From Planctomycetaceae bacterium (GTDB lineage Bacteria; Planctomycetota; Planctomycetia; Pirellulales; Pirellulaceae), in the NCBI GenBank assembly GCA_021298315.1, contig JAJTFC010000013.1, forward strand, positions 1 through 58,846: a stretch of DNA of 58,846 nt. Reading direction: 5' to 3'. Positions 1 to 58,846 of the stretch are shown in pieces (positions within the stretch are counted from its first letter, which is position 1; the number at the start of each line of letters is the position of its first letter). Position numbers and translations under genes: made by a program. The notes under the pieces are model-generated. The model was not told the origin of the DNA. It ran no database searches and saw nothing but the letters and a program-made list of their open reading frames with translations.

Positions 1-162
1 AATCCGTTGTGCCGCTGGAATCGTGAAAGTTCCGTAACCGCAGCCGAACTCCAAAACATCCCTGCAATTCGAGTCTAGTCCGAGCTTCGTTAAGGCCCCA
101 TTTGGGTCGAAGAAACTCTGCCACATCTCTTCAGGGGGCATTCCACTTTCACGAGTCTTCAT
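1..162 (-). CDS. Class I SAM-dependent methyltransferase, N-terminal fragment
   Basis: The minus-strand reading frame runs from ATG at 162 off the left edge and gives 54 residues without a stop. It contains the glycine-rich SAM-binding motif I (DVLEFGCGYGTFTIPAA), the signature of Rossmann-fold class I methyltransferases. The substrate cannot be read because the rest of the protein lies outside the window. It sits in the AT-richer island left of the oldest tRNA-Ser att copy, so it is probably cargo of an integrated element rather than a core gene. The family call is firm from the motif; the role is unknown. Confidence 0.7.
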   Translation of the reverse strand, partial: MKTRESGMPPEEMWQSFFDPNGALTKLGLDSNCRDVLEFGCGYGTFTIPAAQRI

Positions 163-528
163 AGTAACTTACTTCACCAAAGTCAGTAGCATAACTACAG
201 GCGATTGTCCCATCATAATCTGTCTTGGCTGGGAATTTCCGTTGACGAAGCCAGCGGCCTAATAAGGAATTATTTGAGCTCAGGCTTACGGGGATTGACT
301 GGGTTTGCTCGCGCGCTGATTAACTGCGACGGTTTGTGGCCCAGCGGGCCAGGATATCGGTAGCAAGCGACGCCCCCCCGCACATGCGCCGGCCCCGGAG
401 GGGCGATGTCAGCGCCAAGGGTCATAAGACATCAAGCCGCCTGGCGGCGGCGAGTTTTTGACGGCATTGACCAAGTACACATCGATCTTTGGCGAACAGC
501 AAAGGGGGAACCAAGAGAGAAGTGCCCG
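163..528. other. Non-coding stretch with a GC-rich hairpin
   Basis: No convincing gene was seen. A perfect short hairpin, GCCCC-GGA-GGGGC, lies at 392-404. Similar GC-rich palindromes occur as dispersed repeats in planctomycete genomes (recollection). A frame open from 406 to 723 runs through this hairpin and the att copy downstream; its composition and position argue against a real protein. Confidence 0.4.
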
Positions 529-627
529 ACGCAGCACGCAAAGAGCGACTTTACCAAGGAAAACGCAAGGCGAAACAGAGGTTTTCGCCAGTTGTTGTTA
601 GAACTCCAAACGGATGGGGAGGGAGTC
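529..627. repeat. Element end plus tRNA-Ser att remnant (copy 1)
   Basis: These 99 bases are near-identical to 3868-3966. The last 17 (611-627, CGGATGGGGAGGGAGTC) match the reverse complement of the tRNA-Ser 3' end at 9166-9182 at 16 of 17 positions. The shared 82 bases before the core look like the right terminus of related integrated elements. The single mismatch suggests an old or degenerate attachment site. Confidence 0.65.
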
Positions 628-638
628 ACGAAAAAACG

Positions 639-671
639 GAATTACCGTCCAACCTACCGTGAAATTACCGG
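639..671. promoter_or_regulatory. Possible arm-type integrase binding repeats, left end of element 2
   Basis: Three imperfect copies of an (A)A(T/C)TACCG-like unit follow the att core at 611-627. They resemble the AACTACCG repeats at both ends of the integrase-bearing element (4036-4058 and 9076-9098). Arm-type sites beside a core are normal for tyrosine integrases; the assignment is by similarity only. Confidence 0.35.
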
Positions 672-804
672 AAAAAATCTGATGGATTTTGAGTTCGCCT
701 CGGCTGACGGCCCACCCGGCTAGGCAATACAGTTGTAATCCGAAACGTCTCATCTAGGACTATAGAACCAATCATGAACGGTGTAGGCGATGTCGAACAC
801 AATG

Positions 805-1464
805 CTATTTTTCACCTTGCTGTAACTGCTGAATGATATCCACTTTCAAATCAAAGGTTTCCGCAACCGGAATTGCCCTGCGAAGGCTTCCGGTAACGGA
901 ACCTTCCTTCGTCCAAAGAAAAGGAAAGAAGCAAAAACACTGATCGCCATGCAAGTCTTGAATATCGAGCTTCCAATTAGGCCAACGAAGTCCATCGTAG
1001 AAGCCTGCCAGTTCCGAAGTAAGTGACCAGCAAAAAAAATCCGTAAAGCCAAAGTCCAATGGTTCCCATTCAAGTCGGTCTGGAGGCCAGTAGTAGATGT
1101 TGCCTATGTCCTCTCCAAGTGTGCCACCATTGATGGCGAAAAAACCACCAACTGCATCATCTGCAACTAGACATAAACCACTGTTTCGACCTCGATTCCA
1201 TTCAGAAAGTGTACGCCTTAACTTCGGATGACCTGAACCGAGGAAACGCAACCAACCGTGGTCGATCATCACGCCTCCCGTTTCATAGGCCAATGCTCCG
1301 AGAGGGGAGCGAGTTGTCACCTGGATTTCAAGAAGTACTTCTTCGTTTTCATTCGAGGGTGGCAAAACATCGCATTGGTTTTCGGCGGCCCCAATCCAAT
1401 CCTGAATCAATGTGATGGCCGGTTCGTCCCGATTTATAAGTTGCTCTAAAGTTCTTTTCGCCAT
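805..1464 (-). CDS. DUF2625 family protein
   Basis: A 219-residue protein of unknown biochemical function. It is recognisable as DUF2625 from the run of family motifs: EIQVTTRSPLGALAYETGG near residue 50, VMIDHGWLRFLGSGHPKL, EWNRGR, LVADDAVGGFFAINGG and LGEDIGNIYYWPPDRLEWE. There is no signal peptide or membrane segment, so it should be cytosolic. The length is about that of the family. ATG at 1464 is preceded by a GAGG-type ribosome site. It is transcribed alone, in an island of accessory genes, and is presumably cargo. Family assignment is confident; no function is assigned. Confidence 0.85.
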   Translation of the reverse strand: MAKRTLEQLINRDEPAITLIQDWIGAAENQCDVLPPSNENEEVLLEIQVTTRSPLGALAYETGGVMIDHGWLRFLGSGHPKLRRTLSEWNRGRNSGLCLVADDAVGGFFAINGGTLGEDIGNIYYWPPDRLEWEPLDFGFTDFFCWSLTSELAGFYDGLRWPNWKLDIQDLHGDQCFCFFPFLWTKEGSVTGSLRRAIPVAETFDLKVDIIQQLQQGEK

Positions 1465-1641
1465 CTCAATTGACCTCTTTCTGCAAAATCAACCAAGCTT
1501 CGCCAGACGCACGTGTTTTCCTTCGATACCACTTATGCTGAATCACAAATGCCGTTCTCATAATGTACATCAAGCAGCTTTCAATTAGGAACTTTCGCAA
1601 TTTCGGCGATCCAGCTTTTGAGCTACCCTTGAACATTAGGT

Positions 1642-2175
1642 CTATCGGGATGGAAATCTATGACTTCTCAATTTGTTCCAGCTAGGCTTCGTTGTGCCAA
1701 GAATCAAATCCCTCCTATTTGCCAACTCAACAAGGAGGGTTTCACAAGCTGATTTGGATATTCTTTTTTTCGTAACAAGCTCTCTCAATACAGTTGCCAT
1801 ATCAGTAACTTCTAATGATTGGGCTTCAATCGCTTTTCCAAGTTGCCGGTCAGCAGTGACAACGGCAAGACCATGATGGACAGCCGTTGCGAACAAGAGT
1901 TTGTCGACATCCGAAAGCGATTTGGAAAGGGAATGTTTCTTGTAAATCGCTGAAAGATCTTCGCTAGATGGAATATCACAAACAGTAACTACTCGACGCA
2001 TCCTTTCAACAGTATCGTCTCGTAGTTGATCTATAGCAAAAGTTGCTTCGATCACTCTGATTGTTTTCGGAAAACAATTACCGATTTCCGGATCGATTTC
2101 CCGGATTTTGTCCAGAGTGATCACAGAGCATGTGTCGAATATTGCTTGGTTCCACCAATACATCATTGCATCCAA
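1642..2175 (-). CDS. PIN-domain protein, probable toxin partner of the upstream XRE-ImmA/IrrE protein
   Basis: A 177-residue protein with a PIN-like layout: an early acidic motif (IFDTCSVI, around residue 12), a middle SLSDVDKLLFATAVHHGL segment and a VVTADRQLGKA segment, giving spaced acidic residues for metal-dependent RNase chemistry. The frame opens with TTG at 2175 immediately after the upstream TGA stop (2178-2176); ATG at 2166 is an alternative start. The zero spacing implies translational coupling. Pairing of a COG2856-type peptidase/regulator with a PIN protein is a known toxin-antitoxin-like arrangement (family knowledge). Toxicity is inferred. Confidence 0.65.
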   Translation of the reverse strand: MDAMMYWWNQAIFDTCSVITLDKIREIDPEIGNCFPKTIRVIEATFAIDQLRDDTVERMRRVVTVCDIPSSEDLSAIYKKHSLSKSLSDVDKLLFATAVHHGLAVVTADRQLGKAIEAQSLEVTDMATVLRELVTKKRISKSACETLLVELANRRDLILGTTKPSWNKLRSHRFPSR

Positions 2176-3339
2176 TCAACAACGTTGAGCGCCTTTTGGT
2201 GTTAGCCAATCCGAAGTTAATTCTGCCGCATATTCAACGGAAATCTGCATCATTTCAGCGACTTTCGAGATGCCAATCAATTCTTGAATAAAGGCAGATC
2301 GAATAAGTCGTTCAAATCGGGTTGTTTTATAGATTGCGTTACTTTCCAGTGGTTCTGGTTCGAGGTCTTCTATTCTCGCTTTACCAACGATGCCCATCGA
2401 TTTTTTAGTATGTGCTATGAAATGAGGATACTCAAAGTCAATAAGGCCCAAATCTTTTAGCCGGTAAAACAGGCACCAATAACTGACATGAAACACTCGT
2501 TTCAACATCAGAAGAGCATGGAATGGCGGAAGTCGCTCAAGTCGTTCTTCCCGCCACACTCTCAGCAGTTCATTACTTGGAACTAAGAAATAACCAGCAA
2601 AAGTGTTGGCTTCTTTTTCATAATCTCGATCTGTATCGGTGTCTGTATCCGACGCTGTAAATAAGAATGGGTGCAACACCAAGTGTCCAAGCTCGTGCGC
2701 ACCACTAAAAATAATTCGTTCAGCGTTCTTCTTGCTGTTTTTTAGCATTGTTAACCGAAGATCGCCCTGTAAGGCGCTTATCCCATCCAGCCCCGGCGCA
2801 TCGAAATCAAAAAAATGACAACGTACCCCCAGTCCTTCAAGGACACTAGCGATGTTCTCAGGGCCACAGTCATGCAATCCACATGCTTGTCGCAAGTCAT
2901 ATGCCATGCCTTCAAGCTCACGGTCGTTTAATTTTTCGCTCGTAGCACAGACATAAGGTTTCAGCCGATCGCACAACACAGCTTCGGTAAGTTCCTCGAT
3001 TTCCGAATATGCACGCAGAAATTTTCGTGCAAAGACAATAACGGAAGCATCCTTCCGAAGGGCAGCGTGCGCTCGGAACGCAAATTTTGGTGGACTATCA
3101 ACGGGACCTATGCCAAGTAAATCTTCAATCCTACACCCTAACGCATCCGCTAACCGCACGAGATCGCCAGATGTTGGCTCCGTCTTTCCGGCTTCATAGT
3201 TGACTATTGTGTTCCTACTGACTCCAACGGCATCCGCAAGCTGTTTGCCGGACATTTTCAGCGATTCTCGCTGCTTACGGATCACTGCTCCAATGGCTGC
3301 AACGGACTTAACTCGTGTTGTGTTTGTTGGCTTATTCAT
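2176..3339 (-). CDS. XRE HTH regulator fused to ImmA/IrrE metallopeptidase
   Basis: About 387 residues. Residues ~15-75 form an XRE-type helix-turn-helix (KQLADAVGVSRNTIVNYEAGKTEP). The middle carries the zinc-peptidase motif HELGH (in FSGAHELGHLVLHP) followed by a downstream glutamate-rich KEANTFAGYFLVP segment, as in ImmA/IrrE (COG2856). Such proteins repress their operon and in some phages and ICEs cleave a repressor. ATG at 3339 is preferred over 3345 because AAGGAG lies 8 bases before it but only 2 before the other. The gene is directly followed by the PIN gene. Upstream, 3340-3420 contains GCACG...CGTGC inverted arms that could be an autoregulatory operator. Confidence 0.85.
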   Translation of the reverse strand: MNKPTNTTRVKSVAAIGAVIRKQRESLKMSGKQLADAVGVSRNTIVNYEAGKTEPTSGDLVRLADALGCRIEDLLGIGPVDSPPKFAFRAHAALRKDASVIVFARKFLRAYSEIEELTEAVLCDRLKPYVCATSEKLNDRELEGMAYDLRQACGLHDCGPENIASVLEGLGVRCHFFDFDAPGLDGISALQGDLRLTMLKNSKKNAERIIFSGAHELGHLVLHPFLFTASDTDTDTDRDYEKEANTFAGYFLVPSNELLRVWREERLERLPPFHALLMLKRVFHVSYWCLFYRLKDLGLIDFEYPHFIAHTKKSMGIVGKARIEDLEPEPLESNAIYKTTRFERLIRSAFIQELIGISKVAEMMQISVEYAAELTSDWLTPKGAQRC

Positions 3340-3867
3340 TTCCATTGCTCCTTTCTTTGACTTGGATCAAGTTGCAAGCTATTAGGCACGTAGCAGGGCT
3401 CGTGCACAAATCCTTTTGCATTATATCTCAAAAAAGAGGCATGTCCACCCTATGAGCACAACATATTGGTCATATTGAGGATGTTCGACTGCCGAATGCC
3501 AAATATTTTTAGCAAGTCGCCGTGCTTCCGCACAGGTCAGCTTAGGACGTTTTAGGACGTTACAGGAAAGATCGAGATGGAATTCCCGTCGTCTTAGTGG
3601 GGCAGGACTCTCGTGGAGTGCCGACTTACTTTGGTCGACCCGATCTGGCACGTTTCATGTCGAGGGTTCCAATGAGTGCATTGCCTTGGAAACTCTATTC
3701 TGTTTAGAGCGAAAACTGCTTTTCAAAATAAGGCAGCAAAAGAAATTGCTCCGAGTGGGGAACCACTAAGCAAAAAGGCGATAGCAAGCACGGGCGAAAC
3801 GCGTGTGAAAAATCCGACGCAGAAGGCCTCAAAACGTGTGATAAATCCGACGCCGCAAGGAGGACGC
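3340..3867. other. Gene-poor stretch at the end of element 2
   Basis: No intact gene recognised. The first 80 bases should hold the promoter of the XRE-ImmA gene. Around 3540-3565 a GACGTTTTAG-type unit is repeated in tandem. A plus-strand frame from about 3548 to 3707 encodes a coherent-looking fragment (RKDRDGIPVVLVGQD...) without a start codon, possibly the relic of a disrupted gene. Between about 3800 and 3866 there are two imperfect copies of a ~33-base unit (AAACG(C)GTGTGA(A/T)AAATCCGACG). The 76-residue minus-strand frame at 3421-3651 has no recognisable features and is not called. Confidence 0.35.
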
Positions 3868-3966
3868 ACGCAGCACGCAAAGAGCGACTTTACCAAGGAA
3901 AACACAAGGCGAAACAGTGGTTATCGTCGGCTATTGTTAGAACTCCAAACGGATGGGGAGGGATTC
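3868..3966. repeat. Element end plus tRNA-Ser att site (copy 2, attL of the active-looking element)
   Basis: Near-identical to 529-627 over 99 bases. The terminal 17 bases (3950-3966, CGGATGGGGAGGGATTC) are identical to 9166-9182 at the tRNA-Ser 3' end. This is what site-specific integration into a tRNA leaves as the distal att copy. The preceding 82 bases are the right end of the neighbouring element. Confidence 0.75.
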
Positions 3967-4035
3967 CCACGGAAAACTGCAAAAACCTGGTTTTTCCAAG
4001 GGGAAACGGAGTATAGCAGTAGCGAATCTACCACC

Positions 4036-4058
4036 GAAACTACCGCCAAACTACCATC
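4036..4058. promoter_or_regulatory. Left arm-type repeat of the tRNA-Ser element
   Basis: A 23-base sequence containing AACTACCGCCAAACTACC, exactly repeated at 9076-9098 next to the right core. Both copies lie within about 110 bases of a core and are in the same orientation. They are interpreted as integrase arm-binding sites; the exact identity is seen directly, the role is inferred. Confidence 0.5.
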
Positions 4059-4206
4059 AATTGGAGTTGCAAAGAGCCAAGTTTCCAAATCCTGGAATTC
4101 CAAGATGCAAAAATTAGGGTCGCATCGGATCAAAGAGGTTGTAAACTCTTCGGTGAGCAACCCCACGCCCTTGGGCATCGCATATTTTTTAAAAGGAGAA
4201 ATAGGT

Positions 4207-4953
4207 TTGGACAGTTTCATCTCCAAAAAATCCAATGTGAAAACAACTTTCGCTTTGCGAAGCTTGTTTTTATGGATGCTGTTCGTTGCGATTCCCCTTT
4301 CATTCTTTCGCTTATACGTTTCTCGTGTTACTCGTACAAGCGATGGCATGACAACTCCTGTGTGGAACGCACCAGGAATAGCATTACTCTTTCTTTCGCT
4401 GGGCCTTCTGTCGATCACGGTGATTTTTCTTTTCATGATTTGGAAACGTCAATTCCGATCAGCAATTGCCGCTGTACTGCTTACCTTTTGTGTTGTGCTC
4501 ATTGGATATCCTAAGATGGATGCCTATTTCCTCAGTCCACCCCAAGGGGGTGTGAAAGCGGTAACTGCACAAAGAAACTGTGACGCTGCAATAGTCGCTG
4601 CCGCTGCGTGTAAGACATTTTATGTCCGCAATCTTGAGTGGCCCACGTCTTGGGATGCTTTAGATTCGGACCTAAGCATGGCCTTGGTTGCTGATTACCC
4701 CACGGGTTACGGTAGTTCCCGAAAAATTGGGAGCGGACTGAATGATGATCCGAATCAAATAGCACCGCTCACGATTGAAGAAATTCGAGATTGCGTTGAC
4801 ATCGATTTCGCTGCCGAACCTATGGTTCTTAAAATGCAGAAATGGGACAAATTCACGGGCATCTTGCCGCACAAGCCATCCTACAATTGGTATCACTCGC
4901 AATTTGTAGAGCTAATCGAAGCTCTGTCGTCTTCGTCTCAGCCAAACAACTAA
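4207..4953 (+). CDS. Small integral membrane protein of unknown function
   Basis: Not recognised as a known family. The start is placed at TTG 4207 because AAAAGGAG ends 8 bases before it. The frame is open upstream to 3676 but that part reads through the att site and element-end repeat, so it is probably not protein. The product (~248 residues) has three hydrophobic segments near the N-terminus (LFLWMLFVAIPLSFF; IALLFLSLGLLSITVIFLFMI; AIAAVLLTFCVVLIG) and a soluble C-terminal half (~150 residues) likely on the outer face. It is the first gene inside the element and is followed by 310 bases without a gene. Cargo of unknown role. Confidence 0.5.
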   Translation: MDSFISKKSNVKTTFALRSLFLWMLFVAIPLSFFRLYVSRVTRTSDGMTTPVWNAPGIALLFLSLGLLSITVIFLFMIWKRQFRSAIAAVLLTFCVVLIGYPKMDAYFLSPPQGGVKAVTAQRNCDAAIVAAAACKTFYVRNLEWPTSWDALDSDLSMALVADYPTGYGSSRKIGSGLNDDPNQIAPLTIEEIRDCVDIDFAAEPMVLKMQKWDKFTGILPHKPSYNWYHSQFVELIEALSSSSQPNN

Positions 4954-5217
4954 CGAGGAAAGGATGTCTCGATGAAATTTGCAAGGCTCCCATCGCTAGG
5001 AAAGTGTTGCAGCAAATAGAATCATAGAAAAGCCGAGGATATGCAACGGCAGTTCAAAATCACTTCGCCCACACGGACTGAAGTGTAAACGGTCAATATT
5101 TCTTTTTTGACCGCTGGAAAGCAAGGCTTTTCAACCAGGATTTGACTTCCCGAACTGTAACGCTTCATTTTTAGTTCAGGCTTTACACTTTGGGCGACCT
5201 CGAATACAATTGGACGT
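4954..5217. other. Non-coding region upstream of the resolvase cassette
   Basis: No supported gene. A 75-residue minus-strand frame at 5022-5249 has no recognisable motif and starts inside the direct repeat at 5218-5245. The region contains related words (GAACTGTAACG..., AGTTCAGGCTTTACAC) that could be recombinase subsites near the resolvase gene, but no clear symmetric res site was identified. Confidence 0.3.
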
Positions 5218-5245
5218 ATGGTGATGAAGTCCTTTTCCGCGTCCA
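5218..5245. repeat. Direct repeat, left copy, bounding resolvase-Rep-HNH cassette
   Basis: ATGGTGATGAAGTCCT, then four bases, then CGCGTCCA. The same two blocks with two bases between them occur in the same orientation at 7499-7524. It lies 19 bases before the resolvase start codon, a usual place for a serine-recombinase site. Confidence 0.6.
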
Positions 5246-5263
5246 ACAATAAAGTCCCTGATT

Positions 5264-5851
5264 ATGTCGAAACACATCGCCGTTTACGTTAGAGTCAGTA
5301 CGACCAACCAAGATCAACGATCACAAGTTGCAGACCTCGAAAAATGGGCAGCTAGTCAAGATTCCGAAATCGTCTGGTACAAGGACAAGTTCAGTGGCAA
5401 GACAATGGATCGACCAGCTTGGAATCGCCTCTTAAAAGCGATTGAGGAAAAAAAGGTGTCCCAGATAGCTGTTTGGCGTTTGGATCGGTTAGGGAGGACG
5501 GCAAAAGGCTTAACGGCCTTATTTGATGAGTTGACTTCCAAAAAGATTGGACTGTTTTCTTTAAAAGACAGCCTAGACTTGAAGACTCCTGCGGGACGAT
5601 TGATGGCTAATGTTTTGGCAAGTGTTGCAGCATATGAAACAGAAGTGCGAGCCGAGCGAGTTCAAGCAGGTCAGGCAATTGCCAAGGCAAATGGGAAGAC
5701 CTGGGGTGGTTCACAACCTGGAAGACTTATTCACGTTACCAGTGAACAAAAAGCACAAGTGATTGCGATGGAAGGACAAAAAATTGCAGTGATCGCTAGA
5801 ACGGTTGGTCTGTCTCGACCTACCGTCTATAGACTCTTGGGCCAGCAATAA
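5264..5851 (+). CDS. Serine recombinase (resolvase/invertase family)
   Basis: 195 residues, the usual length of small serine resolvases. The N-terminal catalytic domain shows the nucleophile motif YVRVSTTNQDQRSQ (Ser12), then VWRLDRLGRTAKGL with the conserved Arg pair, and the long E helix (LMANVLASVAAYETEVRAERV). The C-terminal ~45 residues form the DNA-binding helix-turn-helix (VIARTVGLSRPTVYRLL). It would resolve, invert or excise DNA between short sites; candidate sites are the repeats at 5218-5245 and 7499-7524. The 3' end overlaps the convergent Rep gene by 32 bases. No clear ribosome site precedes the ATG. Confidence 0.92.
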   Translation: MSKHIAVYVRVSTTNQDQRSQVADLEKWAASQDSEIVWYKDKFSGKTMDRPAWNRLLKAIEEKKVSQIAVWRLDRLGRTAKGLTALFDELTSKKIGLFSLKDSLDLKTPAGRLMANVLASVAAYETEVRAERVQAGQAIAKANGKTWGGSQPGRLIHVTSEQKAQVIAMEGQKIAVIARTVGLSRPTVYRLLGQQ

Positions 5852-6875
5852 TATTTGGCGGAACAACTGCCTTAATAGCGGGCGGTTTAGGCGGCTTGAA
5901 TTTAGTAATCGATTTTGGCAAGGGCTTTTTTGGAAGTGGATTTGCCCTGCTGTATCCATGCAAGGCATTTTTGTCGGCGAGCCAAAGTCCCTCCCGGATT
6001 TGGCAGTATTCTGAAAATCGCAGCATAATTCTAAAACTCCTAGCTGATGACATTGAAAAAAGGGGGTGACTGTCATTGTAAGAGGGGCGTCTTGCCTTAA
6101 AACAAGTCCCCACCCAGTCATAATTTTTGCATTCTTTATTTTGAAGCTCGATCAGGTCAGGCGTGTTGGAATTCCCATCAACGCACATCAATCGTTCGAT
6201 ATGCCTTTCAGTGCAAGGAGTTGTAGTCGAATCGCCTTTCGGGTGCCATTCGTAAGAAGTATCTACTTCTTGAACTTCGGTGATCTCAAAGAACTTCTCA
6301 AGGGTTTGCTTGGATAGTTCCTTGCGTTTCTTTCCAAGAAAATACTTGCCAGCGGTGAAGCTATAGCGAGTTAATGAGCCTGATGCGAACAAGTTAATAT
6401 TATGCCTTCCAAGTTTCGTTGTGTACTTGGTGACAGCTTCCACTGATGTCGGTTTCTGTAAGTAGTCGATGGAAAATTTTCTTCCGCTCTTTGAATTATG
6501 CTTCGTAATAACCGATTCGATAAACGGTAGTGGATCAATCGAAGCTCTTATTAACACATGAAAATGCACTACTCCCATATCGTCAACTTCAGGGATCGCA
6601 AACACTGCAAAGCACCCCTGCGTTTTGGTGTTTCTATACTCAATTGCCTTGCTAAATCGATCTAGGAAGCACCTGATTTCCCCTGGGTGTAGATACTCGT
6701 TTGCTTTAATTGTTGCCCAGTGAGTTGGTGGTGCAACAGAGTGGATTGCATCTAGTGCATTAACAATCCGACTCGCCCACTTGTCACGTGACTGATACGA
6801 AAAGGTGGGACTAGCGAAGACCTTGTTAGGTGCCAATTTGAAGTCTGGTCGGCTATTTGTAGATATGTAGGACAT
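5820..6875 (-). CDS. HUH-type rolling-circle replication initiator-like protein
   Basis: 351 residues. The central part has the order expected of HUH endonucleases: a hydrophobic strand with an acidic residue (GCFAVFAIPEVDD), the metal-binding HUH motif (VVHFHVLIRA) and, about 60 residues later, a Y-x-x-K motif (EAVTKYTTKLG) whose tyrosine would nick and join the DNA 5' end. Single-tyrosine initiators of this kind drive rolling-circle replication of small plasmids and filamentous-phage-like elements. The basic, proline-rich C-terminus is not conserved. The gene lies 9 bases after the excisionase-like gene (probable operon) and converges on the resolvase. A nick site was not identified. Confidence 0.75.
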   Translation of the reverse strand: MSYISTNSRPDFKLAPNKVFASPTFSYQSRDKWASRIVNALDAIHSVAPPTHWATIKANEYLHPGEIRCFLDRFSKAIEYRNTKTQGCFAVFAIPEVDDMGVVHFHVLIRASIDPLPFIESVITKHNSKSGRKFSIDYLQKPTSVEAVTKYTTKLGRHNINLFASGSLTRYSFTAGKYFLGKKRKELSKQTLEKFFEITEVQEVDTSYEWHPKGDSTTTPCTERHIERLMCVDGNSNTPDLIELQNKECKNYDWVGTCFKARRPSYNDSHPLFSMSSARSFRIMLRFSEYCQIREGLWLADKNALHGYSRANPLPKKPLPKSITKFKPPKPPAIKAVVPPNIIAGPRVYRR

Positions 6876-6884
6876 GCTTTCCGT

Positions 6885-7121
6885 TTAGGATTTAGGGGAA
6901 TTTAACACATAAGTAGACATTTGATGGATTGCCATGCAGACAGTTTGAATTTCATCGCTGGAATAAAACAGTTTGCCCCCATAAGGATGAGTAGGTTTAG
7001 GGATGACTCCGTTTTTCACCAAACGGCATAGCTTGACTTGCGATACTCCGCATAGCCTGTGAATGTCAGCTTGGGAATAAAGCCCAAGCTGTGTCCGTTC
7101 AGTCATTGATTTGTCGTGCAT
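6885..7121 (-). CDS. Excisionase-like / MerR-type winged-helix DNA-binding protein
   Basis: 78 residues with a MerR/AlpA-type HTH (LYSQADIHRLCGVSQVKLCRLVKNGVIPKP) followed by a wing (YGGKLFYSSDEI). Proteins of this size and fold act as directionality factors (Xis) for tyrosine integrases or as small regulators. ATG at 7121 has GAGGG 7 bases upstream. It is cotranscribed with the Rep gene and divergent from the HNH gene across a short AT-rich region with a perfect palindrome, which it may bind. Confidence 0.7.
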   Translation of the reverse strand: MHDKSMTERTQLGLYSQADIHRLCGVSQVKLCRLVKNGVIPKPTHPYGGKLFYSSDEIQTVCMAIHQMSTYVLNSPKS

Positions 7122-7202
7122 TTGAATTCCCTCTTAAAAGCGGTTTTCATTTATCTATGCAGATCATTGAAATAATTTTATTTCAGTCGCATACATAACC
7201 AC
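7122..7202. promoter_or_regulatory. Divergent promoter region with palindrome
   Basis: An 81-base AT-rich spacer between the divergent excisionase-like and HNH genes. It contains the perfect inverted repeat TGAAATA-ATTT-TATTTCA (7168-7185), a likely operator for the excisionase-like HTH protein, or a hairpin used in replication. Confidence 0.45.
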
Positions 7203-7505
7203 ATGAAAAACAACAACTCCGCCAATTGGCAACGCTTACGAAATGAATACTTCAAGTCTGATGACTGGGAGTGGGTTCGATTACAAGTGATCCGACGTGA
7301 TCGCAAATGTACGAAATGCAGTCTGAGATACTCAAAGGAACTTGCCTTTGAAGTTCACCACTGCGAGTACGGCTATTTTGGACACGCTGATATAAACGAA
7401 GTCGAAACATGCTGCTTGCTTTGCCGGGCATGTCACCGTGCCGTTCATGGATTGCCAGCAGAATACTCAATGCGAGATGTAGACAACGTTGTAGGCGAAT
7501 GGTGA
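7203..7505 (+). CDS. HNH endonuclease
   Basis: 100 residues, a compact HNH nuclease. The zinc-binding and catalytic pattern is visible: CTKC at ~36-39, the EVHHC motif with the HH pair near residue 52, and the closing CRACHRAVHG. In tRNA-integrated satellites and phages such small HNH proteins act as nicking or packaging nucleases; here the role is unknown. The gene is divergent from the Xis/Rep operon, and its 3' end enters the second copy of the direct repeat (7499-7524). Confidence 0.85.
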   Translation: MKNNNSANWQRLRNEYFKSDDWEWVRLQVIRRDRKCTKCSLRYSKELAFEVHHCEYGYFGHADINEVETCCLLCRACHRAVHGLPAEYSMRDVDNVVGEW

Positions 7506-7524
7506 TGAAGTCCTCGCGCGTCCA
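7499..7524. repeat. Direct repeat, right copy, bounding resolvase-Rep-HNH cassette
   Basis: ATGGTGATGAAGTCCT, two bases, CGCGTCCA. It matches 5218-5245 apart from the spacer, in the same orientation. It overlaps the last codons of the HNH gene and sits just before the integrase stop codon at 7531. Confidence 0.6.
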
Positions 7525-7530
7525 TGATCG

Positions 7531-9057
7531 CTACTTGGGTAGCCTCCAATGACTTTCCGATTCAAAGATGCTTTTGTGTAACCGACCATAGGGACGATTG
7601 GCATAGTGCTTTAGCAAATCGTCTTTTGTTTTGTGTGACAAAAGTAGTTGAGCTAAATCTTCATGTGCTTCTCTGGCAAGGTAATTGCTTAGGGTCTTAC
7701 GCAGCTTGCCAATTGAAAGAGATCGTGACACTTGACCTTGTTTCGTAGCGTATTCAATTGCATTTTCATAACGAGTAATGAACCTGCTTTCTGGCTTTTC
7801 GGTACTAGGTAAATTTAGACCAAGCTCTTTGTAAATATCGTTGTCCAGATATAGGGGTTCGCCGTTCTCCGTAAAAAGAAATTTCCATCCCAGTTCCTTG
7901 CAATGGGACACTTGAGCCTTGACCAGATCGGCAACCCAACTCCAAAGATACGCTTCGCTGTGCGTATAGCCCTTTATGCGATGCCCGATGAACCAGGAGC
8001 CAACGAGTTGGCAGTTTATTGTTTTTGCATATGGGTGCGGTTTATCGAAAACAAAATGCTCCAATCGCATTCGTCCTAGTTCTGCTGGACCTGATCCGGT
8101 GTTCAATCCCAATCCAATCAAGAGCTTGGTTAGAGGCTGAGCATTAGCATAGATTTTGATAAGCTCATTCGGTTCCCAGTATCGGTCATCCCGTATCTCA
8201 TTGTTCTTTGCATCGTTCAATGTTCGCCGTACTCGTCGATCTATTGAAGCTAATTTCGGGCATACCCAATCTGCCGTGTTCTCAAGCCAACGGCAAAATC
8301 TGTAAAACTCAGTGATCTGATTTTCGCAATAGCTTTTGGCTGTTACCGTTCCTCTTTTGTTGAGTGGACGATTGCAATAATGGTCAACAACTTTCTTGAT
8401 TTTTGTGAAGTCGAACTCATACAGCTTGCAATCGTCAAGAAGGCTTTTGAATGCGTTGATCTGCTTACCAACTCGCACACTTCCTTGATATCCTCCTTTG
8501 TAGTTTGCGACTCGATCCTTCCTGTATGCACTTACCTTTTGATGCAGTCCTTCGGTGGAGAGCTTTGTAGGCATCTTGAGGCCCGCAGCTTGAAGTGCGA
8601 AATCAGCGTTGAGTTCCTTTGCAAGATTTGCAATTTTCTCGTCTACGAATTCCTTATTTGCTTCTGCACTTTGGATCATCAGTTCCATATCGGGTGTGGC
8701 AATCTTTAATCCCGGCATCAACTGTTGACTGCTAATCACTTTCCGAGCGTACTCTACCGGATCGTCAGACTTGGCCCAGAAAGTTGGCGGTTCGCCTGCT
8801 GCAATCTTTTTTGCAAGCTCCAGCATCCCTGGAGTCCAATATCCACTAAGGGTCTTTCCCCCGTTCTCGTACAGGTAGCGGATTAGCTCTAGTCTCTTGG
8901 CCCCTTCGTCCCCCGTGCTGACACTGAATCTACAAGTCTTGATCTTGCAGTCTTTGGGATCGTAATATGTGCCGACTGCTCGTCGAGACTCTGACGCTGA
9001 ATTGAACTTGCGATTGTATGTTTTTGGGCGGCGGCTAGTCATTGCGAGATGGATCAT
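7531..9057 (-). CDS. int: Tyrosine recombinase / integrase of the tRNA-Ser element
   Basis: 508 residues. The C-terminal half carries a tyrosine-recombinase catalytic domain: LGLNTGSGPAELGRMRLEHF at the box I position, LRKTLSNYLAREAHEDLAQLLLSHKTKDDLLKHYANR with the second Arg, the late His and the nucleophilic Tyr. Box I normally reads TGLRxxEL; here the Arg position is Gly, and the His three residues before the second Arg is Gly. Similar box I changes occur, from memory, in other planctomycete integrases. The N-terminal half should bind arm sites and includes a core-binding region. The gene lies beside the tRNA with arm repeats just upstream, the canonical place for the integrase that formed this island. 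Confidence 0.85.
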   Translation of the reverse strand: MIHLAMTSRRPKTYNRKFNSASESRRAVGTYYDPKDCKIKTCRFSVSTGDEGAKRLELIRYLYENGGKTLSGYWTPGMLELAKKIAAGEPPTFWAKSDDPVEYARKVISSQQLMPGLKIATPDMELMIQSAEANKEFVDEKIANLAKELNADFALQAAGLKMPTKLSTEGLHQKVSAYRKDRVANYKGGYQGSVRVGKQINAFKSLLDDCKLYEFDFTKIKKVVDHYCNRPLNKRGTVTAKSYCENQITEFYRFCRWLENTADWVCPKLASIDRRVRRTLNDAKNNEIRDDRYWEPNELIKIYANAQPLTKLLIGLGLNTGSGPAELGRMRLEHFVFDKPHPYAKTINCQLVGSWFIGHRIKGYTHSEAYLWSWVADLVKAQVSHCKELGWKFLFTENGEPLYLDNDIYKELGLNLPSTEKPESRFITRYENAIEYATKQGQVSRSLSIGKLRKTLSNYLAREAHEDLAQLLLSHKTKDDLLKHYANRPYGRLHKSIFESESHWRLPK

Positions 9058-9075
9058 GCGGTAGATTCAGGAAAC

Positions 9076-9098
9076 GAAACTACCGCCAAACTACCATC
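9076..9098. promoter_or_regulatory. Right arm-type repeat of the tRNA-Ser element
   Basis: Exact copy of the 23 bases at 4036-4058, followed by one further GAAACTACCG unit. It lies between the integrase start and the att core. Probable integrase arm-binding site that also overlaps the integrase promoter. Confidence 0.5.
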
Positions 9099-9165
9099 GA
9101 AACTACCGTGGCACTAGCCAACCCCAAGAAAACCAGCGAATTGCAGGGTCGGCGGCAAGAAAAAG

Positions 9166-9252
9166 CGGATGGGGAGGGATTCGAACCCCCGGTAGCCTTA
9201 CGACTACTCCGGTTTTCAAGACCGGTGCATTAAACCGCTCTGCCACCCATCC
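9166..9252 (-). tRNA. tRNA-Ser (anticodon UGA)
   Basis: 87 nt on the minus strand, 5' GGATGGG ... CCCATCC-G 3' acceptor stem, D arm GCAGAGCGG, anticodon loop CTTGAAA giving UGA, a long class II variable arm, and T arm with TTCGAAT. CCA is not encoded. The 3' 17 bases are the attachment core used by the integrated elements. Integration leaves the tRNA intact because the element end restores the 3' part. Confidence 0.95.
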
Positions 9253-9258
9253 TACCAA

Positions 9259-9302
9259 TGTTTTTACAGGTTTTTCGTGATGTTTTTACAGGTTTTTCGT
9301 GA
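9259..9302. repeat. Perfect 22-bp tandem duplication upstream of tRNA-Ser
   Basis: Two adjacent identical 22-base units (TTTTTACAGGTTTTTCGTGA is most of the unit). They lie 7 bases before the 5' end of the tRNA gene, in its promoter region. The rest of the spacer up to 9461 shows nothing recognisable. Confidence 0.6.
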
Positions 9303-9461
9303 GCCCGACTCCTAAAGCCAACTCCGATTACCTCTATCCTACGCTTATGAACGCTCCAACGAAGCCTTCCTGACGATCGGCTATTCTAAGCAAGACACCA
9401 TAAATGTCTATACGCTCGGACTTACGCAAAAATTTAACGGGATAACGGACCTATAGGACTG

Positions 9462-10259
9462 CTAAACGGCGACCGGGGCTTCGATACCCGGATGCGGATC
9501 ATATCCCTCAAGCTTCAAATCCTCCCATCCGTAATCCAATACACTGGGCTTGTTGCTGATGACCTTGAGCACAGGGAACGCTCTAGGTTGACGCGACAAC
9601 TGCTCTTGGCACTGCTGGACGTGATTGTCATAGATGTGTGCATCACCCAGCGTATGGATAAATTCCCCAGGCTCGAGACCTGTGGATCGCGCCAGCAAGA
9701 TCGTTAGCAATGCATACGATGCGATGTTGTAGGGCACCCCCAAAAACATGTCCGCACTCCGCTGGTACAACTGACAACTAAGCCGCCCTTTTGCCACGTA
9801 GAATTGAAATAACGTGTGGCACGGTGGTAACTTCATCTTGTCGACATCCGCGACATTCCACGCACTGACAATCAATCGCCTCGAATCCGGATTCTTGCGA
9901 ATCATCTCCTGAACCTGGCTGATCTGATCGATCACCCTTCCATCCGGACACTCCCAGGATCGCCACTGCTTACCATAGACCGGGCCGAGCTCACCGTTCT
10001 CATCTGCCCACTCGTCCCATATCGTCACCTTGTGCTCATGAAGATACTTCAGGTTGGTTTCCCCCCGAAGAAACCAAAACAACTCGTGCGCTATAAACCG
10101 AAACGATAGCCGCTTGGTCGTCAGCAATGGGAACGTATCGACGAGCGAAAAACGCATCTGGGCCCCAAAAATACTTCGCGTACCAGTACCGGTCCGATCC
10201 GACTTGGGCTCCCCATGATCAAAGATGTGTCGCAATAGATCCAAGTACTGCTGTTCCAT
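9462..10259 (-). CDS. thyA: Thymidylate synthase
   Basis: Converts dUMP to dTMP with methylene-tetrahydrofolate. 265 residues from ATG 10259, matching the ~264 of classical ThyA; a longer frame to 10313 would overlap the upstream gene and is rejected. Visible motifs: [28 protein letters not shown] at the N-terminus (phosphate loop Arg), the catalytic [30 protein letters not shown] and [12 protein letters not shown]. It lies 23 bases downstream of the methyltransferase gene, in the panD-methyltransferase-thyA direction. No folA/DHFR partner follows; the tRNA island begins instead. Confidence 0.97.
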
Positions 10260-10282
10260 AATCGTTCGAACCGATCGCTCGC

Positions 10283-10960
10283 TTAAGCTGGTTTTCGATA
10301 AGCCACTGTCCAATGCCGATCACTGCTTTGCACTATGCATGAAGATTCAATCCCAAGCCGTCCCAAAAGTTCCGTGAGCTCATCGAGCCTCAGCGCCGCT
10401 TCGAGACTCTGACGCAACAACTGCTGCGATCGCTCGCTTTCAGAACCAGCATGCAAAGCCACCAATCGCTCGACTTCTTGCTTGCTATCGGGCCTGAAAA
10501 GATCCCTGACAAAAAGCACCCCAGAAGGCCTTAGCACCCTGAGCGATTCGGCAAAGAAACTCTCGCACTCGGGTAAATGATGCACCAAGGAATTGCTGAT
10601 GACTGCATCAAAAAACTCACGACCAAATACCAACTTCTTGGCATCCCCGCGATGCAATTGGATGCGATCGAGCATGTGATTGAGCTCGATGTTGTAACGA
10701 GCCAACTCGAGCATCTCGGTCGAAGCATCCGATGCCATGACTCGCACCGAAGGAACCTGCATGCACAATTCGACGGGTATCCGTGCCGTACCCGTTCCTA
10801 AATCGAGAATGTCCCTCCCAAGGGCCAATCCGCCTTGGGTTGCATAAGCAATAAAATCGGTCACAAACGCTCGATTGACTTCCGAAAAGTCCATGTCGTT
10901 GTAGTCGATGGCCTCCTGCAGATCCTCCATCACCTCGGGCTCTAATACTCGATCAATCAT
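10283..10960 (-). CDS. Class I SAM-dependent methyltransferase
   Basis: 225 residues with the standard fold: motif [16 protein letters not shown] (~residue 50), motif II acidic [45 protein letters not shown] covering motifs IV-VI. The VHHL segment resembles ubiquinone/menaquinone-type methyltransferases, but the substrate is not evident. Located between panD (27 bases upstream) and thyA (23 bases downstream), probably one transcript. Cytosolic. Confidence 0.85.
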
Positions 10961-10987
10961 GGCAACTCCCCAGTGCGATCAAGGACT

Positions 10988-11410
10988 CTAACAACAGTCG
11001 TCCACGGGCATGTCTCCAACTCCTCGACGACGCGGGCCGGGGATTTCCCGACCCGTGTACGTGATCCGATTGTTGGCATCGACAAACACCACTTTGGGCT
11101 CTGGTACACGCACCTCGTTTTGACTCTCGGCGATGAATCCAAACGTCGCAATGATGATCACATCCCCAGGGCGTACCAAATGGGCCGCCGCTCCATTGAT
11201 GCATACATCGGTCGACCCTTGCTCTCCCAAAATGGCATAGGTCTCAAGGCGTGTGCCTCGGGTAACGTCCCAAACATGCACCGACTCAAAGGGAGCGATT
11301 CCAGCCGCAAGCATCAGATCCGGCGGGATCGTAAGGGAACCCTCGTAATGCAAGTCTGCTTGGGTCACCGTTGCACGGTGGATTTTCGAGCGAAGAAACT
11401 TTCTTAACAT
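10988..11410 (-). CDS. panD: Aspartate 1-decarboxylase
   Basis: Makes beta-alanine from aspartate for pantothenate/CoA synthesis. 140 residues, slightly longer than E. coli PanD (126). The self-cleavage site that generates the pyruvoyl cofactor is seen as HYEGS at residues ~21-25 (Gly-Ser), followed by LTIPPDLMLAAGI. Also visible are ETYAILGEQGSTDVCINGAAAHLVRPGDVIIIATF and a C-terminal VFVDANNRI. First gene of a probable panD-methyltransferase-thyA transcript. Confidence 0.96.
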   Translation of the reverse strand: MLRKFLRSKIHRATVTQADLHYEGSLTIPPDLMLAAGIAPFESVHVWDVTRGTRLETYAILGEQGSTDVCINGAAAHLVRPGDVIIIATFGFIAESQNEVRVPEPKVVFVDANNRITYTGREIPGPRRRGVGDMPVDDCC

Positions 11411-11493
11411 GCCCCCAATTGTGATGCGTTCAGGGGGTTTCGGCTACCTCTAATTGAGCCTGGGATTTCCAAGCGAATTCGCAAACAGTAGGT

Positions 11494-13296
11494 CTATCGC
11501 CCAGAACCCGTTGCGATCTGCCGAGCAATTTCCAGACCCTTGTCCAAGACTCGGTCGGCTTTGCCCTGCTGGGCCGGATCGATCGCCGTCTGCAAAACCG
11601 GTCGTTGGGCGGTCAAATTCGTACCGGTCTCGGTTCCCCCCAGCGTCGAATCACCCAGTGTCGAATCTCCCAGCGTCGAATTTCCCTGGGCAGCACTCCC
11701 TCCAACAGGAGGCTTAAGCGCCACAAGGGTCGATGGACTGGCCGGAGGATCCTCTGGCACCAAAACGTGCGGAGTGATCCCTCGCTGACTGATGGCCGTA
11801 CCACTTGGGGAGTAAAATCGACTGACGGTCAAACGCAGGCCACCAATTCCCCGGTCGCTGGGGAACACACCTTGGACACTCCCTTTTCCGTACGAGATCT
11901 GTCCGACGATGTAACCTCGATCGTGATCGCGAATCGCACCTGCGAAAATCTCACTGGCACTTGCGCTATCTCCATCGATCAACACCACCAATGGGATGTC
12001 CCATGTCCCGGCCGCATGCGCCGTGTAGTTGCGATTCTCGGCGGTGTTTCGCCCTCGTGTCGAGACGATGCCACCTCGCACCAAAAAGTTATCTGCCAAT
12101 TCCACTGCCGACTCGAGCAAACCTCCTGGATTGCGCCGCAAATCGATCACCAGCGACTTCATCCCACGAGCGCTCAAATCGAACATCGCGCGAGACACCT
12201 CGCTAACGGTCGTCTTTTGAAAGTTCGTGATGCGGATGTAACCAACTTGACCGTCTTGCATCTGCGAGAGTGCCACACTGGGTATCTCGACCCGCTTGCG
12301 TACCACATCGATGGCGACGCTCTGATCACCACCCGAGGAGATCACCAGCTTCACTCGGCTGTTCTCTGGCCCTCGAAGCATGTCTGCAGCACGCTTGGCT
12401 CCAATACTTACAACCGACTGACCATCGACCTCCAGAATGTAATGCCCTGGCAGCAAGCCAGCCTCGGCTGCCGGACTCCCCTTGAATACATCGACGATCC
12501 TAAGCTCGACACCTTCGGCCCACAGTTCGACACCTAGTCCAATGAGGTTGCCCTCGATTTGAGACATGATCTCTCGATACTCACCAGGGGTGAGGATCGA
12601 CGAATAAGGATCCAACAGACCGACCGAGCCGCTGATGAATTCAAAGATCGTGGCCGTGGGGTTCAAGCCGATTTGCTCTTGGGCCTGACCGGCGACCAAC
12701 TGCACGAGCCCCTTTAGCTCGCTAGCGCTGCTGATCCGCTTGCCGAAGACCAATCGATGGACATTGCGTCGAAAGTTCTCGGTGGACGCCGATGGTGTCT
12801 TGGGCAAATGCTTTTGCAGAAAATCTCGCTCGGTCAGTGCGACTTCTAGGAAAGCTGTCCCGTAGAGTGCTAGCTTCGCATAGTCGACTGAATCGACGTA
12901 ATAGGTTTCGAGCTTCGATACGACGTCTTGATAGACCTCTAAGGCCTGTGCGGGCGTGGAACGTTCCACGCTTTCTATAAAAGACCGATCCGCATATCGC
13001 CTCGTGACATCCAAATGGACGCGGGAGATTTGCATCCGTTCGGTGATCTGCTTGTTGAGCGGCAGGACTTTGAGCGACTTCTCGTAGTGCTGGATCGCCT
13101 CTTGCCAACGCCTCTGCTGCTCGAGCGCCTTACCGACGCGCAATACCTCTTCGGCTTGCAACGTGGCATCGGACTCAGATGCCGTCCTTGATGTAGGGGT
13201 TGGGGATAGGGTCGTTTGAGCGGTGGCCAAGTCGCTGCACATCCATGCAAGACAGCAACTGGCTGCTAAAACAAAAGGTCGAAGGGGCTGTAGCAT
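11494..13296 (-). CDS. Carboxy-terminal processing protease (CtpA/S41 family) with TPR and PDZ
   Basis: 600 residues. A signal peptide (LAASCCLAWMCSDLATAQ) sends it to the periplasm. Residues ~48-80 form a TPR-like motif (ALEQQRRWQEAIQHYEKSLKVLP). The PDZ domain spans ~250-335 and the S41 peptidase ~345-515. The catalytic dyad is Ser446 in GDSASASEI and Lys471 in SYGKGSVQG, with LRRNPGG as substrate-binding loop. It is a tail-specific endopeptidase likely active on envelope proteins. The C-terminal tail after ~535 is low-complexity and includes a 15-bp tandem repeat. Transcribed alone from the 13297-13608 spacer. Confidence 0.93.
   Translation of the reverse strand: MLQPLRPFVLAASCCLAWMCSDLATAQTTLSPTPTSRTASESDATLQAEEVLRVGKALEQQRRWQEAIQHYEKSLKVLPLNKQITERMQISRVHLDVTRRYADRSFIESVERSTPAQALEVYQDVVSKLETYYVDSVDYAKLALYGTAFLEVALTERDFLQKHLPKTPSASTENFRRNVHRLVFGKRISSASELKGLVQLVAGQAQEQIGLNPTATIFEFISGSVGLLDPYSSILTPGEYREIMSQIEGNLIGLGVELWAEGVELRIVDVFKGSPAAEAGLLPGHYILEVDGQSVVSIGAKRAADMLRGPENSRVKLVISSGGDQSVAIDVVRKRVEIPSVALSQMQDGQVGYIRITNFQKTTVSEVSRAMFDLSARGMKSLVIDLRRNPGGLLESAVELADNFLVRGGIVSTRGRNTAENRNYTAHAAGTWDIPLVVLIDGDSASASEIFAGAIRDHDRGYIVGQISYGKGSVQGVFPSDRGIGGLRLTVSRFYSPSGTAISQRGITPHVLVPEDPPASPSTLVALKPPVGGSAAQGNSTLGDSTLGDSTLGGTETGTNLTAQRPVLQTAIDPAQQGKADRVLDKGLEIARQIATGSGR
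11641..11685. repeat. 15-bp tandem repeat within the protease gene
   Basis: Three adjacent copies of CAG(C/T)GTCGAAT(C/T)(A/T)CC, each encoding GDSTL on the minus strand, in the C-terminal tail of the CtpA-like protease. Being in frame, copy-number change would only alter tail length. Confidence 0.7.
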
Positions 13297-13608
13297 TCTG
13301 GATAACTAGACAAGATGGAAAGTGCACGGATGTTAGGCTCGCGAGTATAAAGCGCTAATTGCGAAGGTCAAAAAACGATCGCAAGTTTTCGGTTATGCAT
13401 TCGGCACAACCCTCAGAGCTTAACATCACCGATCACTACGTGACGCAAATTGGGATAGTAACGACCAAGAATCCCTTCCAGTTACCCGAGCAAGTCAATC
13501 TCGCTTGGCATTTGCATCCTGCAAAGTTGTCCATTTCCAACGAAACACTCTACGCACCAAGACACCCTCGGGCAATGCCCTTGCTTGCCCCCAAGCGATC
13601 CGGCTCCA
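13297..13608. other. Intergenic region, protease promoter / operon end
   Basis: 312 bases between the start of the CtpA-like gene and the stop of the Gfo/Idh gene, both on the minus strand. It should contain the protease promoter and the end of the lipid A operon transcript. No clear terminator hairpin or known motif was seen. Confidence 0.4.
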
Positions 13609-14652
13609 CTACGCCGCAGGGCGCAGGACTCTAAGACGACCGTTGGTGATCTGATGGGTGATCGCGCAAGCTACCTCGAGAGCTCGAATCGCTCCGACTC
13701 CAGAGACGCGAGGCTCGCGATGTTGACGGATCGAATCGAAGAAATCGCTGTGCTCGGCCTCGATTGCATTGGCCGATGCCGGAGAAATCTCGGTGCGATC
13801 AAGCCACCGAGTAAACAGCTCGTCCTTGACCTTGATTCTCAAAGCCGGTTCAAGCTCGTCGGCTTGGAGCTCCCCACGTTGCACCTCAGCTGAGGCTTGG
13901 GTGGCTGTAAGCCGTCCCGCAGAGAAATCCAGCTCGTACCACTGATGCTGAGCTTGGATCTCCATGACCCGAGCTGCACTCGAAGAGATCCGCGATGCTC
14001 GCAAATGGGCTCTTGCCCCATTTTGAAACTCCAAATCCGCAATCGCTAAATCCTCATGCCTACCCAACACGCAACGTCCTGTTGCGCGAATATTCGTCAA
14101 TGGCGAATCGATGACACTGAGGATCAAATCCAAATCGTGGATCATCAAGTCCAAGACGATTCCGATATCGGTACTGCGCCCTGTGTAGACACCCTCACGG
14201 CGACTTTCGATGTACTTGATGCTCGATGGCTCCAATCGGGATCGAAGTTCCTCCCAAACCGGATTGAATCTCTCGACGTGACCGACTTGCAATCGCAGAT
14301 GATTGGCTGACGCGAGACTCGCAAGCTCCCTGGCTTGCTGCAGACTGGCAGCTATCGGTTTTTCGATCAGCGCATGAATACCGTTGGATAATGCCCAATG
14401 GCCTACTTCGTGATGGAATACTGTCGGTGTAGCGATCACGATCGCATCGATTGGATCAGCAATCTGCTTGGGATCGCAGAAAGTCGCAACCCCGAGGTTC
14501 TCCTTGATCCAATCTCTGGACGCTCTTACCGGGTCGCAGACCCCCAGGAGCTTGCAATCGCTTCGAGCTGCAAGCAACTTGGCATGAATTCGCCCCAAAT
14601 GGCCGGCCCCGACAAGAGCCACCGCAAGTTTTTTCGAGGGGTCCAAATCCAT
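13609..14652 (-). CDS. Gfo/Idh/MocA-family oxidoreductase linked to lipid A genes
   Basis: 347 residues. The N-terminal Rossmann fold has the NAD(P)-binding motif VGAGHLGRIHAKLLA and IDAIVIATPTVFHHEVG; the family EKPIA motif (ALIEKPIAAS, ~residue 95) supplies the catalytic lysine. The C-terminal half is the substrate-binding beta-sheet domain. It is the last gene of a Skp-lpxC-lpxA operon (29 bases after lpxA), so the substrate is probably a UDP-sugar of lipid A synthesis. GnnA, which oxidises UDP-GlcNAc at C3 before amination, belongs to this family, but no gnnB-type aminotransferase is adjacent. Family certain, substrate inferred. Confidence 0.88.
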   Translation of the reverse strand: MDLDPSKKLAVALVGAGHLGRIHAKLLAARSDCKLLGVCDPVRASRDWIKENLGVATFCDPKQIADPIDAIVIATPTVFHHEVGHWALSNGIHALIEKPIAASLQQARELASLASANHLRLQVGHVERFNPVWEELRSRLEPSSIKYIESRREGVYTGRSTDIGIVLDLMIHDLDLILSVIDSPLTNIRATGRCVLGRHEDLAIADLEFQNGARAHLRASRISSSAARVMEIQAQHQWYELDFSAGRLTATQASAEVQRGELQADELEPALRIKVKDELFTRWLDRTEISPASANAIEAEHSDFFDSIRQHREPRVSGVGAIRALEVACAITHQITNGRLRVLRPAA

Positions 14653-14681
14653 GTCGTTACCTCAAGGTTTTGGGGGTTCAA

Positions 14682-15488
14682 TCAAGCAGCCGCGCGGCGG
14701 TCGCGTCCACGTCCATGGCGACCTTCGGAGGAATTCTCAATGAATGCAAACAAGGTCTCTAGCTCTGGGGTGAGTATCCCATCGCCTTGAAGGATCTCAC
14801 GAGCATGCTTGACCCCAACCTTGGATCGATAGAGCAACTTGTGGGCTTCACCGATGGCTCGGATTGCCGAAGTGGTAAAGTTCTTTCTCTTGAGGGCCAC
14901 GACATTCACGCAGCGAGGTCGGGCTGGGAAACCTTCGGCCAGCATAAAAGGCGGGACGTCTTGAAGCACTCGGGAAAGTCCACTGACGAAGCTATAGCAA
15001 CCGATCGAAGCGAAATGATGGACTGCCACTCCGCCGCTTAAGGTCGCGTCGTGTTCGACTCGCACGTGCCCGCCGAGCATCACGTTGTTGGCAGTGATCA
15101 CTCGGTCTTCGATCACACAGTCGTGGGCGATGTGGGAGGTTGCCATGAAATAGCATTGGCTACCGATCGATGTAACGCCTTGATCCTTCTCGGTTCCGCG
15201 ATTGACCGTTGTGCACTCGCGAAAGACATTGCAATCGCCGATGACGACCTGGGTTGGAGATCCTTGATACGAAAGATCTTGCGGCTCTCCGCCGATGACA
15301 CAACCGGTAAAGAAACGATTGTCGCGACCGATGGTCGTATGGCCGGTGATTGTCACCCCATTGTCGAGTCTCGTACCACGCCCGATCCGTACATGCGGTC
15401 CAATCACGCAATGATGGCCGATGCGAACCTCTTCATCGAGTTCGGCTCGGGGATCCACCACAGCGGTATGAGCGATGATCGTTGACAT
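14682..15488 (-). CDS. lpxA: Acyl-ACP--UDP-N-acetylglucosamine O-acyltransferase
   Basis: First step of lipid A synthesis, 3-acylation of UDP-GlcNAc. 268 residues (E. coli 262). It starts with IIAHTAVVDPRAELDEEVRIGHHCVIGP and continues as left-handed beta-helix hexapeptide repeats. The catalytic histidine is in SHIAHDC, and the GEPQDLSYQG loop is typical of LpxA. The C-terminal helical part (KNFTTSAIRAIGEAHKLLY) corresponds to the acyl-ACP-binding region. It lies between lpxC (45 bases upstream) and the oxidoreductase gene. The Arg/Gly-rich tail is extra. Confidence 0.95.
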   Translation of the reverse strand: MSTIIAHTAVVDPRAELDEEVRIGHHCVIGPHVRIGRGTRLDNGVTITGHTTIGRDNRFFTGCVIGGEPQDLSYQGSPTQVVIGDCNVFRECTTVNRGTEKDQGVTSIGSQCYFMATSHIAHDCVIEDRVITANNVMLGGHVRVEHDATLSGGVAVHHFASIGCYSFVSGLSRVLQDVPPFMLAEGFPARPRCVNVVALKRKNFTTSAIRAIGEAHKLLYRSKVGVKHAREILQGDGILTPELETLFAFIENSSEGRHGRGRDRRAAA

Positions 15489-15533
15489 GTCCTGGGTCCG
15501 CTTTCTATCGTTCTTCAGTTGTTGTTTAAATTT

Positions 15534-16412
15534 CTAGGCTGCTTTGATCAGCGACTCATCAGGATCGAGTTGGAGATTTCGAATCTGCTGAGCCATCCGT
15601 CCGTTGAGGTTATGCCCACTGCGGCAGGCAAAGACCATCCCTTCGAGTCGATACCCACACAGCGCCAAATCCCCGATCAAATCCAATAGCTTGTGCCTCG
15701 AACACTCATCTGGAAATCGCAGTTGATTGTCGATAGGACCCGAGTCACCAAAGATCACCAAGTCGCGGTGGGTCACATGCTGGGCGACTCCACTTTGCTG
15801 CAACTTCATCGCTTCGGCGTGCGTCAAAAACGTTCTGGCCGGTGCAATCGAAGTAAGAAACTCCGCAGGACTTAGCAAACAAGTCGATGAGGAGGATGGG
15901 ATCGGACTACCTTGACCATAATCCAAGTGATACACCAAGGTTAATCCAGCTTGTTCGGATGCATTGGCCTGGACGTACACTTGCTGATCACCCAAGCGAA
16001 TCGATTCGCCTATCTTGAAGGTTCTTGCTTGCCGATCGCTCGTCACGCGACCCGCTTGCTCGATCGCAAGGGCAATTGCATAAGCACTGCCGTCCATCGC
16101 AGGCATCTCGGCTCCGTCGCATTCGATGATGCAATTGTCGATTCCCATTCCATAGAGGGCCGCAAGCACATGCTCGACCATCTCGACACTCGCACCGTCG
16201 CAAACAAGCTTGGTTCGCAACTGCGCATCGCTTCGGTACTCTGCCAGGGCTGGAATCATCGGTTCGCCGGTAAGATCGATTCGGCGAAACACGATCCCAG
16301 TATCAGGCTCTGCCGGCAAAAACGTCAGCGAAACGTTCTTGCCAGTCCAGTAACCTCGGCCGCTGACACGAGCGACATGGGCAATCGTCTTTTGGAAAGG
16401 AATCTGCATCAT
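15534..16412 (-). CDS. lpxC: UDP-3-O-acyl-N-acetylglucosamine deacetylase
   Basis: Zinc-dependent committed step of lipid A synthesis. 292 residues, a stand-alone LpxC rather than the LpxC-FabZ fusion of some phyla. Motifs: QKTIAHVARVSGRGYWTGKNVSLTFLPA (domain I), zinc ligand His in VEMVEHVLAALYGMGIDN, MPAMDGSAYAI, TFLTHAEA and the second zinc site FPDECSRHKLLDLIGDLALCG, ending with the catalytic SGHNLNG. Start is one of two adjacent ATGs (16412/16409). The gene follows the Skp-like gene by 44 bases. Confidence 0.95.
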   Translation of the reverse strand: MMQIPFQKTIAHVARVSGRGYWTGKNVSLTFLPAEPDTGIVFRRIDLTGEPMIPALAEYRSDAQLRTKLVCDGASVEMVEHVLAALYGMGIDNCIIECDGAEMPAMDGSAYAIALAIEQAGRVTSDRQARTFKIGESIRLGDQQVYVQANASEQAGLTLVYHLDYGQGSPIPSSSSTCLLSPAEFLTSIAPARTFLTHAEAMKLQQSGVAQHVTHRDLVIFGDSGPIDNQLRFPDECSRHKLLDLIGDLALCGYRLEGMVFACRSGHNLNGRMAQQIRNLQLDPDESLIKAA

Positions 16413-16456
16413 CTTCGAAAGAAAATCCGTTTTCTAGCGATGGAACGACTCGCAGA

Positions 16457-17206
16457 CTACTTGCGGTTCGGGCCTGTTGGCGGATTGGCAAGCAGAGGTG
16501 TCTTGCCAGCAGGAGTTCCAGGTGCGGGTGCCACAGCTGGGGCTCCACCTTGCGCAGTGGCCGCCGGAGCCGCAGGTATGTCTCGCTTGAGAAGTCCGAT
16601 GACCACATCGGTCAAATCATTGTCCTTGTTGAAATAAATGACCTCGCGATCGGCTCCGTAGAGAACCGACTGAGGCTTCTTGGGGTTCATCTGAGTGCTC
16701 TGCTTGCGATTGTATCGCACCACCAAATCGAACTTATAGTACTGGGCTGCAATCGAAACGCCATTAACGATCTGGTTGTAAGTGTCGTACATGAGCCTAG
16801 CTTGACGCTCGTCGAACTCTTCTTGCTTGTTCTTTGCATCGAGGCGCAACTTGCTCTCCTGGCTGACAATCGCTTCCTCTCGCTGCTTGAACTCAGGCGA
16901 GTCGGAGTTGAGCTGGGAGTTAAGCTGCTGAACCGACTCGGAGAGCTTCTTGCGACGCTCTTCGAAATCTTTCATCGTTTGCTGAAACTCAGCCTTCATC
17001 GACTCCATCTGAGCCGTAAAGGTCGGGTGGTTGTCCAGAATATGTTCCATGTCGACAACCGCCACTGGCGTGAGCTTCGGTTGGATCTCTGGTGGATTTT
17101 GTGCCCAGACACTTGTCCCAAAGCCCGAACTTGCGAGAGTTAAAGCGACCAACCGGGCAACCCCAGCCACACGGATCTTCGGAAGGATGTTAATACTCAA
17201 CTGCAC
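16457..17206 (-). CDS. Skp/OmpH-family periplasmic chaperone-like protein
   Basis: About 249 residues from GTG 17206, chosen because AAGGAG lies 8 bases upstream and the signal peptide (VARLVALTLASSGFGTSVWA) then starts properly; the frame is open to 17353. After VAVVDMEHILDNHPTFTAQM comes a long charged coiled coil (residues ~60-150), the tentacles of Skp/OmpH, which hold unfolded outer-membrane proteins. A final strand YDLVVRYN-like segment and an Ala/Pro tail complete it. Position directly before lpxC and lpxA matches the skp-lpx order in proteobacteria and supports an outer-membrane role. Confidence 0.85.
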   Translation of the reverse strand: MQLSINILPKIRVAGVARLVALTLASSGFGTSVWAQNPPEIQPKLTPVAVVDMEHILDNHPTFTAQMESMKAEFQQTMKDFEERRKKLSESVQQLNSQLNSDSPEFKQREEAIVSQESKLRLDAKNKQEEFDERQARLMYDTYNQIVNGVSIAAQYYKFDLVVRYNRKQSTQMNPKKPQSVLYGADREVIYFNKDNDLTDVVIGLLKRDIPAAPAATAQGGAPAVAPAPGTPAGKTPLLANPPTGPNRK

Positions 17207-17611
17207 GTTATGCACTCCTTGCGTTGCGTTCTTTTTGCGTTCGTTGGTTGACGCTGCATTACTGGCTGGGTCCATCCAGCCCGATTCGGGGGCATTCTGC
17301 CCGAAATGCTCTTGCCACGTAAATACCGATCTGACGAATCCGGAGCTTTTCAAAACAACAAAGAATTGCTAGCAAACGGACAAACCAACTCGAACTAGTT
17401 GTTTTTATAGAAGGGGTTATCCCAGGGTTAATTAGGCGCTCCATAGGGCTGAACTCCTACAGTAGCATGGCTTCGAGCAGTACGGGCCGTAGTCAAATGA
17501 ACAACGCACGGCCTCGGAGGACCGTGCTACGGTGGAGGCCGTACATGGGTAAGGATTAAGGTGAGGAGCCATGATACGGTCGATAAGACGGCTTGCGTTA
17601 TTCCTCTTAGC
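17207..17611. repeat. Intergenic region with GCACGGCC palindromic repeat
   Basis: 405 bases upstream of the Skp-lpx operon, holding its promoter. At 17506-17527 is a hairpin (GCACGGCCTCGGAGGACCGTGC has arms GCACGG/CCGTGC plus inner CCT/AGG with a bulge), flanked by degenerate further copies of GTAGCA(T/C)GG and GGCCGTAC. It resembles dispersed REP-like palindromes of planctomycetes. Confidence 0.5.
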
Positions 17612-18688
17612 TCAAGGGGCATGCAATCCGACTCGGCCTTGGGATCCACAAGCCCAAATACTCCCATCGCCAGCAACAGCCAAGGCATGGAACGGTTGAT
17701 CCGATAAAGCAAACCAGTCCTCGCCATCGGCGCTAGCATCGCAGCCCGAAAGACCTGCAGAAATCCAACGGATGCTTGCTCCCGGAGCTAGTTTCGGATC
17801 GGTTCTATTCCAGCGAATAGTATTGCTTAGACAAACAACGCTAGATCGAAATCCACGTGGAGGTTGACCCATTGGTTTTCGCCAAAGCTTGCTTGCAGGA
17901 TCAAAAATCGCCAGATTTCCTTGATCCCCGAGAGCCTGCTTGTAATCGCCCCCGACGGCGATGATTTGGCCGCTCGAACCTCGAGCCAAGGAGAAGATGC
18001 CTGAGGATTTGTTGCTGGGAATCGCTTCGACGCTCGATCGATTCCAGGTCGCTCCAGCGTCATCGCTTGCAAGAACCTGTGCCGAAGCTTCCGCGCCCCC
18101 GAGTCCGATCCAAACCGAATTGGGTTTGAAAACCATCAAGCTGCTGTTGCTTGCTGCAAACCCCGCTTGACCCTCTTGCAACTTAAAACCATCGTTAGAC
18201 GATGCACGCCAAGTTTGCCCTCGATCGTCGCTTACAAGCGACAGGAGTTTGCCATCGATCGGATCCCCAAAGGCAAAGCCTTTTTGATCGTCCCAAAAAC
18301 GAAGTGCATCGATAAAGCCATCCGGGTGGATATTCTCATAGACGATCTTCCAAGTATTGCCGGCATCTTTCGAGTAGTAGATCCGGCAGGGTGCACCGGC
18401 AGTGGCAACGAGCACTTCGTCGGCTGACCAAGCATGGATCGATCGTAGTTCGGCTTTGCTCTCAAGTCCCCCGATGAGGCAACGCGTCCAGGTTTTCCCT
18501 GCATCGACGGTCCGCATCAATGTGGCTTGGCTCCCACAGACCCAAGCCGTCGATTGATCGATAGGAGCAAGCCCCCTAAGGGAAGCCTCGGTCCTTGTTG
18601 GAACCAACTCCCAAAAATCCTGAGCCATCAGATTCGCGGCTTGAGCGGTTAAATACAGAAACCATGTTGCCGCACAAACAAAGACCAA
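17612..18688 (-). CDS. Secreted YCF48/BNR-repeat beta-propeller-like protein
   Basis: 358 residues in the frame from TTG 18688. A signal sequence (LVFVCAATWFLYLTAQAANLMAQ) precedes repeated units with the Asp-box/BNR pattern: TVDAGKTWTRC, SKDAGNTWKIV, SDDRGQTWRAS, SDDAGATWNRS. Such units form propellers as in YCF48/HCF136 or sialidase-like proteins; there is no enzymatic motif. The true start may be upstream: GGAGG at 18716-18720 sits 6 bases before an in-frame ATT (18709), which would extend the n-region to IYPRRIALV. Follows the DUF3352-like gene at a 53-base interval on the same strand. Confidence 0.7.
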   Translation of the reverse strand: MVFVCAATWFLYLTAQAANLMAQDFWELVPTRTEASLRGLAPIDQSTAWVCGSQATLMRTVDAGKTWTRCLIGGLESKAELRSIHAWSADEVLVATAGAPCRIYYSKDAGNTWKIVYENIHPDGFIDALRFWDDQKGFAFGDPIDGKLLSLVSDDRGQTWRASSNDGFKLQEGQAGFAASNSSLMVFKPNSVWIGLGGAEASAQVLASDDAGATWNRSSVEAIPSNKSSGIFSLARGSSGQIIAVGGDYKQALGDQGNLAIFDPASKLWRKPMGQPPRGFRSSVVCLSNTIRWNRTDPKLAPGASIRWISAGLSGCDASADGEDWFALSDQPFHALAVAGDGSIWACGSQGRVGLHAP

Positions 18689-18741
18689 TGCGATGCGTCG
18701 TGGGTAAATGATCCACCTCCTCTACCGTCCAAAGCGTTTAC

Positions 18742-20514
18742 CTACGGCCCAAGCTCGGGCTCTAGGCGCAGCATCAGCTTGGCCTGCTTTTGAAACTCCA
18801 TGCTCATGCTCAATCGCTTGACGAGCCCGAGCATCAGCATGAGTGTGTCGAACTCTCGCTTGGCCTCCAGACGCGTGTTGCCTTTCTCAAGCATGTTCTG
18901 CGCGATGATCGGATTGCTGTTGGCCTGCAAAACTCGCTGGATCGCCGATGCATCGGCATCCAACCATGTCTGAACATTCTCTTTTGTATCGGAGGCCCCT
19001 TGCGCACTTTGCCCGACCATCGACTTGGCACTCTCAACCGAGGAACACAAGACCATGCGATCCTCATAAAAAGCCAACGTCGGTGAAAAATTGAATTGGA
19101 TCGGAAGCCCGTCCGGATACTTGCGATCCTCGTCAAGGATGTACTGGGCGGTGTAGATCGAAACCCCTTGGTGCTGGATCGTGTCGAGCTCAAGTTGCGG
19201 TTGCCCTTCCTGCGCACCGGCCACATTCAAAAATCCGATGAAGCTTTGAAAGGTTCGCTTGAGCTCCCGCTGAAGCTTGGCCGGATCGCGAAGCTTGGCG
19301 ACCAATCCGAAACTCGGCAGTTGGATCGTCGGACGAAGCTTGCCCTCTGCAAACTGGGGCTCAACAGCAAAAAGTTGCAATTGAGGCTCGATGGCACCGA
19401 GGATATCGGTCCCAAAATCCTTTCCTGCGAAAATGGTTGTCAACGTGTTGTCGGCTTGAGCCAATTGCTCGTTGACGTTTTGATCAAACAGATCCCCTGC
19501 ACGCAACCACATTTGGGCAACATCGCGATAGGTTGCAAGCGTTGCTATCGATCCGGGAATCGTCGGCCAATTCGGTGCGTGTCCGGTCGCATCAGGGCCT
19601 ACATAGTGTTGCCGAGCCTCGCCAAACCACTCTGGTTTGGAAGGTGTTTGGGCTTCGAACGAAACACCTTGGGCATCGACCGAGACGGAACCTTGCATGA
19701 CCTGGGCGTTGGCCATGACGCTCAGGATCCCACCGAGGATCAACTCGGCACCGAAGTCTTTGGCTTGGCCACGAAACAGATCGTTGTTGCTCATTTGCTC
19801 GCGAAGCGACACCATGTCGATCCAAAAATCAGCCGATGGGCTGTCGGTTTTCGACGCATGCGATTCTCGGATTTGGCGATACCATGGGGCTTGGCTTAGC
19901 CCCTGGGTCTTATCGACCCGATGATCGAGGATGGCTTTGGCAAGATCCCCTTGGTTGGTCACGAGCATCCAAGGCCCGATGGCAGCAAAGATCCCGTTTT
20001 GAATCTTGTAACCGCGGATCCCACGGTACTCGGCGGATTGAACAGGATCCGGATTGCCCTTGGACTTTGCATCCCTTCGGAGGAAATCAAGCGCTTTGTC
20101 GATATAGTCGTCCAACCACTCCTGGCTCTTTGTGTGCAGAAGCAGCGCTGCACCTTTGGTCTTGGTATCGACGGCAACGTAAGCTCCTTGCTCGGTGAGA
20201 TCTTTGGCCAACTGATCGAGTTTAAGCCCCAGGGCCAATTCAGCGACAGTCATACCGCTTCGAAGTTGCAGGGCCTGCGGGCTGCGCCAGAGTTTCTTAA
20301 AAGCCTCGGTCTGCATGAGGCTTTCGCGAAGCGGATGATCGAGCCACTGATTGACCGGGGATATCCGACCAAAGATCACCGTGGTCTCGGGAAGCCAATC
20401 GGCAATCTCATCGACGCTTTGAGGTTGACTCTCCTGCGCCAGGACAAACTGCATTCGATCGAGACAAGCCATCGAGAAGCAACTGCACAGCACGATCCAG
20501 AGAATTTTGCGCAT
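18742..20514 (-). CDS. Large secreted protein of unknown function (DUF3352-like)
   Basis: 590 residues with a signal peptide (ILWIVLCSCFSMACLDRMQFVLAQ). The body alternates short strands and helices with LPETTVIFGRISPVNQWLDHP near the start, VAVDTKTKGAALLLHTKS and two repeated halves each ending in a 'drop-out' check-like segment (PWMLVTNQGDLAKAILD; DRMVLCSSVESAKSMVGQ). This layout resembles planctomycete DUF3352-type proteins. No catalytic motif was seen. It sits 23 bases downstream of the kinase-receiver gene and upstream of the propeller gene on the same strand, so the three may be cotranscribed. Confidence 0.55.
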   Translation of the reverse strand: MRKILWIVLCSCFSMACLDRMQFVLAQESQPQSVDEIADWLPETTVIFGRISPVNQWLDHPLRESLMQTEAFKKLWRSPQALQLRSGMTVAELALGLKLDQLAKDLTEQGAYVAVDTKTKGAALLLHTKSQEWLDDYIDKALDFLRRDAKSKGNPDPVQSAEYRGIRGYKIQNGIFAAIGPWMLVTNQGDLAKAILDHRVDKTQGLSQAPWYRQIRESHASKTDSPSADFWIDMVSLREQMSNNDLFRGQAKDFGAELILGGILSVMANAQVMQGSVSVDAQGVSFEAQTPSKPEWFGEARQHYVGPDATGHAPNWPTIPGSIATLATYRDVAQMWLRAGDLFDQNVNEQLAQADNTLTTIFAGKDFGTDILGAIEPQLQLFAVEPQFAEGKLRPTIQLPSFGLVAKLRDPAKLQRELKRTFQSFIGFLNVAGAQEGQPQLELDTIQHQGVSIYTAQYILDEDRKYPDGLPIQFNFSPTLAFYEDRMVLCSSVESAKSMVGQSAQGASDTKENVQTWLDADASAIQRVLQANSNPIIAQNMLEKGNTRLEAKREFDTLMLMLGLVKRLSMSMEFQKQAKLMLRLEPELGP

Positions 20515-20537
20515 AGGACACCGGGAAGCAATCGAGG

Positions 20538-22052
20538 CTACTGCTGCGGTGCGGTATCGGCGGATTTGCTGGTCAGATGGACCAAAGCCTCTCGCAACTC
20601 ACGAACCTTCAGCGGCATAGGGATCAAAACATGGCGATCCGAAGTATTGGCACCTCGTACGATGTGCTGCTGCTTTGGATCGACCAGTAGTATAGCCGGA
20701 AGATGCTTGGTGTGCTCATCAGCAACAAACTGATTGAAAGCATCGAGTGCATCGTTACCAAGGTTCGTTGCACCGAGGATCAGGCAATTGGCAGGATTGG
20801 ATTCATCTGGGGAGAATTTCGCTAAGGCTCGCTCTGGATCGCTGTAAACCAGGACGCGGTATCCACGCTTCTTGAGCTTCTCACGGAGCAAATCCTGCAA
20901 CTCGGCTCGATTCTCGACGATCAAAACCGTTTTGCCTTGCCCCTCGAGGATGTCTTCAGGCTCAAGCGCCTCGGCCGATACCGACTTGCTCGATGCGGTC
21001 TTACCATCCGATTTATCTGGATTGGCAAGCTCTCGTTCGAGCTTCTTTAGCGCCGAGTCGACATCTGCCAAAACTTGGCCCGGATTTTGATAACGTTTCT
21101 CGGGACTAAATTCCATCGCCTTATGGCAAATCGCATAGATGCTCTCAGGCAACCCTGGTGCGACTTCACCTAGAGAAGGCATTTCCACAAATCGAGTGAC
21201 GTTCAATCGCATCAATCGATCTCTCGTTTCGACAAGCGGTGCCCGCCCAGAAACGATGTGGTAGAAGATACATCCGACAAAGTAGATGTCACTTCGATGA
21301 TCCCCCTTACGCACCGCAGTGCCTCGCTCCAAAGCTGCATAATCAATCGCTCGAGCACTCGGGCAATCCGCAATAGCCTCTGGAGACGACGTGTCGGCAA
21401 GTGCCGCAAGTCCAAAGTCCACCAGCTTGCAACGCCCACTAGAATGCACCAGAACGTTCGAGAGCTTTAAGTCCCGGTGGGTGATCCCTTTTTGAAACGC
21501 AAAATCCAGGCCTGAACAGATATCGTGCATGATTCGCAGAGCATGGATTGGCTCGAAAGTACCACGGATCTTGATGATCTCCCGCAGCGTCTCGCCTTCG
21601 ACAAACTCCATCACTAGATAAGGAGCTCGCGGATCGTTGACAATCTCATAGATCGTCACGATGTTCGGGTGCCTAAGCTCCAGTCCCATGCGTCCCTCGC
21701 GCAGGAACTGCTCGATCTGTGCGACCTGATCCCGATGCCGACGACGCAATACCTTGACAGCAACTACCTTGCCCGACTCTCGATGCACCGCCCGAAAGAC
21801 CCGAGCAAACGTACCGGCACCGATCATGTATAGGACTTTGTAAGGCCCGTAGTAGTAGCCAAGTCTCTCGCCGGTGAGCATCCGTTCGAGTTGAAAGTTG
21901 GTAATGATCCCTTTGCGCAGCAGATGCGACTTGACATCCTCCATACTGACTTGTTCGGTTCGCAACTCGCCCCACAGACGATCGATTTGAGCCGGCGTAG
22001 CCAGTTCCAGATCGATGCAACGTTGGGTCAATGATCGGGGCGTAAACTCCAT
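20538..22052 (-). CDS. Ser/Thr protein kinase fused to a degenerate receiver domain
   Basis: 504 residues, no membrane segment. An N-terminal ~65-residue region precedes the kinase domain (~70-340): glycine loop IGAGTFARVF, Lys100 in VAVKVL, Glu119, catalytic loop HRDLKLSN (192-199), DFG (212-214). Residues ~372-495 have a response-regulator fold outline (KTVLIVENRAELQDLLREKLKKRGYRVLVYSD), but the acidic pair is Glu-Asn, the phosphoacceptor position in NCLILGATN is Gly, and the late Lys (LIPMPL) is replaced. The receiver is therefore likely a protein-binding pseudo-receiver. Kinase residues are complete, so the enzyme should be active. Confidence 0.88.
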   Translation of the reverse strand: MEFTPRSLTQRCIDLELATPAQIDRLWGELRTEQVSMEDVKSHLLRKGIITNFQLERMLTGERLGYYYGPYKVLYMIGAGTFARVFRAVHRESGKVVAVKVLRRRHRDQVAQIEQFLREGRMGLELRHPNIVTIYEIVNDPRAPYLVMEFVEGETLREIIKIRGTFEPIHALRIMHDICSGLDFAFQKGITHRDLKLSNVLVHSSGRCKLVDFGLAALADTSSPEAIADCPSARAIDYAALERGTAVRKGDHRSDIYFVGCIFYHIVSGRAPLVETRDRLMRLNVTRFVEMPSLGEVAPGLPESIYAICHKAMEFSPEKRYQNPGQVLADVDSALKKLERELANPDKSDGKTASSKSVSAEALEPEDILEGQGKTVLIVENRAELQDLLREKLKKRGYRVLVYSDPERALAKFSPDESNPANCLILGATNLGNDALDAFNQFVADEHTKHLPAILLVDPKQQHIVRGANTSDRHVLIPMPLKVRELREALVHLTSKSADTAPQQ

Positions 22053-22242
22053 GGCCTAATCGAATCGAGCTTGAGAGTGGAATGACTTGCGAGAAAGCGG
22101 GTAATCGGAATCAACCGGCACCCTTCTTTAGAGTAAGCAAAAACACCGCAGCGGGCAAACACTTAGCTACCTTACAGAGCTTTTTCTAAGGGAATATTTG
22201 CCGATACACCCGCATCTATCCAATGCGTACGTGTAGGAATAC

Positions 22243-22554
22243 CTAGTTTCCCTCGGGGCCAAACTCGTCGTCCAAAGAATCCGAAACCTGACGCTGAAGA
22301 TCGTCTCTCTCACGCCGGGTCGCCTCCAAATCGAACACCAAGTACTTCATATCCAATCGAAGCTGGCCGATCGACTCTTGTACCATTTGCAAAATCTTGC
22401 GCCTGCGATTGGTGCTTTCAACAACCCTCTGAAACAATGGCTGCAAAATCAGCTTCGACTCGATCGAAAGCCCATCGATTGCCGATTGCAGTTCGCTCAG
22501 TTCGGCAGGGAGTTCCAAAGTGGCTAGTTCAGGGGAGGTCGCGTTGGTGTTCAT
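22243..22554 (-). CDS. Small coiled-coil protein, function unknown
   Basis: 103 residues, acidic ends around a helical, heptad-like region (LQPLFQRVVESTNRRRKILQMVQESIGQLRLDMKYLVFDLEATRRERDDLQRQVSD). No membrane segment, no known domain recognised. It stands alone, 190 bases upstream of the kinase gene on the same strand. Base and codon use match the neighbours, which supports it being a real gene. Could be a regulator or structural adaptor; not determinable. Confidence 0.5.
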   Translation of the reverse strand: MNTNATSPELATLELPAELSELQSAIDGLSIESKLILQPLFQRVVESTNRRRKILQMVQESIGQLRLDMKYLVFDLEATRRERDDLQRQVSDSLDDEFGPEGN

Positions 22555-22843
22555 TCCAAACTTTCAAACGAGCTAAAAAGGCACAAAAAAGGGATAGGGT
22601 AGAGCCCCGGAAAAAAACTCAAGTTCTCAGATCTTGCGTCCGAAGGCTTCTCGTCGGTGGTCTAGGATGCTTCGTAAACCCTTACCAGTCAAGAATTTAT
22701 ACAATCGTCACAGACGTTGCAGACGGAACCTCCGGCACCCTTTTGCCCCCCTCAAAAGCCTTGAGATTCCACTAGAGAATTTCCGCAAGTCTTGATAGAA
22801 GCGATAGTTGCGTCAACGCAGCACCTCCCGAGTACCCTCCTGA

Positions 22844-25585
22844 ATGCTTCTTGAGCTAGTTCCGCATTTTTATCGAGCAAAGTTGAAGCCAAGTCCGTTT
22901 AGTTCGGCTAACTGGACCCGGAGTGCTCCGTGGACTTTTCGGATCAATGGGCCGCTAGCGATCCTGAGACTCCTTGCTGCAGTGATTGTTTTGCTTTGCA
23001 CTCAAGCGGCCTGGGCTCAGCACCTCGATAGCTTTGACCAAGGGCCGCCGCGCTTTTCGCTCTGGCGAGACGATGCTCGAACTTTGATGCGACCGATTCA
23101 GCGCCCAGAGCCCGGAGTCGAAACGATCGAGTTCACCCATGGCAATGGTTCGTTCATCTACTTGATCACCCCGATCGAACCTTGTGCAATCATCCCTGAA
23201 CTCAATGCTTCGATCAGGATCCGAAGCGCTCAATCAGGAATCCGGATCGGAATGCGGATCGTGTTTCCCCGAGCCAGGCATCCAGCCACCCATGCGGCTT
23301 TAACCGAAGTCGTCTTTGGATCGCCCCATGATGGTGCAGGCCGCTGGTCGACATCGGCCATCAGCGATGTTCTGCATCTGGTCGAAGACCGTCAACGTTT
23401 TCTCCGGCAACTCTTTGGTCCTGATATCGATCTTCGCGAACCCTATGTCGATGCAATCCTGCTGAGTGTCTACGGAGTGCCTGGTTCGACGAAACTCCAA
23501 GTCGACGAATTGAGTATCGACGGCATGATCGCACCGAGCACTCTGGATCAATCCAATCCCGCTAGCCCCGAAGCGATGGCGTTGGAACCACCAGGGGAAC
23601 GCCTCAGGCGTATCCAACAGAGCGTACCTCGTTGGATACAGCACCAGGGCGAAAGCCTCGCTTACCTGCAATCCCTGGGTTTCAACGGCCTGATCACCCG
23701 TAACCCCAGCGATCCACTCGTAGCCGAACAAGCGATCGAGTCATCGATGGCTGTCATCGCTCCACCTCCAACAATCGTTCCAACCGAAGACCAGTCGGAT
23801 CGTTACGCTCATGTGAGCGCTTGGCTACTGGGTTTGGCTTTGAATCAAAATCAAATCGATCCGTCCCGACAACGCGTTGCGATGATGAGCCGTTACCCCA
23901 AGTCCCTTTCGCGACCAATGGTCGGCGAAGCTTGGGAGTTGTACGGTTCCTACAGCCAACTGAGCGACTGGCTTGCCACACCCATGCCTCTTGCCACCTC
24001 GGTTCGATCGTCCAAGGAAGCCGTCTCGATTATGCAGACCGATTTGCGGCCTATCGCCGGTCGCAATGTGCCGATGACCTCCCTTTGGAATCAGCTCTCG
24101 AACGAATGGCTTGCTCAACGCATCGCAACGGCGGACTCCCTGGGTCGATCCCCTTGGCCTCTGGCCGACCACGATAGGCTCCAAGCCCGCTTGCAATGGG
24201 TTCGGAGTCTGATGCAAGGTTCCAAAGGATGGATCTTTCGTTCTCCGTCATCGCTGGACTCCGGAGATCAAACCTCCTCGGTTCGAGCCGAATCGCTCGC
24301 AAGCATCAATCGGGAAATCGAGCTGTTTTTGCCGTGGATCCAGGCCGGGGAATCCGACTGGAGAAACGTCCAAGTCAATTCCTCGGAGCACACCGCTGGT
24401 ATGCTCCAAACGCCGGCTAGCCAGTTGGTATTTGTGATCGCTTCAGGTCCCTGGGATCAATTATGCAGCCCTGCTCCAAATCCCGAGCGGATCGATGTGA
24501 CCGTGCCAGTCAACGGACAACCCAGACAGATCTACCGCATCACTCGCGGATCCTTGGAACGTGTCCCAGTCAAAAACATCCCCGGGGCGATGGTCGTGAC
24601 CCTCGAACGTCCTGCGATCATCGAACAATTGGTTTCCATGGTCGACAATGGACCTTGGAGCTATCTCCAAGGAGCCTTGACGCGCCTCGGGCCAGATTTG
24701 ATTGAAAGCCGCATCGATACAGCCACGCAACTGATACTCATGGGCCAAATGACCCTCGTCGCAAGGCAGTTGCCCGCCTCGGATCCAAGTTGGGAAGCGA
24801 TTCGCGAGGCGCAGTCGTCCCAGCGAGCCGCTTTGCAATACCTCGCAAACTCCGAATTGACCCAGGCAGCCGAAGCTGCCGATCGTGCGACTCTTTTTGC
24901 TCAGCGAACCATTCGAAGCTCCTGGGAAATCGCCAAAGAGCAATTCCCAAGCGTCAATTCAAGCCCCCTGACGGTGTCTCCCCTCTCACTCCCCTTGCAC
25001 TTCGATCTGGATCGAACTTTGCAAAGCCGCCCTTGGCAAGCCCTCGAGTTGGCAGGAACCCCTTTCGGAGATCTCTCAAGCTGGACACAATCGGGGTGGA
25101 CTAGCAACCATCGCTTGGTCGACCAAATCGATAGCTCGATCCAAATCGCAAACGGTGCCGGACCCTCAGGCCAGAACGCCTTGGTACTCCAAGCCACCAG
25201 CCGTAGCGGCCAGCCAATCCCCAGCGGTTATGCTGGAACAAGCATGAGAGTCACCTCTCCTAAAATCAAACTACCCACCGGCTCGCTCGTCCACATCGAA
25301 GCCTTGGTGCGCATCGAGTCCCCTGTGAATGAATCCCAAACCGGTCTACTCATGAGCGATAACATGGGTGGCGAAGCACTCGGGCAATTGGTCTCCACCT
25401 ACGACGCAACCGATTCGATCTGGAGACGAGTGAGCCTGTTTCGGATGATCACCGATGAAGAAGGAATGGAACTGTACTTCGAGACACGCGGAGCCGTCAA
25501 AGCCCAAGTTACAGGCGTAAGTCTCGAATGGATCATGCCCGGACAAAATCGAAATCTTCCAATCAGCACCGAACTCAATCCCTGA
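22844..25585 (+). CDS. Large secreted protein, function unknown
   Basis: 913 residues. A hydrophobic export signal (LAILRLLAAVIVLLCTQAAWA) lies at ~38-58, so the n-region from ATG 22844 is long and the real start could be later. After it there is a jelly-roll-like N-terminal part (DQGPPRFSLWRDDARTLM...IRIGMRIVFPRA), a middle region around residues 250-560 with barrel-like spacing (YLQSLGFNGLITRN, LPWIQAGESDW) reminiscent of a degenerate glycoside hydrolase, and a C-terminal carbohydrate-binding-like segment (SLVHIEALVRIESP...YFETRGAVKAQVTGVSLEWI). No catalytic residues were identified. Its stop overlaps a 9-bp tandem repeat. Confidence 0.6.
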   Translation: MLLELVPHFYRAKLKPSPFSSANWTRSAPWTFRINGPLAILRLLAAVIVLLCTQAAWAQHLDSFDQGPPRFSLWRDDARTLMRPIQRPEPGVETIEFTHGNGSFIYLITPIEPCAIIPELNASIRIRSAQSGIRIGMRIVFPRARHPATHAALTEVVFGSPHDGAGRWSTSAISDVLHLVEDRQRFLRQLFGPDIDLREPYVDAILLSVYGVPGSTKLQVDELSIDGMIAPSTLDQSNPASPEAMALEPPGERLRRIQQSVPRWIQHQGESLAYLQSLGFNGLITRNPSDPLVAEQAIESSMAVIAPPPTIVPTEDQSDRYAHVSAWLLGLALNQNQIDPSRQRVAMMSRYPKSLSRPMVGEAWELYGSYSQLSDWLATPMPLATSVRSSKEAVSIMQTDLRPIAGRNVPMTSLWNQLSNEWLAQRIATADSLGRSPWPLADHDRLQARLQWVRSLMQGSKGWIFRSPSSLDSGDQTSSVRAESLASINREIELFLPWIQAGESDWRNVQVNSSEHTAGMLQTPASQLVFVIASGPWDQLCSPAPNPERIDVTVPVNGQPRQIYRITRGSLERVPVKNIPGAMVVTLERPAIIEQLVSMVDNGPWSYLQGALTRLGPDLIESRIDTATQLILMGQMTLVARQLPASDPSWEAIREAQSSQRAALQYLANSELTQAAEAADRATLFAQRTIRSSWEIAKEQFPSVNSSPLTVSPLSLPLHFDLDRTLQSRPWQALELAGTPFGDLSSWTQSGWTSNHRLVDQIDSSIQIANGAGPSGQNALVLQATSRSGQPIPSGYAGTSMRVTSPKIKLPTGSLVHIEALVRIESPVNESQTGLLMSDNMGGEALGQLVSTYDATDSIWRRVSLFRMITDEEGMELYFETRGAVKAQVTGVSLEWIMPGQNRNLPISTELNP

Positions 25586-25651
25586 TCTGTCCGATCCGTC
25601 CGATCCGTCCGATCCGTCCGATCTGTCTGATCTGTCTGATCCGTCTGATCC
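25584..25651. repeat. 9-bp tandem repeat between convergent genes
   Basis: Seven full copies and a partial copy of GATC(C/T)GTC(C/T), starting inside the stop codon of the upstream gene and ending at the stop of the DUF1501 gene. Simple-sequence repeat; no hairpin that would clearly terminate transcription. Confidence 0.75.
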
Positions 25652-27075
25652 TAGGAACAAATCTTATCGATCACATTTCCATAGACATCGGTCAAACGGA
25701 AATTGCGGCCTGCGTAACGGTAGGTCAATCGCTCGTGGTCCAATCCCAAAAGATGCAAGATCGTCGCATGCCAGTCGTGAACATGGCACTTGTCCTCAAC
25801 GGCCTCGCGACCATGCTCATCGGTAGCTCCGTAGCTCAAGCCGCCGCGAACTCCGCCCCCTGCCATCCAAGTCGTATAGCCTTTATTGTTGTGGTCTCGG
25901 CCATCACCGTTTTGAGCATCGGGAGTGCGTCCAAACTCTCCTCCCCAAATCACTAGTGTCTGCTCCAAGAGACCTCGCTTTTTCAGATCGCTAAGGAGCC
26001 CTGCAATCGGCTTATCGATCTCACTGCACTTGTCGGGCAATTGATCTCGCAGGCGTTGGTGGTGATCCCAATTTCCATGATTCAGTTCGATGAATCGCAC
26101 TCCGGCCTCAACAAACTTACGGGCCATCAGACATTGACGTCCAAAACCATCCGTCGGATTCTCATTGATCCCATACATAGCCAAGGTCTTTTCGGACTCA
26201 TCCCCAAGATCCATCAGCTTGGGCAAAGCGTCTTGCATCCGAAAGGCCAACTCATACGACTCGATCACCCCTTCGACGTTTGGATCGACTTGGTCTTTCG
26301 CAAGCTTGCTCTGATTGAGTTGTTGGATAAAGTCGATCTGCGATCGCTGGGACTTGCGAGTCATTCTTGGATTGTCGATATCAGGAATCGCTCCAGAGTT
26401 GCTCATCGGTAGATTCCGAGCCATCGCGGGCCGTGGACCTTGGGGCCGTCCAACTTTGGTCCCTTGGTAAATCGCCGGCAAGAAAGCATTCCCGTAATTC
26501 TGTGCGGCAGTTGCTTGCGGGTTCAAAGCGACGAATCCCGGAAGGTTTTCGTTCTCGGTTCCGAGTCCATAGAGAGTCCAAGCTCCAAGCGACGGGCGGA
26601 CAAACTGCGCGTTGCCCGTGTGCATCTGTGTCATAGCCCGAGGATGGATCGGCTGATCGCAGTGCATCGATCGAATCAAACACATCTCATCGGCGTGCTT
26701 TCCAAGCTCCGGAACCAACTCGGACATCCACAGACCACTGTTTCCTCGCTGATGGAATTTCCAAGGCGATGGCATCAACTTGGCCCCATTGAAGCGACCC
26801 GTCTTGCCCTGATCCGCTTCCAAGCGTGGCTTGTAGTCAAAGGTGTCGATATGCGAAGGACCACCTTGCATGCACAAAAAGATTACATGCTTGGCCTTGG
26901 CCGCAAAGTGCGGTGGCTTAGGTGCCAGCGGATTGCTCGATGTCCCAGCCTGCGATGTCCCAGTATCCGGTTCGTCGCCAAAGCCACGTCGAGCATCGAG
27001 CGTAGTGAGTCCTGCAAAGGCCAAATAACCAAAGCCTGCAGAGACACTCCTGAGCAATTCACGTCTTGAATTCAT
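25651..27075 (-). CDS. DUF1501 family secreted protein
   Basis: About 474 residues from ATG 27075 (the frame runs on to 27195 but would enter the upstream gene). The N-terminus MNSRRELLRSVSAGFGYLAFAG has a twin-arginine-like export signal. Diagnostic DUF1501 motifs: HVIFLCMQGGPSHIDTFDYKP, LIRSMHCDQPIHPRAM, GVRFIELNHGNWDHH, LVIWGGEFGRTPDAQNGDGRDHN and HDWHATILHLLGLDH. The family is related to the alkaline phosphatase/sulfatase fold. DUF1501 genes are typically paired with DUF1549/1553 genes in planctomycetes, as here (75 bases apart). Role possibly in handling complex polysaccharides; biochemically unproven. Confidence 0.92.
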   Translation of the reverse strand: MNSRRELLRSVSAGFGYLAFAGLTTLDARRGFGDEPDTGTSQAGTSSNPLAPKPPHFAAKAKHVIFLCMQGGPSHIDTFDYKPRLEADQGKTGRFNGAKLMPSPWKFHQRGNSGLWMSELVPELGKHADEMCLIRSMHCDQPIHPRAMTQMHTGNAQFVRPSLGAWTLYGLGTENENLPGFVALNPQATAAQNYGNAFLPAIYQGTKVGRPQGPRPAMARNLPMSNSGAIPDIDNPRMTRKSQRSQIDFIQQLNQSKLAKDQVDPNVEGVIESYELAFRMQDALPKLMDLGDESEKTLAMYGINENPTDGFGRQCLMARKFVEAGVRFIELNHGNWDHHQRLRDQLPDKCSEIDKPIAGLLSDLKKRGLLEQTLVIWGGEFGRTPDAQNGDGRDHNNKGYTTWMAGGGVRGGLSYGATDEHGREAVEDKCHVHDWHATILHLLGLDHERLTYRYAGRNFRLTDVYGNVIDKICS

Positions 27076-27149
27076 CTTTACTGGCTCTTTATTCTCAAAT
27101 GATAAATGTGTTTTTGTTTTTTCGATCCATCGTTCGTACTCGTCTCGAA

Positions 27150-29780
27150 CTAATTGACGATACGAAATTCGGCAGCAGCCATGAGCGATTGGCACAACTG
27201 GCTCCAGGCCTTAAAGAGCGCTTCGTCGGCGGGAACTTGATCCTGACTCTCCTTGGCCCTGCGCAAGAATCGCAAAGCTACATTGACCTCATCGGTGCTG
27301 GCCGATCGACCGTAAGCGAGCTGAAAGGCTCGATCGACTCGCCCCTGCGGATCCTTGGTCGATTGCATCACCCTGCGTGCGAATGCATCGCTGAGCTCAA
27401 GCACAAACGGGTTGTTCATCATGTACAAGGCTTGTTCAGCCGTGTTGGACACTTCTCGCGTTCCGGTAACCGAGTTTGGATCCGCAAAATCAAAGACGTC
27501 CAACGCACGAGGCAAAACATTGCGTCCTACTGGCAAGTAAACGGATCGATGATAATTCGCGACCTCGAGTTGATTGATCGTTGGATTGCGCATACCGCCT
27601 CCGAGCAACCGACGGAGATTCCCGATCCGATCGTCACTGCTCGCATTGGCTGCGAATATCAGAGGGACATTCTGCGGTCCGTTCGGGCCCATCAGTGCCG
27701 AACCAAAGGATGCAAATATCGAGGACTTGGCCGGCTTTAAATGGATGCTACCGCTGGCAGTGAGCATCGAATCGCGGATGGCTTCTGCACCGAGTCGCTT
27801 GGGGTTGGCTCGAGCGATCCAAAGGTTCTCTGGATCGGCCTCGAATCGTTCCGGATCATAAGCCGACGAAAGTCGATAGACGCGCGATGTTGCGATGCTG
27901 CGAATCATATGCTTGATCGACCAACCGTTGTCCACAAAGTCGATGGCCAAATAGTCTAAGAGATCTCGATGCGTAGGTGCCGGTCCCGAGACTCCAAAAT
28001 TATCCGGCTCTCGAACGATCCCCTTTCCGATCAAGTGCTGCCAAATCCGATTGACCATCACCCGAGCCGCTAGCGGATTGTCTTTCGAAACCATCCACTT
28101 GGCTAACTCCAACCGACCCGAACTCTTTGGCGAAATCTGCTCGGGTAGATTGCCAAGGACTTGCACAAATCCTCTTGGAACCTCTTGTGCCGGCTGATCG
28201 ATTTCGCCTCGAACCAAGACCCTCGCATTGCGTGCATTGGTTCGATCCTGAACTCCCATGCATACCGAAACAGGTCTCCCTTGGTCATCGACACTGCCGA
28301 TCCGATCCCGGATCTGAGAAACGATCTGATCCAATAAGTTTGCGTTTAGTCCTGCGTTGTTAGCTCCGGTGCGTTGCGCTCGCCGCGCTTCGGCCAATTC
28401 CTGCTGGCGCTCTTGAAGTTCCTTTTTCAGATCGGCGACATCCTGCGGACTCATGATCGGCTTGGACGACTCCGGATCGGCAATAGGCAAGCGGATCCAA
28501 TCCGAGGGCTGCCTGTTTCGATTGCTGCGAGTCCCCCCGTAGAAGGTCTCTGTGCTCTGAAAGATTCCTGCTAAGGCGTAGTAATCGCTCTGGGGAATCG
28601 GATCGAACTTGTGGTCGTGACAGCGGGCGCATCCAACCGACAAACCCAACACCACACGGGTCGTTGTATCGATCTGCTCGTCGATCAAATCGGCTTGAAA
28701 TTGCCTCGGATTTTGCTCAGCCAACGACTTTGGTCCAACGGCTAAAAAACCTGTCGCAATCAAATGCTCATTCCATTGCTGATCGTTCGAAACGGCAAGC
28801 AGATCCCCGGCGACTTGCTCCATGATGAATCGATCGTAGGGTTTGTCTTTTTGAAAAGACTCGATCACATAGTCGCGGTAACGCCAAGCGTTGGGAAAAG
28901 TCACATCGGATTCTTTGCCGCTGGTTTCAGCATAGCGAGCCACATCGAGCCAGTGCCGTCCCCAATGCTGGCCATACTGCTCGGATGCCAAAAGCTCATC
29001 GACCATCCGCTCGATCGCATCCTGCGAACTTGCGTTCCAGTCTCGCAAGAACCCTGCACGTTGCTCCGGGCTTGGAGGCAAACCAGTCAAATCAAATGTC
29101 AAACGACGCACCAGCGTGTTCGGGTCGCAATCCTCGCTTGGCTCGATCTGCTGCTCTTCCCACTTGGAAGCCACATAGCGATCGATCGGTGTTTGTCCCC
29201 AGGCTTGATGCTTTTCAACAACAGGCTCGACCTTTTTGGGTTGAACAAAAGACCAAAACGACTTGCCCTTCTCGATATCTTCAGCCGTCACCTTGGAGTT
29301 GACGACCACACCCTGATTGACCCGAGGGTCGGGTGCTCCCATCTGGATCCAAGTCTTAAAGTCGTCGATCACCTGCGGTGGCAGTTTTCCTCGCGGTGGC
29401 ATGCGATAGTCTCGATAGTTGATCGCATGCCAGAGGATGCTGTTCTCCAAATCACCTGGAACGATCGCGGCTCCTGATTCACCACCGGCCAACAGTGCTT
29501 CACGGTTATCGACCGACAGCCCACCCCGCACCGATTGCTCGCTGGCAGAATGACAGCGATAACAATTCTCGATCAGCACTGGGCGAATCTTGGACTCGAA
29601 GAAATCGAGTTGCTCGGGAGTCAGTTGTTGCTCTGGTGCAGTTTTCTCTTGGGGTTCGACTGCAGTTTGAGCCATAGCGCAAGGGGCGCAGACGAGTCCG
29701 CCTAGGATCCCAAGCGCAAGGGCTCGTCGAGCAAAGCCTTGCACTTTTACCGCGATTGAAATTTCGTGCATTGGATGCAC
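27150..29780 (-). CDS. PSD1-type DUF1549/DUF1553 protein with planctomycete cytochrome C domain
   Basis: 876 residues. An export signal (ALALGILGGLVCAPCAMAQ) is followed by a planctomycete-type cytochrome c domain with CYRCH at 73-77 and MPPRGKLPP as the distal part. DUF1549 follows (residues ~200-400; WGRHWLDVARYAETSG, VLGLSVGCARCHDHKFDPIPQSDYY with a second CxxCH), then DUF1553 (~560-850; LAKWMVSKDNPLAARVMVNRIWQHLIGKGIV, IRSIATSRVYRLSS). These large periplasmic proteins are a hallmark of planctomycetes with probable redox or polysaccharide-related roles, not proven. First gene of a pair with the DUF1501 gene. Confidence 0.93.
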   Translation of the reverse strand: MHPMHEISIAVKVQGFARRALALGILGGLVCAPCAMAQTAVEPQEKTAPEQQLTPEQLDFFESKIRPVLIENCYRCHSASEQSVRGGLSVDNREALLAGGESGAAIVPGDLENSILWHAINYRDYRMPPRGKLPPQVIDDFKTWIQMGAPDPRVNQGVVVNSKVTAEDIEKGKSFWSFVQPKKVEPVVEKHQAWGQTPIDRYVASKWEEQQIEPSEDCDPNTLVRRLTFDLTGLPPSPEQRAGFLRDWNASSQDAIERMVDELLASEQYGQHWGRHWLDVARYAETSGKESDVTFPNAWRYRDYVIESFQKDKPYDRFIMEQVAGDLLAVSNDQQWNEHLIATGFLAVGPKSLAEQNPRQFQADLIDEQIDTTTRVVLGLSVGCARCHDHKFDPIPQSDYYALAGIFQSTETFYGGTRSNRNRQPSDWIRLPIADPESSKPIMSPQDVADLKKELQERQQELAEARRAQRTGANNAGLNANLLDQIVSQIRDRIGSVDDQGRPVSVCMGVQDRTNARNARVLVRGEIDQPAQEVPRGFVQVLGNLPEQISPKSSGRLELAKWMVSKDNPLAARVMVNRIWQHLIGKGIVREPDNFGVSGPAPTHRDLLDYLAIDFVDNGWSIKHMIRSIATSRVYRLSSAYDPERFEADPENLWIARANPKRLGAEAIRDSMLTASGSIHLKPAKSSIFASFGSALMGPNGPQNVPLIFAANASSDDRIGNLRRLLGGGMRNPTINQLEVANYHRSVYLPVGRNVLPRALDVFDFADPNSVTGTREVSNTAEQALYMMNNPFVLELSDAFARRVMQSTKDPQGRVDRAFQLAYGRSASTDEVNVALRFLRRAKESQDQVPADEALFKAWSQLCQSLMAAAEFRIVN

Positions 29781-29827
29781 TCCGAAAAGGGGTGAAGGTT
29801 CAAACAGGAGGGCGCAACCATTATAGA

Positions 29828-30544
29828 TCAGGTATCCGACGAAGGACGACGCGGACGGACCCCTTCTCCACCTTCTCCTCGCCCTTCAGGTCGTCCTTCG
29901 GGACGTCGATTCCCTGGACGCATCCCTTCGAGTCTCTTCATGGCTTGTTCCATTTCGGTCTTGTCGATCGCTCCATCGCCATTGGTGTCCATGTTTGAGA
30001 GACGCTCACGCATCTGAGGAGGAATCTCATCGCCTGATAGCTTACCGTCTTTATCCTGATCCCGATTTTCGAACATGCGTTTCATCATTTCGGGGTTTGG
30101 ACCACCGGCACCTGGAGCACCGGCGCCTGGAGCGCCTGGCCCACCCGGTCGACCGGGTCCATTGGGTCCTGCGAACATCGGCATTTGGCTCGGATCGGGC
30201 CGCATCTCTTCGGCGCTGACGAGTCCATCCCCGTTCTTATCGAGTTTCAATAAGGACTTCGAAGCGTTCTCGATTTCCGTGGCCGACAACTGACCATCTC
30301 CATCGGCATCCAACGCTTTGAACAAAGGCATGTTTTGCAGCATCATGGCCATGCCTCGTGCCGCCATTTCGGGATTACCGCCTGCTCCGAAGCCTGGGCG
30401 ATTCTCCTGGGGGCGACCTTGGCCAGGTCGACGTCCCTCAGCAGGCGGCTCAGGCCGTGGATCCTGACCGTAGCAGGGAACCGAAAAACCGACCAAACCC
30501 AATAGGCTTGCTTGTAAAAATCGCTGCACTAGCATTCGCTTCAT
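29828..30544 (-). CDS. Secreted EF-hand calcium-binding protein
   Basis: 238 residues with a signal peptide (LVQRFLQASLLGLVGFSVPCYGQ). Four EF-hand loops are visible: DADGDGQLSATE, DKNGDGLVSAEE, DQDKDGKLSGDE and DTNGDGAIDKTE, arranged as two pairs separated by a Gly/Pro/Ala-rich linker (GPGRPGGPGAPGAGAPGAGG). Pro/Arg/Gly-rich, charged segments also cap both ends. It probably binds calcium outside the cytoplasm. Sits 47 bases before the DUF1549/1553 gene on the same strand and divergent from the ECF sigma gene. Confidence 0.88.
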   Translation of the reverse strand: MKRMLVQRFLQASLLGLVGFSVPCYGQDPRPEPPAEGRRPGQGRPQENRPGFGAGGNPEMAARGMAMMLQNMPLFKALDADGDGQLSATEIENASKSLLKLDKNGDGLVSAEEMRPDPSQMPMFAGPNGPGRPGGPGAPGAGAPGAGGPNPEMMKRMFENRDQDKDGKLSGDEIPPQMRERLSNMDTNGDGAIDKTEMEQAMKRLEGMRPGNRRPEGRPEGRGEGGEGVRPRRPSSDT

Positions 30545-30712
30545 CTTTCAGAACCTTTAAAAATGGGAGGCTTTTTGAAAATCGCTGGATTTGGCCAGCC
30601 TCTGTCTGGCTAAGATACCTTACCGACACCGAGCATCGAGGATCCACTTTGGACTTTGAAGATTTTTTGGAATTCTATTTCCTGTGTGGCAAAACCGTTT
30701 AATAATCCAAGC

Positions 30713-31390
30713 ATGACGGACTCCTCAGCCCCGATTCATCCTGATTCCCAAAGCGGCCAAGCCCGATTGCCCGGCTCCCACGAGCCTGTGGCCGATGATC
30801 GATTTCAAATTCGAAACATCGAGGAACTCACCGTGTTCTTTGAGTCGGTACGTCCTCGGCTCGAAAAGATCGTACGGTTTCGATTGGATCCAGCCTTTCA
30901 GGCTCGCATCGATCCGGCGGATGTGCTTCAAGAAGCTTTTTTGCAGATCGCCAAACGCTATCAAGAACTCTTGGACGCTCCGGAACTACATCCGATGGTT
31001 TGGCTGCGCCAGCGAGTCCTTCAAACGCTTTGGGACATGCAAAGGACCCATGGTCGAGATAAACGGAGCGTACACCGAGAGGACCAAATGCCCCTTGCTG
31101 GCTCGAACACCACGAGCATCACGATGGCCAGGTGGCTTGCTGACGACGTGACGTCCCCGAGCCAACGCGTGCTGAAAAATGAACAGCAGGAGCAACTCCA
31201 GCAAGCCTTGGAATCGATGAACGAAATCGATCGAGAAATCCTCGCCATGCGCCACTTTGAATACCTTACGAACCTGCAGACGGCCCAAGCCCTCGGCATC
31301 TCTGCTACAGCCGCCAGCAACCGTTACGTGCGAGCGGCGATCCGCCTCTCAGAAATCATGCAAACTCCGCCCCCCAGAGATTCTCAGTGA
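30713..31390 (+). CDS. ECF-type RNA polymerase sigma factor coupled to a Ser/Thr kinase
   Basis: About 225 residues from ATG 30713 (an in-frame TTG at 30656 is less likely). Sigma region 2 is seen in RLEKIVRFRLDPAFQARIDPADVLQEAFLQIAKRYQEL and region 4 in LESMNEIDREILAMRHFEYLTNLQTAQALGISATAASNRYVRAAIRL, the promoter -35 reading HTH. The stop TGA overlaps the kinase ATG (TGATG, 31388-31392), so translation is coupled. In planctomycetes, ECF factors encoded beside a membrane kinase are thought to be controlled by it instead of by an anti-sigma factor (family knowledge). Confidence 0.9.
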   Translation: MTDSSAPIHPDSQSGQARLPGSHEPVADDRFQIRNIEELTVFFESVRPRLEKIVRFRLDPAFQARIDPADVLQEAFLQIAKRYQELLDAPELHPMVWLRQRVLQTLWDMQRTHGRDKRSVHREDQMPLAGSNTTSITMARWLADDVTSPSQRVLKNEQQEQLQQALESMNEIDREILAMRHFEYLTNLQTAQALGISATAASNRYVRAAIRLSEIMQTPPPRDSQ

Positions 31391-34272
31391 TGGATCAGAC
31401 CGAAAAGATCGAGCGTCACCCGTTTGAACAATTGGCTGACGAGTTCGTTTCGAAACTCAGAGCCGGACTCTCTCCGAGCATCGAACAATACGCCCTTGAT
31501 CATCCCGAGCATGCATCCATCATCCGCTCGGTGTTTCCCTCCCTGGTAATCGTCGAGAAGCTCAGCGCCAAAGACGCCACCGAGCCGTTGGACTCGACCC
31601 AATCGCTCGCCAAAAGCCAAACGGCTCAAAACATACCTAGGAAGTTCGATGACTTTCACATCCTCGGTTGTATCGGGCAAGGTGGTATGGGTGTTGTCTA
31701 CGAAGCGATCCAAGAGTCGCTGCAACGCAAAGTCGCTTTGAAGGTCATCAACCCCGGAGCCTCTGCCAGCGTTCAAAACAGGAACCGTTTTCGTCGCGAA
31801 GCCGAATCGGCAGCAGGTCTTCACCACACGAATATCGTCCCGATATACGGATCGGGCGAAGACCATGGACTGCTTTACTACGCGATGCAATTGATCCATG
31901 GCTCGACCTTGGCCCAAGTCATCGAGTCGCTTCAAAGCCGCATGGGCACAACTCCTTCCAAAGATTTGCACTCCAGCGAACAAACCCTCGAAGCTGTCGA
32001 TCGATTGCTCCTGTCGAAATCTCCAGCTTCCACCATCGAGCTCAAAGGCTCCAATAGCTATGTGATCGAAAAGGATCTTCATCCATTTCCGACGTTCGAG
32101 CAACTGCCCAAGCACTACTATCGGAACATTTGCAGACTGATCTCCAAAGTTGCAAACGCGTTGGACTATGCTCACCAATCAGGCGTGCTGCACCGCGATA
32201 TCAAACCGAGCAATCTGCTTTTGGATCAAAGCGGGACCATTTGGGTAGCCGACTTTGGGCTAGCCAGGCGCGACGATCTGGACAATCAAACTCAAACCGG
32301 TGAAGTGCTCGGCACCCTGCGCTATATGTCCCCCGAGCAACTGGCCGGAAAGGCCGACCCTCGCAGCGATATCTATAGCCTTGGACTGACCCTCTTTGAA
32401 CTCCTGACTCTGCGTCCAGGTCTGGATACCCCCAAGCGTCGATTGCTCGATCCGAGCAAGTACAGTCAGTTGGAATTCAATGCAGCCGATAGAGTTTCGA
32501 TCCCCAGGGATCTACAAACCATCGTTCTCAAAGCCGCAGCCCTGGAACCGGAAAAGCGTTACCAAAGGGCCAGAGAACTTCAGGAGGATCTCGAACGCTT
32601 CTTGGAGGATCGACCGATCCTAGCTCGCCGCGAATCGCTCATCGAATCAGGCATCCGTTGGGCTCGCCGCAATCCGACGATCGCAACGCTCACAGCAACC
32701 CTCTTCGGTTTGCTCCTGGCCATCGCCTCGATCCTGGGCTTGTGGAATCGACAGCAACTACGGACACTCGAGGAACTCAATCTCGCTTATAAAGCTTCCG
32801 CGAAAAGTCTTGCTGAGCGAACAGACGCCCTCGAGCAGGCCGAGGCAGAGAGCCAGCGAGCCAAACACAATATGGAAATGGCCCTCGAAGCCTTCAGTAC
32901 CATCACCGAGAATATCGCTTCGAGAGGTCGAAGCCTCGAGCTACAAGGTCTCGATAACGAGGAAGGCGAATCGATCGGTTATGCCGATGCGGTCTTGACC
33001 CAAGCCGACGTGGAATTGCTCAACTCCTTGCAAGACTTCTTCGATCGATTCGCGCAGCAAAACTCTGCTGACCTTCGGCTCGATGCGGCCATCGCTCGTC
33101 GAAGAGTCGGTGAAATCGAACACAAAATTGGCAAGCACGAGCAAGCCTCAACTTCCTTGAAAAAAGCCATCGCGGAATTCACTGATATCCGAGCTAGCAA
33201 CCAAGCACCTGGCGAACCTCAACGGATCCTCGCCGAAGAATTGCTCGCTCGCAAAGAACTCATCGCCCTGCAGGCTAGGCGAGATCAGATCTCCAAAGCC
33301 CAAGACGAAATGGATGCCGTTCGCAAGATACTCAAGGACAACGCAGATTTTGCTCAGTCAGCTCAAGGGCGGTTTGCACTAGCCTCGGCCCTGACGAGCC
33401 TTTCTAGTAGCGGTGCAAAACTCGCCCTCGAACGAAGTTTGAACGATCGACGACGAAGAAACCTTCCTGCGGTCTTCAATCGCCCGGCTGACTTCGCAGT
33501 CGAAGTCGCACCCCCTTTAGCCTTAAAAATCCAAAGAGACCTAAGCCATAACTCCGAAGCGATTGGGCTCCTTGAGGAACTCTCGCAGCAGGAACCCAAC
33601 CAAGCCCAGTACCGACTGGAGCTCGCTCGCAACTACCGCGATCGCATGCGTATGAGCCGCCTGATTGGTAACCAACAAGTCTTTGAAGAATCACTTGGCA
33701 AAGCAACAGAGATTTTCAAAGACCTGCTCGAGAAGAGTCCCAAATCCCCAGTGCTAAAGTATGAACTTGCGAATCTTTACGCGAGCAGCTTAGTCCATCC
33801 ATCCCTCGACGCCGACAGACTCGAAGAGGCCCTGAGGCTTATTCAAGAAGTGATCGATGAACATCCTGCAGTGCCTGAATACCAAACCTTGTACGCCGCG
33901 CTCCTTGCCCGATCGGCTTGGGTGCAACCCTTTGCCCCCGATCCCCCCACCGAGCGGCAATTCGAACGGGTCGAAAACGGCATCAACAAGCTTCAGCATG
34001 CGATCAACATTCATCAAGGACTGGTGGATCGATTCCCAGAAATCCCTTTGTATGGACTTAATTTGCTGCAAGCCAAAGTGCAGTTGGTAGAATTTACAAC
34101 GCAGTTTCGTCGCGTGGAAAAAGCCAAGGCGTCATTGGCTGAGGCGACAGCCCTTGCCGAGAAAATGCTCGATTCAGGTGCTGCGCGGCAACCAGCCATC
34201 CGCGCGCTTCTTGAACGACTTCGCGACCGCAAAACCGCCCTGGATAACCGTCCTGAACCAGAAAAGCCCTAG
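31390..34272 (+). CDS. Membrane-anchored Ser/Thr protein kinase
   Basis: 960 residues from ATG 31390. The cytosolic kinase domain (~88-400) shows IGQGGMGVVYEA, VALKVI, HRDIKPSNLLLD, DFGLAR and MSPEQLAGKADPRSDIYSLG, all complete. An unusual ~60-residue insert lies between the N and C lobes (~185-245). A single membrane helix (LTATLFGLLLAIASILGLW, ~425-445) is followed by a ~500-residue presumably external region made of helices with TPR-like character (IGKHEQASTSLKKAIAEF; YRLELARNYRDRMR). It should sense an envelope signal and act on the sigma factor encoded just upstream. The sulfatase gene follows 14 bases later. Confidence 0.9.
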   Translation: MDQTEKIERHPFEQLADEFVSKLRAGLSPSIEQYALDHPEHASIIRSVFPSLVIVEKLSAKDATEPLDSTQSLAKSQTAQNIPRKFDDFHILGCIGQGGMGVVYEAIQESLQRKVALKVINPGASASVQNRNRFRREAESAAGLHHTNIVPIYGSGEDHGLLYYAMQLIHGSTLAQVIESLQSRMGTTPSKDLHSSEQTLEAVDRLLLSKSPASTIELKGSNSYVIEKDLHPFPTFEQLPKHYYRNICRLISKVANALDYAHQSGVLHRDIKPSNLLLDQSGTIWVADFGLARRDDLDNQTQTGEVLGTLRYMSPEQLAGKADPRSDIYSLGLTLFELLTLRPGLDTPKRRLLDPSKYSQLEFNAADRVSIPRDLQTIVLKAAALEPEKRYQRARELQEDLERFLEDRPILARRESLIESGIRWARRNPTIATLTATLFGLLLAIASILGLWNRQQLRTLEELNLAYKASAKSLAERTDALEQAEAESQRAKHNMEMALEAFSTITENIASRGRSLELQGLDNEEGESIGYADAVLTQADVELLNSLQDFFDRFAQQNSADLRLDAAIARRRVGEIEHKIGKHEQASTSLKKAIAEFTDIRASNQAPGEPQRILAEELLARKELIALQARRDQISKAQDEMDAVRKILKDNADFAQSAQGRFALASALTSLSSSGAKLALERSLNDRRRRNLPAVFNRPADFAVEVAPPLALKIQRDLSHNSEAIGLLEELSQQEPNQAQYRLELARNYRDRMRMSRLIGNQQVFEESLGKATEIFKDLLEKSPKSPVLKYELANLYASSLVHPSLDADRLEEALRLIQEVIDEHPAVPEYQTLYAALLARSAWVQPFAPDPPTERQFERVENGINKLQHAINIHQGLVDRFPEIPLYGLNLLQAKVQLVEFTTQFRRVEKAKASLAEATALAEKMLDSGAARQPAIRALLERLRDRKTALDNRPEPEKP

Positions 34273-34286
34273 AAAATAATCTCACC

Positions 34287-35834
34287 ATGTTCAAAGCCCT
34301 GCACGACACTCGGATCTTCGCTCGCCTAAATAGGGTCTTGCTGTGGATCCTTGCAGCAAACTCGATCATCGGTATCGAAGCGATCGCCAAGGAATTGTCA
34401 CCGGTCGAGCGAGCTCCAAACATCGTTTTTATTCTTGCCGACGATCTTGGTTGGGGTGAATTGGGTTGCTATGGGCAAACCAAATTGCAGACCCCGAATT
34501 TGGATCGGCTCGCCAACCAAGGGATCCGATTCACCCAGCACTACAGCGGTGCACCCGTCTGCGCGCCCTCTCGCTGTGTGCTCATGACCGGTAAGCACCT
34601 GGGCCATGCCCAGATCCGTGGAAACAAACAGGCCAAGGTGCATTTCCCCGAGTTCAATGAAGGTCAACATCCGATTTCGGAACAAGCCGTCACGATCGCA
34701 GAGGTCCTAAAGAAAGCTGGCTACGCCACGGGTGCCTTTGGCAAGTGGGGGTTGGGACCTGTCGGAAGCACCGGCGATCCGAACGCCCAAGGCTTCGACA
34801 AATTTTTTGGTTACAACTGCCAAGCCGTCGCGCACAGTTATTATCCCGAGTTTCTCTGGGATAACTCCCAACGAATCAGGCTCAACGACAAACCTACACC
34901 TGGACATCGAAAACCACCCGAGGGACCGATCCAAGCGAGCGATTGGGTCGGTCAAAACTACGCCCCCTATCGGATGATCCAGCAAGCCCAGGCCTTCATC
35001 GAAGCCAATGCCGATCGTCCCTTCTTTTTGTATCTACCATGCATCGAGCCCCATGTGGCGATGCATCCTCCGATCGAAACCCTCGATCGCTTCCCAGTGC
35101 AATGGGATACCCAGGAGTATCGAGGTGGGAATGGTTATCTGCCCCATCCTCGCCCCAGGGCAGCTTATGCAGCCATGATCTACGACCTGGATCGTCATGT
35201 CGGCAAAATCCTCGATGCCTTGGAACGACATAACCTGAGAGACAAGACGTTGGTGATCTTCTCGAGCGACAACGGAGCCACCCATGCTGGAAACAACGAA
35301 CCAGACTTTCATGTCGGAGGTGCCGATCCAAAATTCTTTCAATCCACTGGCAACCTCAGAGGTTACAAAGGGAGCGTCTACGAAGGAGGGATTCGAGTGC
35401 CGATGATCGCCAGATTCCCAGGCGTGATTCCTGAAGGCAAAGTCGAGTCGACACCTTGCTATTTTGCCGATTGGTTTCCAACGCTATGCGAAGCTGCCCG
35501 AATCGATCTTGAGCAAGTCACTGCTGGGGGCAAGCTCGATGGAGTAAGCCTCTGGCCTGTCTTGACCGCTTCGGGGGCTTTGCAAAAACGTCCTCCGATG
35601 GTTTGGGTGTTCCCCGAATATTCGGGCCAAGTCGCAGTCCGTTGGATCGATTACAAGTTGGTCCGACGAGGGCTTGCGACCAAGAAGCCCTCGGATTGGG
35701 AATTGTACGATCTGTCGAAAGACCCGAGCGAGTCAGTTGACTTGTCGGGCGAGCTACCGGAGTTGGTCGAAACAGGAGTGAAAATTCTCCGCGAGCAAAC
35801 CGATGCAAACGAGATCTTCCCTGTTTCTTTTTGA
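34287..35834 (+). CDS. Arylsulfatase-type sulfatase
   Basis: 515 residues with an N-terminal hydrophobic export signal (~16-33). The sulfatase core starts at APNIVFILADDLGWGELGCYG (metal-binding DD at 52-53), and the formylglycine motif CAPSR is at 92-96; its Cys must be oxidised by a formylglycine-generating enzyme. Further motifs: GKWGLGPVG, LVIFSSDNGATHAG and the C-terminal YKGSVYEGGIRVPMIARFPG. It hydrolyses sulfate esters, probably of algal or host polysaccharides, in the periplasm. It lies 14 bases after the kinase gene, so the ECF-kinase-sulfatase set is probably one operon and the sigma factor may control it. Confidence 0.95.
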   Translation: MFKALHDTRIFARLNRVLLWILAANSIIGIEAIAKELSPVERAPNIVFILADDLGWGELGCYGQTKLQTPNLDRLANQGIRFTQHYSGAPVCAPSRCVLMTGKHLGHAQIRGNKQAKVHFPEFNEGQHPISEQAVTIAEVLKKAGYATGAFGKWGLGPVGSTGDPNAQGFDKFFGYNCQAVAHSYYPEFLWDNSQRIRLNDKPTPGHRKPPEGPIQASDWVGQNYAPYRMIQQAQAFIEANADRPFFLYLPCIEPHVAMHPPIETLDRFPVQWDTQEYRGGNGYLPHPRPRAAYAAMIYDLDRHVGKILDALERHNLRDKTLVIFSSDNGATHAGNNEPDFHVGGADPKFFQSTGNLRGYKGSVYEGGIRVPMIARFPGVIPEGKVESTPCYFADWFPTLCEAARIDLEQVTAGGKLDGVSLWPVLTASGALQKRPPMVWVFPEYSGQVAVRWIDYKLVRRGLATKKPSDWELYDLSKDPSESVDLSGELPELVETGVKILREQTDANEIFPVSF

Positions 35835-35873
35835 AGAAGTTCGAGTAGCTTGCTGAGTAAATCAAACAGACTA

Positions 35874-37976
35874 CTAGGTGGGAACGGATTCGGGCATTTC
35901 CACGAGTCCTATCGATTCGACTTGGACACCGCTGGATATCTCGCTGGTCGATAGAATATGCAGACGCGGTAAGATTTCGCCTAACGTCTGTCTTACCAAA
36001 GGTCGTATTTGGGGGTTTACCAGGAGCACCGCTGGTCGTGCTTGATCCTCGAGCGTGTTTGCGAAATGCTTGAGTTGTTCGATCAACGATCGGAACATGC
36101 TCGGCGGTAAGGAGGCTTGGACTTTACGACCGCTTGCCTCGGCCGATGCCAGTGCATCCTCGATCCACGGATCGAGGGTAATAGCGCGGATGCGACCTTG
36201 GGAGTCACACAGGCGTTGGCACAAGGTTCGGGCGAGTCGCTGTCGAACTTTCTCGGTCAACTCGTCGAGATCTTTGTCCTGTGTCGCATGGTCTCCGATG
36301 GTTTCGAGCACCAGATGAAGTGGTCGAATCGGGACACCTTCTTGGAGCAAGTTCTTGAGAACCTGCTGGACTTCGCTCAGTCGCAAGAGTGTCGGAATCA
36401 GCTCGTCGACCGTCGCGCTATGGGTTTTACGAAGTTGATCGATCAGTTGCTTGGTCATGTCCCTAGAAAGCAGCTCGGCAGCATGTTTGTTAGCCAACAC
36501 GTGCAGATGACTTGCGATGACTTGTCCACATTCCAACACACGAAAACCTTGCAATTCCGCTTCGTTGCGATCGGAGGGATCAATCCACAATGCTTTCTTT
36601 CCTGAGGCGGGATCGATCGCAGGATCCCCTTGAATCGTTTTGGAACCCCTGCGAGCAGACTTTGACGAGGGGATCGCCAAGAGCCGTTCAGGGACGAGGG
36701 ATCCTGAAGCGACAGGGTTTCCATGAAGCGAAAATTCGTAATTGAACGAAGGGAGCGAGAGTCGATCTTTGATTCGAACCATCGGAAGGAGGATCCCAAG
36801 TTCGGAGGCAAGTTCGGTTCGCACCGTGCCGATACGTTTCATGATATCGCTACCGGTCTTTGGATCGACCAGTGGAATGAGCTTGGCCCCCAACTCGAGT
36901 CTAAGCTCATCTTCTTGCAAGTAGTCTTCGATTTTCTTTTCAGTCTGTTTGGTTCGCGAGAGTTGCTCCTGCTGCTGTCGCCGTTGGTCGCTGATCGATT
37001 CCTGTTTGTTTTGTCTTTGAAGGATCAGCGCCAAGCCCACCAGACCACCACCGAAAGTCAGGATCGGGATCGGCGGCATCGAGGTAAACAGGAGCAGTCC
37101 TAGGAATCCGCCAGCGATGATCAGTGGGGCGGGTTTGGAGAAAATCTGGCCCAGCAGGTCTTTCGATAGATCCGAACGCTGCGTCGAACGGGTCGTGAGC
37201 ATGGCAGCGGCGATCGAGACCAAAAGGGCTGGCAACTGCGTCGCCAATCCATCCCCGATGGTCAGCTTGCTATAGGTCGAGGCCGCCTGTGGGATCGATA
37301 GCCCGAAATGAACCGTCCCCATATAGATGCCACCCACAAGATTCAAGGCGGTGATGACAAGTCCAGCGACCGCGTCCCCCCGAACAAACTTGCTAGCTCC
37401 ATCCATCGAACCGTAGAAATCCGCTTGCCGCGTAACCTCGGCCCGTCTTCGCTGAGCCTCTGCGTTGTCAATGGCTCCAGCCGATAGATCCGCATCGATG
37501 GCCAATTGCCGTCCTGGCATCGCATCGAGTGCAAAGCGAGCGGCAACCTCACCGATTCGGGTCGCTCCCTTGGTGATGACCACAAAATTAATCAAGAAAA
37601 TAATCAGAAACAGCAAGATCCCCACTTCGATCTTGTCCCCAGCGACAAAAGCACCGAAGGCTTCGACAACCCGTCCTGCAACAGCCGAGGAATTCGAAGA
37701 GTCTTGCGTTAAGATCAACCGCGTCGTCGCGATATTCAGCGCAAGTCGTCCGAGAGTTGTCGCAAGGAGCACCGAAGGAAAAACGCTGAATTCCAACGGC
37801 GCACTGACCGATAGGGTCGTTAACAAAACCATGACCGACAGAGCGATGTTGGCCACTAAGAGTAAATCTACCAAGCCCGAGGGGAGCGGCACGAGAACCA
37901 CCGCAACGCAAGCCAGAATTCCTGCTGGAACAAAAAGACTTCGGTAACGGACAAAGAGTTCGACAAGTCTTTCCAT
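35874..37976 (-). CDS. flhA: Flagellar export apparatus protein FlhA
   Basis: About 700 residues from ATG 37976 (TTG 37985 also in frame). The N-terminal half has multiple membrane helices (VPAGILACVAVVLVPLPSGLVDLLLVANIAL onward) and the FHIPEP-family signature region (LATTLGRLALNIATTRLIL, DAMPGRQLAIDADLSAG, TRQADFYGSMDGASKFVRGDAVAGL). The C-terminal ~330 residues are the cytosolic FlhA-C domain that docks export chaperones. FlhA is preferred over the injectisome homologue SctV because no secretion-system genes accompany it, but neither do flagellar genes. Converges with the sulfatase gene. Confidence 0.9.
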   Translation of the reverse strand: MERLVELFVRYRSLFVPAGILACVAVVLVPLPSGLVDLLLVANIALSVMVLLTTLSVSAPLEFSVFPSVLLATTLGRLALNIATTRLILTQDSSNSSAVAGRVVEAFGAFVAGDKIEVGILLFLIIFLINFVVITKGATRIGEVAARFALDAMPGRQLAIDADLSAGAIDNAEAQRRRAEVTRQADFYGSMDGASKFVRGDAVAGLVITALNLVGGIYMGTVHFGLSIPQAASTYSKLTIGDGLATQLPALLVSIAAAMLTTRSTQRSDLSKDLLGQIFSKPAPLIIAGGFLGLLLFTSMPPIPILTFGGGLVGLALILQRQNKQESISDQRRQQQEQLSRTKQTEKKIEDYLQEDELRLELGAKLIPLVDPKTGSDIMKRIGTVRTELASELGILLPMVRIKDRLSLPSFNYEFSLHGNPVASGSLVPERLLAIPSSKSARRGSKTIQGDPAIDPASGKKALWIDPSDRNEAELQGFRVLECGQVIASHLHVLANKHAAELLSRDMTKQLIDQLRKTHSATVDELIPTLLRLSEVQQVLKNLLQEGVPIRPLHLVLETIGDHATQDKDLDELTEKVRQRLARTLCQRLCDSQGRIRAITLDPWIEDALASAEASGRKVQASLPPSMFRSLIEQLKHFANTLEDQARPAVLLVNPQIRPLVRQTLGEILPRLHILSTSEISSGVQVESIGLVEMPESVPT

Positions 37977-38078
37977 AGGAGCCAATTTCCAATTCGTGCT
38001 TGCTTTGAAACCTTCGGAAAACTACCCTTCGAACGACCTTAAAGTCCAGATCGATTCCGTCTGCTAAAATTCCAAAGC

Positions 38079-39209
38079 ATGGTTAAAGCCGAACCGAATA
38101 AACCCCTGAAATATTCGATCTTCATGCCGAGGATTTGGCACGGAATGCCTCCTGAAGTATGGTTTCCAATCCTCGCCCGCAATCGCTTTGGCGTCTCCTT
38201 GTCCCGATTGCACTACACACTTGGCGTCAGCGCCTTTTGTCCCGTGACGTCAATGCTAGCAATCGCTCAAAAACTTGGGTGGTCGCGAGCCATTGCCAAG
38301 ACGCAGCTTAAGAGACCTCCGGTTTTTATTTTGGGGCATTGGCGAAGTGGCACGACTCTGTTGCATGAGTATTTGGGTTTGGATCCTCAATTCGCCTCGC
38401 CTACAACTTATCAATGCTTTGCTCCGTGGCACTTTCTGCTGACCGAGGGGCTCATCGCTCGCTATGGCAATTGGTTGCTTCCGGATCGCAGACCGATGGA
38501 CAACATGAAGGCGGGCTGGGCATTGCCCCAAGAGGACGAGTTTGCGCTGATGAACCTCGGTGCTCCATCACCCTATTTGCGTTTGATGTTCCCTAACCAT
38601 CCTGTTCCCTTTGCAGAGACTCTCGATTCCGCCCGATTTGCGCCCAAGGACTTAAAAGTTTGGCGTCAGCAATTGGAGTGGTTTGTGAAAGCCTTGACCT
38701 ATAAGACCCGCAAGCAGCTCTTGCTCAAGAGTCCTCCGCACACAGGCCGGCTTGCAATCCTCAGGCAGATGTATCCCGAATCCAAATTCATTCATATCGT
38801 TCGAGATCCTCGCAAGTTGTATCCCTCGACAATGAAGCTTTGGAATTCCCTCGACGAGAATCAAGCGCTGCAGTCTCCCACAGATCAATCGAGGCTAGAG
38901 TCCTTTGTCCTGGATTCCCTTGTGTCGATGTACCACGCATTTGAGCGTGATCGATCGAGCGTTCCAGAATCCCAAATCATCGATGTTCGCTACGAAACAT
39001 TTATCGCAAAACCGATAGATACCCTTGAAGAGATCTATCAGCATCTGGGTCTGGGGAGTTTCGATTCGGTTCGTTCTAGCTGGGAGGCCAAAAGCGAGCA
39101 AGAGCGAGGTTATCAGACCAATAAACTTCAAATCGATCCGCAGCAAGAGGCGATGATCCTCGACCGTTGGTCGGATTATGCTCGCAAGTACGGCTACCTG
39201 GATACCTGA
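38079..39209 (+). CDS. Sulfotransferase
   Basis: 376 residues, cytosolic. The 5'-phosphosulfate-binding loop is VFILGHWRSGTTLLHEYL (GHWRSGTT, 86-93) and the 3'-phosphate motif is KFIHIVRDPRKLYPST (~residue 230). Both are diagnostic of PAPS-dependent sulfotransferases. A pre-domain with PEVWFPILARNRFGVSLSRLHYTLG is typical of the bacterial branch. The acceptor is unknown. Divergent from flhA; its 3' end overlaps the convergent SGNH hydrolase gene by 16 bases. Together with the nearby sulfatase it suggests sulfated glycan metabolism, but no operon links them. Confidence 0.92.
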   Translation: MVKAEPNKPLKYSIFMPRIWHGMPPEVWFPILARNRFGVSLSRLHYTLGVSAFCPVTSMLAIAQKLGWSRAIAKTQLKRPPVFILGHWRSGTTLLHEYLGLDPQFASPTTYQCFAPWHFLLTEGLIARYGNWLLPDRRPMDNMKAGWALPQEDEFALMNLGAPSPYLRLMFPNHPVPFAETLDSARFAPKDLKVWRQQLEWFVKALTYKTRKQLLLKSPPHTGRLAILRQMYPESKFIHIVRDPRKLYPSTMKLWNSLDENQALQSPTDQSRLESFVLDSLVSMYHAFERDRSSVPESQIIDVRYETFIAKPIDTLEEIYQHLGLGSFDSVRSSWEAKSEQERGYQTNKLQIDPQQEAMILDRWSDYARKYGYLDT

Positions 39210-40021
39210 TCGACCGTCTCAAGAGCTCCTAAAACGATCTTTGACCAAATCTGATAACCGATCTGGTTTAAGTGCAACCGATCCTCTTTGAACAACTCGG
39301 CTCTGGGCATGCCGTCGCGATCTAAAAATGCGTAAGCCGTAGGAATGTAATGGACTCCGGGCGTCGAGTCAGCGATCAATCGAAGCATGGTGTTGGTCAC
39401 CTGGATTCGTGGCCAGTACTTGTAACGCAACGGTGTTGGGGTGACGGCTAAGAGATGAATCTCGACATCGGGTTGCTCCTGACGAAGCTGCCATACAACG
39501 AGCCGAGCGAGTTTCGATACCGTTTGCGGATCGACATCCTCCTGCTCTTTTCCTGTGATATCGTTGGCGATAAAGACAACCGCTTTTTTGAACTTCAGTC
39601 CTCGAATCAGTTCCGGGGTATAGATAGCCAAATCGCGATAGCGAGCGCCTCCATAAGCGCGGCGGACAACTGGCAAGGGTGCTAAATCGTTTTGAATCGA
39701 ATCCCACAACCGAAACGAAGAGCTCCCCAGAAACAGTACATGCTCGGGGCCTGCGTCGGTGCTGTTGCTCGCAGCAAGCTTGACAACATCCTCTTTCCAC
39801 TTCTCGGATTTCCCAAGATATGGAGCCAACAGCTCGTCAACAGCAAGCTTATCGGCAGGGTCAAATGCCGGAAGCATTTCCTCGACGGGATCCTTGGCCT
39901 GATCCTCTTGGCTAGCGGCTGTGTCTTGGGCAAAACTCAGCTCAAGACATGTTTCGAACGTTACTACCGCTAGAATCAAGCCCCACAGAAAGCGACTCGC
40001 CTTGGCTAATCTTTTATCCAT
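39194..40021 (-). CDS. SGNH/GDSL-type hydrolase, secreted
   Basis: 275 residues from ATG 40021; the frame is open to 40261 but that part overlaps the AmmeMemoRadiSam gene. A signal peptide (FLWGLILAVVTFETCLELSFAQ) precedes the hydrolase: block I nucleophile in LFLGSSSFRLWDS, oxyanion/Gly block YGGARYRDL, FIANDITG, and the catalytic Asp-His pair in EDRLHLNQIGYQIW. Likely an esterase acting outside the cytoplasm. It starts 59 bases after the AmmeMemoRadiSam stop on the same strand and may be cotranscribed. Confidence 0.85.
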   Translation of the reverse strand: MDKRLAKASRFLWGLILAVVTFETCLELSFAQDTAASQEDQAKDPVEEMLPAFDPADKLAVDELLAPYLGKSEKWKEDVVKLAASNSTDAGPEHVLFLGSSSFRLWDSIQNDLAPLPVVRRAYGGARYRDLAIYTPELIRGLKFKKAVVFIANDITGKEQEDVDPQTVSKLARLVVWQLRQEQPDVEIHLLAVTPTPLRYKYWPRIQVTNTMLRLIADSTPGVHYIPTAYAFLDRDGMPRAELFKEDRLHLNQIGYQIWSKIVLGALETVDQVSR

Positions 40022-40080
40022 CACAATACCTTCGGTTGATTTGTCTATCCAGGAAAAACTAGTGACGAAAACCATTCCGA

Positions 40081-43000
40081 TTATGTTTTCACCCAACGAG
40101 CGGCTGCATAACCGACGACACGTGAAGCATCCCCTGTCACTCCCGCGCTGGTGTCGTAACTGAGCTGCTCGATCTTGGTCTGCATTCCCAGTTCCTTGAG
40201 CGTTTGCATGACGAGTGCTGCGGGTACAACGCCACACATACTGATCCCATTGGATTGGCACACATCGAGCAATTGCTTTGGATCCCCAGTGGACAATGCA
40301 TCCAAGGCCAATCGATCTCGACGACGGTTTTCTTGATCCTCCGCAAAGTGATTCATGTCGCTCGATATAGCAAACAGCACTTTTTCAGCGTGAGGTCTAA
40401 TCACATCGGCAAGTTGCTTGGCGGCCAACTGGATCTCGTCCCAGTTAGCATTTCCCATCGCAATACAAACCAGCTTGGGCTTGTTCTGCGCGTCGCCTGT
40501 AAGCCAATCCAAAATCGGCAATTGGATTTCGGCCCCGTGCTCTCGAAAATGGGCCGCCGCATCGAGCTCCATGCCTTGAACACCCTGCGCTATTTGTTGG
40601 CTAAGTTCCGCGTCGATGGTGAAGCTTGCGAATTCCTTTCCGTGGCTCGATGGTATCTGCCAAGCCGATGAGCACGATACAGCCCAGTCTGCACCCAAGC
40701 GGGTATGCTTCGGACCTACGATGATTACCGTTTCAGGGATCCGGCAACTCTTCCAAGCGTCGGTTGCGACTTGACCGCTATAACGAAGTCCGGCATGGGG
40801 TGTCATGATAGCCCTTACATGCTCCGACGAAGTGACAGTCGACTTTTGGTCGAACTCTTCGAGCATCTGCCTGAGTTGTTCCGATTCAGCAGGATAGAAA
40901 GTGCCGGCCAAGGCAGCGCTGCGAGGTCGATCCCTAGAATCGATTCCAGGGGTGTTCGATGCCAAAAGCGAACTTGCCGTCGAGATGCAACCGAGGGTCA
41001 TGACACTGATCGGTTCGCTGCGCAAGCGAACCATCGACGCGGCGGCTTCGAGCAATGCATGCACCGATTTGCTTGGATCGAAAGCGACAGCCACGCGCTG
41101 GCCGCACAACGCCACAACAGCCCTTTGGTTGGACTGAGCACCTGCAAGATCACAATCGTGCAGCACCTCCTTGAGTTTACCTGACTCCCAATCCTCTGCA
41201 TGCACGGTGCCATGATGAGCTGGATCATACAAAGCACTCACGGCCAGATCGATATCGACAGCTTTTTCAAAGCGTGTTCGCCGAAGTGTCTGTTCGGCTG
41301 TACGGCTCAGTTCGAAGATGCTCGATTGCAGGGGAACTCCAGGCCGGAAAGATGTCTGAATCCAGTGCGCCAGGGGAACCTTGGAATCGACATCGACAGC
41401 CGACAAAACAATCGTGTGGACGGTTCCATCCATCGCATCGAGGACATAGTAGTTCGGGGTGGCTCCGTGCGACAAGTTGATCATGTTTTGAACGGTGGCC
41501 GCTTTGAGCTTTTGCAGACTGTCCAAATCACCCGGTGGGCCTTCGATCGGCATCGGCTCGGGTAGTTCGATCGTATTTAGGTGCCCAATAATTTCGAGAC
41601 CTTCGAAAGTCTCTAGCATGACCGAGGGATCTTTCCACGCATCGGTGGGCAAACCGGCTTTACGGCACACACCAGCTAGGTATGCATGGACATCCCAACC
41701 TTGTTCGACTGGAACGCTTGGCAACAGCAGCCCCCCGCGCTGTCCGTAAGGGCTCGTTAGGCTTGTAGTGATTCTCAGTCCATGCTTACCGAGTTGGATA
41801 TGCTCATCCCTTTGATGCGGCTGGGTATCGATGGCAAAAGGATCTGCCAAGAGCGTCACATGGCAGGACAGATAGGGGAGTTCGACACTCGATATGGCGG
41901 GCATGCGCAAGTCTTCTTTTGCAGTCCGCTGGGCGGATTCGACGATCGCATCGCCGAGCCGTGTTGGACGACCTAGAAAGCCGCAGCAACCGCGAAGAGT
42001 TTTACCTCGCTTGAGCGTCGTAAAGCAGCCATAGACATAGTGTTCGGCGAGTTCACCCAGGGGCTCGAAGACCTCTGGCCCGAGCCGCTCCTTGAGAACC
42101 TTGGCAGCGACGATCCTCGCAGCTAGCTTTTGGATCGTTTGCCGGGTGGTGTCATCGATCGAACTAAGGTCCAGAAGGTTGAGTTTTCGGATATTTGGGT
42201 CGCTCATCGAGTTGGCTTCCATACTACCAGGTCTAGGGAGGAGCTCGGCAGGCTTGAGTTTTGCTTGCCCGAGCGAATCTAAAGGTATCACAACTTGGCC
42301 GGGTTGGAACGGACGCATGTCGATTGGAAGCCTTTTACGGCCCCAGGTTCCCACGCTTTGCTCAAATCGCCCAACGAGTTTGGTTCCACAGGAGTTGCAC
42401 GCCCCGTTTTTTAGGTTCACCTGATGGAGCTCGTACCAATCCCTCTCGATGAGCAATTGGCCACAATTGCTGCAATACGTCGAGGCGTGCTTGCTCTCGT
42501 GCACATTCCCGACATAGACGTGCTCTAGGCCATGCGATTTGGCGATCGCGTAAGCTTCCAGTAGCTTCGATACCGGAGTGTTGGGTCGGTCGGTCATTCG
42601 AAAGTCTGGGTGGAATGCGGAGAAATGGATCGGTACATCCGTTCCGAGTTCTTCGGCGATCCACTCGCACATGCGATGAAGTTCGTCGGCCGAATCATTG
42701 GCACTTGGGATAACCAAGTTGGTGATCTCAAACCAAACATCGGTCTGGTGCTTAAGATACCTGAGGGTATCGAGAACCGGTTCGAGGTGCGAATAAGTGA
42801 TCTTGCGATAGAAGTCTTCCGAGAAGGCTTTCAAGTCGACGTTGGCAGCATCCATCCAGCGATAGAACTCTTGCCGTGGTTGGCTCGACATATATCCTGC
42901 CGTCACGGCCACCGTTGCGATGCCGAGCTCTCGACAAGCCTTGGCAGTATCGATCGCGTATTCGGCCCAAACCACCGGATCGTTGTAAGTAAAGGCAACG

Positions 43001-43425
43001 CTGCGGCATTGATAAGTTTTAGCGGCCAGAGCGATCGACTCAGGGGTAGCACGATTGCTGAGTCTTGCAACTTCTTTGGATTTGCTGATGTCCCAGTTTT
43101 GGCAGAACTGGCAACCGAGATTGCAACCTGCGGTACCAAAGGATAGGACGCTGGTTCCCGGGTAGAAATGATTAAGGGGCTTCTTTTCGATCGGATCGAT
43201 ACAAAAGCCGGTGCTTTTGCCGTAGGTATCGAGGATCATCTCCCCATGTTCGATCTTGCGAACAAAGCAAAAGCCTCGATCTTGCTCCTTTAAACGGCAT
43301 TGCCTGGGGCACAGGTCGCAGACGATCCGAGGTTCGGGATCGCTGAGGGTTTGAGGATCGACGTGCCACCATCGACCTGGATATTTCGCAGTGGAGGGAT
43401 TCATACCCAAGTCAGCCTGCGGCAT
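40081..43425 (-). CDS. AmmeMemoRadiSam system fusion: radical SAM + AMMECR1 + unknown domain + Memo
   Basis: One uninterrupted 1114-residue protein. Residues 1-400 are the AmmeMemoRadiSam radical-SAM enzyme: Cys-rich start (CDLCPRQCRL), 4Fe-4S motif GCNLGCQFCQNW (Cys101, 105, 108) and a late zinc ribbon (CSNCG ... CNSCG, 318-346). Residues ~425-625 are AMMECR1 (CFTTLKRGKTLRGCCGFLG; SPYGQRGGLLLPSVPVEQGWD). Residues ~630-820 match no family I recognise. Residues ~835-1112 are Memo (AGTFYPA, MTPHAGLRYSGQVA with His877, GPKHT His907, AISSDMNHF His1026). The three proteins are usually separate neighbouring genes of still unclear chemistry. It follows the squalene-cyclase-like gene by 9 bases. Confidence 0.92.
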   Translation of the reverse strand: MPQADLGMNPSTAKYPGRWWHVDPQTLSDPEPRIVCDLCPRQCRLKEQDRGFCFVRKIEHGEMILDTYGKSTGFCIDPIEKKPLNHFYPGTSVLSFGTAGCNLGCQFCQNWDISKSKEVARLSNRATPESIALAAKTYQCRSVAFTYNDPVVWAEYAIDTAKACRELGIATVAVTAGYMSSQPRQEFYRWMDAANVDLKAFSEDFYRKITYSHLEPVLDTLRYLKHQTDVWFEITNLVIPSANDSADELHRMCEWIAEELGTDVPIHFSAFHPDFRMTDRPNTPVSKLLEAYAIAKSHGLEHVYVGNVHESKHASTYCSNCGQLLIERDWYELHQVNLKNGACNSCGTKLVGRFEQSVGTWGRKRLPIDMRPFQPGQVVIPLDSLGQAKLKPAELLPRPGSMEANSMSDPNIRKLNLLDLSSIDDTTRQTIQKLAARIVAAKVLKERLGPEVFEPLGELAEHYVYGCFTTLKRGKTLRGCCGFLGRPTRLGDAIVESAQRTAKEDLRMPAISSVELPYLSCHVTLLADPFAIDTQPHQRDEHIQLGKHGLRITTSLTSPYGQRGGLLLPSVPVEQGWDVHAYLAGVCRKAGLPTDAWKDPSVMLETFEGLEIIGHLNTIELPEPMPIEGPPGDLDSLQKLKAATVQNMINLSHGATPNYYVLDAMDGTVHTIVLSAVDVDSKVPLAHWIQTSFRPGVPLQSSIFELSRTAEQTLRRTRFEKAVDIDLAVSALYDPAHHGTVHAEDWESGKLKEVLHDCDLAGAQSNQRAVVALCGQRVAVAFDPSKSVHALLEAAASMVRLRSEPISVMTLGCISTASSLLASNTPGIDSRDRPRSAALAGTFYPAESEQLRQMLEEFDQKSTVTSSEHVRAIMTPHAGLRYSGQVATDAWKSCRIPETVIIVGPKHTRLGADWAVSCSSAWQIPSSHGKEFASFTIDAELSQQIAQGVQGMELDAAAHFREHGAEIQLPILDWLTGDAQNKPKLVCIAMGNANWDEIQLAAKQLADVIRPHAEKVLFAISSDMNHFAEDQENRRRDRLALDALSTGDPKQLLDVCQSNGISMCGVVPAALVMQTLKELGMQTKIEQLSYDTSAGVTGDASRVVGYAAARWVKT

Positions 43426-43434
43426 AGCAGTGAC

Positions 43435-45117
43435 TTACAACTGGAATGCATCTTCCTCGGCTTGTTCGTCATACAATGGCATGTAGCGGTAGTAGACCTC
43501 GAGCATCATCGTACACATGCATGTGCTGTAGAGGCGGCCACCTTCACCGATATGAGGATCACCGACAAACCAACTCCCGGCACCGTGGCCGGTTTGAACT
43601 TGGCTACTGACGAGTTGATCTCGCATGCGATTATTCCATGCATCCCATTCAGCGCCGCCATATTGCTTCATGACCTGGGTGCCATAGTAGTTGTAGTAGA
43701 GATTGCCCTCGCTCGGACCATCCTTGGCGAATCGTTCGGCAGCGGATTTGATGGTAGGCTCATCTTTTTTCCAGCCCGAATACATTCGGCACAAGACGCC
43801 ACAAGCGGTCATCGACGGAATGAAATTCAGGGGGTTTTGCTGCTTGCGTATCATGTCGTAGTGATACCCAAAGCCCCCTGGAACCATCATCGTATCGAGA
43901 TAAAAGTTTGCGCGTCGAATGGTGTCGATGTCGTAATTGAGTCCCGACATTGCAGCGCTCTTGATGGCCATCATTTGCCATCCGACCAAGGACGTGTCCC
44001 CGGGCATCTTTGTCTGAATGTAAGGTTCGTAATGCCAACCGCCTGTTTGGGGGTTTTGAGCGGGGGTCAAGTAATTGATGCTCAGTTGGGCAGCTTCGCG
44101 AAGACGCGGATCGCGGGTCATTCCATAGGCCTCGCACATGGCGATCGTGGCGATCCCATGCCCATACATGTTATCGGCCCCGCCTCCGGTCCACCAAGAC
44201 CCATAACCGCCTTGAACCTTCATGCTCTGGATCAAGAAACTTAGCCCTTTGAAAACCGTCTCTTTGTACTCTCCTTCCATGTGCGTTTGGCCGGCACCCA
44301 AAAAGCACATCAAAGCCATGCCAGTGGCAGCGTTCATGCTGGCCGTTTTGTTACCGGGTCGATCGCACTGGCCTCCGCACACAAGCGAATGAGAAAAGGT
44401 CCAAGCCCCCGTCTGAGGATTTTGGTGCTGAGCGAGCCACTTAAGAGCCATCGAAACGGCTCGTTCGGTGTCGGTGGTACCTCCGAATTTCTTAAGCAGA
44501 TCTCGCTTGGTCTCGCTCGAGCGGCTATTGAGACCCGCACGCATGGCCGCATTGCTCTGGGCCGCGATACCCGAAGCAGGCGCAAGCGATTCGCTCAATC
44601 CCGATACCGAAACCGCTGGAGCATCGGCTACCAATGAACTCATATCCAACTCGACCTTGGCATCCACCGCCGATGGTTCGACCGTCGGAACATCCGATGG
44701 ACTATCCTCGGTCGTGTCCGATTGCATCTCTGCAGTCGCATTGTCCATCGAAAATTCTTCGAGGGCATCGGACTCCGTGCCCGCTTGCTCGCCAATATTC
44801 AGCAGCAGATTGATTTCTTTTTTGATCGGTTCGATGTTCCATGCGGCAAGCCCGAGGATGGCTGCAACGTGAATCACGGTGCTGATAAGCCAACTGGGTG
44901 CTGCAGTCCAAAAACCGCTTTTCTTGCGAGGGGCCTCCTGGGACTCCTCTTGCGCCACACCGGGTTCGACGACCGGCGTTGCCAAATCGCTCGGTTTTGC
45001 CAAGTCGCCCGGATTTGCCAAGTTGCTCTTGCCAGAAGGTACCTTTTTCGAGGCCGGAAGCCCGACATCGAACTGGTTTAGATCCTTGCGATCTTTATTC
45101 TCGTCGGAACTCGACAT
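43435..45117 (-). CDS. Membrane-anchored prenyltransferase/squalene-oxidase-like repeat protein
   Basis: 560 residues from ATG 45117. A charged N-terminal region with a short repeat (LANPGD/LAKPSD/LATPVV, 18-bp units at 44981-45030) precedes one membrane helix (WLISTVIHVAAILGLAAWNI). A Ser/Asp/Glu-rich linker (~120-200) follows, then alpha/alpha-barrel repeats of the terpene-cyclase type (ERAVSMALKWLAQHQNPQTGAWTF, GLSFLIQSMKVQGGYGSWW, AQLSINYLTPAQNPQTGGWHYEP). No cyclase DxDD motif was seen, so catalysis is doubtful. Such proteins are common, uncharacterised planctomycete envelope proteins. It is first in the operon with the AmmeMemoRadiSam fusion. Confidence 0.8.
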   Translation of the reverse strand: MSSSDENKDRKDLNQFDVGLPASKKVPSGKSNLANPGDLAKPSDLATPVVEPGVAQEESQEAPRKKSGFWTAAPSWLISTVIHVAAILGLAAWNIEPIKKEINLLLNIGEQAGTESDALEEFSMDNATAEMQSDTTEDSPSDVPTVEPSAVDAKVELDMSSLVADAPAVSVSGLSESLAPASGIAAQSNAAMRAGLNSRSSETKRDLLKKFGGTTDTERAVSMALKWLAQHQNPQTGAWTFSHSLVCGGQCDRPGNKTASMNAATGMALMCFLGAGQTHMEGEYKETVFKGLSFLIQSMKVQGGYGSWWTGGGADNMYGHGIATIAMCEAYGMTRDPRLREAAQLSINYLTPAQNPQTGGWHYEPYIQTKMPGDTSLVGWQMMAIKSAAMSGLNYDIDTIRRANFYLDTMMVPGGFGYHYDMIRKQQNPLNFIPSMTACGVLCRMYSGWKKDEPTIKSAAERFAKDGPSEGNLYYNYYGTQVMKQYGGAEWDAWNNRMRDQLVSSQVQTGHGAGSWFVGDPHIGEGGRLYSTCMCTMMLEVYYRYMPLYDEQAEEDAFQL

Positions 45118-45313
45118 ACGCCACCTAAGGCAAGAGGCTAAGAAAAGGGATTCAAGATGGGAGGTTTGCGGCTTGGATCTTAGACCCAAACCCGCCAATA
45201 TCTTAGCAGTTCTCAAGACCCAGTGTACTCTTTTTCCTGTGCAATTACCCCGCACTAACTTAAAATCGTCCCTCCGGAACTTTTCGAGGATCATCAAAAG
45301 CCACAAGGCCCAC
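45118..45313. promoter_or_regulatory. Divergent promoter region
   Basis: 196 bases between the minus-strand squalene-cyclase-like/AmmeMemoRadiSam operon and the plus-strand DUF2141-OleC-like pair. It must contain promoters for both. No operator symmetry was recognised. Confidence 0.45.
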
Positions 45314-45937
45314 ATGCTAGCGCTGCGTCTATTAAAACCGAGGGAAATCGCACGACTTCCATTGCCTTCAACCCTTCTGCTTACCCTGACGGCATCGCTG
45401 TTTCTAGGCTGCAAGCCCAGCATGCCTGACAGGCAAGTCTCGCCAGGATCCCCTCAAGCAATCCCGCTGGCAGTCCCGCATAAACTACCCGACGAAACGC
45501 ACGAGGAATCTCAATCCCAAAGTGCCCCAATGCCTTCGAGTCGCAAGGCATTGGTCATCGAAGTCCTGGGTTTCGATAGCCAACAGGGACGAGCACGGCT
45601 TGCTCTGTACCGAAGCCCCGAAGGATTTAATCAACCCGAAAAGGCATGGGCCAAAGAGACCCTGGAAATCCCAAACCAAGGGCCTTTGGTCTGGACTCTA
45701 GAGCTCGACGAGGAAGCCTTGAATGATCCTCAAGTGCATTGGGCCGTCTCAGCCCATCACGACAAAAACAGCAATGACAAACTCGATAAGAGCGCTCTTG
45801 GGATACCGACCGAACCGTACGGTTTTTCCAACAATCCAAAACGGGGGTTTGGCCCACCGAAATTTGATGAGGTTTCGTTTTCGATCGACTCAAACGATCC
45901 AAAATCAACTCCCCGGATCGAAATCAAGATCCACTAA
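45314..45937 (+). CDS. DUF2141 lipoprotein
   Basis: 207 residues from ATG 45314; the frame is open far upstream but antisense to the neighbouring gene. The N-terminus (LPSTLLLTLTASLFLGC) ends in a lipobox cysteine, so it is likely lipid-anchored in the envelope. The C-terminal ~125 residues are DUF2141: VIEVLGFDSQQGRARLALYRSPEGF, WAVSAHHDKNSNDKLDKSALGIPTEPYGFSNN and GFGPPKFDEVSFSID. The DKNSNDKLD loop looks calcium-binding. Function unknown. The OleC-like gene starts 6 bases downstream, so the two are cotranscribed. Confidence 0.85.
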   Translation: MLALRLLKPREIARLPLPSTLLLTLTASLFLGCKPSMPDRQVSPGSPQAIPLAVPHKLPDETHEESQSQSAPMPSSRKALVIEVLGFDSQQGRARLALYRSPEGFNQPEKAWAKETLEIPNQGPLVWTLELDEEALNDPQVHWAVSAHHDKNSNDKLDKSALGIPTEPYGFSNNPKRGFGPPKFDEVSFSIDSNDPKSTPRIEIKIH

Positions 45938-45943
45938 CGACCG

Positions 45944-47632
45944 ATGAAAAACCACCGCATGAGTTTAAACGTCGGTTCCCGCTTGAGTACCCAAGCAGCG
46001 ATCTTTCCGGACTTGCTCGGGATTGCAACCCCTACGGGCTCGTATCGGCAAGGTACATCGCGGAACTACCGAACTATCAGTCTTCGGGATCTCGATGAAC
46101 GTTCGACATCGATCGCCGCAGGACTCCAAGCGATGGGAATTGGACCGGCTCATCGCATCGCCTTGCTGGTTCGGTTCGGCGAGGACTTCATCGCCCTGGT
46201 CTTTGCACTGCTCAAAACGGGAGCGACGCTGGTTTTGGTCGATCCGGGGATGGGTCGCAAGAATCTGCTCAAGTGCTTGGCTGAAACCCAGCCCGATGGA
46301 TTCGTAGCGATCCCTCTAGCCCAAGCCATCCTCAAGGCAAAAAGAAGCTTGTTCCCAAACGCCAAGCTCAACGTCACTGTAGGCCGTCGATTTGGAATAC
46401 TACCCTCACCGACACTCGATCAGCTTGAGTCGAGCCCCTCAAGGCATTTCCAGCCTCCGGATACCCAATTGCAAGACTCGGCTGCGATCATCTTTACCAC
46501 CGGCAGCACGGGCCCCCCCAAAGGAGTCCAGTACACTCACCAGACCTTTCACTCCCAGATCGACATGATCTTGGAGCAATACAGGATTCAGCCCGGTGGC
46601 AAAGACCTCAGTGGGTTCCCATTGTTCGGCTTATTCAATGCGGTCATGGGCACCAGCACGATCTTGCCCGATATGGATCCGACGCGTCCTGCCGACGTCG
46701 ATCCTCCCAGGTTGCTCGATGCGATAGACCAATGGCAGATCAATCAGTCTTTTGGCTCACCGGCATTGTGGACCAAGATGGGACTTTACTGCAAATCCAC
46801 CGGTCGACGTATGGAGAGTTTGAAGCTTGTACTAAGCGCTGGAGCTCCGGTACCGAGCCGAGTGCTTGAGCAAGTTCGAGCTGCAATGCATCCGGACGGA
46901 AAAGTCTTTACACCCTACGGTGCCACTGAGGCTCTGCCGATTGCTTCCATCGAGTCCCGCGAAGTTTTGCAGGAAACGTCGAAGCTTACCAATCAAGGAC
47001 AAGGAACCTGTGTCGGTAAACGTTTTGCCCAAGTGCAATGGAAGGTGATCGAAATTACCGACGAGCCGATCGCGACGATCGAACAGGTCCGTCAATTGCC
47101 AACCGGTCAAATCGGTGAATTGATGGTGTGCAGTCCGAGCGTCACCCATCGTTACGTTACCCGCACCGATCAAAACCAGTTGCATAAAGTGCTTGGAAGC
47201 GATCCGGATGGCCAGCCCATGGTGTGGCATCGAATGGGAGATGTCGGTTACCTCGATCCATCCGACCGGTTTTGGTTCTGCGGTCGGAAAAGTCATCGCG
47301 TTAGAACCTCACGAGGACCGATCTTTACCGAACCGATCGAAGCGGTTCTCAACACGCACCCGAGCGTCTACCGAAGCGCCTTGGTGCCGCGAGGCACAAG
47401 CCCCGACCAAAAGGCCGTAGTGATCATCGAGCCTTGGCCAGAGCATCGCAAGGATGTGCAAGCCAACTTAGGTGTCTATCAGCAGCAATGGAGAGATTTG
47501 ATCAACAAGCTCCATCCGAGTGTGGATATAGAATCATTTGTTCTCTATCCAAAACGATTGCCGACGGACATCCGGCACAACTCCAAGATCTTTCGCGAAG
47601 AATTGACAATGTGGCTTGCCAATAAGCGATAA
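45944..47632 (+). CDS. OleC-like acyl-adenylating ligase (ANL superfamily)
   Basis: 562 residues. The P-loop of adenylating enzymes reads IIFTTGSTGPPKGVQYTH; A5 is TPYGATEALPIA, and A7/A8 are HRMGDVGYLDPSDRFWFCGRKSHRV. The 'GRK-HRV' pattern and the ending (EPIEAVLNTHPSVYRSALV) match the fatty-acid ligase branch that includes OleC, which converts beta-hydroxy acids to beta-lactones in olefin synthesis. oleA, oleB and oleD are not in the window, so the pathway is not shown here; a general fatty acyl-CoA ligase is the alternative. Cotranscribed with the DUF2141 lipoprotein gene. Confidence 0.75.
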   Translation: MKNHRMSLNVGSRLSTQAAIFPDLLGIATPTGSYRQGTSRNYRTISLRDLDERSTSIAAGLQAMGIGPAHRIALLVRFGEDFIALVFALLKTGATLVLVDPGMGRKNLLKCLAETQPDGFVAIPLAQAILKAKRSLFPNAKLNVTVGRRFGILPSPTLDQLESSPSRHFQPPDTQLQDSAAIIFTTGSTGPPKGVQYTHQTFHSQIDMILEQYRIQPGGKDLSGFPLFGLFNAVMGTSTILPDMDPTRPADVDPPRLLDAIDQWQINQSFGSPALWTKMGLYCKSTGRRMESLKLVLSAGAPVPSRVLEQVRAAMHPDGKVFTPYGATEALPIASIESREVLQETSKLTNQGQGTCVGKRFAQVQWKVIEITDEPIATIEQVRQLPTGQIGELMVCSPSVTHRYVTRTDQNQLHKVLGSDPDGQPMVWHRMGDVGYLDPSDRFWFCGRKSHRVRTSRGPIFTEPIEAVLNTHPSVYRSALVPRGTSPDQKAVVIIEPWPEHRKDVQANLGVYQQQWRDLINKLHPSVDIESFVLYPKRLPTDIRHNSKIFREELTMWLANKR

Positions 47633-47679
47633 GCAACTTTTGCAATTAGCGAATATTCCCTATTTAAGAAACCCCCAAC

Positions 47680-47740
47680 CTTCTTTCCCCCCAACGCCCG
47701 CTGGCGGGAGAGGGGCCGGGGGTGAGGGTGGAAGAACCCT
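47680..47740. repeat. GC-rich dispersed repeat with hairpin, convergent gene ends
   Basis: Minus strand reads CACCCCCGGCCCCTCTCCCG followed by a small palindrome (CCCGC-TG-GCGGG-like, 47697-47708). This is a widespread intergenic repeat type in bacterial genomes. It lies between the convergent OleC-like and membrane-protein genes and could act as a bidirectional terminator. Confidence 0.5.
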
Positions 47741-47744
47741 GGAC

Positions 47745-48728
47745 CTAGCCAGATACGGGATCAAAATTTCGATGACCAGCCCATCGGCAGCCAACCCACA
47801 GAACCAGCGCCGCAAGTACGAGATGACAGATACAAGTCAACACAGTGAATAGCAACAATAAACCAATAGATCCGCTCAGAGTTGCATCAAGAAAGTACAC
47901 ATACACCGGAACCATAGGATCAACCTTAATCATTCCGTAGTAAATCCACAGCAGTTTGAACCCATAGACTGCAAGTGCCAAAAACGGAATGAGGAACAAA
48001 CGCCAACGTTTTCCCGAGAAACACCAACCAGCCAAGAGTATTGAGAAAATCGATTGACTGAGTTCGGAGATCAAAAACAAAACAAAGAGCAACTCGACGG
48101 ATGAAAACCAAGAGCCATCCGATGACGAATAGACAATGTCGGATCCCGCGTTACCCTGTGACCCAACAGGAGTTGGAAGCATGCCTGCAAACCAGCGTGC
48201 CCGCGCGATCGACGTTTGGACATACAACGCAATGGCGATCAAAAGCCACAGCCAACTGCCGATGGTCCATCGATATCCCCTGAACGATTGCTGATCGTTT
48301 CGATCGATGATCTGAATGCCTGTTATCAGGCTTGCAATCTTGATAAGCGCTACCTTGCTGGTCAAGTCCAGAAAAGTCATCGGCATATCGATATCCAAAA
48401 GAACATCGATTCGAAATCCCGTGTACCACGTCGAAGCGAGTCCGCCGACAACTGCCAAGGCAAATAGATAGAGAAGTCCTCCAAGCGTCTGGCGCCAGCG
48501 GCCTGGGCCTTGCATCGAGGTCCACATGACGGCAGCATCCATTGCCGGTGCGCAAATGACCAACGGGATGAGCCAAAGAATGCTTTGGTCAGAGGATAGG
48601 CCCAACGTATCGAATTCAAAAAGGAACGTCGCAATCATCCCGAAAACGAACAAGCCGATTGCGAGCTTGGCAAATCGTCGGTTGTAATTAACCCGATAGG
48701 AGGCGGGGTTCGACGACTCGACAGCCAT
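47745..48728 (-). CDS. Polytopic membrane protein, function unknown
   Basis: 327 residues with about seven or eight predicted membrane helices: FAKLAIGLFVFGMIATFLFEF, ILWLIPLVICAPAMDAAVMW, TLGGLLYLFALAVVGGLAS, IGSWLWLLIAIALYVQT, VELLFVLFLISELSQSIFSILLAGW, LFLIPFLALAVYGFKLLWIYY, GSIGLLLLFTVLTCICHLVLAALVLWVG. No known family recognised. It starts 6 bases after the argC stop, so it is cotranscribed with argC, but nothing in the sequence ties it to arginine. Confidence 0.6.
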   Translation of the reverse strand: MAVESSNPASYRVNYNRRFAKLAIGLFVFGMIATFLFEFDTLGLSSDQSILWLIPLVICAPAMDAAVMWTSMQGPGRWRQTLGGLLYLFALAVVGGLASTWYTGFRIDVLLDIDMPMTFLDLTSKVALIKIASLITGIQIIDRNDQQSFRGYRWTIGSWLWLLIAIALYVQTSIARARWFAGMLPTPVGSQGNAGSDIVYSSSDGSWFSSVELLFVLFLISELSQSIFSILLAGWCFSGKRWRLFLIPFLALAVYGFKLLWIYYGMIKVDPMVPVYVYFLDATLSGSIGLLLLFTVLTCICHLVLAALVLWVGCRWAGHRNFDPVSG

Positions 48729-48734
48729 GTTCGA

Positions 48735-49769
48735 TCACCTCAATCCTGTCGACAACCCCATTGAAGCTGGGAACCCAAACATGTGATTGAGATTCTGAAC
48801 GGCCGCTCCGCTGGCACCTTTGACGAGGTTGTCGATGGCGCTAAGCAGGATGATCCTCGGTCCATTTTCGCGCACCGAGATGTCGACATAGTTGGTTCTT
48901 GCAACATACTTCGTAGCCGGCAGGTGCGACACGACTCGTACGAAACCATCGAGCGGATAGTAACTCATCAAGCACTCGCGGATCTGATTGGCCGTCACAC
49001 CGGAGACTGGATGGACATAGATCGTCGAAAGGATACCTCGTTCCATCGGAGTCAAATGCGGGGTGAAAATGATTTCGGGCTCGATGCCGCTAAATCGCTT
49101 CACGATATCGACAATCTCAGGCTGGTGCCGGTGATTCCCAACCGAATACGCACTGATCGATTCGTTGACTTCGCAGTAGAGATTCCCAAGCTTGGGCGTG
49201 CGGCCTGCGCCGCTGACACCGGACTTGCTGTCGACAACGATGTCCTTGGGTGAAATAAGCCCTTCTTTCAGAAGTGGCGAAAGAGGCAAAATGGCCGAGG
49301 TGGGATAACAGCCTGGATTAGCAACCAACGGGGCATCGGCCAACTGGTCTGCAAAGAGTTCAGGCAGCCCATAGGGCGTCGATCCCAAGCGGCCTGGATC
49401 CGGGTGGGCTTCACCATACCACTTTTGATACAGCTCCGGTGTACTCAAACGATAATCGGCCGAAAGGTCGATCACACGGCAACCTGCTGCAAGGAGTTCC
49501 ATAATGATGTGGGCCGATGCACCGTGGGGCAAGCAGGTCATCGCAACATCGCAGCGCTGAGCGATCTGCTGAGCACTCAGGTCTTCGACCGGTAAGCGAA
49601 TACGACGCAGAAGCGAGGGGTGCATATCGGCTAGCATGCTGCCGTCGGCTTGACGGCTCGTCGCAGCGACGATCTCGACGTATGGATGATCGATCAGCCA
49701 TTCGATGGCCTCAAGGGCGGTGTATCCCGATGCGCCGACGATGGCGACGCGAACTTTGCGTGTAGTCAT
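48735..49769 (-). CDS. argC: N-acetyl-gamma-glutamyl-phosphate reductase
   Basis: NADPH-dependent third step of arginine synthesis. 344 residues from ATG 49769 (an in-frame TTG at 49784 is less likely). Motifs: VRVAIVGASGYTALEAIEWL (nucleotide fold), AMTCLPHGASA, VIDLSADYRL, the catalytic cysteine in PLVANPGCYPTSAIL, and VSGAGRTPKLGNLYCEVNESISAYSVGNHRHQPEI. The C-terminal FTPHLTPMERGILSTIYV is also canonical. No other arg genes lie near. Confidence 0.96.
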   Translation of the reverse strand: MTTRKVRVAIVGASGYTALEAIEWLIDHPYVEIVAATSRQADGSMLADMHPSLLRRIRLPVEDLSAQQIAQRCDVAMTCLPHGASAHIIMELLAAGCRVIDLSADYRLSTPELYQKWYGEAHPDPGRLGSTPYGLPELFADQLADAPLVANPGCYPTSAILPLSPLLKEGLISPKDIVVDSKSGVSGAGRTPKLGNLYCEVNESISAYSVGNHRHQPEIVDIVKRFSGIEPEIIFTPHLTPMERGILSTIYVHPVSGVTANQIRECLMSYYPLDGFVRVVSHLPATKYVARTNYVDISVRENGPRIILLSAIDNLVKGASGAAVQNLNHMFGFPASMGLSTGLR

Positions 49770-49866
49770 TGCAGATGATCCCAAGCACAGATAACCCGAT
49801 CACGGGTAAATCAAACGACACTGCGTCTGATGATATCGCAAGCCCCGGAGATTGGCCAGATTGCCT

Positions 49867-50805
49867 TTAAGCTGCTTTGCGGGACTTGTCCTGCGAGCTT
49901 CCTTGAAAACCTGGATTCGAGAGAACGGCTGGTCGATCCTCCCAGGAACTTTGACGCTCTGCAAGGGCTTTTCTCGCCAATTCGATCCGTTTGCCGATCG
50001 GCTCGACCCAGGATCGGTCTCGCACGCCTAGAACCCAACCGAGCCTCTCTGCGGCAAGCTTGGGATTGACCAACCCGCTTGCCAGATGCCCCAGCCTTTT
50101 GACAAGCGGTTCGACAGTAATCGCCGAATCAGATTTTTCGCTAAACGCGCAAGCCAACTGACCGATCGATCGGCCTTGCTCGTAGTGCGAAAGAACCATC
50201 GGTCGAGCTTCTTGAGAGTGAACCAATGCACCTTCGACAACACCGACGTGCAATCCGAGAACCTTGGCCATCAAGCTCATTTCAAAGTCGATCAGGTCGC
50301 TTGGAATCCTGCTGTTCCAGCCACCCAAGCACTCGAGGGTGCTGCGGCGGATCATCGTGCCACTGAGCATAGGTCCAGCGATCCTCGATGGCTGACCGGT
50401 CAAGCGTCGCTGAGGCATCGCATCGGACTCAAAACCATACTGAAGGTCATGGGAGCTTGATGCCTTGACCCCAAGCGCAACCATATCGACATCGAGTTCT
50501 TCGAAAGCCACCAAGGCATCGTCGCACCAGTCGGATTCTAGGACGGTTCCAGGCACGACAACCTGGATCACATCGCCGCTTGCACGCCGATAAGCGGTAT
50601 TGAGCTGCTCGGCAATCGAGCACGAAGCGGCCGTCTCGATGACCGTCGCTTCGTTTCCACCGAGTCCATAGGGGTCTTGGTACTCGCCCCGATGGACGAT
50701 GATCAGTTCGTCGTCCGCAGCGCGGACTTCGAGAACCGAAACCAAAGTATTTTCCAATGCCTGGGAATCGCATTGGAACGGAACGATTAGCGACAACCTC
50801 GGCAC
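49867..50805 (-). CDS. GT2-like glycosyltransferase
   Basis: 312 residues. The N-terminus LSLIVPFQCDSQALENTLVSVLE is the typical GT-A strand-helix start, with an ELIIVHRG strand and an LNTAYRRASGDVIQVVVPG segment where the DxD would lie; here the DxD is not clear (VVVPGTVLESDW). The C-terminal part (IAGPMLSGTMIRRSTLECLGGWNSRIPSDLIDFEMSLMAKVLG) fits family 2 enzymes, including the acidic catalytic region. The weak DxD makes the activity uncertain. Upstream of argC on the same strand at a 97-base interval. Confidence 0.7.
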   Translation of the reverse strand: MPRLSLIVPFQCDSQALENTLVSVLEVRAADDELIIVHRGEYQDPYGLGGNEATVIETAASCSIAEQLNTAYRRASGDVIQVVVPGTVLESDWCDDALVAFEELDVDMVALGVKASSSHDLQYGFESDAMPQRRLTGQPSRIAGPMLSGTMIRRSTLECLGGWNSRIPSDLIDFEMSLMAKVLGLHVGVVEGALVHSQEARPMVLSHYEQGRSIGQLACAFSEKSDSAITVEPLVKRLGHLASGLVNPKLAAERLGWVLGVRDRSWVEPIGKRIELARKALAERQSSWEDRPAVLSNPGFQGSSQDKSRKAA

Positions 50806-50995
50806 AGGACTAAGCTCCAGAAAATTCGAGGTACCAAGAATCCCTTCTTCAAAACGTCGCTTGGAAGATCGACCGACCCCCGGGTTGAGTCCAGCGTTTC
50901 AAAGCTTTACCGGATAGTGCAGTCAGTGAAACCTTGACGGGTTTGACGATTATCCGACCCTCTAGCAATTGCCCAGCGAATGCTCCTGAACCATA

Positions 50996-53623
50996 ATGGC
51001 CCTCATGGATTCCCACCACATCTCCCACCTTGCGGCTCATATGCGAATCGACCATCCCCCAAAACCTATCACTCGAGTCGGTTGGGCGTTTTTCTGCGTT
51101 AGCTTGTTTGCCGCACAGAACTTCGCTCCGAGCCTGAATGCTCAAGACACTGCCCCGATCGATTTCAACCGAGATATTCGTCCGATCCTTTCGGAGAACT
51201 GCTTTTACTGCCATGGCCAAGACGGCAATAAACGTCAAGCCGACTTGCGCCTTGATCAGCGCGATGCGGCGATCGCTGGCCATGCGATCGAACCTGGCGA
51301 CCTTGTCAAAAGCGAGCTTGTCACACGGATCGATTCGACCGATCCAGATGCACTCATGCCACCCCCTAAGTCGAATCGGCGTTTAAGCGATGCTCAAAAG
51401 GATTTGCTCAAACGCTGGATTTCCCAGGGAGCCCAGTACTCCAACCACTGGGCGTTTGAAACACCTCGCAGCCCAGCACTACCCGTGCTCCCTGCGGATA
51501 CTCCACAGATCCTCAAGGACTGGGCCAAAGAGCCTATCGATGCATTCATCGCTCAAGGTCTTGAACGCAACGCATTGGTTCCGAGTGAGCCTGCCGACAG
51601 ACGTACGCTCATCAAGCGGCTCTATGCAGATCTTGTCGGACTCCCGCCACAGCCCGAACAAGTCGAGCAATTTGCAAACGACCCAAATCCGATGGCCTAC
51701 GAGCAACTCGTCGACCAGCTCCTAGCCGATCCTGCTTACGGCGAACGCATGTCCCTTTCATGGCTCGATGCGGCCCGCTATGCCGATAGCAATGGGTTCC
51801 AACAAGACGGAGATACTTGGCAATGGATGTGGCGAGACTGGGTGGTTCGCGCGCTCAACGAGAATATGCCTTTTGATCAGTTCACCCTATGGCAACTCGC
51901 TGGCGATCTGCTCCCCGAGGCAACGGTCGATCAGAAGATCGCAAGCGGATTCAACAGGAACCATTTGCTCAATGGCGAAGGTGGCGCGATTGCCGAAGAG
52001 CAACGGTTTGTGATCCTCTTTGATCGGATCGATACAACTGCCACGACTTGGTTGGGCCTGACGATGGCTTGCGCACAGTGCCATGATCACAAGTACGATC
52101 CGATCACGATGCGAGATTATTACTCGCTCATGGATGCATTCAATCGCGTTCCCGAGAGCGGTGTTCCTCAGTATTTCTCGAGCCGAATTCGAGTCGCTCC
52201 CCCGCTGATCGAGCTTCCTACCGAAGAGAATAAAAAACGGATCGAGGAGTTTGAAGCCCGCATCGCATCGCTTCAAAAGGAGGCTCAGCCTCTGATCGAT
52301 GCGTCCTACAACGGCTGGCGATTGAATGTCGCGCCCGGCACGGCAGGTTTGCCCGAAGCACTTGCGGCTGTCCTGGGAAAACCCGAAGACCAGCGCAGTG
52401 AAGAGGAGAAGAAAAATCTCGAACCATCGCTTCGCAAGCACTTCGATGAAAAAGTACTCGGCAACCTGACTGCAAAGATTCCTCCGCTGGCGGCTCAGCA
52501 AGGCGTTCGCAACGAACTCAATTCGTATCGCTCCGACCAGATCCCAAGACCGATGATCATGAGCGATGCGCAGCCTCGCAAAACCCATATGCTCGAACGA
52601 GGCGAGTACCTCAAGCCTCGTGACGAGGTCGCTTTTGACACTCCTGCCTTTTTGCCCAAGTTGCCCGAGGGTGCACCCAGCAATCGACTCGGTCTGGCTC
52701 AGTGGCTCATCGCCCCAGAGCACCCGCTGACTTCTCGCGTTGCGGTCAATCGCTTGTGGCAGCACTTCTTCGGTGTGGGTTTGATCAAGACCGCCGAGGA
52801 TTTTGGGGTTCAAAGCGAGTATCCGGTCCATGGGCCGCTTTTGGATTATCTTGCCGTCGAGTATCGCCAAGAGGGTTGGGATACCAAGCGACTGCAGCGA
52901 AGCGTGTTGCTCAGTTCGACCTACCGTCAATCGAGTCGAGCTTCGGCGGAGAATCGGGCCAAGGATCCGGAGAACAAATGGTTTGCAAGAGCCAGTCGAT
53001 TCCGTATGCCAGCGATGGTGCTGCGAGATTGGGCCTTGGCATCCTCGAAGATGCTCGTGTCTCGCGTCGGTGGGGTTCCGGTCTATCCGTACCAGCCCGA
53101 AGGGATATGGGATTCATTGGCGATCACCAAGGAACGCGATTTTGCTTATCCAAAGTCTTCGGGTGCGAACCTGTATCGAAAGAGTTTGTATACGTTTTGG
53201 CGAAGGACCGTTGGGCCGGCCAACATGTTTGACGCATCGAATCGGCAGGCCTGTCGGGTGAAGATGTCGCAGACGAGCACCCCATTGCATGCACTCACGA
53301 CGCTCAACGATCCGACTTGGGTCGAGGCATCAAGGAACTTGGCCCAATTGGCCATGCAAGAGACCCAAGATACCAAGGAGCAGTTGCAATTTGTTTCCAG
53401 GCAAGTTCTAGCAAGGAGCTTGAGCGACACAGAGGTCGAGATCATGCGCAAGGCTCTGGCCAAGCAGCAGGATCTGTTCCGATTGGATCGCGATTCGGCC
53501 CTATCGCTTTTGGCGACCGGGGAGAGCAAGCCCAATGCAGAGCTTGATCCGATCGAGCTAGCAGCGCTATCGAACGTTTGTTTAACCATGATCAATCTCG
53601 ACGAAGCCTTGTGCAGAGAATGA
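50996..53623 (+). CDS. PSD1-type DUF1549/DUF1553 protein with planctomycete cytochrome C domain
   Basis: 875 residues in the longest frame; ATG 51041 is an alternative start that gives a better signal peptide (VGWAFFCVSLFAAQNFAPSLNAQ). The cytochrome c domain has CFYCH at 69-73 and PPPKSNRRLS distally. DUF1549 includes MSLSWLDAARYADSNGFQQDG and TWLGLTMACAQCHDHKYDPI with a second CxxCH. DUF1553 includes LAQWLIAPEHPLTSRVAVNRLWQHFFGVGLI and LLSSTYRQSSRASAEN. Differs from the 27150-29780 copy in having no DUF1501 partner; instead an isoaspartyl peptidase gene follows 9 bases later. Probable periplasmic redox or degradative protein. Confidence 0.92.
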   Translation: MALMDSHHISHLAAHMRIDHPPKPITRVGWAFFCVSLFAAQNFAPSLNAQDTAPIDFNRDIRPILSENCFYCHGQDGNKRQADLRLDQRDAAIAGHAIEPGDLVKSELVTRIDSTDPDALMPPPKSNRRLSDAQKDLLKRWISQGAQYSNHWAFETPRSPALPVLPADTPQILKDWAKEPIDAFIAQGLERNALVPSEPADRRTLIKRLYADLVGLPPQPEQVEQFANDPNPMAYEQLVDQLLADPAYGERMSLSWLDAARYADSNGFQQDGDTWQWMWRDWVVRALNENMPFDQFTLWQLAGDLLPEATVDQKIASGFNRNHLLNGEGGAIAEEQRFVILFDRIDTTATTWLGLTMACAQCHDHKYDPITMRDYYSLMDAFNRVPESGVPQYFSSRIRVAPPLIELPTEENKKRIEEFEARIASLQKEAQPLIDASYNGWRLNVAPGTAGLPEALAAVLGKPEDQRSEEEKKNLEPSLRKHFDEKVLGNLTAKIPPLAAQQGVRNELNSYRSDQIPRPMIMSDAQPRKTHMLERGEYLKPRDEVAFDTPAFLPKLPEGAPSNRLGLAQWLIAPEHPLTSRVAVNRLWQHFFGVGLIKTAEDFGVQSEYPVHGPLLDYLAVEYRQEGWDTKRLQRSVLLSSTYRQSSRASAENRAKDPENKWFARASRFRMPAMVLRDWALASSKMLVSRVGGVPVYPYQPEGIWDSLAITKERDFAYPKSSGANLYRKSLYTFWRRTVGPANMFDASNRQACRVKMSQTSTPLHALTTLNDPTWVEASRNLAQLAMQETQDTKEQLQFVSRQVLARSLSDTEVEIMRKALAKQQDLFRLDRDSALSLLATGESKPNAELDPIELAALSNVCLTMINLDEALCRE

Positions 53624-53632
53624 GGAAAAACC

Positions 53633-54760
53633 ATGCGACTTTCCACTTGGCTATACTCTTCCCATGGATACTCCAAGCAACTATCGAGCAGCCTTTGGCT
53701 AGCTGCGATAGTTTTGGGTGCCAACCTTTTGTGTAACACACTTTCTTTAGCCCAAAGCAATACTGTGAGTGACAAGACCCAAGTTGTTTCGACTTCGAGT
53801 AAACCGCGATGGACGATTGCGATCCATGGTGGTGCCGGTGGGGAGCTTGAGCGATGGACACAAGCACAGCGCCAGGTTCGCATCGAGGGTTTGCAAAAGG
53901 CGCTCAAGACCGGTGCTGGGATGCTTGAGCAGTCGGCCAAGGCGATCGACGTGGTCGAAGCGGTGGTTCGGGTGCTCGAGGACGACCCGAACTTCAACGC
54001 AGGACGTGGAGCTGTCTTGAACGAAGTCGGCGAACATTCGCTCGATGCGAGTCTTATGGACGGCTCCGATTTGACTTGCGGGGCGGTGGCCAATGTGCGT
54101 AAGTCTCGCAATCCAATTTCGCTTGCAAGGGCCGTGCGGGACAAGACTCCGCATGTGTTTTTGGTCGGTGAGGAAGCCGACAGCTTTGGCGTGCAGATTG
54201 GACTGCCAACGGAAAGTGCGGATTACTTTAAGACATCCGAGCAAATCGAGAGTTGGAAGGAGTGGCAAAAGCGACAGGCTGCCAAGAAGGAGGCCACATC
54301 GAGGTTTGATCACGATCGACGCGAGGATCGTTTGTTCTATTTGGGGACGGTCGGATGTGTGGTGATGGATGTGCATGGCCATTTGGCGTCGGCCACGAGC
54401 ACCGGAGGGTTGCTTGGGAAGAAGTATGGTCGGATAGGAGACACACCGATCATTGGAGCAGGAACCTATGCGAACAATCGGACTTGCGCTGTTTCGTGCA
54501 CGGGGGTTGGTGAGTTGTTTATACGAAACCACATTGCCTCTGCGGTCTCGGCTAGGATGGAGTATCTCCAAGAGACACTTGGGGATGCGGGCCGTTATGC
54601 GATTGACAAGACCTTGCCAGCAGATTCGGGGGGGCTCATCGCAGTCGATAGCCAAGGGAACATCGAGACCATTTACAACACGCCGATCATGGCACGAGGT
54701 CAGGCCAACAGCGAGGGCCTCTTCCGCGTGGGCTTAGCCGACTGGGTCGAAGGTCGATAG
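53633..54760 (+). CDS. Isoaspartyl peptidase / L-asparaginase (Ntn hydrolase), exported
   Basis: 375 residues with an export signal (LWLAAIVLGANLLCNTLSLAQ). Type 2 asparaginase motifs: IAIHGGAGG, DPNFNAGRGAVLNEVGEHSLDASLMDG and, after the autocleavage point, the nucleophile Thr239 in YLGTVGCVVMD, then SATSTGGLLGKKYGRIGDTPIIGAGTYANN. It self-processes into two chains and removes isoaspartyl residues or deamidates asparagine. Export to the periplasm is noteworthy, as many homologues are cytosolic. Its start is 9 bases after the DUF1549/1553 gene, so the two are probably cotranscribed. Confidence 0.93.
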   Translation: MRLSTWLYSSHGYSKQLSSSLWLAAIVLGANLLCNTLSLAQSNTVSDKTQVVSTSSKPRWTIAIHGGAGGELERWTQAQRQVRIEGLQKALKTGAGMLEQSAKAIDVVEAVVRVLEDDPNFNAGRGAVLNEVGEHSLDASLMDGSDLTCGAVANVRKSRNPISLARAVRDKTPHVFLVGEEADSFGVQIGLPTESADYFKTSEQIESWKEWQKRQAAKKEATSRFDHDRREDRLFYLGTVGCVVMDVHGHLASATSTGGLLGKKYGRIGDTPIIGAGTYANNRTCAVSCTGVGELFIRNHIASAVSARMEYLQETLGDAGRYAIDKTLPADSGGLIAVDSQGNIETIYNTPIMARGQANSEGLFRVGLADWVEGR

Positions 54761-54771
54761 CAACCATTGTT

Positions 54772-54793
54772 AAACGGCTGTCCTCAGCCGTTT
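54772..54793. repeat. AACGGCTG hairpin, copy 1
   Basis: Palindrome with core AACGGCTGTCCTCAGCCGTT (stems AACGGCTG/CAGCCGTT, loop TCCT). Copies lie at 56287-56308 and 56425-56446; a related one with core CAACGGCA-GGGGAC-TGCCGTTG is at about 56373-56394. Dispersed REP-like element, also a plausible terminator for the asparaginase operon. Confidence 0.7.
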
Positions 54794-54800
54794 GTCGTAG

Positions 54801-54904
54801 GGTACGTGAAGCAGTCCTGGTCATCGGCTCAAAAGCCGCAATTGCATCGGCACTGTTCATTTAAAGATCGATATCGATCCAACCGCTGGACCGCGCAACG
54901 TACC
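54801..54904. repeat. 104-bp MITE-like repeat, left copy
   Basis: Ends in 7-bp terminal inverted repeats GGTACGT ... ACGTACC and contains the perfect palindrome GATCGATATCGATC (54866-54879). A copy of exactly 104 bp in the same orientation at 56460-56563 differs at 7 positions by my count. The two flank the Rpn nuclease gene. It carries no open frame of note. Confidence 0.7.
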
Positions 54905-55232
54905 GAGCGATTGAGTACTCATCGTTATTGCAGGCCCCCCCAAGTGTTTTGTAAATGCTTGAAGTGCTGGAGTTTTCTTCAAGCCTGTAAGGCTGACCCA
55001 CCAACCCATTACATTCTTCTTTGGGACGCGTTCGATAATTCGAAGTGTGTCGGCCCTTCGGGCCTTTTGAGAACATTCGGTGGCTACGACCGGGGCCTTA
55101 GGAACCTGCCAAGCAGTTCTTGAAATTTATTTCGAACCAAAACCGGGTGTAAAAAGCACGATCTCGATAAAATCGACCTTTCACACACCAGGAGTTTTAC
55201 GAGATCGGTTTTTTTGCAAGGGATTGTTGCTC
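54905..55232. other. Non-coding leader of the Rpn nuclease gene
   Basis: No gene recognised. The reading frame of the nuclease is open from 55080 but lacks protein character there. Similarity to the other repeat flank continues weakly to about 54965 (GTGTTTTGTAA versus GTATTTTGTAA at 56600-56611). Confidence 0.35.
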
Positions 55233-56237
55233 ATGGTGCCAATTGGTATTCGACCCACCAACGACTATGCGTTCGTGCTGACATTCGGTACTCCGGAGAA
55301 CAAGGTCCCTTTGATGAGCCTGCTCAATGCAATCCTGTCGTTACCCTCTCCGATTGCCGATGTTCAAATTGAAAACCCCTATAATTACAAGGAATTCCTG
55401 GAAGACAAAATGTCTATTCTAGATATTCGAGCTTCCGACGGTCAGGGATGGATTTATCACATCGAGATGCAGGTTGCGGTTGCTGCTGATTTGACTCAAA
55501 GACTAGTCTATTATGCGTGCGATCAGTACGCAGATCAGTTGCGATCTGGGGACGAATACGGGGGGCTAAACCCAGTTTTTACGATTTGCTTGATCGAGGA
55601 CAAGATATCCGATAACGCATCGAAGATTCACCATGCGTTTCGTTTGACGGATATGGAATCGGGCCGAACACTTAAAAATACCATCGAAATTCACACCCTG
55701 GAGCTTGGAAGGTATAATCTAAGCGAAAGCGATTTGGCAGAATCGAGCGAGTTAGAGAGATGGCTGTATTGGTTGCTCCATGCTCACGAGTACGACACCG
55801 AATCGCTCAAAAGACTGTTTCCGCAAGCTGCATTTGTTCAAGCGACCGGTACGATCGATCGAATTGCGCGAGTAAGTGAGGACAAAAACATGTACGATTT
55901 ACGCGAGAAAAGACGCAGAGATCAGCGTTGGATAATCAATTCGTCCATCCGTCATGGCTTAGAGCAGGGAATAAAGCAAGGCTTGGAACAAGGCTTGGAA
56001 CAAGGTTTGGAGCAAGGCTTGGAACAAGGTCGTCAGCAGGGCCTTGAGGAAGGTCAACAACTGGGGCTCAAAAATGGTCTTGATTTAGGAATACTATTCG
56101 GCCAAATCAAGTCATTGCAAAAACTTCTTGGGTTGGAACAGATGCCTCTGGAAGATCTCATGGCCAAAGATCCCGCAGAGCTCAAGGCGTTGGTATCCGA
56201 TCTAGAAAAGACCGCTTCAATTTTTCGCAACGATTAG
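55233..56237 (+). CDS. Rpn family recombination-promoting nuclease / PD-(D/E)XK transposase-like protein
   Basis: 334 residues from ATG 55233, preceded by no strong ribosome site. The N-terminal IGIRPTNDYAFVLTFGTPENKVPLMSLLNAIL is the standard start of the Rpn/PDDEXK_2 family; the nuclease core continues with FLEDKMSILDIRASDGQGWIYHIEMQV (the D...ExQ/K motif) and QRLVYYACDQYADQLRSG. The C-terminus contains four in-frame 12-bp repeats (GLEQ/GLEQ..., 55980-56027), a common length-variable feature of this family. Rpn proteins promote RecA-independent recombination; here the gene is enclosed by two 104-bp MITE-like copies and several hairpins. Confidence 0.88.
   Translation: MVPIGIRPTNDYAFVLTFGTPENKVPLMSLLNAILSLPSPIADVQIENPYNYKEFLEDKMSILDIRASDGQGWIYHIEMQVAVAADLTQRLVYYACDQYADQLRSGDEYGGLNPVFTICLIEDKISDNASKIHHAFRLTDMESGRTLKNTIEIHTLELGRYNLSESDLAESSELERWLYWLLHAHEYDTESLKRLFPQAAFVQATGTIDRIARVSEDKNMYDLREKRRRDQRWIINSSIRHGLEQGIKQGLEQGLEQGLEQGLEQGRQQGLEEGQQLGLKNGLDLGILFGQIKSLQKLLGLEQMPLEDLMAKDPAELKALVSDLEKTASIFRND
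55980..56027. repeat. 12-bp tandem repeat in the Rpn gene
   Basis: Four adjacent copies of GG(C/T)TTGGA(A/G)CAA encode GLEQ units in the C-terminal helix. Being a multiple of three, copy changes keep the frame. Confidence 0.75.
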
Positions 56238-56624
56238 CCAATCGACCTATTGTTCCCGGCCGTTTGTCGAAGCGTGCTCCATTGTTCAACGGCTGTCCTC
56301 AGCCGTTTTCGAGCCGAGCTTGCGAGGCGCGTCTGAGGGTCCTGTAAAGACATCAAGATAAATCTTGTGCGTCAACGGCAGGGGACTGCCGTTGAACAAT
56401 CGATACCCGTTGGGCTGAATTGTAAAACGGCTGTCCTCAGCCGTTTGGCGCAATCGTAGGGTACGTGAAGCGGTCCTGGTCATGGACTCGCAAACCGCAA
56501 TTGCATCGGCGCTGTTCATTTAAAGATCGATATCGATCCAACCGCTGGACCGCGCAACGTACCGTGCACCCGAGTCCGCAAAGCTATTTCAAGCCCTCCA
56601 GGTATTTTGTAACCTTCTAACTTC
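56238..56624. repeat. Repeat-rich spacer right of the Rpn gene
   Basis: 387 bases without a gene. Contains hairpins at 56287-56308 and 56425-56446 (core AACGGCTGTCCTCAGCCGTT) and a different one near 56373-56394, then the right 104-bp MITE-like copy at 56460-56563 (terminal repeats GGTACGT/ACGTACC, internal palindrome 56525-56538). Confidence 0.65.
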
Positions 56625-58846
56625 TCACTCCGGCGACTTGGGGATTCCCGAGGAACTCAGGGCGAGGCGGAAGCCGAGGATGAAGTTGCCGTCCCCCGGC
56701 GTGCCCCCGCTCCGGTGCGCCGACCTGCAATCCGCGGCCCAGTTGTACCAACTGCCGCCACGGCACGCGCGTTCCGAGCCCCGTGATGGCCCCACAGGAT
56801 CGATTAACGGCCCCTTGGGATACTCGTCATCATACCCATCGGAACACCACCAGTTGGAACACCACTCGTGTACCGACCCATGCCCGTCGTGAATACCCCA
56901 CGCGTTCGGTTTCTTGGTTCCAACAGGGTGATTGGTGCTGCCAGAGTTCTTGTCGTACCAAGCGTATTCACCCAATTTCCCTTCATCGCTTCCAAAACAG
57001 TAGGCCGTCGTACTCCCCGCCCGAACAGCATACTCCCACTGAGCCTCGGTTGGCAATCGGATTTCATACCCTCCAATCACTCCTTCGGACTCCAAAAGCT
57101 GATTCAGTTTCCTGGCAAACAGCGTTGCTTCATCGTGCGAAATAGAATAGGCAGGATATCGATCCCCAATACCGTATTGTTGGCTCCATTCTGACCTCTT
57201 CGATGCGCCCATCACGGAAACCCATAACGCTTGCCAGCACTCGGTCTCCATCATCCAAAAACCTTGCGAATGCGTCACTTTCACAACATCCTCGTCGCTA
57301 TCACGCCCCTTTTCTGAGCTTGGACTTCCCATCTGAAAACTCCCCGCTGGACACCACCGAAAACGGATATCGATGCCTTGAAAATTGATCACCAAAAGAT
57401 CGCCAGCGGCTTTCCCGGGTTGTAAATTTCTTGGCTTTATCTCTTCCAGGATCGTTGCAACATCGAGTCGTTGTTTGCCGATCGCACGCTCGTGGCCAAC
57501 GGTATAAGTTGCCTGTCGAACAAGAAGATTCGCGATCTGCTTGTCGATTTCGACAACGGGCTCAGAGGTCGGCAAACGCCCTACGTTGTCAATCAAATCG
57601 GTGCGGCCGGCTCGTTTGGTCGCAAGCTGCTGGTCCAACTCGAGAAACATCTGATGGTCGGCTTGATCACGAAGCTGCAACGCTTTGCGCACCACAGATT
57701 CTTGGGAGGCCAATTCCGCATCGATCTTACGGATCGTCGGACTAGTCTCACTAAAATCCTGCAACTGCTTGTTGCGAATTTTCGCAATATCGCGATATTT
57801 CCGCTTCGCCTCGGTCAGGGCTTTGTCGGTTGCGTCCCAATCCTTCGTGTCGATGGCCTCGATCTTCAAAATCTCCTGCTCAGACATTTTGACTAGATCG
57901 GTTGGGTTTGCTGAACCGCTCGATGCTAACAACTTTTCCAATCGATCCGCTTTGTCCTTGGCGTTGTCTCGCTCTTTGATGAGCTTGGCCGCTTGAGCCT
58001 GCGAGTCTTCCCATGCTACATTGCGTTCTGCGATCTGCTGCCGGATCTGGGACAAATCGCCAGCGATGCGGAGCTTTTCTTGCAGGGTTGCTTTGAGCTG
58101 ATTCAAGTCCGATTCGGCTGCCGTCTGCTTAGCCATCAGGTCCTTGGATTGACTTTCAGCAGACTCCTTAGCCAAGCGATCTTTTTGATTGAGTTCGGCT
58201 TGTTTGGCGATCTGCGATTTGAGCGTGTCGATTTCAGTGGCCAGTTCGCTATTGCGCACTTGAGATTGCTGCAACTGCTCGGCAATCCTCGTCGCTTGGG
58301 ATTGGCTTTCACGAAGTCGCTCGGACTTCTCCGAGGGGTTTTCTTCTTTTTCCAACCACTCACCGAGTCGCTGTTGCAGGTTGTTGTAGGTCTTTTCGGC
58401 CAAGTCAAAGGCGGTGACTGAATCTGCGGTTTGCCATTGTTCGTCGGCCCGGGACGCATCTTGCTGAAGATCGCTGAAGCGGGGCGTTTCTGTAAGTCGC
58501 TTGGGTACCGAGGTGAGCAATCGACTCAAGTCTGAACGTAAGGACGATGCCGATCGAGCGCGCTCGTTGGCTTCCCAAGCAGAGATCAGCCGACTCGCGA
58601 AGACTTCGATCTTTGTTTCCGCTTCACCGACATTGCCTTGATCAATCAGTTTGCCAAGCGTCAGGAATTCATTCTGCAATCCGGTGCTAAGAGTGCTCAG
58701 TGCCTTGGCGTCGGGTTGCCAGCGGATCTTCTCGCGCATCGTTCCAAGCGTATTGTATCGAGGCAGGATCGCTTCGAGTTTACGTCCCGTATCGAGGGCT
58801 TTTCGCAGAGAGTCCGCAGCGGCATCGAGTCTCTGACGGCGTTGCG
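56625..58846 (-). CDS. Coiled-coil protein with C-terminal FGE/SUMF1-like (C-type-lectin fold) domain, 5' truncated
   Basis: The frame is open from the right edge to the stop at 56625, at least 740 residues; ATG 58739 is internal, so the N-terminus lies outside the window. The first ~470 residues are mostly a long coiled coil (SESQSKDLMAKQTAAESDLNQLKATLQEKLRIAGD and similar). The C-terminal ~240 residues are an FGE-sulfatase domain: FRWCPAGSFQMGSPSSEKGRDSDE, METECWQALW, IRLPTEAQWEYAVRAG, VHEWCSNWW, ACRGGSWYNWAADCRSAHR. Of the two catalytic cysteines of true formylglycine-generating enzymes only one position remains, so sulfatase activation is unlikely. The missing N-terminus may be a kinase, as in many planctomycete homologues. 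Confidence 0.85.
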   Translation of the reverse strand, partial: QRRQRLDAAADSLRKALDTGRKLEAILPRYNTLGTMREKIRWQPDAKALSTLSTGLQNEFLTLGKLIDQGNVGEAETKIEVFASRLISAWEANERARSASSLRSDLSRLLTSVPKRLTETPRFSDLQQDASRADEQWQTADSVTAFDLAEKTYNNLQQRLGEWLEKEENPSEKSERLRESQSQATRIAEQLQQSQVRNSELATEIDTLKSQIAKQAELNQKDRLAKESAESQSKDLMAKQTAAESDLNQLKATLQEKLRIAGDLSQIRQQIAERNVAWEDSQAQAAKLIKERDNAKDKADRLEKLLASSGSANPTDLVKMSEQEILKIEAIDTKDWDATDKALTEAKRKYRDIAKIRNKQLQDFSETSPTIRKIDAELASQESVVRKALQLRDQADHQMFLELDQQLATKRAGRTDLIDNVGRLPTSEPVVEIDKQIANLLVRQATYTVGHERAIGKQRLDVATILEEIKPRNLQPGKAAGDLLVINFQGIDIRFRWCPAGSFQMGSPSSEKGRDSDEDVVKVTHSQGFWMMETECWQALWVSVMGASKRSEWSQQYGIGDRYPAYSISHDEATLFARKLNQLLESEGVIGGYEIRLPTEAQWEYAVRAGSTTAYCFGSDEGKLGEYAWYDKNSGSTNHPVGTKKPNAWGIHDGHGSVHEWCSNWWCSDGYDDEYPKGPLIDPVGPSRGSERACRGGSWYNWAADCRSAHRSGGTPGDGNFILGFRLALSSSGIPKSPE
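56661..56764 (-). other. Candidate DGR variable region at the gene's 3' end
   Basis: The codons for RGGSW through GFRLA are much more GC-rich than the rest of the gene (72 of the 100 bases 56661-56760 are G or C by count). The protein pattern (RGGSWYNWAADCRSAHRSGG, then TPGDGN..LGFR) is that of C-type-lectin/FGE variable regions of diversity-generating retroelements, in which AAC codons of the template diverge. No reverse transcriptase or template copy is in the window. Confidence 0.4.

Follow-up and report, generated by a model that had tools for sequence, protein, structure and literature searches.

AMMECR1, Memo and radical SAM proteins are the three partners of the AmmeMemoRadiSam system (TIGR04335, TIGR04336, TIGR04337), and the locus considered here carries all three on a single chain with a further domain between two of them, which raises the question of what that domain is and what its company suggests about the working of the system. 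The window, meaning the whole stretch of 58,846 nucleotides of a freshwater Planctomycetaceae bacterium that was analysed, contains at 40081-43425 a minus-strand frame with no internal stops and no frameshifts; read on the plus strand, the same interval has 16 stops, and the preliminary description names no strand. The order claimed in the preliminary description, radical SAM, then AMMECR1, then Memo on one chain of 1114 residues, is borne out by the open reading frame and its domain matches, and between AMMECR1 and Memo there is indeed a further ordered domain, close in size to the segment described there (M below). The features of the locus, by position, are as follows.

40081..43425, minus strand: fusion gene, radical SAM - AMMECR1 - M - Memo, 1114 residues (open reading frame and domain matches)
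40099..40923, minus strand: Memo domain, residues 835-1109 (TIGR04336, 228.4 bits, cut-off 26)
40936..41592, minus strand: M domain, about residues 612-830, very probably a diverged AMMECR1-like fold (AlphaFold2 model, Foldseek, hhalign)
41599..42123, minus strand: AMMECR1 domain, residues 435-609, with Val571 and Lys589 (PF01871, 119.5 bits, cut-off 25)
42154..42300, minus strand: variable linker, residues 376-424; Met 402 and Met 407 stand in frame a short way ahead of AMMECR1 (alignment)
42319..43335, minus strand: radical SAM domain, residues 31-369 (TIGR04337, 585 bits, cut-off 220)
43435..45423, minus strand: upstream gene, weak match to the squalene-hopene cyclase C-terminal domain, separated from the fusion gene by 9 nt

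What sets the fusion apart from the AmmeMemoRadiSam system, with which it has all three partners in common, is that it forms one chain and includes a fourth, AMMECR1-like domain. The start of this chain is uncertain, since one relative (L002) has a frame that suggests initiation near Met 8 of the window's protein. The radical SAM domain has the CX3CX2C cluster motif at residues 101-108 and a likeness to glycyl-radical-enzyme activases that stays far under the family cut-off (TIGR02493, 59.9 bits against 231.75). Residues 435-609 are a plain member of the AMMECR1 family (PF01871; PDB 1vaj, 1zq7, 1wsc), and the region scores 103.7 bits against TIGR00296, over the cut-off of 91.05, and 98.9 bits against TIGR04335 (AmmeMemoRadiSam protein A), 0.1 bit short of the cut-off of 99. 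Its motif, LRGCCG at residues 477-482, has the double cysteine of the fusions, LR(G/S/A)CCG, in contrast to the common LRGCIG. The Memo domain scores 171.4 bits against PF01875 (cut-off 27), and its alignment to MEMO1 chains places H877, H907 and C1064 at the positions of H49, H81 and C244 of human MEMO1 (PDB 7kq8), which PMC11081632 gives as iron ligands; unlike human MEMO1, Memo is fused here to radical SAM, AMMECR1 and M. In a full-length model (pLDDT 78.7, pTM 0.57) residues 376-413 of the linker fall below pLDDT 50, the radical SAM part is poorly modelled and the packing of the domains is not trustworthy; physical channeling, which the preliminary description took the fusion to support strongly, is on such a model only a possibility.

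What, then, is M? No Pfam or NCBIfam family reaches its cut-off over residues ~612-830, and when 19 M sequences were matched to families up to E 10, with a tool whose filters drop most weak matches, PF01871 was not in the resulting list. A model of M made with AlphaFold2 from 19 sequences (pLDDT 87.6, pTM 0.81) and compared by Foldseek with 350,542 PDB chains finds AMMECR1 proteins as its top three matches, each at probability 1.00 (1zq7_A, E 5.4e-5; 1zq7_B, 8.0e-4; 1vaj, 1.1e-3), with a clear gap before the next match after the AMMECR1 chains, 4aez_E (E 0.041, probability 0.25). Mad2/HORMA folds also occur among the matches to the M model, at E 0.04 or worse and probability 0.25 or less. Superposition on AMMECR1 structures is modest (TM-score 0.37-0.53, rmsd 5.4-8.4 Å); the secondary-structure order of AMMECR1 and M in the full-length model is colinear when judged by eye. 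Further, hhalign matches M to a broad AMMECR1 alignment (150 columns, score 31.0, P 5.3e-4) and to a second AMMECR1 template (score 30.0, P 8.3e-4); 150 column shuffles for each template all stayed below the real scores, with maxima of 23.2 and 26.9, and reversed alignments gave 12.7 and 14.9. This signal appeared only once the broad AMMECR1 set was used, there being none against a narrower AMMECR1 profile of the genus and its near relatives (P 0.31), nor against Memo (P 0.095). M shares the overall fold of the AMMECR1 family in the model but neither a sequence match to the family model nor its motif, LRGCxG being absent from the M alignments. Read from model fold and broad profile together, M looks like a second AMMECR1 copy on the chain, without the LRGCxG cysteine, and that it is a diverged AMMECR1-fold domain is very probable. 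Two other resemblances were set aside as weak, with the fold search silent on both: the biotin carboxylase C-terminal domain (E 0.22, then 0.03 with 19 sequences) and LapD/MoxY (best E 0.013, in 6/19 members).

The preliminary description had cast the segment as a possible fourth component, such as a substrate carrier, and M does have conserved residues of its own (G654, P657, Y659, D666, Q700, H738, G739 and R768), which, along with the missing family assignment and the modest structural likeness, would suit a new domain of that kind or an unrelated enzyme. The identity of the three best PDB matches, a profile score above every shuffle and the presence of AMMECR1 in the same frame in 76/76 fetched frames with M make such a domain highly improbable, and a carrier in particular is rejected on account of the AMMECR1-like fold and the want of an attachment site: the M alignment, whose first version omitted L013, L014, L015, L016 and L019 as repeat fetches or cut copies, contains no invariant Ser, Lys or Cys, and Cys 758, 774 and 813 of M lie outside invariant columns. 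A plain linker is excluded by the confident fold and the conserved residues. The preliminary description had itself set a plain linker or "a second AMMECR1 half" against its idea, and the segment turns out to be roughly the latter and not the former. M might also be a decayed AMMECR1 duplicate serving no purpose, or a spacer, given that it lacks the motif and is more variable than radical SAM (about 44-81% against 71-79% between the window and mapped same-genus frames). That is quite improbable, however, since omega for M is 0.04-0.19 over the 15 pairs compared, similar to AMMECR1, polar residues of M are conserved across families, and M survives in genomes that have shed both radical SAM and Memo. 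A diverged AMMECR1-fold domain is the reading carried forward here.

The four-part chain is not a peculiarity of one genome. A search of 40 genomes, that of the window among them, gave matches to some part of the fusion in 30; four-part frames occur in the window's genus, where the nearest named records carry titles such as 'uncultured Pirellula sp.', and also in more distant genomes, among them some under the titles Gimesia and Fuerstiella. Counted raw, so that near-copies and repeat fetches are included, 60 frames in the fetched loci combine radical SAM, AMMECR1 and M with the whole or a part of Memo; these fall into 21 groups at 80% AMMECR1 identity once 3 repeat fetches are dropped (the representative fusions exclude L013, L014 and L088). 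In samples of the phylum that include the window's genome, a profile search found M in 13/392 genomes and a single-sequence search in 6/294, with AMMECR1 present in 153/294. A scan of genome contigs for M returned 18 loci, every one with the record title of a planctomycete MAG, although it used one degenerate motif that a diverged M outside the planctomycetes could escape, and the sampled genomes were all from the window's phylum.

Other planctomycete loci pair the same domains differently. In 9/30 mapped loci there are two AMMECR1 domains, a Memo-AMMECR1 frame having a second AMMECR1 frame beside it; the order in these fusions is Memo then AMMECR1, unlike the window's, no M turned up in them, and in 8/9 the second copy has LRGC(I/L)G intact. 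Fusions like the window's may already have been described by Burroughs et al. 2019, reportedly in J Biol Chem. In PMC7159879 there is a reference to 'recently-described Memo-Ammecr1 systems', for which that paper cites Burroughs et al. 2019. The three-partner system is already known, and what is apparently new, as judged from the literature searched, is the one-chain form with its hidden AMMECR1-like domain and the loss series described below; that search, with most subscription journals outside its scope, returned no description of either.

Within the genus the chain appears in several states of reduction. Across 27 genomes (the window's included; drafts, 80-99% complete, with absences resting on whole-genome searches), AMMECR1 is matched in 26, M in 26, Memo in 22 and radical SAM over its cut-off in 20, so that seven are without it. 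One genome, G003, counted as it scored, has a partial radical SAM only and no match to AMMECR1, M or Memo. G012, G021 and G008 keep AMMECR1-M-Memo and have no radical SAM match over the cut-off; G008 retains a C-terminal radical SAM remnant and is counted as a loss, although the tree labels it four-part because of that remnant. Memo is missing from the otherwise conserved locus in 4/27 genomes: G009, G013, G017 and G019 hold AMMECR1-M only, flanked by the window's neighbours (the upstream gene at one end and FlhA, sulfotransferase and GDSL lipase at the other), and form one clade with support 100/100. The tree, in which G011 was kept although contig ends truncate its gene, suggests that radical SAM was lost three or four times separately; the choice between one loss and two for G012 and the AMMECR1-M-only clade hinges on a single branch (support 96/82). 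Given that several relatives have lost it, radical SAM would seem to be a detachable part of the system. Purifying selection still acts on the AMMECR1-M-only genes (omega 0.07-0.19 between members of the clade), and their four proteins keep 16/18 near-invariant M columns; of the other two, one has the window's own residue and one differs.

One consequence of this series concerns AMMECR1. Thirteen of its columns are identical in 77/77 of the other AMMECR1 domains compared (near-copies included, G011 left out), and ten of the thirteen are unchanged in all four AMMECR1-M-only proteins. The remaining three are replaced in all four, Cys480 by Ser, Val571 by Gln or Leu, and Lys589 by Gln. The same Cys, Val and Lys are found in PDB chains 1vaj, 1zq7 and 1wsc, and all three are kept in the three genomes missing only radical SAM. 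This pattern, a single evolutionary event seen in sequence comparison, suggests that Cys480 and Lys589 may be needed only where Memo is present. The joint change is confined to one clade of four genomes, and it could be drift in a little-used protein, of no bearing on an active site: loss of the partners may by itself have eased the constraint, and Gly591, conserved in 76/77 domains elsewhere, has likewise changed in two of the four. Such drift is possible and rather unlikely, because any relaxation has been selective, as the ten unchanged columns and the low omega indicate, and even relaxed constraint would mark residues required only alongside the partners.

A further observation concerns the junction between radical SAM and AMMECR1. 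In 14/21 representative fusions (below 80% identity to one another in AMMECR1, by BLAST) the start of AMMECR1 is preceded at 6-16 residues by a Met, which is lacking in 7/21, where the frequency of Met elsewhere in the linkers would predict about 14%. At least four bases resembling a Shine-Dalgarno sequence precede 10/14 of these junction Met against 50/436 other internal Met, and at 70% identity the figures are 10/16 for the Met and 7/10 against 39/336 for the stretch. The corresponding P values, 4e-8 and 6e-7 at 80% and 2e-5 and 4e-5 at 70%, are too small, because the interval was picked after the alignment had been viewed and because the sequences are related. Of the frames that lack radical SAM, those of G021, G012, G009 and G013 have the junction Met as their first ATG and those of G008, G017 and G019 do not, with GTG or TTG codons upstream of it in all of them but G013; in G021 it follows AAGGAGG at five bases. 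Taken together, these signals hint that an in-frame start at the radical SAM/AMMECR1 junction may give a second product without radical SAM. That the Met is instead a mere start-codon relic of a once separate AMMECR1-M-Memo gene, and not a working start, is a serious possibility that falls somewhat short of an even chance. In G206 (L036), a relative of the same order, radical SAM and AMMECR1-M-Memo are indeed separate neighbouring frames, the Met is missing in a third of the representatives, and in the window's own copy neither Met 402 nor Met 407 has a strong Shine-Dalgarno stretch. Against a relic speaks the persistence of the Met in 14/21 representatives, within a hypervariable linker and with ribosome-binding-like stretches far above the control Met. 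The stoichiometry of 1:1:1 that the preliminary description took to be fixed by the fusion is consequently less secure: the single chain stands, with its own junction Met weakly furnished, but some relatives encode AMMECR1-M-Memo or AMMECR1-M alone, and many fusions keep both the Met and the stretch before it.

How such a chain might work can be outlined. AMMECR1 and M would form a pseudo-dimer serving as the substrate-binding core. The radical SAM domain, resembling glycyl-radical activases, would act through its 4Fe-4S cluster and SAM on a target held by that core. The His/His/Cys site of Memo, like the iron site of MEMO1, would perform a redox step with Cys480 and Lys589 of AMMECR1, a partnership proposed because they are lost jointly. 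Radical SAM would thus be a detachable activator or modifier, and the junction start may also yield AMMECR1-M-Memo alone. The proposal as a whole, a one-chain planctomycete AmmeMemoRadiSam in which M is an AMMECR1-fold twin and the domains have these roles, is judged moderately probable. A more specific version is unlikely: the family-invariant Cys480 (of LRGC) and Lys589 (of C.KAGL) would constitute the site of reaction common to AMMECR1, Memo and radical SAM, where the activase-like radical SAM domain might generate a protein or thiyl radical, with M as a pseudoenzyme twin and the AMMECR1-M-only proteins as natural pseudoenzymes that keep binding alone.

These considerations reach beyond the planctomycetes. 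Humans have both AMMECR1 and MEMO1, proteins that PMC5502304 and PMC11081632 describe as being of unknown molecular function, and human AMMECR1 is linked to a developmental disorder. A bacterial chain that joins AMMECR1 and Memo to radical SAM, with relatives from which parts have been shed, amounts to a natural deletion series. More broadly, the fusion and its relatives point to two residues (Cys480 and Lys589), to a minimal core and to constructs that bring the partners together from the outset.

Radical SAM domains sharing 60-65% identity with that of the window occur in two genomes of the same order, at these loci:

L034 3199-6828, plus strand: radical SAM domain locus, genome G034
L035 2891-4132, minus strand: radical SAM domain locus, genome G035

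Despite this likeness, neither G034 nor G035 gave an AMMECR1 match. In G034 the domain forms the end of a 1210-aa open frame, the first ~850 residues of which match no Pfam family above the cut-off. Within the fusion itself, the linker that joins radical SAM to AMMECR1 exceeds the window's by ~66-73 residues in three genus members (L022, L023 and L024), and one genome bin, G006, holds two differing copies of the four-part fusion, L002 and L039, each on its own contig.

Directly upstream of the fusion lies one gene:

Window 43435-45423, minus strand: weak match to the C-terminal part of squalene-hopene cyclase (26.7 bits vs a cut-off of 26.1)

This gene still adjoins the locus in all four AMMECR1-M-only relatives, is likewise kept beside it in L003/L071, and has a relative (31%) close to the split genes of L036.

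In other planctomycetes, a second AMMECR1 frame directly adjoins a Memo-AMMECR1 frame at 9 of 30 loci (L046, L052, L053, L057, L059, L061, L062, L063 and L067), and paired AMMECR1 domains are therefore recurrent.
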